NCBI RefSeq assembly: GCF_016786325.1
Contig: NZ_JADWYU010000134.1
Coordinates: 1-46,109 of the forward strand
Direction of reading: 5' to 3'
DNA from: Frankia nepalensis
GTDB taxonomy: Bacteria; Actinomycetota; Actinomycetes; Frankiales; Frankiaceae
DNA length: 46,109 nt
A program made the position numbers and the translations under genes. The notes under the pieces were generated by a model. It had not been told where the DNA came from. It saw nothing but the letters and a program-made list of their open reading frames with translations, and did no database searches. Below, piece by piece: positions 1-46,109 of the stretch (positions are counted from its first letter, which is position 1; every line of letters starts with the position of its first letter).

Positions 1-87
1 GGAGGACGCGGCGCGGAGGTCCCTTGGGAGCGCAGCGAGCAAGGGGCCGGAGCGCCGCGCCCGGACGGAGCGAACCAGAAAACAGAG

Positions 88-2085
88 CTAGCGGATGAAG
101 GGGGCCAGGGCTTCGGGGTTGGCGACGGCAGCGAGGCTTACCGCGCGGTCGAGTGGGACGCCGGTGAGGAGGCGCTTGACCGGGACCTCGAGTTTCTTGC
201 CGGTGAGGGTGCGGGGGACGTCCAGGATCTCGATGATCCGGTCGGGTACGTGCCTGGGGGTCAGCTCGGTGCGGATCTCGGCCTTGAGTGCTTCGATCAT
301 GGCCTGGGTGAGGCTGCCGCGCCTGGTCGGCACCACGAACAGCAACAGGTGCCCGCTCTGTCCCGGGCCCGAGGTGTCGACCACCAGGCTGTCGGTGATC
401 CCCTCGAACCGCTCGACTACCCGGTAGAGCTCGGCTGTGCCGAGGCGCACGCCGCCCCGGTTCAGGGTCGCGTCCGATCGGCCCTCGATGACGACCGCGC
501 CGGAGGGGGTGAGCCGCGCGAAGTCGCCGTGCCGCCACACCCCGGGGTAGGTCGAGAAGTAGCTCTCCCGTAGCCGGGAGCCGTCGCGGTCACCCCAGAA
601 GAGCAGCGGCATCGACGGCATCGGGGCGGTCACCACCAGTTCGCCCACCTCGTCGACCACAGGGGTGCCCGCGTCGTCGAAGACGTCCGCCGCGCAGCCG
701 AGCGCCCGCATCCCGATCTCGCCGGCGCGGACTGGCGAGATGGGCAGCGCCGCGGCGAGCGGGCCGCACACGTCGGTGCCCCCGCTGATCGACGTGAGCA
801 GGACGTCCGGCTTCACCGAGTCGTAGACCCAGGCATAGCCGTCGGTCGACAGCGGTGACCCGGTCGACCCCACCGTGCGCAGCGTCGACAGGTCGGCCAC
901 CACACACGGCGCGAGGCCCTTGCCCAGGCAGCTGTGGAGGAACGCCGCCGACACACCCAGGCAGGTCAGCCCCAGCGCCTCGACGAGCCGCCACAGCGTG
1001 GACAGGTCCGGGAAGCTCGGGCTGCCGTCGTAGAGCACGATCGTCGAGCCGACGAGCAGGCCGGAGACCAGGAAGTTCCACATCATCCAGCCGGTCGTGG
1101 TGAACCAGCAGAACCGGTCGTCCGGGCCGAGGTCGAGGTGCAGCGACAGCGACTTGAGGTGCTCGAGGAGGATCCCGCCGTGGCTGTGCACGATCGGCTT
1201 CGGCAGCCCGGTCGTGCCGGAGGAGTAGAGGATCCACAGCGGTGCCGCGAACGGCATCGGCTCGAACGTGGGCTTCTCCTCCAGCCCGATGACCAGTTCG
1301 TCCCACCAGGTCATCCCGGGCAGCGAGAGCGCCTCGACCCGCTCGACCACGTCCGCGGACAGGTAGGGCACGACGACGGTCGCGGCCAGGCTGGGCAGCG
1401 ACTCGACCAGCTCGTCGATGTTGTGCAGGATCCCGTGCGGCGTCCCGTTGTAGGTGTAGCCGTCGACGGTGATGAGCACCTTCGGCGAGATCTGGCTGAA
1501 CCGGTCCGCGAGCCCCGACGGCCCGAAGTCCGGCGAGCAGCTCGACCAGACCGCGCCGATGCTCGCCGTGGCGAGCATCGCGATCACCGTGTGCGCGCAG
1601 TTCGGCAGCACGGCCGCGACCCGGTCGCCGCGGTGCACGCCGAGGCGGCGCAGCCCCGCCGCGCAGCGGGCGACCTGGCGGCGCAGCTCGTCCCAGGAGA
1701 TCACGACCGTGGCCGCGTCCTCCCGGACGGCGATCAGCGCCGGCTCCTCGCCGCGGCGCGTGAGCGCGTTCTGGGCGTAGTTCACCTTCGCGCCGGGGAA
1801 CCAGACAGCTCCGGGCATCCGCGCGTCGGCCAGCGCCGGTCCGTCGCCCCGCTCGCCGCGGACGCCGCAGAAGTCCCAGACCGAGTCCCAGAAGGCGCCG
1901 AGCTCGGTTGCCGACCAGCGCCACAGCTCGTCCGGTCCCGCGAACGACAGGCCCCGCTCCGCGGCGAGGAACTCCAGGTAGTGGGTTATCCCCGCGTCGC
2001 GGACCCGCTCGGCGGAGGGCTCCCAGAGCAACGTCCCGGCGCGCACCCCACCAGAGTCGTCCGCGTTGTCCAAGGTTCGCGTCAT
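88..2085 (-). CDS. aacS: Acetoacetyl-CoA synthetase (acetoacetate--CoA ligase)
   Basis: 665 residues, near the usual ~650 for the family. The enzyme activates acetoacetate with ATP and CoA through an acyl-AMP intermediate in the cytosol. The adenylate-forming signature YSSGTTGLPKP lies near residue 285. The C-terminal catalytic-lysine motif PRTLTGKK has its first GK lysine at about residue 630; in this superfamily that lysine is the one silenced by acetylation. The frame stays open far upstream, but similarity to the family begins at MTRTLDNADD, so I start there. The gene diverges from acuC across 141 bases, and a protein acetyltransferase gene follows acuC. This context suggests post-translational control. 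An acetyl-CoA synthetase is the main alternative, but the N-terminal WEPS and HYLEFL regions fit AacS better. Confidence 0.93.
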   Translation of the reverse strand: MTRTLDNADDSGGVRAGTLLWEPSAERVRDAGITHYLEFLAAERGLSFAGPDELWRWSATELGAFWDSVWDFCGVRGERGDGPALADARMPGAVWFPGAKVNYAQNALTRRGEEPALIAVREDAATVVISWDELRRQVARCAAGLRRLGVHRGDRVAAVLPNCAHTVIAMLATASIGAVWSSCSPDFGPSGLADRFSQISPKVLITVDGYTYNGTPHGILHNIDELVESLPSLAATVVVPYLSADVVERVEALSLPGMTWWDELVIGLEEKPTFEPMPFAAPLWILYSSGTTGLPKPIVHSHGGILLEHLKSLSLHLDLGPDDRFCWFTTTGWMMWNFLVSGLLVGSTIVLYDGSPSFPDLSTLWRLVEALGLTCLGVSAAFLHSCLGKGLAPCVVADLSTLRTVGSTGSPLSTDGYAWVYDSVKPDVLLTSISGGTDVCGPLAAALPISPVRAGEIGMRALGCAADVFDDAGTPVVDEVGELVVTAPMPSMPLLFWGDRDGSRLRESYFSTYPGVWRHGDFARLTPSGAVVIEGRSDATLNRGGVRLGTAELYRVVERFEGITDSLVVDTSGPGQSGHLLLFVVPTRRGSLTQAMIEALKAEIRTELTPRHVPDRIIEILDVPRTLTGKKLEVPVKRLLTGVPLDRAVSLAAVANPEALAPFIR

Positions 2086-2213
2086 CTCGTCGCCCGCCAC
2101 GGGGACTGACCCTAATGAATCGGCAGGGGCATTCCGCCAGGTCCCGCCACGGAACGGTCGGAGACCGGGCCCGCGGAACATCTCGAGCCTGTCCGTCAGG
2201 GCGCTGGTCGGAC

Positions 2214-2219
2214 TACCGT
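2214..2219 (+). promoter_or_regulatory. -10 box TACCGT for leaderless acuC
   Basis: TACCGT ends exactly seven bases before the acuC ATG, and no Shine-Dalgarno sequence is present. This is the geometry of a leaderless actinobacterial transcript. No convincing -35 element is visible. Confidence 0.5.
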
Positions 2220-2226
2220 CGCCGTC

Positions 2227-3522
2227 ATGGAAACACTCGGCGACGCGACCGGCGCCAGCGCCGGACATCCCGGCGACGCCGGCCAGGAGACCCTGGTGGT
2301 CTGGGACGACGAGATGCTCGGATACGACTTCGGCCCGCACCATCCGCTGCACCCGGTCCGGCTGGCGCTGACCATGGACCTGGCCGCCAGGGCCGGGGTG
2401 CTGGCCGCGCCCGGGATCGCCACCGTCGCGGCCTCCCTCGCGCCCGACCAGCTCATCGAGCTGGTGCACGACCCGGTGTACGTCGCCGCCGTGCGGCACG
2501 CGGGCGTCCCCGGTGGTGGCAACCCGCGGCTGGCCGCGATGTTCGCGCTCGGCACGGCGGACAATCCGGTGTTCGAGCGGATGCACGAGGCGGCGGCCGC
2601 CGTCACCGGCGGCACGCTGGCCGCGGCGAACGCGGTCTGGTCCGGCTCCCACCGGCACGCGGTCGCGCTTGCCGGCGGGCTGCACCACGCGATGCGCGCC
2701 GGCGCCAGTGGGTTCTGCGTCTACAACGACCCGGCGGTGGCGATCGCCTGGCTGCTGTCGGCCGGCGCCCGGCGGGTCGCCTACGTCGACATCGACGTTC
2801 ATCACGGCGACGGCGTGCAGGCCGCGTTCTACGACGACCCGCGGGTGCTCACGATCTCGCTGCACCAGTCCGGCCGCACGCTCTTCCCCGGCACCGGGTT
2901 CCCGCGCGAGGTCGGGACCGGCGACGCCGAGGGCACGGCGGTGAACGTGGCCCTCCCGCCGGGCACCGACGACGCGGGCTGGCTGCGGGCGTTCTCCGGG
3001 GTGGTGCCGGTGCTGCTGCGCCAGTTCCGGCCCGACGTGCTGGTCACCCAGCATGGCTGCGACACCCACCGCCTCGACCCGCTCGCCGACCTGCGCCTCA
3101 CGGTCGACGGCCAGCGGGCGTCCTACCTGGCGCTGCACGAGCTGGCGCACGAGGTCGCCGGCGGGCGCTGGATCGCCTGCGGCGGCGGCGGGTACGCGCT
3201 GGAGACCGTCGTGCCGCGGGCCTGGACCCATCTGCTGGCGATCGCGGCGCACGCGCCGGTGCCGGTCGACCGCGCGCTGCCCACGGAGTGGCGGGAGTCC
3301 GCCCCGGGCAGGGTGGACGCGGCCACCCGTCGCGACCCGACGCCGCCGGAGGCCGCGGTGGCGGCGATGCCGGCCGCGTTCGGCGACGGCCGCGGCCCGG
3401 TCACCTACCACCCCTGGGACGCGGGCGAGGGCGACCCGGACGACCCGCTCGACCAGGCGGTCGCCGCGACCCGCCGAGAGGTGCTGCCGCTGCACGGCCT
3501 CGACCCGTACCGCGACCGGTAA
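2227..3522 (+). CDS. acuC: AcuC-type lysine deacetylase (histone deacetylase family)
   Basis: 431 residues, Zn-dependent class I HDAC fold. Visible catalytic features are the His pair HH at 153-154, the metal ligands in DIDVHHGDG (Asp190 and His192), Asp279 in the GCDTHRLD segment, and the GGGGY motif with Tyr323. In Bacillus subtilis AcuC removes the acetyl group from acetyl-CoA synthetase and restores its activity. Here the gene faces acetoacetyl-CoA synthetase and is followed by a Pat-type acetyltransferase, so AacS is the likely substrate (inference). The start has no ribosome-binding site but has a TACCGT box seven bases upstream. The roughly 80 C-terminal residues past the core domain are acidic and Pro-rich. 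Confidence 0.92.
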   Translation: METLGDATGASAGHPGDAGQETLVVWDDEMLGYDFGPHHPLHPVRLALTMDLAARAGVLAAPGIATVAASLAPDQLIELVHDPVYVAAVRHAGVPGGGNPRLAAMFALGTADNPVFERMHEAAAAVTGGTLAAANAVWSGSHRHAVALAGGLHHAMRAGASGFCVYNDPAVAIAWLLSAGARRVAYVDIDVHHGDGVQAAFYDDPRVLTISLHQSGRTLFPGTGFPREVGTGDAEGTAVNVALPPGTDDAGWLRAFSGVVPVLLRQFRPDVLVTQHGCDTHRLDPLADLRLTVDGQRASYLALHELAHEVAGGRWIACGGGGYALETVVPRAWTHLLAIAAHAPVPVDRALPTEWRESAPGRVDAATRRDPTPPEAAVAAMPAAFGDGRGPVTYHPWDAGEGDPDDPLDQAVAATRREVLPLHGLDPYRDR

Positions 3523-3564
3523 GGCGGGGCGCCGGGGCGCCCCGCCATCGGGCGCTGAGCGCCC
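3523..3564 (+). terminator. Strong GC hairpins downstream of acuC
   Basis: A perfect 11-bp inverted repeat (GGCGGGGCGCC / GGCGCCCCGCC, 3523-3546) starts on the base after the acuC stop. A second hairpin, GGGCGC-TGA-GCGCCC (3550-3564), follows. There is no U-run, as is usual for GC-rich actinobacteria. The second hairpin resembles the first half of the interspersed repeat at 12.4 kb and 29 kb, and a related GGCGCT-GAA-AGCGCC hairpin lies at 3640-3654. Confidence 0.65.
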
Positions 3565-3745
3565 TCCCGACCTGGTCAGGGCCGAACACATGACGGAGGC
3601 CGGTCCTTACCTGGCTCGGTGCGGTGGCCGGGTTGGCGCGGCGCTGAAAGCGCCGTCACCTCGGTGGGCTGGGTTGGCGGCAGCTGTTGCGGGAGGCGTG
3701 GGACCTACGGGCCGGGTGTGCGGCGATGACCGGGGGAACTGAGCG

Positions 3746-6469
3746 ATGAGCGAGCAGACGGGCGAACGGGAGACGGGCCCGCGGGACGTCGGCCCGCCGC
3801 CGGGGTATCCGTCGGGGTGGGCGGCCGACGTGATCCTCGCCGACGGCGGGACGGCCCACATCCGGCCGATCCTGCCCAGCGACGGGCCGCGGCTGCTCGC
3901 GTTCTGGGAACGGCTGTCCGAACGGTCGATCTACCTGCGGTTCTTCGGCGTGCGCCGGGGACTGTCCCAGGCGGACGTCGATCGGTTCACGATCGTCGAC
4001 CAGTCGGTGCGCGGCGCGCTCGTCGCGCTCATCGGCGGGGAGATGGTCGCCCTCGCGCACTGGGAAGGCACTCCGGCCCCCACCGCGGCGGCCCCCACCG
4101 CGCCGGCCCCGGTCGCGCCGACCCCGGCCGGGGCGTTCCCGGCCGGAGAGGCCGCGGTGGGGGACGCGCGCGGCGGCCCTCCGCCGGTCCGCCCGGCGCC
4201 GGCCGCGGAGGTGGCCTTCCTGGTGGAGGACGCGCAGCAGGGCCGCGGGCTGGGGTCGGTGCTGCTGGAGCATCTGGCGGCGGCCGCGTGGGAGCGCGGG
4301 ATCCGCCGGTTCGACGCGGACGTCCTGGCCGAGAACCAGCAGATGATCCGGGTTTTCCTGGACGCCGGCTACAAGGTCTCGCGGACCTGGGACTCCGGCG
4401 CCGTGCGGCTGTCGTTCGACATCGCGCCGACCGAACGGTCGGTCGACGTCATGCGGGCCCGGGAGCACCATGCCGAGGCGGCGTCGATCGGCCGGCTGCT
4501 GCGCCCGCGCTCGGTGGCGGTGATCGGCGCCTCCCGCCGAAACGGCGCCACCGGCAACGCCGTGCTGCGCAACCTGCTCGCCGGCGGGTTCGACGGACCG
4601 GTGTACCCGGTGAACCCGGCCGCCGCCGCGGGGCCGGGCGCGGTCTCGTCGGTGCGGGCCTTCGCCGGCGTCGAGGACGTCGACGGCCCGGTGGACCTGG
4701 CTGTCCTGTGCGTCCCGCCGCCTCAGGTGGCCGAGGCCGTCGAGGCCTGCGGGCGGCACGGGGTGCGCGGGCTCGTGGTGATCACGGACCTGCGGGACCA
4801 CCCGGTCGAGGAGACGCTCGCCAGCACCGCCCGCGCCGCCGGCATGCGGGTCGTCGGGCCCGCGAGCCTGGGCATCCAGTGCCCCGCGGTGGGCCTGAAT
4901 GCGTCGCTCACGGCCCAGATGCCACCCCCCGGGCGAATTGGTTGCTATTCGCAGTCGGGGCCGCTGGGGGCTGCCATGCTGGGCGCGGCCGAGGCCCGCG
5001 GGCTGGGATTGTCGATGTTCGTCTCAGCCGGTGACCGCGCCGACATCAGCGGCAACGACATGCTGCAGTACTGGGAAGACGACCCGGCGACGGATGTCGC
5101 GCTGCTGCACCTGGAGACCTTCGGGAACCCGCGCAAGTTCGCGCGGCTGGCCCGGCGGGTCGGGCGCTGCACGCCGGTCGTGGTGGTGCGCGTTCGGCGG
5201 TCGCAGCTCGACGCGGCGTTGCTGCGGCAGGCCGGCGTGATCGCCGTCGACCGGGTCTCGGCGGGCTTCGACGTCGCGCAGCTGCTGGCCAACCAGCCGC
5301 TGCCGCGCGGGCGGCGGGTGACCGTGGTCGGCGACTCGCGCGCGCTCGTGCGCCTCACGGTCGAGGCCGCCGAGGCCGGCGGCCTCGAGGTCGAGTCCGT
5401 GCTGCTGCGGCTCGGCAGCGATCCCGAGTTGTTCACCGAGGCCATGCTCGCCGCCGCCGAGACCTCGGACGCGCTGATGGTGACCGTCGCCCCACTGCCC
5501 CCGCTTCCGGTCGAGCCGCTGGCCACAGCCGTCGCCGACGTGGCGGCCGGTCTGGACATCCCGGTGCTGGCCGGCGTCCTCGGCGGCACCCGGATTCCCG
5601 AGCTCGGCACGGTGCCCGCCTACGCGTCACCGGAGGGCGCGGTCGCGGCGCTGCGCCGGGTGGTCTCCTACGCCGGCTGGCGGTCGCGCCCGCTGGGCGC
5701 GGTCCCGGCGACGAGCGCCCGCGCCGACGAGGCCCGCGCGCTCGTCGCCGGCCGGGTCGGCCGGCTCGACGACGCCCAGAGCGCGGCGCTGCTGGGCTGC
5801 TACGGCGTCTCGGTGGAGCCGATGATCCAGGTGGGCAGCGAGGACGCCGCGGTCGCCGCCGCCCACCGGCTGGGCTGGCCGGCGGTGCTCAAGGTCCGGT
5901 CGGGCCCCTACCAGCACCGCCCCGACCTCGGCGGCCAGCGCCTCGACCTGCCCGACGAGGCGGCGATGCGGGCGGCCTGGGCGTCGCTGCGGGAGCTGGT
6001 CGGGCCGGACGTCCCGCTGGTCACGCAACGGATGGCGCCCGCCGGGGTGGTGGTCGTGGTCGGCTCGGAGGAGCATCCGCGGTACGGGCCCCTGGTGTCG
6101 TTCGGGCTGGCCGGGCCGGCGACCGACCTGCTCGGGGATCGGGCCTACCACATCCTGCCGCTGACGGATGTCGACGCGGAGCGGCTGGTCGGCGCCGTGC
6201 GCGCCGCCCCGCTGCTGTCGGGCTATCACGGGTCCGAGCCGGTGGACGTCGCCGCCCTTCGGGAGCTGCTCCTGCGGGTCGCGCGGCTGGCCGACGACCT
6301 GCCCGACGTGGCCCGCCTCGTCCTGGACCCGGTGATCGTGTCCGGCGACCGGGTCACGGTGCTGTCCGCCGAGGTGATGGCCGGCCGGCCGCCGCGCCGC
6401 GCCGACGCCGGCCCCCGGCGCTACTGGACGGCCCCGATGACGGTCGGCGAGGCGGCGCCCGCCCGCTGA
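3746..6469 (+). CDS. pat: Protein lysine acetyltransferase: GNAT fused to NDP-forming acyl-CoA synthetase-like domains
   Basis: 907 residues. The N-terminal GNAT domain spans ~30-235, with acetyl-CoA-binding motif QQGRGLG at 164-170. It is followed by a CoA-binding/succinyl-CoA-ligase-like region from ~251 (SVAVIGASRRNG) and an ATP-grasp-like C-terminus from ~680. The N-terminal placement of GNAT matches Streptomyces PatA, which acetylates acetoacetyl-CoA synthetase; Salmonella Pat has the reverse order. Residues ~107-154 are a Pro/Ala-rich insertion inside the GNAT fold. The start follows GGGGGAA with about eight bases of spacing. Database annotation would probably read bifunctional GNAT/acetate-CoA ligase. 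Ligase activity is unproven, and regulatory acetylation of AacS is the better inference from context. Confidence 0.88.
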   Translation: MSEQTGERETGPRDVGPPPGYPSGWAADVILADGGTAHIRPILPSDGPRLLAFWERLSERSIYLRFFGVRRGLSQADVDRFTIVDQSVRGALVALIGGEMVALAHWEGTPAPTAAAPTAPAPVAPTPAGAFPAGEAAVGDARGGPPPVRPAPAAEVAFLVEDAQQGRGLGSVLLEHLAAAAWERGIRRFDADVLAENQQMIRVFLDAGYKVSRTWDSGAVRLSFDIAPTERSVDVMRAREHHAEAASIGRLLRPRSVAVIGASRRNGATGNAVLRNLLAGGFDGPVYPVNPAAAAGPGAVSSVRAFAGVEDVDGPVDLAVLCVPPPQVAEAVEACGRHGVRGLVVITDLRDHPVEETLASTARAAGMRVVGPASLGIQCPAVGLNASLTAQMPPPGRIGCYSQSGPLGAAMLGAAEARGLGLSMFVSAGDRADISGNDMLQYWEDDPATDVALLHLETFGNPRKFARLARRVGRCTPVVVVRVRRSQLDAALLRQAGVIAVDRVSAGFDVAQLLANQPLPRGRRVTVVGDSRALVRLTVEAAEAGGLEVESVLLRLGSDPELFTEAMLAAAETSDALMVTVAPLPPLPVEPLATAVADVAAGLDIPVLAGVLGGTRIPELGTVPAYASPEGAVAALRRVVSYAGWRSRPLGAVPATSARADEARALVAGRVGRLDDAQSAALLGCYGVSVEPMIQVGSEDAAVAAAHRLGWPAVLKVRSGPYQHRPDLGGQRLDLPDEAAMRAAWASLRELVGPDVPLVTQRMAPAGVVVVVGSEEHPRYGPLVSFGLAGPATDLLGDRAYHILPLTDVDAERLVGAVRAAPLLSGYHGSEPVDVAALRELLLRVARLADDLPDVARLVLDPVIVSGDRVTVLSAEVMAGRPPRRADAGPRRYWTAPMTVGEAAPAR

Positions 6470-6783
6470 GGGAGCGGCTGTGAGTCTGGCCACGTCGGGT
6501 GCCCGCCGGCGAGCGCTACCCGCGTCCCGGCCCGGCCGGACGGCCCGGCGGCGTGCTCGCGGCCCGTCGCCGGACGTTTCCGGGACGTATCTCCAGGTCG
6601 GCGGCGAGGGCGCGAACCGGCGCGGACCCGTCGCCCGGAGCGCCGTGACCACGGGGGAGAGGGGCACGGCGACCATTGGTTGCCGCTTGTTCGCCGCTCG
6701 CCGGGCGCTCGCCGGCCGCCGGCGGTGTGACAGGTCCGGCCCGGTTCCGCACAACATGTCCCCACCGTCGACAATCAGGACCC
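6470..6783. other. Gene-free stretch between pat and the PAS/GAF/SpoIIE gene
   Basis: 314 bases with no supportable gene. It contains a small GC palindrome (GCCGGCCGCCGGC near 6711). A weak AGGA ribosome-binding site lies just before the next start. I see no convincing promoter. Confidence 0.5.
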
Positions 6784-9700
6784 ATGACGCCGTCCTCCGC
6801 CGCCGAGCCGTCCGGCCGTCCGCCCGCCGGCCAGACCGGCGCGTACCCCACCCCGTATCCGGACAACGGGTTTGGCGCCGCTGAGGACGCGAGCCCGCGG
6901 GTCACGGCGTCGCCCTGGCCACAGGCCGGCCCGTCCGGCGGCCAGGAGTGGAACGAGGGGGACTGGAACGGCGAGCAGGACTGGAGCACGGCCGCGGTCT
7001 GGCCGCGCGGCGCCGCCGCCCCTCCCGAGCAGGCCCACCTCGCCGGCCTCGGGCAGCCCTGGCCAGCGGGTACCCCCTATCCGGGAGCCCACCCCGCCGA
7101 CGGCGCGGGCGGCCAGCGGGCCGGCTACGAGGGCGCCGCCGGCAACGGCCCGCCGGGCGACGGCACCTATGGCGCCGGCGGCTATGACAACGGCGCCTAC
7201 GAGAGCGACCCCTACCGCGAGGGCGCCTACGGGGCCGGCTCCTATGACCGGAGCCCCTACGGGGCCGGCTACAACGGCGGCTATGCCGGCCACGGCGGCG
7301 CGGCCGGCGGCTATGACGGCGGATACGAGGCCGGCCAGTACGACGGCGGCCAGGACGCGGGCGGATACGGACAGGGCATCGACGTCCGGACCTCCCAGCA
7401 GAGCTCCCCGACCGGCTTCCAGACCTCCCGGGCCGGTTTCCAGACCTCCCCGACCGGCGGAGCCGATCGGGCGGGATCCCCGGATCCGGCGGGAACCCAG
7501 GGCTTCGCCGCACCGGGGGGGACCGCGAGCCCGGCGGGGCAGAACCAGCCGCCGGCCGGGCCCGCCGGGTATGGCGGCCCGTTCACCGGCCAGCCGCGGC
7601 AGGCCTATGGCCAGAGCCCGTACGGACCGGGTGCCCGGCAGGTCGGCCCGGCCGGTGACCCGTCGGCGCGCCCGCACGGTGCCGACCAGCCGCGGCCCAC
7701 GCCGCCGCCGGGGCTCGCGACGTCACCGCCGACCCCGCCTCCGGCGTCGCAACCGCCTCCGGCGTCGCAACCGCCTCCGCCGCCGAGCTACCCGCCCGGC
7801 GAGTTCCCGCCGTCGTTCGCCGGCCAGAGCGGCCCGCCGCCGTCTCCTCGGCCCTCCGCCCCACCGCCGCCGCCACTCGCCGCGCCCGCGCAGCCCGCCT
7901 CACCGCCGCCGCCACCGCCACCGCCGTCGGCGGTAGCGGCCGCCGCCGCGTCGGTCGCGCCGCCCGCGAGCACCGGCACACCGGCCTCAGGGGCGCTCGG
8001 CGCGCCGGGTCCGTCCGCGCAGCTCAGCCAGTCCGTGGCTCCAGGGCCGGCCGGCCAGGCCGCCGCTGGCGTGTCGCCGCTTTCCGCGTCAGCCGGCGCC
8101 GCGTCAGCCGGTCAGGCGCTCGCCGGCCCGGCGACGAGCGGTCCCGTCACCGCGGGCGCGTTGCCGACGTCGGCCGCGGTCGCCGAGACCTTGTTCAGCC
8201 AGGCGCCGGTGGCGCTCGCGTTCCACGACGCCGCCGGCCGTTACGTGCGCGTCAACGAGGTGCTCGCCCGGCTGAACGGCCGGCCGGTCGCCGACCACAT
8301 CGGCCGCACCGCCCCCGAGCTGCTCGGGGAGATCGGCCAGGAGCTCGCGACCCTGCTCGGCCGCGCGCTGCGTACCGGCGAGCCGGTCGGCGACCTCGAG
8401 ATGAGTGTCGCGACGGGCGTCGCCGGCCCGACCCAGACCTGGCAGGCCAGCTGGTACCCGGTGCCCGGGCCCGGCGGCGCGCCGCTCGGCGCGGTCTTCG
8501 TCGCGATCGACGTCAGCGCCCGCCGGGACGCCGAGCAGGAGGCGGCGCGGGAGCGGGAACGTACCCGGCTGCTCGCCGAGGCGGCGGTCGCCGACGTGCT
8601 GCACGCCGGGCAGGACGGCGCCTTCGACGGCGACATGCCGCGCTGGCGGGCGTTGACCGGCCAGCGGCGCGCGCAGTCCGACCGGTTCGGCTGGCTGGAC
8701 GCCGTACACCCGGCCGACCGGGAGTCGGTGCGCCGCGCCTGGCAGACCGCTGTGGGGCGAGGCGAGGGCTTCGAGGCGGAGTTCCGCGTCCTCGGCGCGG
8801 ACGGCGCCGAGCACGTGATGACGGCCCGCGCGCTCGCCGGCTCGGGTGGCGGCGAGTGGGTCGGCGCCCTGACCGACATCACCGAGCTGCGCGCTGCCCA
8901 GGCCGCCGGCGAGTCGGCCGCCGGCCTGGTGCGGGCCGCCACCGACCGGGTCGAGCAGATCCAGCGGGTGACGGCCGCGCTCGCCCGGGCGGTCACCAGC
9001 GACGACGTGGTCACGGTTCTCCTGGACGCGGGCCGCGTGCTCGGCGCCAGCGGCCGGGGCGTGGCACTGATCGACGACGCGCGTGAACAACTGGTCTTCC
9101 GCGCCCTGGCGGGCTATTCGGCTGACTACACCGACCGCTGGTCGAAGATCAGCCTGGGTGCCGTGCACCCGGCCGCCGAGGTGGTGCGTGGCCGGCGGCC
9201 GCTGTTCCTGACCAGCCGGGAGGAACTGACCACGCGCTGGCCGGTGCCCGACCTGGTCGCGGCCGTCAACGCCACCGAGGACCGGGCCTGGGCGTTGCTG
9301 CCGCTGGCGACCGGCGACGCGCCGACCGGCGTGCTGCTGTTCGGCTTCCCGTCGGCCCGGGAGTTCAGCCTCGACGAACGCGGCTACCTCGAGCTGCTCG
9401 CCGACCAGTGCGCCCTTGCCTTCGACCGCGCCGAGCTGTTCGAGGGCGCGCTCGCGCAGGCGGCCGCCGGCCGGCTGGCGGAGGAGAACACCGCCGCCGC
9501 GCGCGCGGACGCGGCGCGGGCCACCCTGCGGCTGGAGGTGCTCGGCGCGGTGAGCGCGGCGCTGGCCGAGGCGAGCGTCGGCGCCTCTCCCGACCGTCCG
9601 CTGCGCGCCCTCGCCGAGGCCGCCGTCGGGGAGATCGCCGACATCTGCGCGGTGTACCTCCTGGCCGACCAGGAGGCGACCGACGAGGGGCAGCCGGCGC

Positions 9701-11409
9701 GAACGGCGAGCGGGGACCCGGCCGGTGGTGCCACCGCCGACGGCGCGGACCAGGGCGACGACCGGGAGGCCGGGACGGCGCCGGCACCCAAGCTGATCCG
9801 GGTCGCGGCCGCGGGCAGCGGGATCGGCCGGGCGCTGGCCACCGGGCAGCCACAGCTCGTCGTCCTGCGCGATCCCGGCGTGGCCCAGGGCGGCTCCGCG
9901 AACCCGGCCGGGGCCGGCGTCGAGGCGCCCGACGCGGGGCGGCCGGCGCCGACGGTGCAGGCCCTGTCGGCCTCCTCCGCCGACGAGGCGCGCTGGGCTC
10001 GCCGCGCGGGCGCGCACACGCTCGCCGCGGCGCCCGTCCTGCGCGGCGGCCGCCCGGTAGGGGCCGTGATGCTGGCCACGCTCGCCGGGCGCCCGCCGCT
10101 GACCGAGCAGGATCTCGCCCTGGTGGCCGAGCTGGCGGCGCGCGCCGCGGCGGCGGTCGAACGGGCGGAGCTTGCCGCGGCCGCCGCTCCTGGCGCGCTC
10201 GCGGCTCGTCGGCGCGCCGCCGCGAGCGGCGCCTCGGCCCCGGCCGGGCTCGCCGTGGCCATGCGCCACCGGCCCGGCGAGGCAGGCGCGAGCTGGGACT
10301 GGTACGACGTGATCGACCTCGGCGCCGGCCGGGCCGCACTGGTGATCGGCAACATCGCCGGTGGCGACGCCCAGGCCGCCGCGGTGATGGACGCGCTGCG
10401 CGCCTCGGTGCGGGCCTGCGCGCGCCTGGACCTCCCGCCGCACGAGGTGATCACGCTGCTCGACGGCGTGCTGGCCGACCTCGCCGACCCCGCCCGCCCG
10501 GACGCCGGGGCGGGTGGGCCGGCCGCCGGCCCGGTTCCCGGCCAGGTCGCCACCTGCATCTACGCGATCGTCGAGGCCGACAACGCGCGGGTGACGCTGG
10601 CGAGCGCCGGGCACCCGCCGCCGCTGGTGGTCGCGCCCGACGGGCTGGTCTCCCGGCTCTACATGGAGGTCGGCCCGCCGCTCGGTTCCCGCCGCGACGA
10701 CGTGAAGGAATACGTCGTGCGCCTTGGCCCGGACTGGCTGCTGGCGCTGTTCACCGACGGGCTGGTCGCCGCCGGCGGCCGGGAGCTGGACGCCGGGGTG
10801 TCCCTGCTCGCCGGCGCGCTCGCCCGTCCCGGCGCGCCGTTGGGAGAGCTGGTGGACGACGCGTTCGTGGCGCTCGGCCCGGGCGCCGCGCCGACGGACA
10901 TCGCGCCGACGGGCACGGCCGCGGGCCACCGGCCGTCGGTTCCGGCCGGCGCCGACGAGGCCGGGCTGTCCGTCGACGCCGCGCTGCTGCTGGCCCGCCT
11001 GCCCCAGGCGCCGCCAGCCAGCGCGACAGTGGAGATCCAGGTCGACGGTGGGGCCGCGGACCTCGGGCCCGCCAGAGCCGCGGCGCGTGCCGCGCTGGTG
11101 GACTGGGCGCTGCCCGCCGACGCCCTGGAGACGGCCGTGCTGGTGCTCTCCGAGCTGGTCGGCAACGCCATCGCGCACGGCCGGCCACCGATCGACGCCC
11201 GGCTCCGCCGGCTTGCCGACCGGGTCGTGGTCGAGGTGGCCGACGGTGGCGGCCGGCTGCCGCGGCGTCGGCACGTCGGCGTCGACGAGGAGGCCGGGCG
11301 GGGCCTGGAGCTGGTGGCGACCCTCGCCGACCGCTGGGGGGTTCGCCCGACGCCCGATGGCAAGGTCGTCTGGGCCGAGATCGGTCCGGCGGCCCTGACG
11401 ACCGGCTGA
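6784..11409 (+). CDS. PAS-PAS-GAF-GAF-SpoIIE phosphatase-HATPase regulatory protein
   Basis: 1541 residues. Residues 1-460 are low complexity: Gly/Tyr-rich near 125-200 (repeated YGAG, GGYDGGY-like units), then Pro-rich. PAS domains lie at ~466-570 and ~600-706, GAF domains at ~726-886 and ~915-1130, a PP2C/SpoIIE domain at ~1133-1363, and an RsbW-like anti-sigma kinase at ~1417-1541 with N-box ELVGNAIAHG and the GRGLELV motif. Such proteins sense signals and set the phosphorylation of anti-anti-sigma factors. The phosphatase keeps Asp1172 (WDWYD), SAGHPPPL and TDGL, but the usual GDVxGHG is GNIAGGD, with Asn1190 at a metal-ligand position, so activity may be weak or lost. The start ATG follows AGGA; earlier in-frame starts give unlikely sequence. 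No partner sigma or STAS gene is in the window. Confidence 0.85.
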   Translation: MTPSSAAEPSGRPPAGQTGAYPTPYPDNGFGAAEDASPRVTASPWPQAGPSGGQEWNEGDWNGEQDWSTAAVWPRGAAAPPEQAHLAGLGQPWPAGTPYPGAHPADGAGGQRAGYEGAAGNGPPGDGTYGAGGYDNGAYESDPYREGAYGAGSYDRSPYGAGYNGGYAGHGGAAGGYDGGYEAGQYDGGQDAGGYGQGIDVRTSQQSSPTGFQTSRAGFQTSPTGGADRAGSPDPAGTQGFAAPGGTASPAGQNQPPAGPAGYGGPFTGQPRQAYGQSPYGPGARQVGPAGDPSARPHGADQPRPTPPPGLATSPPTPPPASQPPPASQPPPPPSYPPGEFPPSFAGQSGPPPSPRPSAPPPPPLAAPAQPASPPPPPPPPSAVAAAAASVAPPASTGTPASGALGAPGPSAQLSQSVAPGPAGQAAAGVSPLSASAGAASAGQALAGPATSGPVTAGALPTSAAVAETLFSQAPVALAFHDAAGRYVRVNEVLARLNGRPVADHIGRTAPELLGEIGQELATLLGRALRTGEPVGDLEMSVATGVAGPTQTWQASWYPVPGPGGAPLGAVFVAIDVSARRDAEQEAARERERTRLLAEAAVADVLHAGQDGAFDGDMPRWRALTGQRRAQSDRFGWLDAVHPADRESVRRAWQTAVGRGEGFEAEFRVLGADGAEHVMTARALAGSGGGEWVGALTDITELRAAQAAGESAAGLVRAATDRVEQIQRVTAALARAVTSDDVVTVLLDAGRVLGASGRGVALIDDAREQLVFRALAGYSADYTDRWSKISLGAVHPAAEVVRGRRPLFLTSREELTTRWPVPDLVAAVNATEDRAWALLPLATGDAPTGVLLFGFPSAREFSLDERGYLELLADQCALAFDRAELFEGALAQAAAGRLAEENTAAARADAARATLRLEVLGAVSAALAEASVGASPDRPLRALAEAAVGEIADICAVYLLADQEATDEGQPARTASGDPAGGATADGADQGDDREAGTAPAPKLIRVAAAGSGIGRALATGQPQLVVLRDPGVAQGGSANPAGAGVEAPDAGRPAPTVQALSASSADEARWARRAGAHTLAAAPVLRGGRPVGAVMLATLAGRPPLTEQDLALVAELAARAAAAVERAELAAAAAPGALAARRRAAASGASAPAGLAVAMRHRPGEAGASWDWYDVIDLGAGRAALVIGNIAGGDAQAAAVMDALRASVRACARLDLPPHEVITLLDGVLADLADPARPDAGAGGPAAGPVPGQVATCIYAIVEADNARVTLASAGHPPPLVVAPDGLVSRLYMEVGPPLGSRRDDVKEYVVRLGPDWLLALFTDGLVAAGGRELDAGVSLLAGALARPGAPLGELVDDAFVALGPGAAPTDIAPTGTAAGHRPSVPAGADEAGLSVDAALLLARLPQAPPASATVEIQVDGGAADLGPARAAARAALVDWALPADALETAVLVLSELVGNAIAHGRPPIDARLRRLADRVVVEVADGGGRLPRRRHVGVDEEAGRGLELVATLADRWGVRPTPDGKVVWAEIGPAALTTG

Positions 11410-11559
11410 CCCCGGCTGGCTGACCCTGGCGGGCCGACCCTGGCCGGGCCGCCCGCGCGCCGGGCGGGATCCCACCCGGCCGGAGGCGGGAACGCGAGGT
11501 GAGCGTCCGGGTGCTCGCGGGCGCGTCGACTTCGCTCCGGGGCACGGCGGCCTGACCGG

Positions 11560-11565
11560 TAACGT
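11560..11565 (+). promoter_or_regulatory. -10 box TAACGT for leaderless ABC ATPase gene
   Basis: TAACGT ends seven bases before the ATG at 11573. A GTG at 11564 is an alternative start but would overlap this box. Confidence 0.45.
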
Positions 11566-11572
11566 GAGCGCC

Positions 11573-12394
11573 ATGGCGGACACGATCGTGTGCCTCGACC
11601 GGGCGACCGTGCGGCGGGACGGGGCGGCGTTGCTGTCCGACGTCAGCTGGACGATCTCGGCCGGGCAGCGTTGGGTGGTGCTCGGGCCGAACGGCGCGGG
11701 CAAGACGACGCTGCTGCTGGTGGCGGCCGGCCGGCTGTTCCCGACCAGCGGGGCGGTGGACCTGTTCGGCTCCCGGCTGGGCACGGTCGACATGCGCGAG
11801 CTGCGGTACCGGGTGGGGCTGGTCAGCCCGGCGCTCACCGAGACGCCGCCGGCGGACGAACGGGTCCTGGACGCGGTGTTGACCGCCGCCTGGTCGGTGC
11901 TCGGCCGGGGACATGAGCACTACGACGACATCGACGTGGCGAGGGCGAGCGAGCTGCTGCGCCAGTTCGGCTGCGCCCCGCTGTCGTCCCGCCGCTTCGG
12001 AACGCTGTCCGAGGGCGAACGCAAGCGGGTCGCGATCGCGCGCGCCCTGATGACCGACCCCGAGCTGCTGCTGCTCGACGAGCCCGCGTCCGGGCTGGAC
12101 CTCGGTGCCCGGGAGGCGCTGCTGCGCCGGCTCACCCGCTTCGCGGCCGATCCGGCGGCGCCGGCGATGGTGCTGGTCAGCCACCACGTCGAGGAGATCC
12201 CGGCCGGGGTGACCCACGCCTTGCTGCTGCGCGCGGGCCGCGTCGTCGCCGCCGGGCCGGTCGAGGAGGCGCTGGCCGCGGGCCCGCTGTCCGACTGCTT
12301 CGGTATCCCGCTTGAGGTCACCGCGACGGCCGGCCGCTACACGGCTCGGCTCGCTCCCCGCCCGCCCCGTCCCCGGGCCGTCACGCCCGCCTGA
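11573..12394 (+). CDS. ABC transporter ATP-binding protein
   Basis: 273 residues, a single nucleotide-binding domain. Walker A GPNGAGKTT is near residue 40, the signature LSEGERKRVAIARAL near 145, Walker B LLLLDEPASGLDL near 165, and the switch His lies in VSHHVEE. No permease or binding protein is adjacent, so the transported substrate cannot be inferred. A stand-alone ATPase of this type may pair with a distant permease or act in a non-transport role. ATG at 11573 is preferred over GTG at 11564 because of the upstream TAACGT-N7 arrangement. It converges on the gene at 12587 across a gap holding an interspersed repeat. Confidence 0.88.
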   Translation: MADTIVCLDRATVRRDGAALLSDVSWTISAGQRWVVLGPNGAGKTTLLLVAAGRLFPTSGAVDLFGSRLGTVDMRELRYRVGLVSPALTETPPADERVLDAVLTAAWSVLGRGHEHYDDIDVARASELLRQFGCAPLSSRRFGTLSEGERKRVAIARALMTDPELLLLDEPASGLDLGAREALLRRLTRFAADPAAPAMVLVSHHVEEIPAGVTHALLLRAGRVVAAGPVEEALAAGPLSDCFGIPLEVTATAGRYTARLAPRPPRPRAVTPA

Positions 12395-12395
12395 G

Positions 12396-12475
12396 GCGGT
12401 CGGCTCAAGGTCGCTTGCGCGACCATCGCCGCTCCGCCGGTCGGGCGCTGAGCGCCCCGACCAGACTGGTACCGA
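12396..12475 (-). repeat. Two-hairpin interspersed repeat, copy A
   Basis: Hairpin GGTCGC-TTGC-GCGACC (12409-12424) is followed by GGTCGGGCGC-TGA-GCGCCCCGACC (12439-12462, one bulged C). On the minus strand the order and flanks (GGTACCAG..., ...CTTGAGCCGACCGCC) match copies at 29.0-29.3 kb. It sits between convergent genes and probably ends transcription in both directions. Confidence 0.75.
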
Positions 12476-12586
12476 GTAGGAGCTGGAGGTCCGGGGCCGG
12501 GCCGGTCCGGGGCCAGGATCGTGGCCGGGCCGCATGACGAACGGTGTAGGTGGCCGGGGCGGGGGCCGCCCCGGCCCGCCGGCTGG

Positions 12587-13069
12587 CTACGCGCCGCGGT
12601 CCAGGAGGGCCCACAGCGCGCCGGCACCGTGTACCTGAGCGCCCACCTCCGCGAGGCGCGCGCGCAGCCCTTGGTCCGACGTGAAGACCAGGACGGGCGG
12701 CGCCGCGTCCAGGGCGGCCGCGAGGACGGCGTCGTCGCCTGACCCGGGCGCGTGCGTGACGGTCAGCGCCGCGACGGCGGGCCGGCCGTCCGGCCCGCCG
12801 GGTCCGTCGTCCGGCGCCGCCGGCGGCGGCTGGCGGGGCGCCCGGACGGTGCCGGCCTCGACGCCCGCGCGGGCGGCCCCCTCAAGCACCAGCACCACCC
12901 GCTCCGGCGGCCCCTGCGGCCCTCTGAGGCCCGTGGGCCAGCCGCCGGCCAGCAGCCCCAGAATCCGCGCGTGCAGGCGCGCGGCGGCGCCTGGCCGGTC
13001 TCGCCACCACCCGTCTGGACGGGCGCCCACCACGTTCGCCGCGTCCACGACCCAGGTGCGCGCGGCCAT
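12587..13069 (-). CDS. PIN/NYN-like domain protein (often annotated NTP pyrophosphohydrolase-like)
   Basis: 160 residues. The N-terminal VVDAANVVG and the WWRDRPGA segment, a mid-protein GSGDDAVL acidic pair and C-terminal LVFTSDQGLRARL match the pattern of small actinobacterial proteins with a PIN/NYN-type nuclease fold. The conserved Asp residues at ~9, the DD pair and the SD could bind metal. This is a fold guess from motifs; function is not established. Its ATG overlaps the stop of a possible tiny upstream ORF by the ATGA arrangement, suggesting coupled translation. Confidence 0.7.
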   Translation of the reverse strand: MAARTWVVDAANVVGARPDGWWRDRPGAAARLHARILGLLAGGWPTGLRGPQGPPERVVLVLEGAARAGVEAGTVRAPRQPPPAAPDDGPGGPDGRPAVAALTVTHAPGSGDDAVLAAALDAAPPVLVFTSDQGLRARLAEVGAQVHGAGALWALLDRGA

Positions 13070-13140
13070 CAGCGGGCCGCCGGCGGATGGTGGGTGACCA
13101 GTTCCTCGAGTGGAATCGGACCACGCGACCGGTAGGTCAT
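13069..13140 (-). CDS. Possible 23-residue peptide overlapping the next start
   Basis: Reads MTYRSRGPIPLEELVTHHPP followed by AAR and ends in a TGA that shares bases with the ATG of the downstream gene. The frame is open further upstream, to 13317, with poor-looking sequence. The overlap and the ordinary-looking peptide are the only support. No clear ribosome-binding site is visible. Confidence 0.25.
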   Translation of the reverse strand: MTYRSRGPIPLEELVTHHPPAAR

Positions 13141-14142
13141 CCGGCGGCTGTCGGTAGTCCTGGACACGCGCTTGAAAGCGTGGCCCGTGCGTCGTTCCGC
13201 CGCGGGGCCGGCCGGGATTCCCATTCGTGTCACGGGGTTCCCACCACCCGAGAGCCGGTCAAAGCCGGGTCGATACCGCTGGGGACACCCGTGGGATGCG
13301 GACCGTAACCGACCCAAAGCCGTTGGCGCGCCGTGGTTTGCCAGGCAATCCGGCCGGGCGGTCGATGACCGCGCCCCTCGGGTGGCTCTCCAGTGGTGGC
13401 GCCCATGCGCCGCTGTGGCCCATCTGTCCCCAACGGAGGGAACTTCCGGGTCTGAGATTGAGGGGGCACGACCGCCCTTCTACCATGCCCGCGGCGGCTG
13501 ACTCTTTGGTTCCCCGAGGCATCCCGCTGGCGCATCCCCCTGGCGTCCTGGCGCTCGTGTGGTCGGGGCATCGGCGGCGGCATCCAGCCCGAACGAGCAC
13601 GCGTGACATCGGGGCCGCAACGCGCCACCCACCTTGATGGACATCACACCGGCCGCCGAACCGGCAAAGGTCGGCAAGTGCCGTAGGCTGGATTTGATCA
13701 TGCTTTTCCGCGTCACTCCGTGGGCTCCCGTGGCTCCGTGCCGCTCCCTTGCGTCGGCGAACCTCGCCTTGAGTGTCGGGTGCGATCCCTCCTTCGGACG
13801 AGCGAACGCATCCCGCGCCGATCCCGCCGTCCCCAAGGCAGATCGGCGGGACCCCGCGGACATTCGGGCGTTCGGCGCCTTGTCTCCCAGCCGTCCTTGT
13901 CTCCCAGCGGACATTGCGGCTCTTGGAAGCTGATCGGAGGTCGGGTTGAGAGAGGGGCGGGCTCCTCAGCCGCGAACGCATCCCCTACCGATCCGCAAGC
14001 AGAGCGGTGGCGTCCCGTGGACATTCGGGGTCCGGGAGCCGCCCTCGGCCAGCATTACGGCTCTTGGGAAGCTCACCACCGGTCCGCAACAGGTCAGCCA
14101 GCTCGACTCGCCAGCGCCACCAGCTTCAACCAGTCGTGACCC
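13141..14142. other. Gene-free kilobase upstream of lsr2
   Basis: Open frames of ~80-240 codons occur on both strands, but none looks like protein and none has a family signature. The stretch holds an imperfect direct repeat (13802-13931 and 13972-14073). A TAGGCT box (13684-13689) lies ten bases before an ATG at 13700 whose short frame I do not recognise. It could be decayed sequence, a long 5' region or a non-coding RNA locus. Confidence 0.5.
13802..14073 (+). repeat. Imperfect direct repeat, two copies
   Basis: Copies at 13802-13931 and 13972-14073 share GCGAACGCATCCC at the left, GGACATTCGGG in the middle and CGGCTCTTGG(G)AAGCT at the right, with indels between these blocks. The first copy also contains CTTGTCTCCCAGC twice. 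Confidence 0.65.
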
Positions 14143-14169
14143 TTGCCGGTGTTCTCGTGGTAATACTAG
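14143..14169 (+). promoter_or_regulatory. Putative lsr2 promoter
   Basis: TTGCCG (14143-14148) is followed by the only AT-rich block nearby, TAATACTAG (14161-14169), about 45 bases before the lsr2 ATG. The spacing of 12-15 bases depends on which hexamer is taken as -10, and it is shorter than ideal. Confidence 0.4.
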
Positions 14170-14212
14170 ACGCGTGAGTTCTGGGATCCGCTGACCTGAA
14201 GGAGAGTGTGGC

Positions 14213-14557
14213 ATGGCCCAGAAGACCATCGTCTCGTTGATTGACGATCTCAGTGGCGAAGAGGCCGACGAGACCGTCCGCTTCGGTCTGGACGGCGCGC
14301 AGTACGAGATCGACCTCTCGGAGAAGAACGCGACCAAGCTTCGTGAGTCCCTGGCTCCGTTCGTGGGCGCCGCGCGGCGTTCCGGCGGTCGTGCGTCCGG
14401 TGGCCGTCGCGTCGCTGCTCGCGCGACTTCTCGTCGTGGCGGCGGAACGGACCGCACCGCTGACATTCGGGAGTGGGCCCGCAGCAACGGCTACACCGTG
14501 AGTGACCGCGGCCGTATCGCCTCCAACATCGTCGAGGCGTACGAGAAGGCCCACTAG
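14213..14557 (+). CDS. lsr2: Lsr2-family nucleoid-associated protein
   Basis: 114 residues, the normal size. The N-terminal dimerisation region is MAQKTIVSLIDDLSGEEAD with the DETVRFGLDG segment. A basic linker follows, then the DNA-binding domain IREWARSNGYTVSDRGRI, whose RGR is the minor-groove AT-hook-like motif. Lsr2 bridges DNA and silences AT-rich, often foreign genes, like H-NS. The start is supported by GAAGGAGAG seven to eight bases upstream. It is monocistronic as far as can be seen. The window itself has no clear AT-rich island for it to silence. Confidence 0.96.
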   Translation: MAQKTIVSLIDDLSGEEADETVRFGLDGAQYEIDLSEKNATKLRESLAPFVGAARRSGGRASGGRRVAARATSRRGGGTDRTADIREWARSNGYTVSDRGRIASNIVEAYEKAH

Positions 14558-14560
14558 TCC

Positions 14561-14579
14561 AGCTTGGGGTAACCCAGCT
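14561..14579 (+). terminator. Weak hairpin after lsr2
   Basis: AGCTTGGG-GTAA-CCCAGCT, a 7-bp stem with one bulged T, four bases after the lsr2 stop. Confidence 0.4.
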
Positions 14580-15149
14580 CGACTACTTCGCCTAAGGGCG
14601 TGGGCTGGATGTCCGCTCCGGGGCCTTCGCCGATTCGCCGCGGGGGTCCCCAAGGATCTGTGTCAGCGGTCGTTGGGGAGGCAGAATCGTTGAGGGCGGC
14701 AGGCCCCGGATCCCTGATGTCGCGCTCCGCGTGACCGAGACGGGTAGGCCTGTTTGCCGCTCGGGGTGAACCTCGGTGGCCGCAATGTCGGCCGGGGATG
14801 TGTGTTCGTGCGGACGTGATGGGTCGTCGGCTTCGGTAGAGTCGTGACGCTTCGCGCGGCCATGGTCACCCAGCCGGGTTCGCCCGGTGATGAAGTGGTG
14901 GTGGCGGGCCGGCTGGCTGTTGTTTTCGCTATGCCAGCCGGTGCGCCGTGGGTGGCGTTCTTCCCGGGTTTGGGTAGTGACCGACCGCCGAGAGGTCGGA
15001 CGTCTGAGGTGGCGGGCCGGCTGGCCGAACGTGTGCCAGCCGGCGTTGCTGTTTGTGGCCTTCTCCGCGAGCCCCGTGCCCGCGTATTTGCCGGCTTCGT
15101 CCGGTCCGATGACCGTCTGGAACCGGCGGCGGCCCGACGCGCGGCGGCT
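14580..15149. repeat. Gene-free stretch with repeated GCTGGC hairpins
   Basis: No supportable gene. Two hairpins share the stem CCGGCTGGC / GCCAGCCGG, at 14909-14941 (15-base loop) and 15017-15043 (9-base loop). Both are preceded by the direct repeat GTGGCGGG, 108 bases apart. The terminator at 15150 carries a related GGCTGG stem. Confidence 0.6.
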
Positions 15150-15175
15150 GGCTGGTCCCCTCAAGGGGACCAGCC
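15150..15175 (-). terminator. Terminator downstream of pepP
   Basis: Perfect 11-bp stem GGCTGGTCCCC / GGGGACCAGCC with a TCAA loop, about 20 bases past the pepP stop. Confidence 0.8.
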
Positions 15176-15195
15176 GGCGCCGTCGTCTTGGCCGC

Positions 15196-16971
15196 TCAGA
15201 TGGGCCGCTGCTGGCGCATCCAGCTCTCGAGGTCGCTGACGCCGCGGGGGAGCGCGGAGGACAGGTTACGGAAGCCGTCGGCGGTGACGAGGATGTCGTC
15301 CTCGATACGGACCCCGATGCCCCGCAGCTCCGGCGGGACCGTCAGATCGTCGGGCTGGAAGTAGAGACCGGGCTCGACGGTGAGAACCATGCCCGCGGCC
15401 AGCGCCGCGTCTCGGTAGGCCTCGTCTCTCGCCTGCGCGCAGTCGTGCACGTCGAGACCAAGCATGTGGGACGTGGAGTGCAGCGTGTAGCGCCGATGAA
15501 CGCCCGCGCCTGGCGCCTTCGGGTCCTCAGAGAGCGACTCCTCGACGCTCGCCGGGAGCAGCCCCCAGTCATGGAGCGCGGTGGCGATGACCCGCATGGC
15601 CGCTCGGTGCGGGTCCAGGAAGGTCGCGCCCGGCCTGACGGCGTCAATCCCGGCCTGTTGCGCGGCGAGAACCACCTCGTACACCTTGCGCTGCACGTCG
15701 CTGAACTCACCGTTGATCGGCAGTGTGCGGGTCACGTCCGCGGTGTAGAGCGAGCGGCTTTCTACCCCCATGTCCAGCAGCGCGAGGTCGCCTTCGCGCA
15801 CCGGGCCGTCGTCCTGTACCCAGTGCAGCGTGGTCGCGTGGGGCCCGCAGGCCACGATCGAGCCATAGCCGACGTCATTGCCGTCGACGCGGGCGCGCCG
15901 CCAGAAGGTTCCCTCCAGCCAGCGTTCGCCGTTTGGCAGGGCGGAGGCTGCCGGCAGCTCGGTGGCACATTCGGTGAAGCCTCGCACGGTCGCCGCGACC
16001 GCTTCCTCGAGCCGGGCGATCTCGAAGTCGTCCTTCACCAGCCGTAGCTCGGACAACGACTGGGCGAGCTCGACGTCCCGGCCGGGGCCGGCGTTCCGGG
16101 CGGCCTGACCGCGCGGATAGCCGAGCACCGCGTCGTCCACGAGCGAGTCCACGCCCCGCAGCACCCGGGTCTTTCCGGGCGCCAGCCGGGCGAGCGCGTG
16201 CGGAAGCTCGGTGAGGGGGCGGCATTCGATCTCGAGGGCGGCGGAGGTCTCCCGAACTCCTGGCCGCGGGCCGACCCAGAGCTCTCCGTACCGACGGTCG
16301 GTGTAGAAGGCCGACGTGGACCGGTCGGAACGGTCGGCCAGGTACAGCACCGCGTCGTGTTCACCCGCCGGATTGGGCAGCAGGAGCAGCACCGCGTCCG
16401 GTTCGTGGCAGCCGGTGAGCCAGAAGAAGTCGCTGCCCGGCCGGAACGGGTAGTCGGTGTCGTTTGCCCGGACACGTAGACCACCGGTGGGTATCACCAG
16501 CGCGTCGGTCGGGAATCGGGTGCCAAGGAGGGCGCGTCGTTTGGCGCCGTAGGGCGCGACGTCGTCGCGGACGGCCATGACGTCGGCTGGCGGTGCCCAG
16601 CCGGTAGCCATAAAACGGCGGAACGCGGCGTGAGGTTCCTGATCGTGGCTCGCCTGCCCCTGGCTACGTCCGCCGGTGCTCTCCGGCTCCTTCGCGTCGA
16701 TGATGACGGCTCCCGCCTCATCCGGTGTCATTTCGGTAGTCGCGGGCGTTTCGGCGGTGGTGACCGGTTCGTCGCCCGGCGCGCTGACTGATCCGAGATC
16801 GGCTTCCAGACCCCCCCGATCGCTGACCCCCGGGATCGACTTCGCCGATCCGGCCGGAACCCCGCCGCCGATCGAGTGGGAACCCTGGATCCGCGAGGAA
16901 GCCGGGGCCTCGTCGGTGAACGGGTCGGTCACGCGCGGCGAAGGTGAGCTTTCGGCGGGCTGAGCACTCAT
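15196..16971 (-). CDS. pepP: Xaa-Pro aminopeptidase (aminopeptidase P, M24B)
   Basis: 591 residues from the chosen ATG. Cytosolic metallopeptidase releasing N-terminal residues preceding proline. The pita-bread domain shows all metal ligands: LDMGVESRSLYTADVTR (two Asp), HSTSHMLGLDVHD (His), VEPGLYF (Glu) and GVRIEDDILV (Glu). The first ~130 residues are acidic and Ser/Thr/Pro-rich, longer than typical, before the aminopeptidase P N-terminal domain starts at RFMATGWAPP. The frame is open 95 codons further upstream; MSAQPAESSP is preferred because TACCGT ends seven bases before its ATG, a leaderless layout. It is divergent from the LCP gene. Confidence 0.9.
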   Translation of the reverse strand: MSAQPAESSPSPRVTDPFTDEAPASSRIQGSHSIGGGVPAGSAKSIPGVSDRGGLEADLGSVSAPGDEPVTTAETPATTEMTPDEAGAVIIDAKEPESTGGRSQGQASHDQEPHAAFRRFMATGWAPPADVMAVRDDVAPYGAKRRALLGTRFPTDALVIPTGGLRVRANDTDYPFRPGSDFFWLTGCHEPDAVLLLLPNPAGEHDAVLYLADRSDRSTSAFYTDRRYGELWVGPRPGVRETSAALEIECRPLTELPHALARLAPGKTRVLRGVDSLVDDAVLGYPRGQAARNAGPGRDVELAQSLSELRLVKDDFEIARLEEAVAATVRGFTECATELPAASALPNGERWLEGTFWRRARVDGNDVGYGSIVACGPHATTLHWVQDDGPVREGDLALLDMGVESRSLYTADVTRTLPINGEFSDVQRKVYEVVLAAQQAGIDAVRPGATFLDPHRAAMRVIATALHDWGLLPASVEESLSEDPKAPGAGVHRRYTLHSTSHMLGLDVHDCAQARDEAYRDAALAAGMVLTVEPGLYFQPDDLTVPPELRGIGVRIEDDILVTADGFRNLSSALPRGVSDLESWMRQQRPI

Positions 16972-16978
16972 GCCGTTA

Positions 16979-16984
16979 ACGGTA
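16979..16984 (-). promoter_or_regulatory. -10 box TACCGT for leaderless pepP
   Basis: On the minus strand TACCGT is followed by seven bases (TAACGGC) and then the ATG, with no ribosome-binding site. Confidence 0.5.
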
Positions 16985-17751
16985 GGCCGCGCGCGCCCCG
17001 GCCGCGTCGAGAACTTCGGTCGGTAGTCAGGCGTCGCGGATGGCCCCTCGCCGGATGCGACAATCGGTCGCCGCGGCGCGCGATCCGGAGAGCCGCCGGG
17101 CGTGTCAGGCCGGCCGCCATCCGTAAACCTGGCCGGCTTTTCCGCGTATGCGTCGCGTCGGGCAAACCGGCGGAGGGTGCGTGGCCGCCGTTCGTCAAGC
17201 ACGCTCGTCGGGATGTGCCGAACGGCATACTCGGACATCCCGGGGAGTCGATTCACCGCGTGTTGTCGCTTGGTAGCGACCCGGCTGCCGATATTGGCGT
17301 CTTTGCCACCGGCAGGTCGCGACTGGCCGTCACCGCCGCGCCCAATCCGGCAATCGGTACCACACCGCCACGAAGCGGTGACGCGGCTGGGCTAGTGTCA
17401 TTGGCCCCCGGGCCCGGTACATCCAGGCGAAAGCGAGCGGGCATGGTTGCCTCGGTCGACCGGCCACGGACGACCGAGGCGGCCCGGCTGCCTGCCGGCG
17501 CCGGCATTGCGCGAGGAACGTCATGACGCGGCCGAGTCGGCAGACAGACGCCTCAGTGTGGCCCGGTCCATCCCGAATCGTGGTAGGCAGGAGGCGGACC
17601 GGACCAGTCGTCGGCCGGGCCGGGCCACGCGCGGCGGGCGCTGGCGAGGCGGGCCGGTTGGTCGCGGGTCCTCTCGGATTCGCCCTGGCCCCGGCGGCGC
17701 TGAACTCACACGATCGGGACACTGGGCGGATCGGCCGGGGAGGCATTCACG
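16985..17751. other. Divergent intergenic region between pepP and the LCP gene
   Basis: About 770 bases with overlapping open frames on both strands and no recognisable protein. It contains a small hairpin GTCGCT-TGGT-AGCGAC (17265-17280). The region should carry the LCP promoter. GGGGAGG at 17738 is the LCP ribosome-binding site. Confidence 0.5.
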
Positions 17752-19218
17752 ATGACGTGGCCGCGCGAGCCGTGGCCGGTCGGCCGGCGGGAACCGTCGC
17801 CGCGAGGCAACGACCCCCGGGAGGACTTTGGCCAGGCGGGCCCACACCGCGGACCGGGGCCAGGCCGGCGGGAACCCGCTGGTCGGGGTGGTGCCCGAGC
17901 CGGCGGGCCCGGGCGGCCAGGGGTCCCGCCCGCCGGGCCGCCTCCGAGAGGCGCGGTCGGCGGCGCGAACCAGGGCGGAGTTCCCCACGGGGACCCGTAC
18001 CGCGCCGCGCCCGGCCAGGGGTACCCGTATCGGGAGCCGGGGACGGACCATCCGCCCGGCGAGCCCGCGCGGCGCGAGAGCGGCGCCCGCCGGGTCGTCA
18101 CGATCGTCGCGGCGGTGTGCGCGCTCGCGGTGCTGCTGGTCGCTGGCACCGGCTGGGCGGTGATCCGCCACTACGACGGCAAGGTGAGCCATGTCACGCT
18201 GCGGCTCGATGGCGTCGATCGACCCGAGGCGGCCGGGGGCGGTACCCGCAACATCCTGCTGGTCGGTTCGGACACGCGGGCGGGCGCCAACGGTGGGTTC
18301 GGCGACGTCGAAGGCCAGCGGTCGGACACCACCATCCTCGCCCACCTGGACAAGGACGGGTCGACGACGCTCGTCTCCTTCCCTCGGGACCTGTGGCTGA
18401 CGATCCCGGCCTACACCGACTCCGATGGCACCGAGCACCAGGAACAGGAGTCCAAACTCAACGCCGCGTTCGCCCTGGGCGGCCCCTCACTGCTGGTCCG
18501 CACTCTGGAGACGTTCACGGGGATCCGGATCGACCACTACGCCCAGGTGGACTTCTCCGGCTTTCAGCAGATCACCGACGCGCTGGGCGGCGTGACCGTC
18601 TGCGTGAAGGAGCTACCGGAGTCGCTCAAGGCCCAGGGCTTCGACAATCTGAACGACAAGATGTCGGGCTGGTCAGGCCAGGTCGGCGACAACCGGCTCG
18701 ACGGCGCCCGGGCGCTCGCCTTCGTGCGGCAGCGCTACGGCCTGCCCGAGGGTGACCTGGACCGGATCCGCCGCCAGCAGCAGTTCCTCGGCGTCGTCTT
18801 CCACGCCCTCACGGCCGGCTCGACGCTGGTGAACCCGCCGCGCATCCGCGCGGTGCTGAACGCGGCCACCCAGGCGCTGACCTTGGACACCGGTACCAGC
18901 CTGATCGATCTGCAACCGCTCGCGCTGCGGATGCAGGGCGTGGCCTCCGGCGGCGTCGCGTTCAAGACCGTGCCGGCCGCCCCGGGAAACCGCGCGAACC
19001 AGTCAGTGTTGGTGGTCGACCCGGGTGAGCTCGAGACCCTGCTCGCCCCGCTGCGGCCCGGCGGCGGCTCGGCGGCGGGCGCCGGGCTGGTGACCCGCCG
19101 CGCGGTACCGGCCGCGGCCGGGCCGGTCGCCGTCCGCCGCGCCTCGCTGGTCGCCAACTCGGCCCAGGCTCAGGCCCAGCAGGCTCCGCCACCCGCCGCC
19201 TCGTCCTGTACCTACTAA
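17752..19218 (+). CDS. LytR-CpsA-Psr (LCP) family glycopolymer transferase
   Basis: 488 residues. A ~110-residue Pro/Gly/Arg-rich cytoplasmic N-terminus precedes a single membrane helix (~115-138, VVTIVAAVCALAVLLVAGTG). An extracellular LCP domain starts at ILLVGSDTRAG (~168), with SDTTILAHLD, LVSFPRDLW (~207) and FVRQRYGLPEGDLDRIRRQQ (~322). LCP enzymes move lipid-linked polymers onto peptidoglycan; in mycolata they join arabinogalactan, elsewhere teichoic acids or capsule. The exact polymer cannot be told here. ATG is supported by GGGGAGG eight bases upstream. The C-terminus is Ala/Gln-rich and ends with a Cys-containing SSCTY. Confidence 0.92.
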   Translation: MTWPREPWPVGRREPSPRGNDPREDFGQAGPHRGPGPGRREPAGRGGARAGGPGRPGVPPAGPPPRGAVGGANQGGVPHGDPYRAAPGQGYPYREPGTDHPPGEPARRESGARRVVTIVAAVCALAVLLVAGTGWAVIRHYDGKVSHVTLRLDGVDRPEAAGGGTRNILLVGSDTRAGANGGFGDVEGQRSDTTILAHLDKDGSTTLVSFPRDLWLTIPAYTDSDGTEHQEQESKLNAAFALGGPSLLVRTLETFTGIRIDHYAQVDFSGFQQITDALGGVTVCVKELPESLKAQGFDNLNDKMSGWSGQVGDNRLDGARALAFVRQRYGLPEGDLDRIRRQQQFLGVVFHALTAGSTLVNPPRIRAVLNAATQALTLDTGTSLIDLQPLALRMQGVASGGVAFKTVPAAPGNRANQSVLVVDPGELETLLAPLRPGGGSAAGAGLVTRRAVPAAAGPVAVRRASLVANSAQAQAQQAPPPAASSCTY

Positions 19219-19240
19219 GGGCCCTCGTCCTAGGGGCCCT
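19218..19240 (+). terminator. Terminator after the LCP gene
   Basis: AGGGCCC / GGGCCCT, a 7-bp stem with a 9-base loop beginning on the last base of the stop codon. Confidence 0.6.
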
Positions 19241-19299
19241 CTCCGCGTCTCGCCCTGGTCGCTCCAGGAAGCGCGCGGCCGCCGTGGCGGCGGTCCGCG

Positions 19300-21096
19300 T
19301 CAGCCGGACGGCGCCGCGCCCTGGTCCCGCGGCTTGCCGGTCCCCGTGGTGTCGCCGGGTGGGCCGGCCGTGGGAGCGGCCGCCCGAGACTGGTCCGTGT
19401 CCACCGACTGCCCGGCGTCCACCGGCTGCCCGGCGCCGTCCGCGGGAGGCGCCGCGGCGGAGGAGTCCGCCCCACGCTGGTCCAGCGCGGCGTTGAGCTC
19501 CGCGCCGAGCAGCACCGCCAGCCCCGTGATGTAGAAGAACAGCAGGGCGGCGACCGGAGCGGCCAATGAGCCGTAGACCTGCTGCTCGCCGAACACCCAC
19601 TCCAGGTACACCCGGAGCAGGTAGCTGCCGACCAGCCAGCCGACCAGCGCGAACACCGCCCCGGGAAGGGCCCGCCGCCACGGCCGGCGCTCCGGCAGCG
19701 ACTGGTGGTAGAGCGACGCCAGCATCGCCAGCGCCAGGACGGCCACGATCGGCCAGAACACCTGCCGCAGGAACAGCCCGACGAGTGGGTGACGGTTGGC
19801 GTGCAGCAGGTTCGCGAGCATGCCCGGCCCGAGCACCAGCGCCGGTAGGATGATCACTCCGGTGATCACCTGGGCGAGGTACAACCGCAGCGCCACGAGC
19901 CGGCTGCGCACGGCGGAACGCAGGTCCCGCTGGCCGTAGGCGATCGTGATGGTGTTGACGTACGTCGCCATCGCCGTCGAGCCGGTCCACAGCGACAGCA
20001 CGAAACCGATCGAGATCACGTCGGGCCGGCCGTGCGAGAGGATCTGGTTCACGGTTGGGAGCACCACGTCGTCGATGACCGTCGCGGTCAGCAGGTCGTC
20101 CGCGCCGCGTCGCAGGCTTTCGCGGATGCTCTCGATGGCGTCCGAGCCGAGCGCGTCGGCGATATAGCCGATCGTGCCCAGCAGGGCGAGCAGCAGCGGC
20201 GGCAGCGACAGCAGCTGCCAGAAGCCGGCCTCGGCCGCGAGTCCCAGCACCCGGTCGCGCCAGGCGTTGGAGGCGGCCCGGACGACGACCCGCCAGGCCG
20301 CGACCGCGCGGCGGCGCGCGCCCGAGGCCAGCCGCCGCGCCACCGTCGCGCGTGCCCGAGTTCCGGGGTGGTCTCCGAGAGCGGTGCCGGGGTCGCCGCC
20401 CGCGCCGGTGCGCGCGCCGTCACTGTCTCCGTCGGGGTCGCTGTCTCCGTCAGGGGCGGTGTCTCCCGCGGGGTCGGTGTCTTCGTTGGAGTCCGGGTCC
20501 GCGCCGGCGCGCGCGCCGGCGCCGGCCTCCGCTCCGGAGCCGGCGAAGGACGCCGACGGCCCGCCGCCCTCGCCTGGTTGGTCGTCGCCCGGTTGGCGGT
20601 CGCCCGCCTCGGGGTGGTCCATGCCCAGCCCCGCGCCGGCCGAGCCGTCGATGGCCGGAGGACCCTCTCCCGAGAGTTCCTGATGGGTGCCGCGGGCCGG
20701 GGCGTCGTCACCGGCCGTCTGGTCACCGCCTGTCTGGGGACCGGTCGTCCCGTCGCCCGCCGGAGCGTCGGCCGGGGCCTCGTCGGTCGGTCCGGCCGGC
20801 CTCGTCCGGCCGCCGGCGAGCCCGTTGGTCTGGGTGGGCCCGTTGGTCTGGGTGGGATCGACCTGCCCGTCGCCGTGCGGGACGCTGCCCGCCTGATCGG
20901 CGTCGGCGGCGGGTTTCAAGCGGCGGCCTCGCCGCCAGCGTGGGGGCATCGGTAACCGCGACCGTGACCTGACCGACGCGACCACCTCGGCGCCCGCCGA
21001 GTGAGGCGCGCGCTCCTCCCGCGAGCCGGCGTGTGCCGACCCGAGCAGGAAGGGGGCCGGCCCCACCGGGGGCGCGGGCTCGTTGGCCGTGGTCAC
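19300..21096 (-). CDS. YihY/BrkB family membrane protein with long disordered N-terminus
   Basis: 598 residues from GTG. The ~270-residue N-terminal region is disordered, with TQTNG repeats and an Asp-rich run of DxD units near 195-232. The membrane domain (~277-530) has about six hydrophobic segments, including FWQLLSLPPLLLALLGTIGY and LLFFYITGLAVLLGAELNAAL, typical of BrkB/YihY proteins. Function of this family is poorly known (integral membrane, once thought to be RNase BN). An Ala/Asp/Gln tail follows. The start is uncertain: GTG at 21096 has TACGGT seven bases before it, and ATG at 20949 (MPPRWRRGRR) is the alternative. Confidence 0.8.
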   Translation of the reverse strand: MTTANEPAPPVGPAPFLLGSAHAGSREERAPHSAGAEVVASVRSRSRLPMPPRWRRGRRLKPAADADQAGSVPHGDGQVDPTQTNGPTQTNGLAGGRTRPAGPTDEAPADAPAGDGTTGPQTGGDQTAGDDAPARGTHQELSGEGPPAIDGSAGAGLGMDHPEAGDRQPGDDQPGEGGGPSASFAGSGAEAGAGARAGADPDSNEDTDPAGDTAPDGDSDPDGDSDGARTGAGGDPGTALGDHPGTRARATVARRLASGARRRAVAAWRVVVRAASNAWRDRVLGLAAEAGFWQLLSLPPLLLALLGTIGYIADALGSDAIESIRESLRRGADDLLTATVIDDVVLPTVNQILSHGRPDVISIGFVLSLWTGSTAMATYVNTITIAYGQRDLRSAVRSRLVALRLYLAQVITGVIILPALVLGPGMLANLLHANRHPLVGLFLRQVFWPIVAVLALAMLASLYHQSLPERRPWRRALPGAVFALVGWLVGSYLLRVYLEWVFGEQQVYGSLAAPVAALLFFYITGLAVLLGAELNAALDQRGADSSAAAPPADGAGQPVDAGQSVDTDQSRAAAPTAGPPGDTTGTGKPRDQGAAPSG

Positions 21097-21103
21097 GGCC
21101 CCA

Positions 21104-21109
21104 ACCGTA
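21104..21109 (-). promoter_or_regulatory. -10 box TACGGT for leaderless BrkB-like gene
   Basis: On the minus strand TACGGT, then TGGGGCC (seven bases), then GTG. The match supports the upstream start of this gene. Confidence 0.4.
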
Positions 21110-21306
21110 CGGGCTTGGCGGCCACCCGTTGTGGACGATGCGGCGGTCGGCACCCTTGTCCAACCTTCGGAGTGCCAGCTCATCCGAAGGTGTGCCCGCG
21201 AAGTTCCCTCGTTGTTGCCGAGGAGTCATCCGCCGGCCACGGGCGGCTGGGCACACCACCTTCAGGTGGTCCCCGGTGGCGCCCTGGCGGCGGGCCGGAA
21301 GACGGC

Positions 21307-21339
21307 GGAGGGCATGTCGCCGCCCGCGACATGCCCTCC
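21307..21339 (-). terminator. Perfect 14-bp hairpin between two minus-strand genes
   Basis: GGAGGGCATGTCGC, loop CGCCC, GCGACATGCCCTCC. It lies downstream of the DUF7455 gene and upstream of the BrkB-like gene. The stem is perfect and long. It could be a second terminator or a structured RNA. Confidence 0.55.
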
Positions 21340-21533
21340 ATGGCCACTGCTCGGTGAGCTGGGACTGTTCAGTTAGCTGGTGGGACCGTCCGCGGCCGGA
21401 GATCGTGGCTCCGTCGTGGTGGTCCGGGTACGTACCGCGACTGTCCCGCGCTAGGCGCGGCCCACGCCGCGGTCCGCGGACATGGTCGGACAGTCAGCTC
21501 ACGGGCGCCTCGGCGATGCCGCTCCGAAGAGGT

Positions 21534-21568
21534 CTCCCACCGGTCTCGGCCGCGCGGACCGGTGGGAG
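21534..21568 (-). terminator. Terminator after the DUF7455 gene
   Basis: Perfect 12-bp stem CTCCCACCGGTC / GACCGGTGGGAG with an 11-base loop, about 20 bases past the stop on the minus strand. Confidence 0.75.
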
Positions 21569-21589
21569 CCTCCACGAACGCGGAAAGCC

Positions 21590-21787
21590 TCAGACAGTGA
21601 GCTTGTCGGTCTCGTCGTGGTACTCGACAGCCATCTCGCGGAGCTTGGAATCGTGCGACTTGGCGTGGTGCCGGCAGAACAACAGGTCGCTGCCGCCGGG
21701 CAGGACGACACGCACGTACGCCTGGGCGCCGCACCTGTCGCACCTGTCGAGGTTGGTCAGCGTCGGCTTGGTGGTAGTACCAGTCAC
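21590..21787 (-). CDS. Small zinc-ribbon-like protein (DUF7455 type)
   Basis: 65 residues. The core CDRCGAQAYVRVVLPGG followed by LLFCRHHAKSH gives a CxxC...CxxH set of likely metal ligands, and the C-terminus KLREMAVEYHDETDKL is the usual ending in actinobacterial homologues. Function is unknown in the family. The GTG start is chosen because GGAGAGGGT lies immediately upstream; the frame extends 33 codons further without support. A terminator hairpin follows the gene, so it appears to be transcribed alone. Confidence 0.85.
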   Translation of the reverse strand: MTGTTTKPTLTNLDRCDRCGAQAYVRVVLPGGSDLLFCRHHAKSHDSKLREMAVEYHDETDKLTV

Positions 21788-22104
21788 ACCCTCTCCAACT
21801 GTGTCCGGCGGCCAGACGTTCCAGCCTGGCCGTGTGAGCGGTCCCTCACATTTCGCTAGGACCTCCGGCCACGCGACGTCGATCATGATCGCGTGGCGTC
21901 CGGGTCATGCCGGCTGGAGTGGCGCCGTTGCGTCCAGAGCGGCCTTACCGCGTCCCGTTGGGTCTCGCCCTTGTGACCGCCGAGACAACCGTCTTCGTCA
22001 CCCAAGGATCGTCGGGTACCTCTGCCAGGATGCCCGGGATCACAAACTGTGACCTTCGAGTTCGCCTGGTATAGGCCCTTGGTCCCGTTCCCCGTTCCAG
22101 GGGT
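21788..22104. other. Gap between sepH and the DUF7455 gene
   Basis: No gene is supportable. A GATCATGATC palindrome occurs near 21882. The promoter of the DUF7455 gene should be here but is not obvious. Confidence 0.45.
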
Positions 22105-22124
22105 CCGAGGGGTTGCCCCCTCGG
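22105..22124 (-). terminator. Terminator after sepH
   Basis: CCGAGGGG-TTGC-CCCCTCGG, an 8-bp stem fourteen bases past the sepH stop. Confidence 0.7.
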
Positions 22125-22137
22125 GGGTTCCGCCCGC

Positions 22138-24906
22138 CTACGTGCGACGAGCGCCAAAGACGATGTCATCCCATGCTGGCACCGACTTGCGTCCGCGTCG
22201 ACCGCCTCCGGCACGTTCGCCGGTGCGCGGGGCGTTGCGAGGGCGGTTCGATGGCTGGGCCGTCCCGTTCCCCTCACCTTCCGTAGTGGCCGATCCGGGC
22301 GTCCTGTCCTGGTTCTTCCCAGTGGACTTCTCCGGTTTGTCCGACTTTTCGCCGGCCTTCGCCGCCGCGGCGGCGGACGCCGCGCGGGTGCCCGCGGCTC
22401 CAGGAGTTTTTTTCGTCACGTCGCCCTTCGCGGCGGCCGGCTTGGCCATCCCGGCGCCCTCCTCAGCCGACGCGCGGCGGGCCTGGGCCGAGGAAGCAGG
22501 CACCTTGGCGGGCGTCTCGGCCGCCGGCGGGCCGGCGGCTGGGCTCTCGGCGGCCGGTGGCTCGTCCTCGGCGAGGTCGACGGCGGCCTCCGCCCCCTCC
22601 GCCGGGCCGGCGGAGGGGGGAACCGGCTCCGCGACCGCCCTGGCGGCCTCCAGCGTGCTCGTGGCGCCCTGGACGGCGGCCAAGGCGCCCACGACGTCCT
22701 CGGCCGCGTGGAGGGTCTCAGAGACGGCCTCAGCGGCCTCCGCCACGGGGGGCGCCGTCGAGGCCGGCGTGCCGCGGGCGGGCCGGGGTGGCGCGACCGC
22801 GCGCCGTGGCGCTCGCGGGGCCGCCAGGGCCGGTCCGGCCGTGGCGACGGGCTCGACCTCGACGGGCTCGACCTCGACCGGCTCGATCCCGGTCGGCTCG
22901 GCGTCGAGGTCGGCGGCGGTGACGGGCGCGCTCATGCCGGGCTGCCTGGCTCGGCCGTCGATGGCCGAGCCCTCGGCCGGGGCGTCAGGGGCCACGGCGT
23001 CAGGGGCCAGGGAGTCGGGGGCTGGGGACCCGGGGACGCCCGCTCGCGCCGTGGCCGTGGCGCCGCGCGCCGCGGGCGGGAGCGTGGCCGGGGACGGCGG
23101 CGAACCGGGAGCGACGGGTGACGCATCGGCGGCGGGTGGCTCGTTCACGGCGGGCCGGACTGGGTCCGGCTCGGCGACCGGCCGGGCCGGCACCGCGGCC
23201 CGTGGCGGGGCCGCCGGCCGGGGCGGTACCGGCCGCGGCGGCGCGGTGGCCGCGCGGGGCGGCGCCGTCGCGGGCCGCGGCACCGCCGGCCTCGGTGGGC
23301 TCAGGTGGTCCGCCGGCTCATCGAACAGGTCGGCGTCCATCCCGAGGTCCAGATCGGTGTCATCCCGCTCCGGCCAGCGGCGCCCCTCCAGCGGCCGGGT
23401 CGGCCGTGGGTCGAGAGCGGGCGGCCTGGCCGGGCGGTGCGTCGCGGCCGGGCGGGGTGGGCGGCCGGCCGGCGGCGCGAACGGAACCCCGAGATCGAGA
23501 TCGTCCGCTGGCGGCTGGCCGAAGCGCGCCCCGGCGGCGGGGTGCTCGGGCGCGGGGAACCGGAAGGGGCCGGCCGCCGGCGGCGGTCCCGCCGGGCCGG
23601 CCGGTTCCGCCCGTCCGACACCCGTCTCGAACGGGCCCGTGGGGAACGGCTCGTCGAACGGCTCCCGACCGAACGGGTGGGCGCCGGTGGGTTCCGCGGC
23701 ATACGGGTCGCCTGGGAACGGGGCGAACGGGCGGTCCTCGGCGTCGTGCGCCGGGACTGGCGGATAGCCCGCCGGGGCGGGTCGTTCCGACGGATAGCCA
23801 CCCCGGGGCTCCTGCCGGACCGGCGGCGGGGTCCCCGCGGGGTCGGCGAAGCCAACGGTCCCCCCGGCGGGTCCGGCGTAGCGGTCCGGCCGTGGCGGCT
23901 GCGGGTAGCCGAGCGGGTCCTGGTAGGGACCGCCCGGCGCGCCCGTCACCGGCCCGGCCCCGTCCTGAGGCGGCTGGTGCTCCGCCGGGTAGCCGGCCGA
24001 CGGGTAGCGGGCCGCCGGCTGATGAGCCGCCGGGTAGAGCCGCTCCGGGGGCGCCGGCGCGGCAGGGAAGGCCGCCGGCGGGTAGGGGGCCGCCGGGTAC
24101 GGCATCGCTGGGTATGGAGGGTGCTCTGCCGCCGGGCCCTGCGCTTCCGGGTACTCGGCCGCGGGGAAGGGCGCCGGCTGGGCGTAGCGGGGGCGCGCCT
24201 CGGTGGCGGGCGCGGTCGCCGGGCGAGGTTCGACGGGCGCCCGCTCGCGCATCGGGTCGGGCACCAGGGCCAGCGCTGGAGGGCTCTGACGAGCGGCGGC
24301 CGGCGCGTTCGCGGCCGGCGCGAGCCCCGCCGCCTGGCCGTCGGCCGGGTCGGGAGCGACCAGCGCGCGGGCCGCGTCGTCGTGCGGCCGTACCCGGCGG
24401 ACCACCGGGTCCCAGGTCCACCGGGCGCACCGGCTCTCCGAGGTGAGCTGCACCAGCCAGATCCCGTCCACCCGCCGCCAGGCGTCCCACTGGGCGGCTT
24501 CCGGGTCGTCCTGCCCGGCCAGCAGGCGGGCGTCGACGACCTCGCCGAGCGGACGCCCGGGCGCGCCGCCCGGATCCTTCGGCAGCAGCGCCGCTCGGGC
24601 CTCCTGCACGACCCGAGCGCGTTCGGCCAGCACGGGTCCCTCGTAGCGCTCGACCCGCTCGACCGGGATTCCCGCGGCGCGCGCGACGTCCGCCGCGGTC
24701 TCGCCGGCCCGCAGCCGGGCCTGGATCTCCCGCGGGGTCAGCGCGCTCTCGGTGCGGACCTCGCTGCGCCGCGCGCCGCGCAGCGCCGAGCGCAGCCGGT
24801 CATCGACGGGCACCCGGAACTGCTCGGCGTCGGACCGGCCGTTCGCGTCGGCGAGCACGAGGTAGCCGCCGTCCTCGCTGAGTGCGACCGCCCGCAGCTC
24901 GCGCAT
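22138..24906 (-). CDS. sepH: Septation protein SepH, much enlarged
   Basis: 922 residues. SepH is an actinobacterial FtsZ-binding protein that promotes Z-ring assembly. The conserved N-terminal domain (~1-170) starts MRELRAVALSEDGGYLVL and has a helix-turn-helix-like stretch, LTPREIQARLRAGETAADVA. The conserved C-terminal tail SVPAWDDIVFG is present. Between them lie ~700 residues of Pro/Ala/Tyr/Glu-rich sequence with AYP-like and PRP-like repeats. Streptomyces SepH is roughly 350 residues, so the linker is the unusual part. ATG is supported by GGGAGGAG upstream. A short ORF with a good ribosome-binding site lies 149 bases upstream on the same strand. Confidence 0.92.
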   Translation of the reverse strand: MRELRAVALSEDGGYLVLADANGRSDAEQFRVPVDDRLRSALRGARRSEVRTESALTPREIQARLRAGETAADVARAAGIPVERVERYEGPVLAERARVVQEARAALLPKDPGGAPGRPLGEVVDARLLAGQDDPEAAQWDAWRRVDGIWLVQLTSESRCARWTWDPVVRRVRPHDDAARALVAPDPADGQAAGLAPAANAPAAARQSPPALALVPDPMRERAPVEPRPATAPATEARPRYAQPAPFPAAEYPEAQGPAAEHPPYPAMPYPAAPYPPAAFPAAPAPPERLYPAAHQPAARYPSAGYPAEHQPPQDGAGPVTGAPGGPYQDPLGYPQPPRPDRYAGPAGGTVGFADPAGTPPPVRQEPRGGYPSERPAPAGYPPVPAHDAEDRPFAPFPGDPYAAEPTGAHPFGREPFDEPFPTGPFETGVGRAEPAGPAGPPPAAGPFRFPAPEHPAAGARFGQPPADDLDLGVPFAPPAGRPPRPAATHRPARPPALDPRPTRPLEGRRWPERDDTDLDLGMDADLFDEPADHLSPPRPAVPRPATAPPRAATAPPRPVPPRPAAPPRAAVPARPVAEPDPVRPAVNEPPAADASPVAPGSPPSPATLPPAARGATATARAGVPGSPAPDSLAPDAVAPDAPAEGSAIDGRARQPGMSAPVTAADLDAEPTGIEPVEVEPVEVEPVATAGPALAAPRAPRRAVAPPRPARGTPASTAPPVAEAAEAVSETLHAAEDVVGALAAVQGATSTLEAARAVAEPVPPSAGPAEGAEAAVDLAEDEPPAAESPAAGPPAAETPAKVPASSAQARRASAEEGAGMAKPAAAKGDVTKKTPGAAGTRAASAAAAAKAGEKSDKPEKSTGKNQDRTPGSATTEGEGNGTAQPSNRPRNAPRTGERAGGGRRGRKSVPAWDDIVFGARRT

Positions 24907-25055
24907 GGCGCCATCTCCTCCCGTCACCGCCGTACCGCCCGTGCCCGGCCGGCGCCCGCGCCGTGGTCATACTGGCCCACAGCCGCCCACCGCCGGCGGG
25001 CCGTGGCCCGCCGCACATCGTCGCGCGTCGCCGCCGCCGGGGCGCACCGAACCCG

Positions 25056-25196
25056 TCAGGTGCGCCGAACCCGTCCCCGGTTGGGCCGGGTGAAGGTCCT
25101 CGGGGTGGTGGCCGTGGAAGCGATGGGCGCGCGGACGAGGAGCCCGCGACGGTGTGCCCCAGGACAGCGGCCGCGGCTGGCGCGACCAAAAAGCAT
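25056..25196 (-). CDS. 46-residue Arg-rich ORF with consensus Shine-Dalgarno
   Basis: AAAGGAGGTG sits six bases before the ATG, the best ribosome-binding site in the window. The product begins MLFGRASRGRCPGAHRRGLL, has one Cys, many Arg and a Thr/Pro-rich end (STATTPRTFTRPNRGR). I do not recognise it. It could be a small basic protein or a leader peptide for sepH, which starts 149 bases downstream. No membrane segment is present. Confidence 0.5.
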   Translation of the reverse strand: MLFGRASRGRCPGAHRRGLLVRAPIASTATTPRTFTRPNRGRVRRT

Positions 25197-25569
25197 GGTC
25201 GCACCTCCTTTGGCCGGCTGGCCCGTGCCGGGCACCGACACGCCTAGTCTGCCGCCATGACCGGGTCGCGGCGATGTTCACCGGGCCGTCCCGGCGTGTC
25301 GCGGGAGCGCGGAGCGCCCCCGCGTGGGCGGACGCTCCGTGCCCGCCCGGACCCGCGCCGAAGTCGGTCCGCGCAGCCGCGGCCGCAGCCGCGGCCGAGT
25401 CCGATCCCGATCACGGGTCGGGCGGGTGGCTGGGCTGGCGCGGGCAGGCCGCCGTCGCCTGGCGCTTCGCGTTCGATCGCCGTGCGGGCCCGGCCAGCCA
25501 GGCGCCGTGTCCACGGGACGGCGCTCTCAGGGCGGAGCGGCTCGCGACCGTGGCCTGGGGATCGGCTGC
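25197..25569. other. Gap between the small ORF and ppgK
   Basis: No supportable gene. On the minus strand CAGACT (near 25248) could be a -10 for the small ORF. It is runs of GC-rich sequence otherwise. Confidence 0.4.
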
Positions 25570-26385
25570 TCAGGGGCGGCGGCCGCCGGGCGGGCGGGTG
25601 GCCGGCGGGCGTCGGCGGACGGCCCGAGACGGGACGCGCGGGCGGGTCTGGTCGACGCCCGCGGACATCGCCGCCCCGATGATCCCTGCCTCGTTGCGCA
25701 GCTGGGCTGGCACGACCTTGGTCTGCACCGTGAGCAGGTGGAGGAACTTGTCGGCCCGCTTGCTCACCCCGCCGCCAATGATGATCAGGTCGGGCCACAG
25801 CAGCGCCTCGAGGTGGCCCAGGTAGCGGCTGACGCGCTTCGCCCAGTGCTCCCAGGACAGGTCCTCACGCTCACGGGCGGCGTCGGAGGCCCGGGTCTCC
25901 GCGTCGTGGCCCCCGAGCTCCAGGTGCCCGAGCTCGGTGTTCGGGATGAGCTGCCCGTGCAGGAACAGCGCGGTGCCGATGCCCGTCCCGAACGTGGTCA
26001 TCACGACCAGCCCAGGCACGTCGCGTCCGACACCGAACGCCATCTCGGCCACGCCGGCCGCGTCCGCGTCGTTGATCACCGTGATCTCCCGGCCGCTGAG
26101 CGGCTCGGCGAGCGTGGTGGCGACGTCGGTACCGATCCAGCTTGACGAGACGTTCGCCGCCGTCTGGGCGACTCCGCCCCGCACGACAGCGGGGAAGGCG
26201 ACGCCGACGGGGCCCTGCCAGCCGAACTGCCCGACCACCTCGGCCACCACCGCGGCGACGGCGGCGGGCTCGGCAGGACTTGGGGTGGGCAGGCGCACCC
26301 GCGGCGCGACCAGGGTGCCGTCGTCGGTCTCCACCGGCGCGCCCTTGATGCCGGACCCACCGATGTCGACCCCGAAGACCCGCAT
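25570..26385 (-). CDS. ppgK: Polyphosphate glucokinase (ROK family)
   Basis: 271 residues. It phosphorylates glucose with polyphosphate or ATP in the cytosol. The phosphate-binding motif [10 protein letters not shown] is at the N-terminus, followed by NDADAAG and the glucose-binding GTGIGTALF segment, [10 protein letters not shown], and the [10 protein letters not shown] and [10 protein letters not shown] motifs, all as in actinobacterial PpgK. The last ~25 residues are Arg/Pro-rich and not conserved. The start follows AGAGAGGG with short spacing. Transcribed alone; upstream is the gap shared with moaA. Confidence 0.95.
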
Positions 26386-26751
26386 CCGTTCCCTCTCTAT
26401 CTCCGGCGCTGTTCCCGGCGCTCCACGCGCCGGAAGCCGGCACCGTCGCGGTCATTCCACCGTCCCACGACCGCCGATGCCCGTGCCGCCGTCTCCGGGT
26501 AGTTCGCTGCGTGGCCGCCGCCGGCTGACCCGCTCGCGCGGGCCGGTCCTCGCGGCCCGTGGCGGCCCGGCCCAGTGCCGGGTGGCATGCCTCGAGCGCG
26601 CGACGGTAGGCGTGGCCAGGGGTGGACGGCCCGAAGTTCAGGCCATTGGTCCTGAAAGCCGCTGACCAGTGGCGGCCTGGCGACTTCGCCGTGCCGCCGT
26701 AGTGTCCCAGGCCTGGCGGCGCTACCGCGACCGCCTGTCGGCGCGCGCCCA
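26386..26751. other. Divergent gap between ppgK and moaA
   Basis: About 370 bases. No gene is supported. It should hold the ppgK promoter; the only clear element is the moaA -10 at its right end. Confidence 0.45.
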
Positions 26752-26757
26752 TACGCT
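26752..26757 (+). promoter_or_regulatory. -10 box TACGCT for leaderless moaA
   Basis: TACGCT, then GTTGGAC (seven bases), then the GTG start. No ribosome-binding site. Confidence 0.5.
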
Positions 26758-26764
26758 GTTGGAC

Positions 26765-27751
26765 GTGCAGCTCATCGATACGTTCGGCCGGGTCGCTACC
26801 GACTTGCGGGTGTCCCTGACCGATCGTTGCACCTTGCGGTGCACATACTGCATGCCGGCCGAAGGAGTGCCCTGGCTCCCCGGGGCCGACGTCCTCTCCG
26901 ACGACGAGGTCGTCCGGCTGGTCGGGATCGCCGTCGACCGCCTCGGCGTCACCGAGGTCCGGCTCACCGGAGGTGAACCGACGCTGCGCCCGCGTCTGCC
27001 CGAACTGGTGGGCCGGCTGGCCGGGTTACGGCCCCGTCCGGAGCTCTCGCTGACCACCAACGGCCTCAGCCTGGCGCGCACCGCCGGCGCGCTGCGCGCG
27101 GCGGGCCTCGACCGGGTCAACGTCTCGCTGGACACGGTTGACCCGGAGCGGTTCGTCGCGATCACCCGGCGGGACCGCTGGCACGACGTCGTCGCCGGGC
27201 TCGCCGCCGCCGAGGCCGCGGGCCTGCTTCCGGTGAAGGTCAACGCGGTCCTGACCCGCGGCGTCAACGAGGACGAGGCGCCGACGCTCCTGCGCTGGTG
27301 CCTGGAACGGGGCTATGAGCTCCGGTTCATCGAGCAGATGCCGCTGGACGCCCAGCACGGCTGGCAGCGCTCGACCATGGTCACCGCCGCGGAGATACTC
27401 GCGGCCCTGCACGCCGAGTTCCAGCTCACGCCGCTGGGCGGCCGAGGCTCCGCCCCGGCCGAGCTGTTCGCCGTCGACGGCGGGCCGGCCAGGGTCGGCG
27501 TCATCGGTTCGGTCACCGCGCCGTTCTGCGCCGCCTGCGACCGGGTCCGGCTTACCGCCGACGGCCACGTGCGCAACTGCCTGTTCGCTCGCGAGGAAAG
27601 TGACCTGCGCACCCCGCTGCGCTCCGGCGCGAGCGACGACGAGATCGCCGAACGCTGGCGCAAGGCCGTCTGGGGCAAGCGGCCGGGGCACGGCATCGGC
27701 GAGCCGAACTTCCAGCAGCCAGACCGGCCCATGTCCGCGATCGGCGGCTAG
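26765..27751 (+). CDS. moaA: GTP 3',8-cyclase MoaA
   Basis: 328 residues, radical SAM enzyme for the first step of molybdenum cofactor synthesis. N-terminal cluster ligands are Cys22, Cys26 and Cys29 (RCTLRCTYCMP). C-terminal cluster ligands are Cys255, Cys258 and Cys272. LTGGEPTLRP and the C-terminal Gly-Gly are present, so the enzyme looks complete. GTG at 26765 begins the conserved LIDTFGRVATDLRVSLTDRC block; the frame continues upstream but the extension is Arg-rich and unlike the family. mobA follows after 66 bases, forming a Moco cluster. Confidence 0.96.
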   Translation: MQLIDTFGRVATDLRVSLTDRCTLRCTYCMPAEGVPWLPGADVLSDDEVVRLVGIAVDRLGVTEVRLTGGEPTLRPRLPELVGRLAGLRPRPELSLTTNGLSLARTAGALRAAGLDRVNVSLDTVDPERFVAITRRDRWHDVVAGLAAAEAAGLLPVKVNAVLTRGVNEDEAPTLLRWCLERGYELRFIEQMPLDAQHGWQRSTMVTAAEILAALHAEFQLTPLGGRGSAPAELFAVDGGPARVGVIGSVTAPFCAACDRVRLTADGHVRNCLFAREESDLRTPLRSGASDDEIAERWRKAVWGKRPGHGIGEPNFQQPDRPMSAIGG

Positions 27752-27817
27752 TAGGACTTTGTCGAGTTGCTCCGACCAGCGCCTCTTCATGGGGCCACTC
27801 CGGGCGGCTGGAGCATC

Positions 27818-28447
27818 ATGGCTGGTATGGCTGCTGACGGCTGGGACGCCGTGGTGCTGGCTGGAGGGCGGGGGCGCCGGCTCGGCGGGGCCGACAAGGC
27901 GGCGGTAACGGTCGGCGGGCGTACCCTGCTCGGCCGGGTGCTGTCCGCGCTGCTCGCCGCCGAGCCGGCTGTCGGCCGGATGGTGGTGGTCGGGCCGCCC
28001 CGGCTCGAACTGGACCGGTATGGCGCCCGGGTCGTCCAGACCGTGGAGGACCCGCCAGGTGGTGGCCCGGTGGCCGGTCTCGCGGCCGGTTTCGCGTGGG
28101 TGCGCGCTCCGTTCGTCGTCGTGCTCGCCGTCGACATGCCGTTCCTCACCCCCGCCCATCTCGCCGCGCTGCGCGCGGAGATGACGACGACGCCCTCAGC
28201 CGGGCCCGACGCGGACGTGGCGCTGCTGGTCGACCCGGATGGGCGGGACCAGCCGCTCGCGGCCGTCTGGCGGGTCGACGCCCTGCGGGCTGCCCTGCCG
28301 GCGGAGCCGGCCGGGCGGGCGATGCGCGCGCTGCTCGCCGGCCGAACGGTCGCGCGGGTGCCGGCGGACGCACGTGGCTGCCTGGACTGCGACGCCGAGC
28401 AGGACCTGATGACCGCGCGTGCCCTCGCCGCCAAGATGGGGCTGTGA
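27818..28447 (+). CDS. mobA: Molybdenum cofactor guanylyltransferase MobA
   Basis: 209 residues. It transfers GMP to molybdopterin, making the guanine dinucleotide cofactor. The nucleotide-binding motif LAGGRGRRLGGADKA is at the N-terminus. VAGLAAGFAW, LAVDMPFLTP and the late VDPDGRDQPLAAVW segment match the family. ATG at 27818 has GGAG four bases before it; ATG at 27827 is an alternative with CATCAT seven bases upstream. It lies downstream of moaA and upstream of a DUF6457 gene, an arrangement seen in other actinobacteria. Confidence 0.88.
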   Translation: MAGMAADGWDAVVLAGGRGRRLGGADKAAVTVGGRTLLGRVLSALLAAEPAVGRMVVVGPPRLELDRYGARVVQTVEDPPGGGPVAGLAAGFAWVRAPFVVVLAVDMPFLTPAHLAALRAEMTTTPSAGPDADVALLVDPDGRDQPLAAVWRVDALRAALPAEPAGRAMRALLAGRTVARVPADARGCLDCDAEQDLMTARALAAKMGL

Positions 28448-28461
28448 GACGCGCCGTCCCC

Positions 28462-28589
28462 GGCCGGAGGGTACGCGATCATGGCGAAGCCTCGCGTGCC
28501 CGCGGGCCGCTGGCGGGCATGGCCGGAGGGTACGCGATCATGGCGAAGCCTCGCGTGCGCGTAGGTTCCTGGTAGGTATGGCCGGAGGG
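28462..28589 (+). repeat. 59-bp tandem repeat, about 2.2 copies
   Basis: Unit starts at 28462, 28521 and 28580 are exactly 59 bases apart. The first two copies share 38 identical bases beginning GGCCGGAGGGTACGCGATCA; the third keeps only GGCCGGAGGG. Each unit carries GGAGGG followed by ATGGCGAAGCC (MAKPRV...), and the second copy encodes an 11-residue ORF MAKPRVRVGSW. Inside the unit ACGCGA and TCGCGT form a small inverted repeat. Confidence 0.85.
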
Positions 28590-28642
28590 CACGGCGGGAC
28601 ACGCGGGCCAAGGGATGCGGCAGGAAGCGGGGCGAGGAGCCG

Positions 28643-28906
28643 GTGAGCGCACTGGAGGAGTGGGTCGCCAGGGCCGGCGCCGCGCTGGGGCTGGACCCGG
28701 CCGCGGTCGACGTGGCCGAACTGCTTGACCTGACCCGGGACGTCGCGCACGGCGTCGCCCGCCCCGCCGCGCCGTTGACCGCCTTCCTGGTCGGCCTGGC
28801 CGCCGGCCGCGCTGGCGGGACGCCCGCGGCGGTCGCCGACGCCGTCGGCACGGTCCGCGCCCTGCTCGCTGACGACGGTTCCGCCCCGCCGCCCACCGAG
28901 CACTGA
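28643..28906 (+). CDS. DUF6457-type small protein
   Basis: 87 residues, mostly helical, reading MSALEEWVARAGAALGL at the start with DLTRDVAHGVARPAAPLTAF in the middle. Small proteins of this kind lie next to mobA in many actinobacteria; role unknown, with a link to molybdenum cofactor inferred from position. GTG follows GAGGAG. It is separated from mobA by the 59-bp tandem repeat, so co-transcription is plausible but the gap is unusual. Confidence 0.75.
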   Translation: MSALEEWVARAGAALGLDPAAVDVAELLDLTRDVAHGVARPAAPLTAFLVGLAAGRAGGTPAAVADAVGTVRALLADDGSAPPPTEH

Positions 28907-29010
28907 CCCTCACCGAGAATGTCCGGCCCGACGCCCGGCGCCCGGCGCCATCAGCCGGCGAGATCTGGCCAGATCCCAACCGGCACCGCCTCCGGACACG
29001 CGAGTGTCGC

Positions 29011-29295
29011 CAGTACTCAGCTCGGCTGGGGCGCCCAGCGCCCCGCCCGTGGTCCCGCGGGAGCGGCGATGGTCGCGCAAGCGACCGAGCCCGCGTTGTT
29101 GGCGACGAAACTGGCCGGGATCCCGACCTGGGGTTGGTCTGGCCCCCGGTATCTGGGGGTGGCTCAGTACCAGGTGGGTCGGGGCGCTCAGCGCCCCGAC
29201 GGCGGAGCCGGGGTTCCTGCCGGATCGGTGGAGCTTGCGGAGCCGATCTGGGAGGTCCGGATGGTCGCCCCTAGGGCGACCTTGAGCCGACCGCC
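29011..29295 (+). repeat. Two-hairpin interspersed repeats, copies B and C
   Basis: Copy B has GGGGCGC-CCA-GCGCCCC (29028-29044) and GGTCGC-GCAA-GCGACC (29071-29086). Copy C has GTCGGGGCGC-TCA-GCGCCCCGAC (29178-29200) and GGTCGCCC-CTA-GGGCGACC (29263-29281), ending CTTGAGCCGACCGCC as in copy A. The loops and stem bases vary while pairing is kept. The repeats fill the gap (28907-29295) between convergent genes; no protein gene is present there. Confidence 0.8.
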
Positions 29296-30621
29296 CTATG
29301 GCATCCGGAAGCTGCCGGTGTCGTCGAGGTAGCCACGCATGTCGATCGCCATGGTGTGCATCATGTCCTCGTCCGGCTCCGGCTCCGGCTCGCCCTCTGG
29401 CTCCTCGTCCCAGTCCTGGTTCCGCCAGCCCCGCCAGCGGGTCGTCTCGCCGGGGGCGCCGCGTCGCCCCCGGCCCCGGCCCTGCCGCCCGGGCGGCGCG
29501 TACTCATCCGCGTAGCCCTCGTCCGCGTAGCCGCCGTGAGCGCCGTCAGCGTGGTCGTAGCCGTCGGCGTGGTCGTAGCCGCCGCCGTGGTCGTCATGGC
29601 CGTCGCGCTCGCCGGCGGCGGCCGGGTACTGGTCGCGGCCGCGGTACCCCTGGCCATAGCCGTCGCCGTGGTCGTCCTCCCGGCCGCGGGGCTGGCCGGG
29701 GTAGCGGGCGTCGGGCGTGGATGGCCGCCCGTCCGCGCCGCGGGGTTCGTCGGCGGGGTAGCGGCCGTCGGGACGCCGGGCCGGCGGGTAGCCGCCGGGG
29801 CCGGGTGGGTAGCCGCCCTCGACGCGGCCCGGCTCGCCCGGCCCCGCGACGTACCGGTCGTCGGGTCCGGCGACCGGCGCGGGCTGGGCGTGGCCGGGGG
29901 CCTGGCGCTCGTGACGGGGCTCGGGCGGACCGTGCCACTCCCTCGGGTACCCAGGCGGCGCGGGGCCGCGCTCGGGCGTGCCCGCGGGTTCCCAGCCCGC
30001 CGGGCGCCGCGCCTGTTCGCCGTAGCCGTCGCCGCGGCGGCGCGGGCCGCGGTCGTCGCCGTCGTCGTAGCGGGCGGCCGATGGAGTGTCGGGCCGCCGG
30101 GATGTCCGCCTCGGCTCGTCGGGGTGTCGGGTGGCCTCGTCGCGTTCACGCCCACCGGCGGCCCGGTAGGGGCCGGCCGGAGCAGGCGGCGTCGCGCGTC
30201 GCTGCCCGGCGGGCGACCGCGGCTGGTCGGCCTCCTGGTCGTAGGGAGGACGATCGCTGTACCGCGATGAGCTGGGCCGCGGGAGCCGGGCCGGCATGCC
30301 CCGGGGGGGCGTGGCCGCGGCGGGCTCGGCGTCGTTCGCTGAGCGGGCCCGTGCCGGCCGGCGGGTCGCCGTGGCCGCCGCTGGTACCGGCACGGCCGCC
30401 CGGACGATCAGCGCGAGCACGGCGATCACCGGGACGGCGGCCAGCGCGGTGATCGGCCGCCACAGGGTAAGCCCGACGAGGCCGAACACGGCGACCACCG
30501 CGAAGAGCCCCAGGACGTGCCGCCCGCCGCCGCTCTGGCGGGCCGCCGCTCGAGAAGGCGCCCGTTGGCCGGGGTCGTCGCGGTACGCGTCATTGCCCCC
30601 GGCTGACCGCGTACGCGCCAT
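29296..30621 (-). CDS. Two-helix membrane protein with long disordered tail
   Basis: 441 residues. Residues ~35-54 (HVLGLFAVVAVFGLVGLTLW) and ~57-79 form a hydrophobic hairpin. The remaining ~360 residues are Arg/Pro/Gly/Asp/Tyr-rich, with YDHADG and GYADE repeats, and end in a more ordinary segment, MMHTMAIDMRGYLDDTGSFR. I do not recognise the protein; function unknown. The ATG has CACACT seven bases upstream (a weak leaderless-type box) and no ribosome-binding site. The final ~30 residues may be the conserved functional part. Confidence 0.7.
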   Translation of the reverse strand: MARTRSAGGNDAYRDDPGQRAPSRAAARQSGGGRHVLGLFAVVAVFGLVGLTLWRPITALAAVPVIAVLALIVRAAVPVPAAATATRRPARARSANDAEPAAATPPRGMPARLPRPSSSRYSDRPPYDQEADQPRSPAGQRRATPPAPAGPYRAAGGRERDEATRHPDEPRRTSRRPDTPSAARYDDGDDRGPRRRGDGYGEQARRPAGWEPAGTPERGPAPPGYPREWHGPPEPRHERQAPGHAQPAPVAGPDDRYVAGPGEPGRVEGGYPPGPGGYPPARRPDGRYPADEPRGADGRPSTPDARYPGQPRGREDDHGDGYGQGYRGRDQYPAAAGERDGHDDHGGGYDHADGYDHADGAHGGYADEGYADEYAPPGRQGRGRGRRGAPGETTRWRGWRNQDWDEEPEGEPEPEPDEDMMHTMAIDMRGYLDDTGSFRMP

Positions 30622-31117
30622 GTCGACCAGTGTGCCCTACCGGACAGCGGCGCGGCCGGCGCGCCCGTGGGTTCGTGGTGTCCACCCGGCGTCGGGCCGA
30701 TGGGCCCGGTCGTGACCGGGCTTGCCGCGGATGTGGGACAAGCGGCGACAAGCGGCCGGCGGCTCGGACGACCGCATACGGATTAACCTGTTGTAACTGT
30801 CATGTGTTACCGGTGATTTTAAGGAACGTTAAGAGACGTGGAGGCGTCCGCCCGAGTTGTGACGTGATGGGTGGATGGTCCCGTTGTCGCGACGGTATTC
30901 GGTCACGTCCAGTGGCGATGTGGTGGACGGCATCGCAGTGTGGAGCCAGCAAGCGTGACGCTGGGTACTCGCTTCTGGTGCGGAGAGTGTGCCCCTATCG
31001 CATTTGTCCGGACAGTGCGGACCGGGCCGGTCCGGGGCATACTTTTGTGAAAACGTAGTTTGACCATGGCTCAGTGCCGCACCATGGATTCGACCTCATA
31101 TCGGGTGGAGGTTTGCC
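30622..31117. other. Divergent gap with a relatively AT-rich block
   Basis: About 500 bases with no gene. The block 30780-30835 is the most AT-rich of the region and contains an inverted repeat GTAAC-N8-GTTAC (30793-30810). A second AT-rich patch lies near 31040-31060. One or both may be promoters for the lipoprotein gene. Confidence 0.45.
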
Positions 31118-31840
31118 GTGGTCGCGGGAGCATCCGGTCGGCGTGGTTGGTCGTCCGTTGTCAGGGTCGCTGTCGCGGGAGTCGTGGCCGGCGCGCTCCT
31201 GTTCACGGCCGCCTGCGGGTCGGCCAACGACAGGTATGTGACGAACAAGTCCGCGGGCGTCTACGCCAAGCTGCCGGACGGCTGGAGCCAGGTCCAGATC
31301 CAGGACCCACAGCTGCTCGGCATCGACGCGCGCGAGATGAGCCCGGACATGTACATCGCGCTCTCGCAACGCCAGTGGATGACGAAGCTCGACGCCTCGG
31401 GGAGCACCGAGCCGACCAGCGCCCTGGCCCCGGACGCGCAGCTGCCGAACGGCTTCCTCCAGGTGCGCCAGCTGCTGCCCGAGGAAGCCAACACGATCTC
31501 CACCAACAGCCTGCGCGACCTGCTGGTGTCGGTCGACGCGGCGGTCGCGGCCCAGGAGGAGGCGATCCGCCAGGACCCGATCAACGCGCGGCTGCGGCCC
31601 GCCTTCCTGCTGCTGGTCGACGAGGTGGTCAAGAAGGACGGGGGCGTGCACGGCGTGCACCTCGTCTACCAGGTCGCCACGACGGCGGGCCTGGCGACCA
31701 TCGACCAGACGAGCCTGCTCGACCGCGACCAGACGGTGCTCTACCAGCTGGTGCTCACCTGCACGGCGTGGTGCTACCTGCAGAACCGCCCGGATGTGAG
31801 CGAGGTCCTGAACTCCTTCACGATCAAGCCGGCGACCTGA
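31118..31840 (+). CDS. Secreted lipoprotein of unknown function
   Basis: 240 residues. An Arg-containing N-terminus and hydrophobic stretch VRVAVAGVVAGALLFTAAC end at Cys33, a lipobox-like site (position -3 is Thr rather than Leu). The mature part starts GSANDRYVTNKSAGVYAKLP and resembles extracytoplasmic proteins that follow or precede membrane proteases; I do not recognise a domain. GTG is supported by GGAGG. The next gene, an FtsH-like protease, begins 60 bases downstream on the same strand, so a functional link is likely (inference). Confidence 0.75.
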   Translation: MVAGASGRRGWSSVVRVAVAGVVAGALLFTAACGSANDRYVTNKSAGVYAKLPDGWSQVQIQDPQLLGIDAREMSPDMYIALSQRQWMTKLDASGSTEPTSALAPDAQLPNGFLQVRQLLPEEANTISTNSLRDLLVSVDAAVAAQEEAIRQDPINARLRPAFLLLVDEVVKKDGGVHGVHLVYQVATTAGLATIDQTSLLDRDQTVLYQLVLTCTAWCYLQNRPDVSEVLNSFTIKPAT

Positions 31841-31862
31841 CGACCCTGACGACCCTGACGAC
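31836..31862 (+). repeat. 9-bp tandem repeat over the stop codon
   Basis: Three perfect copies of CCTGACGAC. The first contains the lipoprotein stop TGA; the 9-base period puts two more in-frame TGA codons after it. Confidence 0.8.
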
Positions 31863-31900
31863 CTGACGAGCGACGTACCGACGGACTGAAGGCGATAGTC

Positions 31901-34402
31901 ATGGACCACAACGACCTCGCGGGGACGGTCGCCGAGGCGGCCGGCGACGGGGCCGAGGCCTCGTCGACCGGCGCGGCCTCGCAGGCAGGGCCGTCCGGCC
32001 CGGTGCGCAAGCGGCTCGCGCCGTGGGACCGGGCGAAGTTCCTCATCCTGCTGGGCGGCCTGTTCGCCTTCGTCGTCGCGGCGCAGGTTTCCGGCAACCC
32101 GCTGATGACCTGGGCCGACGCGATCAGTATTGAGGCCGAGCGGAGCTGGTGGCTGCTCGCGCTGATCGGAGTCGAGGTCGTCCGCCAGGTCCACATGGCC
32201 ATCGGCGAGCGCTCGTCGAAGTACTACGTGTTCTGGACCGACCGGGTCTTCGGCCGGGCCGAGCGCCGGATGCTGAAGTTCAACGACTGGGACCGCTTCC
32301 GGATGAGCCGGGCGGCGAAGTGGGTCGTGACGCTGCTGGTGACGCTGTTCATCTATGCGCGCATCACCCACAAGTCGATGTTCGACGCCGTGGTCGCGGT
32401 GCCCAGCTCGATCTGGGGCGCGATCCCGATGCTGCTCCAGGTCGTCCTGCTGCTGTTCATCGTGGTCGGCCAGTTCGTGGCGATCTTCTGGTTCATGTCC
32501 AAGGGCGGGGTGGAGGTCTACTACCCCGACGACGTCAAGACGCGGTTCTCCGACGTCTGGGGCCAGGACCACGTCGTCTCCCGGGTAAGGGAGAACGTCT
32601 TCTACCTGGAGCACCCGGAGGAGATCGAGAGCAAGGGCGGCTATGTCCCCGGCGGCATCCTGCTGTGGGGCCCGCCCGGAACCGGCAAGACACTCATCGC
32701 GGAGGCGGTGGCGGGGGAGACCGGCAAACCCTACGTGTTCATCGACCCGGGCGCGTTCCAGGCGATGTTCATGGGTGTAGGCATTTTGAAGGTCAAGTCG
32801 TTGTTCCGCCGACTCCGCAAGCTCTCGCTGCGCTACGGCGGCGTCATCGCCTTCTTCGACGAGGCGGACAGCCTCGGCAACCGTGGCCAACTCGCCCAGG
32901 GGTTCAACCGCCGCGCCGAGCCCGCCCGCCCGGCGCGCGACGTCACGCTGGGGGCGCACGGCTGGCGGGCCGCGTCCTACGCCGACCGCCTCGACGACCT
33001 CGGCTGCAACGGCGTGCACTACCTGTCCGACCACGCCCGCGACGAGCTGGTGGCGCACCGCGCCGCGGTGGCCGGCCTCGGCGGGCGGGGGGCCGCCACG
33101 CCCGAGCGGGGCGGAGACGTCCACAAGGTGATCATGGGTGGCATGGGTGGCGGCGGCGACATGGGCACCCTGCAGGCGCTGCTCGCCGAGATGTCCGGTC
33201 TGAAGAAGCCGCGCGGCTTCCTCAACCGGGTGGTGCGGCGCACCCTGGGCATGAAGCCCAAGCCGCCGCCGAAGTACCGCATCCTGATCATGATGGCGAC
33301 CAACATGCCGAACTCGCTCGACGAGGCGTTCCTCCGGCCGGGCCGGATCGACCGGCAGTACGAGGTCGGCTACCCGAGCAAGGCGGGCCGGATCAGGACC
33401 TATGAGGGCTACCTGGCCAAGGTGAAGCACGAGCTCACCGCCGAGCAGGTCGAGCGGCTGGCGACGATGAGCACCGAGGCGACCGGCGCCACGATCAAGG
33501 ACACCGTCAACGAGGCGCTGTCCCAGGCGATCAAGGACGGCCGCGAGGTCATCGCCTGGGCGGACATCCTGCGGGCCCGGGTGATCAAGGAGCACGGCCT
33601 GCCCGACGACCACGAGCACATCGAGCGGGAGCGGCACAGCATCGCCCTGCACGAGGCCTGCCACGCCGTCGTCGCCTACCGGCTGCAGCGCGGCCGGGTC
33701 ATCGACATGGCGACGATCGAGCGGCGCGGCGGTGTCGGCGGCTTCGTCGCCTCGGTGAAGCTCGAGGACAGCATGTTCCAGTGGAAGTCCGAGGTCGAGG
33801 TCCAGGTGATGGTGTCGCTCGCCTCCCTGGTCGGCGAGCGGATGTTCTTCGACGGCGACAACACCGTCGGCGTCGGCGGCGACCTGCGCGCCGCGACCTT
33901 CCTCGTCTCCCGGAACATCTCCATGGCGGCCATGGGCGAGACGATCTCGTCCTGGCTGAGCCTGGCGGACACCATGCCCATCAACCCGGTCGCCGTCGAC
34001 GGCGACCGCCCGTTCGGCGAGCAGGTGGAGACGAAGCTGCGGGAGCTCTACCAGCGGACCGAGGAGGTGCTCGAGGCCAACCGGCACGAGGTGCTCGCCC
34101 TGACCCACGCGCTGGAGACGCACAAGACCATCTGGGGCGAGGACGTCGAGGCGATCATGGAGGGCCGGCTCGGCCCGACCGTCGACGGCCGGCGTTACCA
34201 CGAGCCCGAGTTCAGGGAGATCGCCGAGGAGTACCACGACAACGCGCTGCGCGAGCACCTCGACGCCCCCGGTCACGACCGGCGTCGGATGCCCGAGCTC
34301 GACCGGGTCGCCGCCAGCGCGCCCCCCGGTCCGACGCCGGCCTCGCCGACGTCGTCGGTACGGGCGCGGCCGGAGTCCGAGTGGAGGAAGCCGGGCGCCT
34401 GA
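31901..34402 (+). CDS. FtsH-like membrane AAA+ metalloprotease, divergent
   Basis: 833 residues. Four hydrophobic segments (~47-63, 84-98, 141-155, 176-200) precede the AAA domain; classical FtsH has two. Walker A GPPGTGKT is near 257, pore loop MFMGVG near 290, Walker B FFDEAD near 317, and the second region of homology ATNMPNSLDEAFLRPGRIDR near 466. Between Walker B and that region are ~147 residues, about 100 more than E. coli FtsH, including a Gly-Met patch and a basic KKPRGF...KPKPPPK stretch. The M41 domain has HEACH at 584-588 and GGDLRAAT as likely third ligand, so it should be active. GAAGG precedes the ATG. It probably degrades membrane or cytosolic proteins, perhaps with the upstream lipoprotein. 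Confidence 0.9.
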   Translation: MDHNDLAGTVAEAAGDGAEASSTGAASQAGPSGPVRKRLAPWDRAKFLILLGGLFAFVVAAQVSGNPLMTWADAISIEAERSWWLLALIGVEVVRQVHMAIGERSSKYYVFWTDRVFGRAERRMLKFNDWDRFRMSRAAKWVVTLLVTLFIYARITHKSMFDAVVAVPSSIWGAIPMLLQVVLLLFIVVGQFVAIFWFMSKGGVEVYYPDDVKTRFSDVWGQDHVVSRVRENVFYLEHPEEIESKGGYVPGGILLWGPPGTGKTLIAEAVAGETGKPYVFIDPGAFQAMFMGVGILKVKSLFRRLRKLSLRYGGVIAFFDEADSLGNRGQLAQGFNRRAEPARPARDVTLGAHGWRAASYADRLDDLGCNGVHYLSDHARDELVAHRAAVAGLGGRGAATPERGGDVHKVIMGGMGGGGDMGTLQALLAEMSGLKKPRGFLNRVVRRTLGMKPKPPPKYRILIMMATNMPNSLDEAFLRPGRIDRQYEVGYPSKAGRIRTYEGYLAKVKHELTAEQVERLATMSTEATGATIKDTVNEALSQAIKDGREVIAWADILRARVIKEHGLPDDHEHIERERHSIALHEACHAVVAYRLQRGRVIDMATIERRGGVGGFVASVKLEDSMFQWKSEVEVQVMVSLASLVGERMFFDGDNTVGVGGDLRAATFLVSRNISMAAMGETISSWLSLADTMPINPVAVDGDRPFGEQVETKLRELYQRTEEVLEANRHEVLALTHALETHKTIWGEDVEAIMEGRLGPTVDGRRYHEPEFREIAEEYHDNALREHLDAPGHDRRRMPELDRVAASAPPGPTPASPTSSVRARPESEWRKPGA

Positions 34403-34421
34403 GCCCGCGCTACCCACGGGC

Positions 34422-34481
34422 GAGCTCGCCGACCGAGAGCCCGCCGACCGAGAGCTCGCCCACGGCGAGCCCGCCGACCGG
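34422..34481 (+). repeat. 15-bp tandem repeat, four copies
   Basis: Units GAGCTCGCCGACCGA, GAGCCCGCCGACCGA, GAGCTCGCCCACGGC and GAGCCCGCCGACCGG, between the convergent FtsH-like and MFS genes. Confidence 0.8.
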
Positions 34482-34525
34482 CGAGCCCCGGCCAGAGGCG
34501 GCGACGGGCTCGCGTCCGCGGCTGC

Positions 34526-35935
34526 TCAGGCGGGCAGGCAGCCGGCGCGCGAGGCCGGCTGGCCGGCCGGCGGGGGCGCCTGCTCGGCGCCGCGGGTGGC
34601 GCCCGCCGGGAGGGAGGCCGCGGCCGTGACGCGGCGCAGCGAGGCCAGACCGATCAGGGCGGCGGCCAGCGCGGCGACGCCGGCCAGCACGAGTCCGGCC
34701 CGGGCGCCGAACGTCTGCGCGACGGCGCCGGCGATCGGGCCGCCGACCGGAGTGGTGCCGAGGAAGGCCATCGACCACAGCGACATCACCCGCCCGCGCA
34801 TCCGCGGGTCGGCCGACAGCTGCACGGTCGCGTTCCCCGCGGAGATGAACGCGACGCTCGCCGCGCCGGTGAGGACCAGCGCGCCGACGGCGATGGTGAG
34901 GGTCGGCGCGGCCGCGGACGCCAACAGCAGGACGCCGAAGGCCGCGGCGACCGTGATCAGCGCCCGCACTCCGGTGACCCGGTGGCGCGCCACCAGCAGG
35001 CCGCCGGCCACGGCGCCCGCGCCCATCGCGCCGGTCAGCAGGCTGAAGGTGGCGGCGGTCCCGTGGAAGGTCTCCCGGGCGACCAGCGGCAGGGTCACCT
35101 GGAACTCGTAGGCGAGCGTTCCGGTCAGCACCATCATCAGCAGCGGGATCCGGATCCCGGTGGTGCGTATCGCGTAGTGGAAGCCCTCGCGGATCTGGCC
35201 CGGCGCCCTGGGCACGCGCGGCGTCGGGCGCAGCGCCGCGACGTCCAGCCTCCCCAGCGCCACGAGCACCGCGGCGAACGACAGCGCGTTGAGCAGGAAG
35301 CAGACGCCGGTGCCGACCAGGGTGATGGTGGCGCCGGCGAGCGCCGGGCCGATGACGCGGGCGGCGTTCATCGTCACCGAGTTGAGCGAGACCGCGTTGG
35401 GCAGCGTCTGGCGCCCGACCATCTCCTGCACGAAGGTCTGCCGCGCCGGGTTGTCCGCGGCCTGGGCGAGGCCAAGAGCGGCGGCGAAGATGATCACCAT
35501 CCATAGTGCCACCACGTCGGTGATGACGAGGATCCCAAGGACCGCGGCGAGCAGCGCCTGCACGACTGCCGTACAGGCCAAAAGCTTGCGAGTGTTGGTC
35601 CGGTCGGCGATCAGACCGCCATATGCGCCGAAGAGCAGAATCGGCAGGAACTGCGCGGCGGTGACGACGCCGAGCATGGTGCCGGACGCGCCGAGCGACA
35701 GCACCAGCCAGCCGAGCGCCACCGTCTGCATCCAGGTCCCGCACATCGACACGATCTGACCGGTCAGGAACCGCCGGTAGTTCGGTACGCGCAGCGCGGC
35801 GAAGGTTCCCCCCACCGGCGGGCCGGCCGAGGCGGGGGAGCGGAGCCCCGCGGGGGCGGGCGGGCCGTCGCCGCCTGCCGGCGCGACCAGCGTCATCGTC
35901 TCCCCGTCGTCCTGGGCTGGCTTCCGCGACACCAT
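34526..35935 (-). CDS. MFS transporter, DHA3/EntS-like exporter
   Basis: 469 residues, about 12 membrane helices. Family features are FAALRVPNYRRFLTGQIVS at the start of helix 1, AADNPARQTFVQEMVGRQ before helix 6 and the late DPRMRGRVMSLWSM motif. These exporters commonly expel siderophores, macrolides or other drugs; the substrate is unknown here. GGAGG seven bases before the ATG fixes the start. An inverted repeat 35 bases upstream of the start looks like a regulator site, but no regulator gene is adjacent. Confidence 0.9.
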   Translation of the reverse strand: MVSRKPAQDDGETMTLVAPAGGDGPPAPAGLRSPASAGPPVGGTFAALRVPNYRRFLTGQIVSMCGTWMQTVALGWLVLSLGASGTMLGVVTAAQFLPILLFGAYGGLIADRTNTRKLLACTAVVQALLAAVLGILVITDVVALWMVIIFAAALGLAQAADNPARQTFVQEMVGRQTLPNAVSLNSVTMNAARVIGPALAGATITLVGTGVCFLLNALSFAAVLVALGRLDVAALRPTPRVPRAPGQIREGFHYAIRTTGIRIPLLMMVLTGTLAYEFQVTLPLVARETFHGTAATFSLLTGAMGAGAVAGGLLVARHRVTGVRALITVAAAFGVLLLASAAAPTLTIAVGALVLTGAASVAFISAGNATVQLSADPRMRGRVMSLWSMAFLGTTPVGGPIAGAVAQTFGARAGLVLAGVAALAAALIGLASLRRVTAAASLPAGATRGAEQAPPPAGQPASRAGCLPA

Positions 35936-35969
35936 CCATCCACCTCCGCCAGCCGTAACGCCGCCCGCC

Positions 35970-35999
35970 AGATAGTTATTTCACATCAGTTAACTATCT
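35970..35999 (-). promoter_or_regulatory. Inverted-repeat operator upstream of the MFS gene
   Basis: AGATAGTTA-N12-TAACTATCT, a perfect 9-bp inverted repeat in an AT-rich island, 35 bases before the MFS start. Its layout (TAGTTA half-sites, also an internal AGTTAACT palindrome) is typical of a MarR/TetR-type operator overlapping the promoter. The flanking 36000-36170 holds no gene. Confidence 0.65.
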
Positions 36000-36175
36000 A
36001 CGCCTGGCTCGGCCTGGGGCGGGATCGCCTCGGCGGCGTGAGGGGGGTGGGGGCGTCGGTCGGCCGGGCGGTCCCTTGATGGAAATTCGGCGCGAGCGCC
36101 CGTCGGTCGACCGGATGAGAGGCACAACTGACGGACAACGGCGCTCTGGTGGCGGGTCGAGTTATCCCGTAGAAT

Positions 36176-36191
36176 ACGAACATACGTTCGA
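36176..36191 (+). promoter_or_regulatory. LexA (SOS) box upstream of the DUF222 gene
   Basis: ACGAACATACGTTCGA matches the actinobacterial SOS consensus TCGAAC-N4-GTTCGA at 11 of 12 defined positions. It is 131 bases before the GTG of the DUF222 gene, on a short AT-rich patch. Confidence 0.7.
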
Positions 36192-36322
36192 ATCGCCAGT
36201 GAGCCCGTGCCCGTGGGCCAGCTTCCCGGTACCGCCACCGTCGTCAGGGAAACGTGCCCTGGTGACGGCGGTGAGCCCGGGACCGGCACGCGGGGCGCGC
36301 TGGCCACGGAGGGGGTGGCACG

Positions 36323-37000
36323 GTGACCGAGGTCCCCGACGACCGCGCGGGCGCGCCCGATCCCGAGATCCCCGGCCACGCCGGCGCGGGCGCGGCGCGG
36401 GAGGCGCCCACTGGCCCGCGACCGCCGGCGGAGGGTCTCCAGGCGCGGCCGGCCGGCACGGGTGGTGAACGCGGCGACGCCGGCCCTTCGGGCCTCGACG
36501 ACGACGCCCCGCCGAGTCCCGGCGAGGCGGCGGTCGACCCGGCGCGGCTTTCCGACCTGGAGCTCGCGACAGCCGTGATCGAGGGCCGGGCGACCGTCGA
36601 CGCGACGACGGCCCGCTGGGTGCTGCTGGTCGGCGAGTTCGACCGCCGCTCGCTGTGGCTCGCCGACGGGGCGGCCTCGGCCGCCTCCTGGCTGCGCCGG
36701 GAATGCCGGATGAACGCCCCCACCTCGACGCACCTGCTCACGGTCGCGCGGGCGCTGCGCGACCTGCCCGCGACCCGAGCCGCGTTCGTCGCCGGCACGA
36801 TCAGCTTCGAGCACGTCCGGGCGATCGCGCCGGCCGTCGGCCGGGGTTCGCCGCGGGCCGGCGGCGCCGGTCTGACCGGGCCCGACCGGCTCGAGCTGGC
36901 TCGGCGCGCCGACCCGATCTTCGCTCGGGCCGCGGCCTGGATGACCCCTCGCCAGGTCGCCCGCGTCGTCAGCACCTGGACCGACATCGCCGAGGCCTGA
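36323..37000 (+). pseudogene. Truncated DUF222 (13E12-type) protein lacking the HNH domain
   Basis: 225 residues. The N-terminal ~75 residues are Pro/Gly-rich. From ~80 the DUF222 pattern is clear: LSDLELATAVIEG, GEFDRRSLWLADGAASAASWLRR, LTVARALRDLPATRAAFVAG, ISFEHVRAI and the MTPRQVARVVSTW segment, followed at once by a stop. Family members normally run to ~450 residues and end in an HNH nuclease domain. After the stop, the +1 frame reads APAEEEPRRARTR, which resembles the family's next acidic-basic segment, so a frameshift is plausible. GTG follows GGAGGGGG. A LexA box lies upstream; several 13E12 genes in M. tuberculosis are LexA-regulated. Confidence 0.65.
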
Positions 37001-37080
37001 CGGCGCCGGCCGAGGAGGAACCCCGCCGGGCACGAACTCGGCCGGTCAACAAGCAAGGAGCCCAACCAGCGCGGTCGCCG

Positions 37081-37098
37081 GCCCGGCCCGGGCCGGGC
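37081..37098. terminator. GC palindrome between convergent genes
   Basis: GCCCGGCCC / GGGCCGGGC, a perfect 18-bp palindrome between the DUF222 gene and the lytic transglycosylase. Confidence 0.45.
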
Positions 37099-37185
37099 CG
37101 GACGCCCATCAGAGCACCTCGCCTCCGTTCCCGGGAATCCGGGCGAGGGCGACTCGGCGCCGCGGCGACGGCTGGGGCACGACCG

Positions 37186-37731
37186 TCAGATCTCCTCCTC
37201 GTACGTCTCGGCCCAGGAGTGGATCTTGGCTATGTAGGCCTTGGTCTCGGCGTAGTCGGGGATGCCGCCGGCGGCGCGGACGGCGTTCGGACCGGCGTTG
37301 TAGGCCGCCAGGATCAGGGAGACGCGGTCTCCGGGCAGGTCGCTGACCAGGCCGGCGAGGTGTTGTTCGTAATGAGCGGCGGACGGGATCGCGTCCAGGG
37401 GGTTGAGCGGGTCGGCGACCCCGTCGCCGTCGCCGTCGATTCCGAACTCGGCCCAGGTGCTGGGCAGGAACTGCATCATTCCGACGGCGCCGGCCCGTGA
37501 GACCGCCGACGAGTCGAAACGGCTCTCGACCCGGGCCTGCGCGGCGAGCTGGGCCGGGGTCAGCAGGCCGTACGCGCTCGCGGCTTCCTGGAAGACGGGT
37601 ACGAGGTCCGCGGGAATCTCGCTGACGGGCTGGAGCGGCAGTACCTGTGAACAGCCGCCGAGAACGAAGGCGAGCGCACAGACCAGGCCCGCCACGAGAA
37701 CCGGGGCTCGGGGCGACCGTTGACGGGACAT
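37186..37731 (-). CDS. Lipoprotein lytic transglycosylase (SLT family)
   Basis: 181 residues. The lipoprotein signal ends LAFVLGGC with Cys27. The SLT fold shows the catalytic Glu in AQARVESRFDSSAV, then AGAVGMMQFLPSTW and LAAYNAGPNAV. It should cleave peptidoglycan glycan strands outside the membrane with anhydro-muropeptide release. A DGDGDGVADPLNP loop, Asp-rich, may bind calcium. ATG is chosen at MSRQRSPRAP because the signal peptide starts there; the frame is open much further upstream. AGG lies close to the start. It diverges from fasR. Confidence 0.9.
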   Translation of the reverse strand: MSRQRSPRAPVLVAGLVCALAFVLGGCSQVLPLQPVSEIPADLVPVFQEAASAYGLLTPAQLAAQARVESRFDSSAVSRAGAVGMMQFLPSTWAEFGIDGDGDGVADPLNPLDAIPSAAHYEQHLAGLVSDLPGDRVSLILAAYNAGPNAVRAAGGIPDYAETKAYIAKIHSWAETYEEEI

Positions 37732-37870
37732 CGCCTCATTCTCGCCGTCGAACCGCCGCGTTGTCCGGGATCTGCTCCTGGCTCGTCGCCACCAGGGCCC
37801 TGGGCCGCCTGTTCGTGCGCGCCGTCTCGTCGGACCGCTCGCGAGACCGACGTGGGGCATGCTGTACGCC

Positions 37871-39472
37871 GTGACGCAGCCTCCGGCCGAATCGGCATCC
37901 GCCCGCGGCGCGACGGCGCGGCCGGTGGTACCCGAAGGCCCGTCCGCCGACGCGGCGCTCGGCCCGCCGGCGGTCCACCAGGCGAACGGCGTGCCCGCGC
38001 AGGTGGCGCCACGGGACGGCTCGGCCGGCCGCGACGGCGAGGCGGCCGGCGGGTCCAACGACGCGGTCATCCGCCGCATCGAGCGCGCCAGCGGGCTGCT
38101 CGCGACGAAGGCCGTCGCCAGGATGGCCGAGCTGCTGCCCTGGTACCCGGGCCTGTCGGCCCGGTATCGAGCGGACATCCAACTGGTGGTGCAGGCGGGC
38201 ATCGCGTCGTTCGTCGAGTGGTGCCGACGCCCGGAGCACGCCCGCGAGCTGTCGAGCGACGTGTTCCGGGTGGCGCCACGGGAGCTGGTGCGCGCGGTCA
38301 GCTTCCGGCGGCTGGTCGACCTGGTGCGGATCGCGGTCGAGACGATCGAGGCGGAGGTGCCGAACATCGTCGAGCCGGAGCACGAGCAGCGGGTGCTCGC
38401 CGACGTGCTGCGCTACTCCCGCGACATCGCCTTCGCCGGCGCCGTCGTCTACGCCCGGGTCGCCGAGGAACGCGGCGCCTGGGACGCCCGGCTGGAGGCG
38501 CTGGTCGTCGACCACGTCGTGCGCGGCGACCAGGACCGGGCGCTGTCGTCGCGGGCGGCCGCGGTCGGCTGGCGCAACCCGCCGGCGGTGACCGTCGTCG
38601 TCGGCGACGCGCCGCCGCAGGCCCCGGAGGCGGTCGTCGACGAGGTGCACCGGCTGGCGCGGGCGGCTGGGCTCGAAGTGCTCACCGGCGTGCACAACCA
38701 GCGCCTGGTGATGGTCGTCGGGGGCCGGTTCCGACTGGACGAGCACGGGATCGAGGCCGGGCCCGGCCCCGTGCCTGGCCCGGCCGGCGAGCCGGCCGGG
38801 CCCGTGACGGCGGGTTCCCCTGGGGCGGCGCCCGCGGCCGGGCGGGATGGTGACCCGGCGGGTGGCGTGCCCCGGGAGGCGGCGGCGCGCGCGGTGGCCG
38901 CCGCGACCGGCGACCCGAGCCGGCCGGCCCGCCGCGCCGCCGGGGGCGCGGCCGCCGCGCCGGTCGTCGACTCGGTGATGACGGCCGCGCAGGTGCTGAT
39001 GTCGGCGTGCGGGCCGGGGCCGGTCGTCGTCGGCCCGGTCACGGCGGACCTGGGCGGCGCCGCCGAGTCGGCGCGCGTGGCCATCGCCGCGGCCGACGTC
39101 GTCGCCGCCTGGCCGGCCGCGCCGCGGCCGGTGACGGCGCGCGCCCTGCTGCCGGAGCGCGCGCTCGCCGGCGACGAGCGGGCGCGGCGCGTGCTCATCG
39201 ACGAGGTGTACCTCCCGCTGCGCGACGCCGGCGCGCCGCTGCTGGAGACGGCGGGCACCTATCTGGATTTCGGCGCCTCGCTGGAGGCGACCGCGAAGGC
39301 GCTCTACCTTCACCCGAACACGGTGCGCTATCGGTTGCGGAAGGCCACGGAAGTCTGTGGGCTGGACACAGGCGACCATCGGCAGCGTTTCACGTTGCAC
39401 ATCGCGTTGTTGCTGGGTCGTCTCGAGGCGGCGCGCCTGGCGAGCCACCGGGCGCCGCCGGCCTCGGGCTGA
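37871..39472 (+). CDS. fasR: PucR-family transcriptional activator FasR
   Basis: 533 residues from GTG, or 537 from ATG at 37859. A GGDEF-like/PucR middle region is followed by a C-terminal PucR helix-turn-helix: GASLEATAKALYLHPNTVRY continuing RLRKATEVCGLD. In Streptomyces coelicolor the same-position gene, fasR, activates fabD-fabH-acpP-fabF, and the same four genes follow here. Residues ~300-385 are a Pro/Ala/Gly-rich insertion not expected in the family. CATGCT seven bases before GTG 37871 hints at a leaderless start. The end of the gene lies in a 20-bp tandem repeat. Confidence 0.88.
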   Translation: MTQPPAESASARGATARPVVPEGPSADAALGPPAVHQANGVPAQVAPRDGSAGRDGEAAGGSNDAVIRRIERASGLLATKAVARMAELLPWYPGLSARYRADIQLVVQAGIASFVEWCRRPEHARELSSDVFRVAPRELVRAVSFRRLVDLVRIAVETIEAEVPNIVEPEHEQRVLADVLRYSRDIAFAGAVVYARVAEERGAWDARLEALVVDHVVRGDQDRALSSRAAAVGWRNPPAVTVVVGDAPPQAPEAVVDEVHRLARAAGLEVLTGVHNQRLVMVVGGRFRLDEHGIEAGPGPVPGPAGEPAGPVTAGSPGAAPAAGRDGDPAGGVPREAAARAVAAATGDPSRPARRAAGGAAAAPVVDSVMTAAQVLMSACGPGPVVVGPVTADLGGAAESARVAIAAADVVAAWPAAPRPVTARALLPERALAGDERARRVLIDEVYLPLRDAGAPLLETAGTYLDFGASLEATAKALYLHPNTVRYRLRKATEVCGLDTGDHRQRFTLHIALLLGRLEAARLASHRAPPASG

Positions 39473-39513
39473 CGCCGCCGGCCTCGGGCTGACGCCGCCG
39501 GCCTCGGGCTGAC
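39454..39513 (+). repeat. 20-bp tandem repeat, three perfect copies
   Basis: Three copies of GCCGCCGGCCTCGGGCTGAC. The first includes the fasR stop; because 20 is not a multiple of three, the three TGA codons fall in all three frames. Confidence 0.9.
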
Positions 39514-39853
39514 CCGGTACGACCGGCGAGCGCGAGCGCGCGGCCGGGGCGCGACGGTCTCTGATGACCCGCCGGGAAGGCGGCTGTATGTCAGGAACAC
39601 AGCGACTCACCTCGTGCGTGACCTACAGGTCGCGCGATGCGAACATGGCCGTCGATCGGGTCGCCGTCCCTGCGAGAACGGTCACATCGCCCGACTTAAC
39701 GGCCCTGTCACACGATTATCGGCCCGAGTCTCGCCGGGTGGCTAAGGTACCCGTTCAGGGTCTCGGGTTTGTAGGAGCTCTACAAAGAGCCGTCGGCACA
39801 TCGGTGAGTGGCCACCAGCGACAGCCGGCGGCCGTGAAGGGTTAGGTAGATAG
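39514..39853. promoter_or_regulatory. fabD upstream region with inverted repeat
   Basis: About 340 bases without a gene. TAAGGT (39743-39748) is a candidate -10. TTTGTAG-N5-CTACAAA (39768-39786) is a perfect 7-bp inverted repeat between it and the fabD start, a candidate FasR or metabolite-responsive site. AGG lies seven bases before the GTG. Confidence 0.5.
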
Positions 39854-40900
39854 GTGCTCGCGATCCTCGCACCCGGCCAGGGCGCCCAGACCCCAGGCAT
39901 GCTCCACCCGTGGCTCGACCTTCCGGGCGCCACCGCGCGGCTGCGCTGGTTCTCGGCCGCCGCGGGCCTCGACCTCGTCGAGCTGGGCACGGAGGCGGCC
40001 GCCGAGACCATCAAGGACACCGCGGTCGCGCAGCCGCTGATCGTCGCGACGGGCCTGCTCGCGGCCGAGCAGCTGGGCCTGCCCGCTCCGGGCGCCGTGC
40101 CGGCCGGCGCGCCGCTCGTCGCCGGGCACAGCGTGGGTGAGATCACGGCGGCCGTGCTCTCGGGCGCGCTCCCCGCCGAGACCGCGCTGGTGCTGGTGGC
40201 GCTGCGCGGCCGGGCGATGGCCGAGGCCTCGGCGCGCACCCCGACCGGCATGTCGGCGGTTCTCGGTGGCGACCCGGAGGAGGTCGCCGCGCACCTCGAG
40301 GGCCTGGGACTCACGCCCGCCAACCGCAACGGCGCCGGCCAGATCGTCGCGGCCGGTGACCTGGACGCGCTGGCGAAGCTCTCCGGCGAGCCGCTCGCAG
40401 GCACGCGGGTCCGCCCGCTGGCGGTCGCCGGCGCGTTCCACACCCACTTCATGGCCTCGGCCCGCGACACGCTCGCCGAGGTGGCCCCGGGAGTGCGCGC
40501 GGGCACGCCGCGGCTCGGCCAGGTCTCCAACGCGGACGGGGCGGTCGTGACCGACGGCGCCGACATGCTCGGCCGGCTCGTCGGCCAGGTCTCCGCGCCG
40601 GTGCGCTGGGACCTGTGCATGGCCACCCTGCGCGAGCTGGGCGTGACGGCCGTCATCGAGCTGCCGCCGGCCGGCACGCTCGTCGGCATCGCCCGCCGGG
40701 AGCTGCCGGGCGTGAAGGCCCTCGCGGTGAAGAGCCCCGCTGACCTGGCCGCCGCCCGGGAGCTGCTCGCCGAGCACCTCGGGCCCGCCGCCGTGACGAT
40801 CCCCGCGCCCGCCAGCGAGCCCGTCCCCGCCGGCACCACTGACCGTGTCACTGAAAGCGCCACTGACCGAGTCACGCCGACCGCGGGGGAGCTCGCATGA
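39854..40900 (+). CDS. fabD: Malonyl-CoA:ACP transacylase FabD
   Basis: 348 residues. It loads malonyl groups onto ACP for fatty-acid elongation. Catalytic Ser93 is in GHSVGE; APGQGAQ at the start, RGRAMAEA and the GAFHTHFM segment with the catalytic His are present. The last ~35 residues (PASEPVPAGTTDRVT...) are an unconserved tail. GTG begins the conserved LAILAPGQGAQ. Its stop overlaps the fabH start by four bases (ATGA), so fabD and fabH are coupled. The promoter region has a possible FasR site. Confidence 0.96.
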   Translation: MLAILAPGQGAQTPGMLHPWLDLPGATARLRWFSAAAGLDLVELGTEAAAETIKDTAVAQPLIVATGLLAAEQLGLPAPGAVPAGAPLVAGHSVGEITAAVLSGALPAETALVLVALRGRAMAEASARTPTGMSAVLGGDPEEVAAHLEGLGLTPANRNGAGQIVAAGDLDALAKLSGEPLAGTRVRPLAVAGAFHTHFMASARDTLAEVAPGVRAGTPRLGQVSNADGAVVTDGADMLGRLVGQVSAPVRWDLCMATLRELGVTAVIELPPAGTLVGIARRELPGVKALAVKSPADLAAARELLAEHLGPAAVTIPAPASEPVPAGTTDRVTESATDRVTPTAGELA

Positions 40901-41838
40901 GCACGGGAGCACGGGTACTCGGCTTCGGCACGTACCGGCCGGTCCGGGTCGTCACCAACGACGACCTGGCCCAGCGGGTGGTGACCTCCGACGAGTGGAT
41001 CCGCAGCCGCACCGGCATCGCCACCCGGCGGATCGCCGACGCGGACGAGACCACCGTGATGATGGGCGCGGCCGCCGCCGAGAAGGCGCTGGCCGCGGCC
41101 GGGATCACCGCGGACGACGTCGAGCTGGTGATCACGGCGACCTGCACCAGCCCGTCGCAGATCCCGGGCGCCGCCCCGCAGATCGCGCATCGGATCGGCG
41201 CGAACGCCGCCGGCGCGCTCGACATCAACGCCGGCTGTGCCGGCTTCTGCTACGCGCTGTCCCAGGCGGCGGACACGGTCCGCGCGGGGACGGCCCGGCA
41301 CGTGCTCGTGGTCGCGACCGAGAAGCTGTCCGACTACGTCGACTGGGACGACCGGTCGACGTGCATCCTGCTCGCCGACGGCGCCGGCGCCGCGGTGGTC
41401 GGGCCGGGCGAGCGCGACGAGATCGGCCCGGCGGTCTGGGGCCACGACGGCTCCCGGCCGGACGTCATCCGGGTACCCGGCCACGGCGACAACCTGTTCC
41501 GGATGGAGGGCCAGGCGGTCTTCCGCTGGGCGATCACGCTGGTCCCGGCGCTGCGCAGGATCTGCGAGCGGGCCGGGGTCGCCCCGGAGGAGCTGGCCGG
41601 CATCGTGCCCCACCAGGCCAACCTGCGCATCATCGAGGCGCTCGTGAACGGCCTGGGCGCCAAGGACGCGGTCGTCGCCCGCGACGTCGTCGACTCGGGC
41701 AACACCTCGGCCGCGAGCATCCCGCTCGCGTTGTCCCGCCTGCTGGACGCCGGTGAGCTGCGGCGCGGCGACCCGGTCCTCCTGTTCGGTTTCGGCGCCG
41801 GGCTGACCTACTGTGGCCAGGTCATCCGATGCCCCTGA
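40897..41838 (+). CDS. fabH: Beta-ketoacyl-ACP synthase III FabH
   Basis: 313 residues. It starts fatty-acid synthesis by condensing acyl-CoA with malonyl-ACP. The catalytic triad is visible as Cys114 (NAGCAGF), His239 (VPHQANLR) and Asn269 (DSGNTSAAS). The N-terminal FGTYRPVRVVTNDDL is standard. Actinobacterial FabH enzymes often prefer branched or acetyl primers; specificity cannot be read here. ATG overlaps fabD by four bases. acpP starts 139 bases downstream. Confidence 0.97.
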   Translation: MSTGARVLGFGTYRPVRVVTNDDLAQRVVTSDEWIRSRTGIATRRIADADETTVMMGAAAAEKALAAAGITADDVELVITATCTSPSQIPGAAPQIAHRIGANAAGALDINAGCAGFCYALSQAADTVRAGTARHVLVVATEKLSDYVDWDDRSTCILLADGAGAAVVGPGERDEIGPAVWGHDGSRPDVIRVPGHGDNLFRMEGQAVFRWAITLVPALRRICERAGVAPEELAGIVPHQANLRIIEALVNGLGAKDAVVARDVVDSGNTSAASIPLALSRLLDAGELRRGDPVLLFGFGAGLTYCGQVIRCP

Positions 41839-41977
41839 AGGGCGTGGGTGGGCGGGACGGGCAACCCCCGCTCGCCGCACCCCGGTGTCGAGCCCCGCTC
41901 GACCGAAGGAATCATTGCCCGCGGCTGACATCCGCACTCTGACCCGCACTTCACTGCCCGATCAAGAAAGGTCCCCG

Positions 41978-42226
41978 ATGTCCCAGACTGATGTCCTCGC
42001 CGGTCTCGCCGAGATCCTCGAGGAGGTCGCCGGCGTCGACCCCTCCGACGTCACCCCCGAGAAGACCTTCATCGACGACCTGGACGTCGACTCGCTGTCG
42101 ATGGTCGAGGTCGTGGTCGCGGCCGAGGAGAAGTTCGGCGTCAAGATCCCGGACGACGACGTGAAGACCCTCAAGACCGTGGGTGACGCTGTGTCGTACA
42201 TCCAGCGGGCGGGTGTCGCGGCGTGA
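41978..42226 (+). CDS. acpP: Acyl carrier protein AcpP
   Basis: 82 residues, normal size, very acidic. Ser39 in DVDSLSMVEV is the phosphopantetheine attachment site. The frame is open upstream, but AGAAAGG seven bases before this ATG and the conserved N-terminus fix the start. The stop overlaps the fabF GTG by four bases. Confidence 0.97.
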   Translation: MSQTDVLAGLAEILEEVAGVDPSDVTPEKTFIDDLDVDSLSMVEVVVAAEEKFGVKIPDDDVKTLKTVGDAVSYIQRAGVAA

Positions 42227-43449
42227 CCAGGTCCCCTAGGCGGGTCGTCGTGACCGGCCTCGGGGCGACCACTCCGCTCGGGGGCGACGTGGCGTCCACA
42301 TGGGAGGGCCTGCTCGCCGGCCGGTCGGGCGTGCGCCTGCTCACCGAGGACTGGATCGACACGGTGCCGGTCCGCATCGCCGCCCCGCTCGCGGTCGAGC
42401 CACCGCTCGGGCGCGTCGAGGCCCGCAAGCTCGACAGGACCCAGCAGATGGCGCTGGTCGCGGCCCGGGAGGCCTGGGCGGACGCCGGTTCGCCCGAGGT
42501 CGACCCGCTGCGGCTGGTCGCCTCGGTCGGCTCCGGCATCGGCGGCGTGCTGACCCTGCTCTCCCAGCACGACGTGCTGCGCGAGCAGGGAGCCCGTAAG
42601 GTGACTCCACACGTGGTGCCGATGCTGATGCCGAACGGCCCGGCGGCTACCGTCGGCCTGGCGTTCGGCGCCAAGGGCGGGGTGCGGGCGCCGGTCAGCG
42701 CCTGCGCGTCGGGTACCGAGGCGATCGCGCTCGCCTACGATCTGATCAAGTACGGCCGAGCCGACGTGGTCATCTCGGGTGGCACGGAGGCGGCGATCGC
42801 TCCGCTGCCGATCGCCGGGTTCGCGCAGATGCAGGCGTTGTCGAAGCGCGAGGACGACCCGACGCTGGCCTCGCGGCCGTTCGACAAGGCCCGCGACGGG
42901 TTCGTGCTCGGCGAGGGCGCCGGGATTTTGGTACTGGAGGCCGAGGAGCACGCCCTGGCCCGAGGCGCCCGGATCTACGGTTACCTGGCCGGGGCCGGGA
43001 TCAGCTCGGACGCATATCACGTGGCCGCCCCTGAGCCGACCGGCGCCGGAGCCGCCCGGGCGATTCAGGAGGCGTTGGAGACCGGCGACCTGACCCCGGC
43101 CGACGTCGTGCACGTCAACGCGCACGCGACGTCGACCCCAGCCGGTGACGTCGCGGAGTCCAGGGCGCTGCACATGGCCCTTGGCTCGGCGGCGGCCGGG
43201 ACCGCGGTGACGGCGACGAAGTCGATGACCGGGCACCTGCTCGGCGCGGCGGGTGCCGTCGAAGCCGTGATCACGGTGCTGGCGATGCGGGACCGCATCG
43301 TCCCGGCGACCCGCAACCTCGACGCGCTCGATGACGAGGTCGAGCTGGACGTGGCGCGGATCGACAACCGGACCATCAAGTCGGGCGCGGCGCTGTCGAA
43401 CTCGTTCGGGTTCGGCGGACACGACGTCTGCCTGGCGTTCACGCCCTGA
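42223..43449 (+). CDS. fabF: Beta-ketoacyl-ACP synthase II FabF
   Basis: 408 residues. Elongation condensing enzyme. Catalytic Cys161 lies in SACASGTEAI, with His301 (NAHATSTPAGD) and His338 (KSMTGHLLGAAG). The C-terminus NSFGFGGHDVCLAF is conserved. GTG overlaps the acpP stop (GTGA), suggesting coupled translation and equal supply of the two. A terminator-like hairpin follows. Confidence 0.97.
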   Translation: MTRSPRRVVVTGLGATTPLGGDVASTWEGLLAGRSGVRLLTEDWIDTVPVRIAAPLAVEPPLGRVEARKLDRTQQMALVAAREAWADAGSPEVDPLRLVASVGSGIGGVLTLLSQHDVLREQGARKVTPHVVPMLMPNGPAATVGLAFGAKGGVRAPVSACASGTEAIALAYDLIKYGRADVVISGGTEAAIAPLPIAGFAQMQALSKREDDPTLASRPFDKARDGFVLGEGAGILVLEAEEHALARGARIYGYLAGAGISSDAYHVAAPEPTGAGAARAIQEALETGDLTPADVVHVNAHATSTPAGDVAESRALHMALGSAAAGTAVTATKSMTGHLLGAAGAVEAVITVLAMRDRIVPATRNLDALDDEVELDVARIDNRTIKSGAALSNSFGFGGHDVCLAFTP

Positions 43450-43457
43450 GAGCGGGC

Positions 43458-43480
43458 GCGGTGAACGGCCAGTTCACCGC
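43458..43480 (+). terminator. Hairpin after fabF
   Basis: GCGGTGAAC-GGCCA-GTTCACCGC, a perfect 9-bp stem nine bases past the stop. Confidence 0.65.
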
Positions 43481-43500
43481 TGTTCCGGAGGTTCGGGAAT

Positions 43501-43538
43501 CGTCGGGTGGTCCGTATCCGGATATGGACCATCCGACG
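43501..43538. repeat. 38-bp near-perfect palindrome between fabF and accD
   Basis: Left arm begins CGTCGGGTGGTCC, right arm ends GGACCATCCGACG, centred on ATCCGGAT. Only two positions are G/T mismatches. The surrounding 43481-43839 holds no gene, only the accD ribosome-binding site at its end. Confidence 0.8.
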
Positions 43539-43839
43539 GGTCCCGTGGCGTTCATGGCGCCAACGACGGCGCCGATGGCCTGGCGGGTTTTTCGGTGATC
43601 CCGTGCCGCCCGCGTGCAGGCCGACGGGCCGGGGTACCCGCTGATCTCCGCGGGGCTCCAGGGATCCGCGTCAGCGGGTCGCCGGAGCGAGCGGAGGTTG
43701 GCGGGGGAGGCGTAAATCGCCCCTACGTAACCGCGAGATCGCCCCGCGTAACAAGGATGTGCACCGCGGTCGGCCGCGCGCAGCGGACCGGCTGCCCAGG
43801 AGCAGACTGTTCGCCGTCGCAGGCTAAGGAGATTACCCG

Positions 43840-45243
43840 GTGAGTCTGTCCACGATGGAACTCGTCGACCCCCGTACCCCCATTGCCCGACTGCACCGCT
43901 TCTTTGACGAAGACTCCGTCAACCTGTTCGCCGCGCCCGACACGTCGGGCGTCGTCGCGGGGCAGGGACTGGTCGACGGCAACGAGGTCGTCGCGTTCGC
44001 CACGGATGTCACGGTGCAGGGCGGCGCGATGGGACGCGATGGCTGTGCGCGCATCGTCCACGCCATCGAGTCCGCGGCCCGGATGGGTGTGCCGGTGGTG
44101 GGCATCTGGCACTCCGGCGGCGCCCGGCTGCAGGAGGGCGTCGCCTCGCTGGATGGCGTGGGCCGCGTCTTCGCCGCGATCGTGCGCGCGTCGGGCCGGA
44201 TCCCGCAGATCTCGCTGGTGCTCGGCGCGGCCGCCGGCGGCGCCGCGTACGGCCCGGCGCTGACCGACCTCGTGATCATGGGGCCGGACGCGAAGGTGTT
44301 CGTCACCGGCCCGGACGTGGTCCGCTCGGTGACCGGCGAGGACTGCACCGCCGACAGCCTCGGCGGGCCGGACACGCACTCCAAGAAGAGCGGCGTCGTC
44401 CACCTGACCTGCGAGTCCGACGACCAGGCGATCGAGACGACCCGCCACATCGCCGCGCTGCTCGCCGACCAGGGCGACATCGGCGAGGTGGAGCCGCGCG
44501 AGCTCGCCAGCTTCCTGCCCGAGTCGCCGCGGCGCGCGTATGACGTGCGGCCCCTGGTCGGCGGCATGGTGGACGACGGCTTCGTCGAACTCCACCCGAA
44601 GTGGGCCCGCAACATCGTCACCGCGCTCGGCCGGCTCGGCGGGCGCACCGTCGGCGTCGTGGCGAACAACCCGCTGCGTCGCGGCGGCTGCCTGGACTCG
44701 CTGTCGGCGGAGAAGGCGGCCCGTTTCGTCCGCCTGTGCGACTCGTTCGGCGTCCCGCTGATCGTCCTCGTCGACGTGCCCGGCTACCTGCCCGGCGTCG
44801 GCCAGGAGTGGGAGGGCGTGGTGCGCCGCGGCGCGAAGCTGCTCTACGCGTTCGCCGAGGCCACGGTGCCGCGGGTGACGGTGGTGACCCGCAAGGCGTA
44901 CGGCGGCGCGTACATCGCGATGAACGCCTCCTGCCTGGGCGCGACGGCCGTCTACGCCTGGCCGACGGCCGAGATCGCGGTCATGGGCCACGAGGCCGCG
45001 GTGAAGATCCTGCACCGGCGCACGATCGCCGCGGTGCCGGCGCAGCGTCAGCCGGAGGTCATCAAGAACCTGGCCGAGGAGCACGCGGTCACCGTCGGCG
45101 GTGTCGACAAGGCCGTGGAGCTCGGCGTCGTGGACGCGGTGGTCGAGCCGATCGACACCCGCGGCGCGGTCGCCGCCGCCATCGCGGACGCGCTGGCCGC
45201 GGGCCGCCCCGACAAGAACGTCCACGGCAACATCCCGCTGTAG
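43840..45243 (+). CDS. accD: Acyl-CoA carboxylase beta subunit (carboxyltransferase), AccD6-like
   Basis: 467 residues. It transfers the carboxyl group from biotin to acyl-CoA, giving malonyl- or methylmalonyl-CoA. HSGGARLQEG, GAAAGGAAYGPALTDL, PGYLPGVGQEW, RKAYGGAYIAMN and WPTAEIAVMG are all present. Length is close to M. tuberculosis AccD6 (~473), which ends the fabD-acpM-kasA-kasB-accD6 operon; this gene likewise follows fabF. It therefore likely supplies malonyl-CoA to this pathway (inference). AAGGAGATT eight bases before GTG fixes the start. The 390-base gap and two hairpins before it suggest its own promoter. Confidence 0.93.
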   Translation: MSLSTMELVDPRTPIARLHRFFDEDSVNLFAAPDTSGVVAGQGLVDGNEVVAFATDVTVQGGAMGRDGCARIVHAIESAARMGVPVVGIWHSGGARLQEGVASLDGVGRVFAAIVRASGRIPQISLVLGAAAGGAAYGPALTDLVIMGPDAKVFVTGPDVVRSVTGEDCTADSLGGPDTHSKKSGVVHLTCESDDQAIETTRHIAALLADQGDIGEVEPRELASFLPESPRRAYDVRPLVGGMVDDGFVELHPKWARNIVTALGRLGGRTVGVVANNPLRRGGCLDSLSAEKAARFVRLCDSFGVPLIVLVDVPGYLPGVGQEWEGVVRRGAKLLYAFAEATVPRVTVVTRKAYGGAYIAMNASCLGATAVYAWPTAEIAVMGHEAAVKILHRRTIAAVPAQRQPEVIKNLAEEHAVTVGGVDKAVELGVVDAVVEPIDTRGAVAAAIADALAAGRPDKNVHGNIPL

Positions 45244-45279
45244 TCAGCCAGCGGCCCCGGCGCCGCCCAGGCATGCGGA

Positions 45280-45313
45280 CGCCCGGCCCCGTCACACCCG
45301 ACGGGCCCGGGCG
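45280..45313 (+). terminator. Terminator after accD
   Basis: A 14-bp stem (CGCCCGGCCCCGTC / GACGGGCCCGGGCG, one mismatch) with loop ACACCC, followed by TTTCCC. Confidence 0.75.
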
Positions 45314-45478
45314 TTTCCCATGGCGGCCCAGTCCACGATGCGGCCCGCCCATGGTGGACCGAGTCCGGCGCGCGGGCGGGTATCCGGGCGCCTTGCGGCG
45401 GCAGGTCTGGCAGGCTCAGCGGGGCCTCGGGGTGATGGTGGCGGCTGGCTCCGCGGCCTGTCGCCAGGAGGGACGACG

Positions 45479-45988
45479 ATGACCAGCGCGCAGGTGCTCG
45501 TGGACGCGTTCGGGCGGATCAGGGAGGTCGTGCACGAGGCGGTGGCGGGGCTGTCCGCCGAGCGGCTCAACCACCGCCTCGACGGGCGGGCGAACTCGGT
45601 GGCCTGGCTGGTCTGGCATCTGACCCGGGTGCAGGACGACCACGTCGCCGAGGTCGCGGGCCGGGAGCAGGTGTGGACGTCGGCGGGCTGGTACGACCGG
45701 TTCGCCCTGCCGCTGCCGCCGGAGTCCCACGGCTACGGGCACACGTCGGCCGAGGTCGACAGCGTGCGCGTCGCCGGCCCGGCCCTGCTCACCGGCTACT
45801 ACGACGCCGTGCACGACGAGACGCTGCGGTTCGTCGCGGGCCTGTCCGACGCCGACCTGGACCGGGTCGTGGACGAGAGCTGGGAGCCGCCGGTGACGCT
45901 GGGCGTCCGGCTGGTCAGCGTGATCGCCGACGACCTCCAGCACGCCGGCCAGGCCGCCCTGCTGCGCGGTCTCCTGCTGGGCGGCTGA
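45479..45988 (+). CDS. DinB-like/DUF664 family protein
   Basis: 169 residues, four-helix DinB fold. His47 (VWHLTRVQDDH), His54 and a late His in DDLQHAGQAALLRG are likely metal ligands. Many actinobacterial members are mycothiol-dependent transferases; function here is not determined. AGGAGGG six bases before the ATG fixes the start, although the frame is open upstream. It is the last gene in the window and seems to be transcribed alone. Confidence 0.85.
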   Translation: MTSAQVLVDAFGRIREVVHEAVAGLSAERLNHRLDGRANSVAWLVWHLTRVQDDHVAEVAGREQVWTSAGWYDRFALPLPPESHGYGHTSAEVDSVRVAGPALLTGYYDAVHDETLRFVAGLSDADLDRVVDESWEPPVTLGVRLVSVIADDLQHAGQAALLRGLLLGG

Positions 45989-46039
45989 TGCGGGCCGGCT
46001 GACGCGGACCGGGGCGCGGGAGGCACGGGACGGCGTCGC

Positions 46040-46109
46040 GCCGCTGCCCACCCCGCCCCCGGGCCGGGGGGGGGGGGGCCGGCGGCGCCCCCCCCCCGCG
46101 GCGGCGCCC
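46040..46109. other. Low-quality homopolymer end
   Basis: Runs of G and C of ten or more occur with little else. It looks like a draft contig end rather than real sequence. Confidence 0.6.

Follow-up and report, generated by a model that had tools for sequence, protein, structure and literature searches.

A conserved AacS–AcuC–Pat locus in Frankiaceae and its probable role as a reversible lysine-acylation module

Genes for a CoA ligase, an AcuC-type deacylase and a Pat-type acetyltransferase lie together near one end of a 46,109-nucleotide contig of Frankia nepalensis (C334; the whole contig is the window analysed here), which raises the question of whether acetoacetyl-CoA synthetase (AacS) is encoded beside the enzymes that write and erase its own acylation. 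A sequence-only reading of this DNA had proposed as much, describing a self-contained switch with AcuC as the likely reverser. All three genes are confirmed and carry the expected active-site motifs (Table 1), and the gene identities given in that reading are borne out by TIGR01217, PF00850, the Pfam domains and the motifs described below. The aacS gene is divergent from acuC-pat across a gap of 126 bp, taking GTG 2100 as its start; acuC and pat are 223 bp apart, and nothing is visible past the 3' end of aacS, where the contig stops. The arrangement is more than chance, since it is found again across Frankiaceae in relatives with protein identity as low as about 65%.

Table 1. Features of the AacS–AcuC–Pat locus, in window coordinates
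Feature	Position	Strand	Remarks
aacS, acetoacetyl-CoA synthetase (AMP-forming)	88..2100	-	670 aa; GTG start 2100 preferred over ATG 2085; TIGR01217
acuC, class I HDAC-like Zn deacylase	2227..3522	+	431 aa; PF00850, 278 bits; aligned to HDAC6 chains
pat, type II protein acetyltransferase, N-terminal GNAT	3746..6469	+	907 aa; Pfam domains
Codon of predicted acylation-target lysine, motif PRTLTGKK	196..198	-	alignment with K617 of 4wd1
TAGGGT, -10-like box	2109..2114	-	8 nt upstream of aacS GTG; 26 upstream rows compared
TACCGT, -10-like box	2214..2219	+	7 nt upstream of acuC ATG; weaker case than aacS box

The ligase is AacS and not Acs, because it scores 820 bits against the equivalog TIGR01217 (acetoacetate--CoA ligase), where 520.9 is the cut-off, but 274 bits against TIGR02188 (acetate--CoA ligase), whose cut-off is 725; acetoacetate is its predicted substrate. 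A relative of solved structure is 4wd1, 'Acetoacetate-CoA ligase' (phmmer E=8e-202), which we take to be the S. lividans AacS, in agreement with a reference title. The ANL core motifs A3, A5, A7, A8 and A10 are present as YSSGTTGLPKP, SGGTD, WRHGD, GRSDATLNRGG and TGKK. Within the acylation motif, VPRTLTGKKLEVPVK, the target lysine is K630 when counted from ATG 2085 and K635 from GTG 2100; K630 aligns with K617 of 4wd1, in line with the earlier placing of the target at about residue 630. K617 of S. lividans AacS is tabulated as a SlPat acetylation site (PMC6640162). The same genome encodes a second AacS-like protein (C220, 49%) in which TGKK is kept, together with a canonical Acs and an Acs-like protein that both carry PKTRSGKI.

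AcuC is the single PF00850 match (E<=0.001) found in this genome. Alignment with HDACs places its His-His dyad at H153/H154, an Asp-His-Asp zinc site at D190, H192 and D279, and the Tyr at Y323, and we predict that it deacylates a CoA ligase. Across 103 AcuC proteins, a strict pattern for the third zinc motif missed 26 and a looser one found 93, while in the ten that escaped the latter the Asp has a comparable setting or lies ahead of the part displayed; these counts carry no weight in what follows. Pat has the Pfam domain order GNAT, CoA-binding, Succ_CoA_lig and ATP-grasp_5, with an acetyl-CoA P-loop, QQGRGLG (164-170), that fits (R/Q)xxGx(G/A). Its GNAT domain matches the chains 4nxy (E=3e-47) and 4u5y (E=1e-46), listed as 'Acyl-CoA synthetase' and presumably the S. 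lividans Pat GNAT domain, and E155 aligns with a Glu of Pat chain 9it0. NCBIfam assigns no family to AcuC, and its matches to Pat all fall below their cut-offs. Opposite SHTG, a His-containing stretch of the ACD enzyme 8wzu, the Pat of the window shows a gap, and PMC8556138, the source of the class definition, states the same absence for type II Pats. By domain order and by this gap it is a type II GNAT acetyltransferase, and it is the predicted acetyltransferase of AacS. Inside the GNAT domain lies a low-complexity, Ala/Pro-rich stretch (window 4082-4195; Pat residues about 113-150), at which the Pat match breaks in many Frankia genomes.

Conservation among related genomes, which the sequence-only reading had put forward as a check, was examined by searching 35 genomes of the order (G numbers) with each of the three proteins. 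The groups include Pseudofrankia (g1; G028, which is also locus L008), Frankia (g2; G005 is QA3), Parafrankia (g6; G021 is EUN1f), g7, in which 'Frankia sp. CIT1' (G026) falls, and g4, a single MAG titled Frankia alni (G015). AcuC was found in 32/35 genomes (E<=0.001), AacS in 34/35 (E<=1e-60, other ligases counted in) and Pat in 33/35 (E<=1e-30, paralogues counted in), with G024 yielding only a 43% Pat fragment. An adjacent trio with full-length AacS is present in 23/35, made up of 8/8 g1, 13/13 g2 and 2/5 g7 genomes; within these, Pat is cut by a contig end in G011 and interrupted by N in G025. Seven more (6/6 g6 and 1/1 g4) have a degenerate AacS beside AcuC-Pat, in G015 at a wider gap of about 1.3 kb. 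The remainder comprises three genomes with AacS and neither AcuC nor Pat (G023, G024 and G027) and two with AcuC-Pat and no linked AacS (G014, where AacS is on another contig, and G016, with no AacS and 63% completeness). Throughout g1 and g2, and in part of g7, aacS remains divergent from acuC-pat. AacS motifs were read in 26 rows (5/8 g1, 8/13 g2 and genomes of g3, g4, g6 and g7), and the target lysine is present in 19/19 full-length rows, from g1, g2, g3 and g7. The residue before it is Gly in the window and Asp or Ala in L015 and L018 (Frankia sp. R82 and Ca. F. nodulisporulans; THTDKK and THTAKK), a replacement that may alter recognition by Pat.

Named AcuC loci (L numbers) give a second view, limited to the best 80 of 482 confirmed, biased to close relatives and including several of the same records as the genomes above. 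In this set, all 14 loci titled Frankia, Pseudofrankia or Parafrankia (L008-L021) have AacS, AcuC and Pat, with AacS degenerate in L012 and L014 and Pat cut by a contig end in L021. Five MAG loci titled 'Frankiaceae bacterium' (L023, L024, L029, L040 and L062), also among the best 80 of 482, have no AacS; L024 is G043, placed in another family by genome search, and L062, 3.5 kb long, is one of the contigs of G016. The three-gene arrangement is a trait of Frankiaceae. G014 (L101-L103; 3.0 Mb), also of this family, has three AcuC-like and several Pat-like genes and no SIR2 match.

The surroundings of the trio recur as well. In the window, pat is followed by genes for a PAS-GAF-SpoIIE phosphatase with a C-terminal HATPase_c_2 domain (6676-11409, +) and an ABC ATPase (11564-12394, +); matches to both lie 3' of Pat in L008, L013, L014, L017, L018 and L020, and adjoin AacS in G023 and G024, where AcuC-Pat has been lost. 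At the 3' side of AacS, a side removed by the contig end in the window, a convergent gene encodes what we read as a putative principal-type sigma factor (for example, L014:6584-7861). It stands beside AacS in 27/31 loci, duplicates included, at 82-100% identity, and was not found in L009, L100, L101 and L104.

Comparison of 26 upstream rows bears on the aacS start. Rows of g1, g2, g6 and g7 share a TAGGGT box (TAAGGT in G034 and G023), then 7-8 bases, then GTGGC, and since box and GTG are common to these groups we place the start at GTG 2100; the g3 and g4 rows differ. This box, a putative promoter element 8 nt before the GTG, suggests a leaderless aacS transcript. The TACCGT before acuC also appears in G034, 6/8 g2 and 3/6 g6 upstream rows, with a TACCTT variant in P. 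asymbiotica and F. tisae; nothing similar was noticed in the remaining upstream rows, some of which stop short of the acuC start, and its candidacy as a promoter is less secure than that of the aacS box. A scan of 1-6700 for sigma-70 consensus promoters and terminators returned 0 promoter-like and 0 terminator-like sites; both -10-like boxes emerge from the row comparison.

Beyond the family, the pair and the ligase come apart. We drew 118 genomes evenly across the class at completeness of at least 90%, 10 of them from the window's family and 108 from others. AacS (E<=1e-130) occurs in 57/108 non-family genomes and is linked to AcuC or Pat in 0/57, as read by eye from printed coordinates in a sample with many drafts; in G066, AacS and AcuC are on different contigs, each close to an end. 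AcuC (E<=1e-60) and Pat (E<=1e-100) occur together in 71/108, apart in 61 of these (many of them drafts) and adjacent in ten (G043, G046, G052, G060, G064, G103, G111, G120, G129 and G138, with Pat first in G046 and G064). The 66 loci L022-L087, again from the best 80 of 482, include 63 with 1.5 kb downstream, and Pat directly follows AcuC in 7/63; a Pat-like match lies on the other strand in L054, L067 and L077. Two MAG loci, L038 (titled Nocardioidaceae) and L041 (titled Sporichthyaceae), have the order acs-acuC-pat, the first gene being an Acs relative with 73-75% identity to this genome's Acs and cut by the contig start. Because the pair is adjacent without AacS outside the family and stands next to acs in these two loci, AcuC-Pat looks like the older unit, with a ligase neighbour that can be swapped. 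That neighbour is Acs in two loci and AacS in Frankiaceae; in Bacillus, AcsA stands with AcuA/AcuC.

In 6/6 Parafrankia genomes, from six species, AacS lacks the SSG(T/S)TG loop and A8, has Glu for the Asp of A7 and ends near query residue 550, so that the lysine domain is absent; G018 and G020 keep SGGTE at A5, and the start and upstream box are intact. In G015 the target lysine is replaced by Glu, A3, A5 and A7 are altered and A8 is partly kept. No other AacS-like match above 35% identity at E<=1e-60 was found in the seven genomes, with at most 34 candidates scored in each. Sequencing error was considered for the Parafrankia truncation and rejected: the C-terminal part is missing from all six genomes, an AacS query finds no second stretch (E<=1e-4) in the six loci, and the order sigma factor, AacS, AcuC, Pat is kept. 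Apparent internal stops in G019 and G022 are the end of a shorter frame (the frames stay open for 548 and 569 codons), and L093 (G022) has six single N bases, one within the AacS frame. A shared origin of the g4 and g6 degenerate forms is not supported, as the AcuC tree joins g4 to g7 (91/92) and g6 to g2 (84/84), on unstarred branches and with G015 a long branch; its length is 1.46 in the AacS tree versus 0.34 in the AcuC tree.

Open frames alone were discarded as evidence of selection, since in GC-rich DNA long frames stay open on either strand, and dN/dS and codon-position differences were used in their place. By NG86, which ignores codon bias and so gives indications, the remnant has dN/dS of 0.19-0.42 over 15 pairs from the six Parafrankia genomes, with 0.17-0.33 for AcuC and 0.21-0.26 for Pat in the same pairs and 0.10-0.41 for full-length AacS of five g1 genomes; the remnant is less constrained than AcuC and Pat in most pairs. 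For its two closest pairs, the differences counted by codon position are 11/6/35 and 33/15/60 (counts derived from rounded fractions; p about 1e-6 and 6e-7 against equality). The remnant thus shows signs of purifying selection, and its predicted structure (L014, seven-row alignment), with a mean pLDDT of 40.9, is uninformative. We raise tentatively, and think it rather unlikely, that it is a conserved pseudoenzyme, a non-catalytic partner of Pat/AcuC (sensor, decoy or scaffold) and not their substrate. Decayed yet apparently selected, the Parafrankia AacS may be a substrate on its way to becoming a pseudoenzyme, still next to the enzymes that would write and erase its acylation. As AcuC-Pat stays in place where AacS has decayed, the pair probably serves other targets too.

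What, then, might the locus do? We consider it moderately probable that it is a reversible lysine-acylation module in which Pat acetylates AacS and AcuC deacylates it, the pair being older and serving several CoA ligases. Gene identity, motifs, synteny, joint loss and distribution form the observed basis of this reading, and from them we infer its chemistry, substrates and acetyl-CoA sensing. Pat would use acetyl-CoA, probably sensed by its ACD-like domains, and would acetylate the A10 lysine of AacS (K630/K635), so that acetoacetate activation stops when acetyl-CoA is plentiful; AcuC, as a Zn-dependent and NAD-independent deacylase, would take the acetyl group off again. The aacS gene would have come to adjoin AcuC-Pat divergently in an ancestor of the main Frankiaceae genera, with Acs as the obvious second target of the older pair. 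Several observations count against the module: AcuC and Pat lie apart in 61 of the 71 non-family genomes with both genes (many of them drafts), three g7 genomes have AacS and its lysine with neither enzyme, seven genomes retain AcuC-Pat next to an AacS that has lost the target lysine, and this genome has two SIR2 proteins. The last two, together with AcuC-Pat pairs free of AacS or next to acs in other families and a canonical Acs here with the same type of lysine site, leave the description of the locus as self-contained unsupported; AacS is a likely, non-exclusive substrate. One could go further and suppose that AcuC-Pat mainly controls Acs and other targets encoded elsewhere, aacS being a neighbour by descent under weak or no control. 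A TIGR02188 Acs above cut-off in 35/35 genomes, the PKTRSGKI site, the L038 and L041 loci, the ten adjacent pairs with no linked AacS, the seven degenerate ligases and the tabulation of S. lividans Acs K610 as a SlPatA/SlPatB target (PMC6640162) are all consistent with that account. However, SlPatA is described as acetylating AacS efficiently and its cognate Acs poorly in vitro (PMC4053389), and a divergent layout held across g1, g2 and part of g7, with the lysine in every full-length row read, argues for control of AacS; we regard the Acs-centred account as possible and on the unlikely side.

SIR2 proteins are encoded in 29/35 genomes of the order, B. subtilis Acs is acted on by both AcuC and SrtN, and S. 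lividans AacS is tabulated with SeCobB as deacetylase (both in PMC6640162), all of which would fit a sirtuin as the physiological eraser of AacS, with AcuC acting on other substrates. No SIR2 match was found, however, in 5/5 g7 genomes (nor in G014), and two of these, G025 and G026 (92% and 100% complete; the other three are 81-88%), keep Pat and AcuC, so AcuC is the only eraser of known type found in them. Moreover, AcuC and Pat adjoin and go missing together, and no sirtuin lies at the trio locus. In G023, G024 and G027 the distance between aacS and the first SpoIIE match shrinks to 0.7-1.0 kb; this stretch is spanned and contains weak remnants of AcuC (G023, residues about 100-153, E=3e-9, and 287-309; G027, 287-326, E=4e-5; G024, 287-306, E=0.002 only) and no clear Pat remnant. 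The AacS tree unites these three genomes in a single clade, so AcuC and Pat may have been lost together just once, and since the three keep AacS and its lysine without AcuC, Pat or a SIR2 match, the regulation is dispensable. We favour AcuC as the AacS eraser, because it is co-lost with Pat and because two genomes keep Pat and AcuC with no sirtuin detected, and consider the sirtuin improbable; the earlier naming of AcuC as reverser gains from both observations. Genomes with Pat and AcuC and no detected sirtuin, and a clade that keeps AacS without the pair, offer natural comparisons for the purpose of the switch.

The comparison with Streptomyces needs one adjustment. Acetylation of S. lividans AacS by Pat, as first suggested, agrees with the sources (PMC6640162, PMC4053389), and the sirtuin first given as its reverser needs correcting: SeCobB, which we read as the Salmonella sirtuin, is listed for AacS, and the Streptomyces enzyme SlSrtA is tabulated for Acs. 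SeCobB is the sole AacS deacetylase entered in that table (PMC6640162), and Frankiaceae provide a linked candidate for the AacS deacetylase of actinobacteria. The S. lividans SlPatA–AacS (K617) system shares with the window the ligase family, the lysine and a GNAT-first Pat (PMC6640162, PMC4053389), and differs in its listed deacetylase and in linkage to AcuC, absent from all 57 sampled non-family genomes with AacS, a sample that S. lividans itself lies outside. In the openly licensed literature covering both, as far as available, we met no AacS–AcuC linkage, which may be noted elsewhere; that literature also yielded nothing on acetoacetyl-CoA synthetase in Frankia or on pseudoenzyme acyl-CoA synthetases.

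In the L041 and L038 loci, AcuC is likewise followed by a GNAT-ACD Pat with a CoA ligase at the 5' side, but there the ligase gene runs in the same direction and encodes an Acs relative, in place of a divergent AacS. Another close system is acsA/acuABC of B. subtilis, where AcuA acetylates a lysine of the AcsA ligase and AcuC removes the group (PMC13121692; PMC11255334). The Bacillus-like logic first suggested for the window is seen in its layout: in both, a CoA ligase gene is divergent from genes for a GNAT acetyltransferase and AcuC. The ligase, however, is AacS in Frankiaceae and AcsA in Bacillus, the writer is a 907-aa two-part type II Pat in place of the small AcuA, and AcuC precedes Pat with no acuB-like gene between them; neither an AcuA-type small GNAT nor an AcuB Bateman/ACT protein is encoded at the window locus. 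The Frankiaceae trio works like acsA/acuABC, yet we do not class it as a member.
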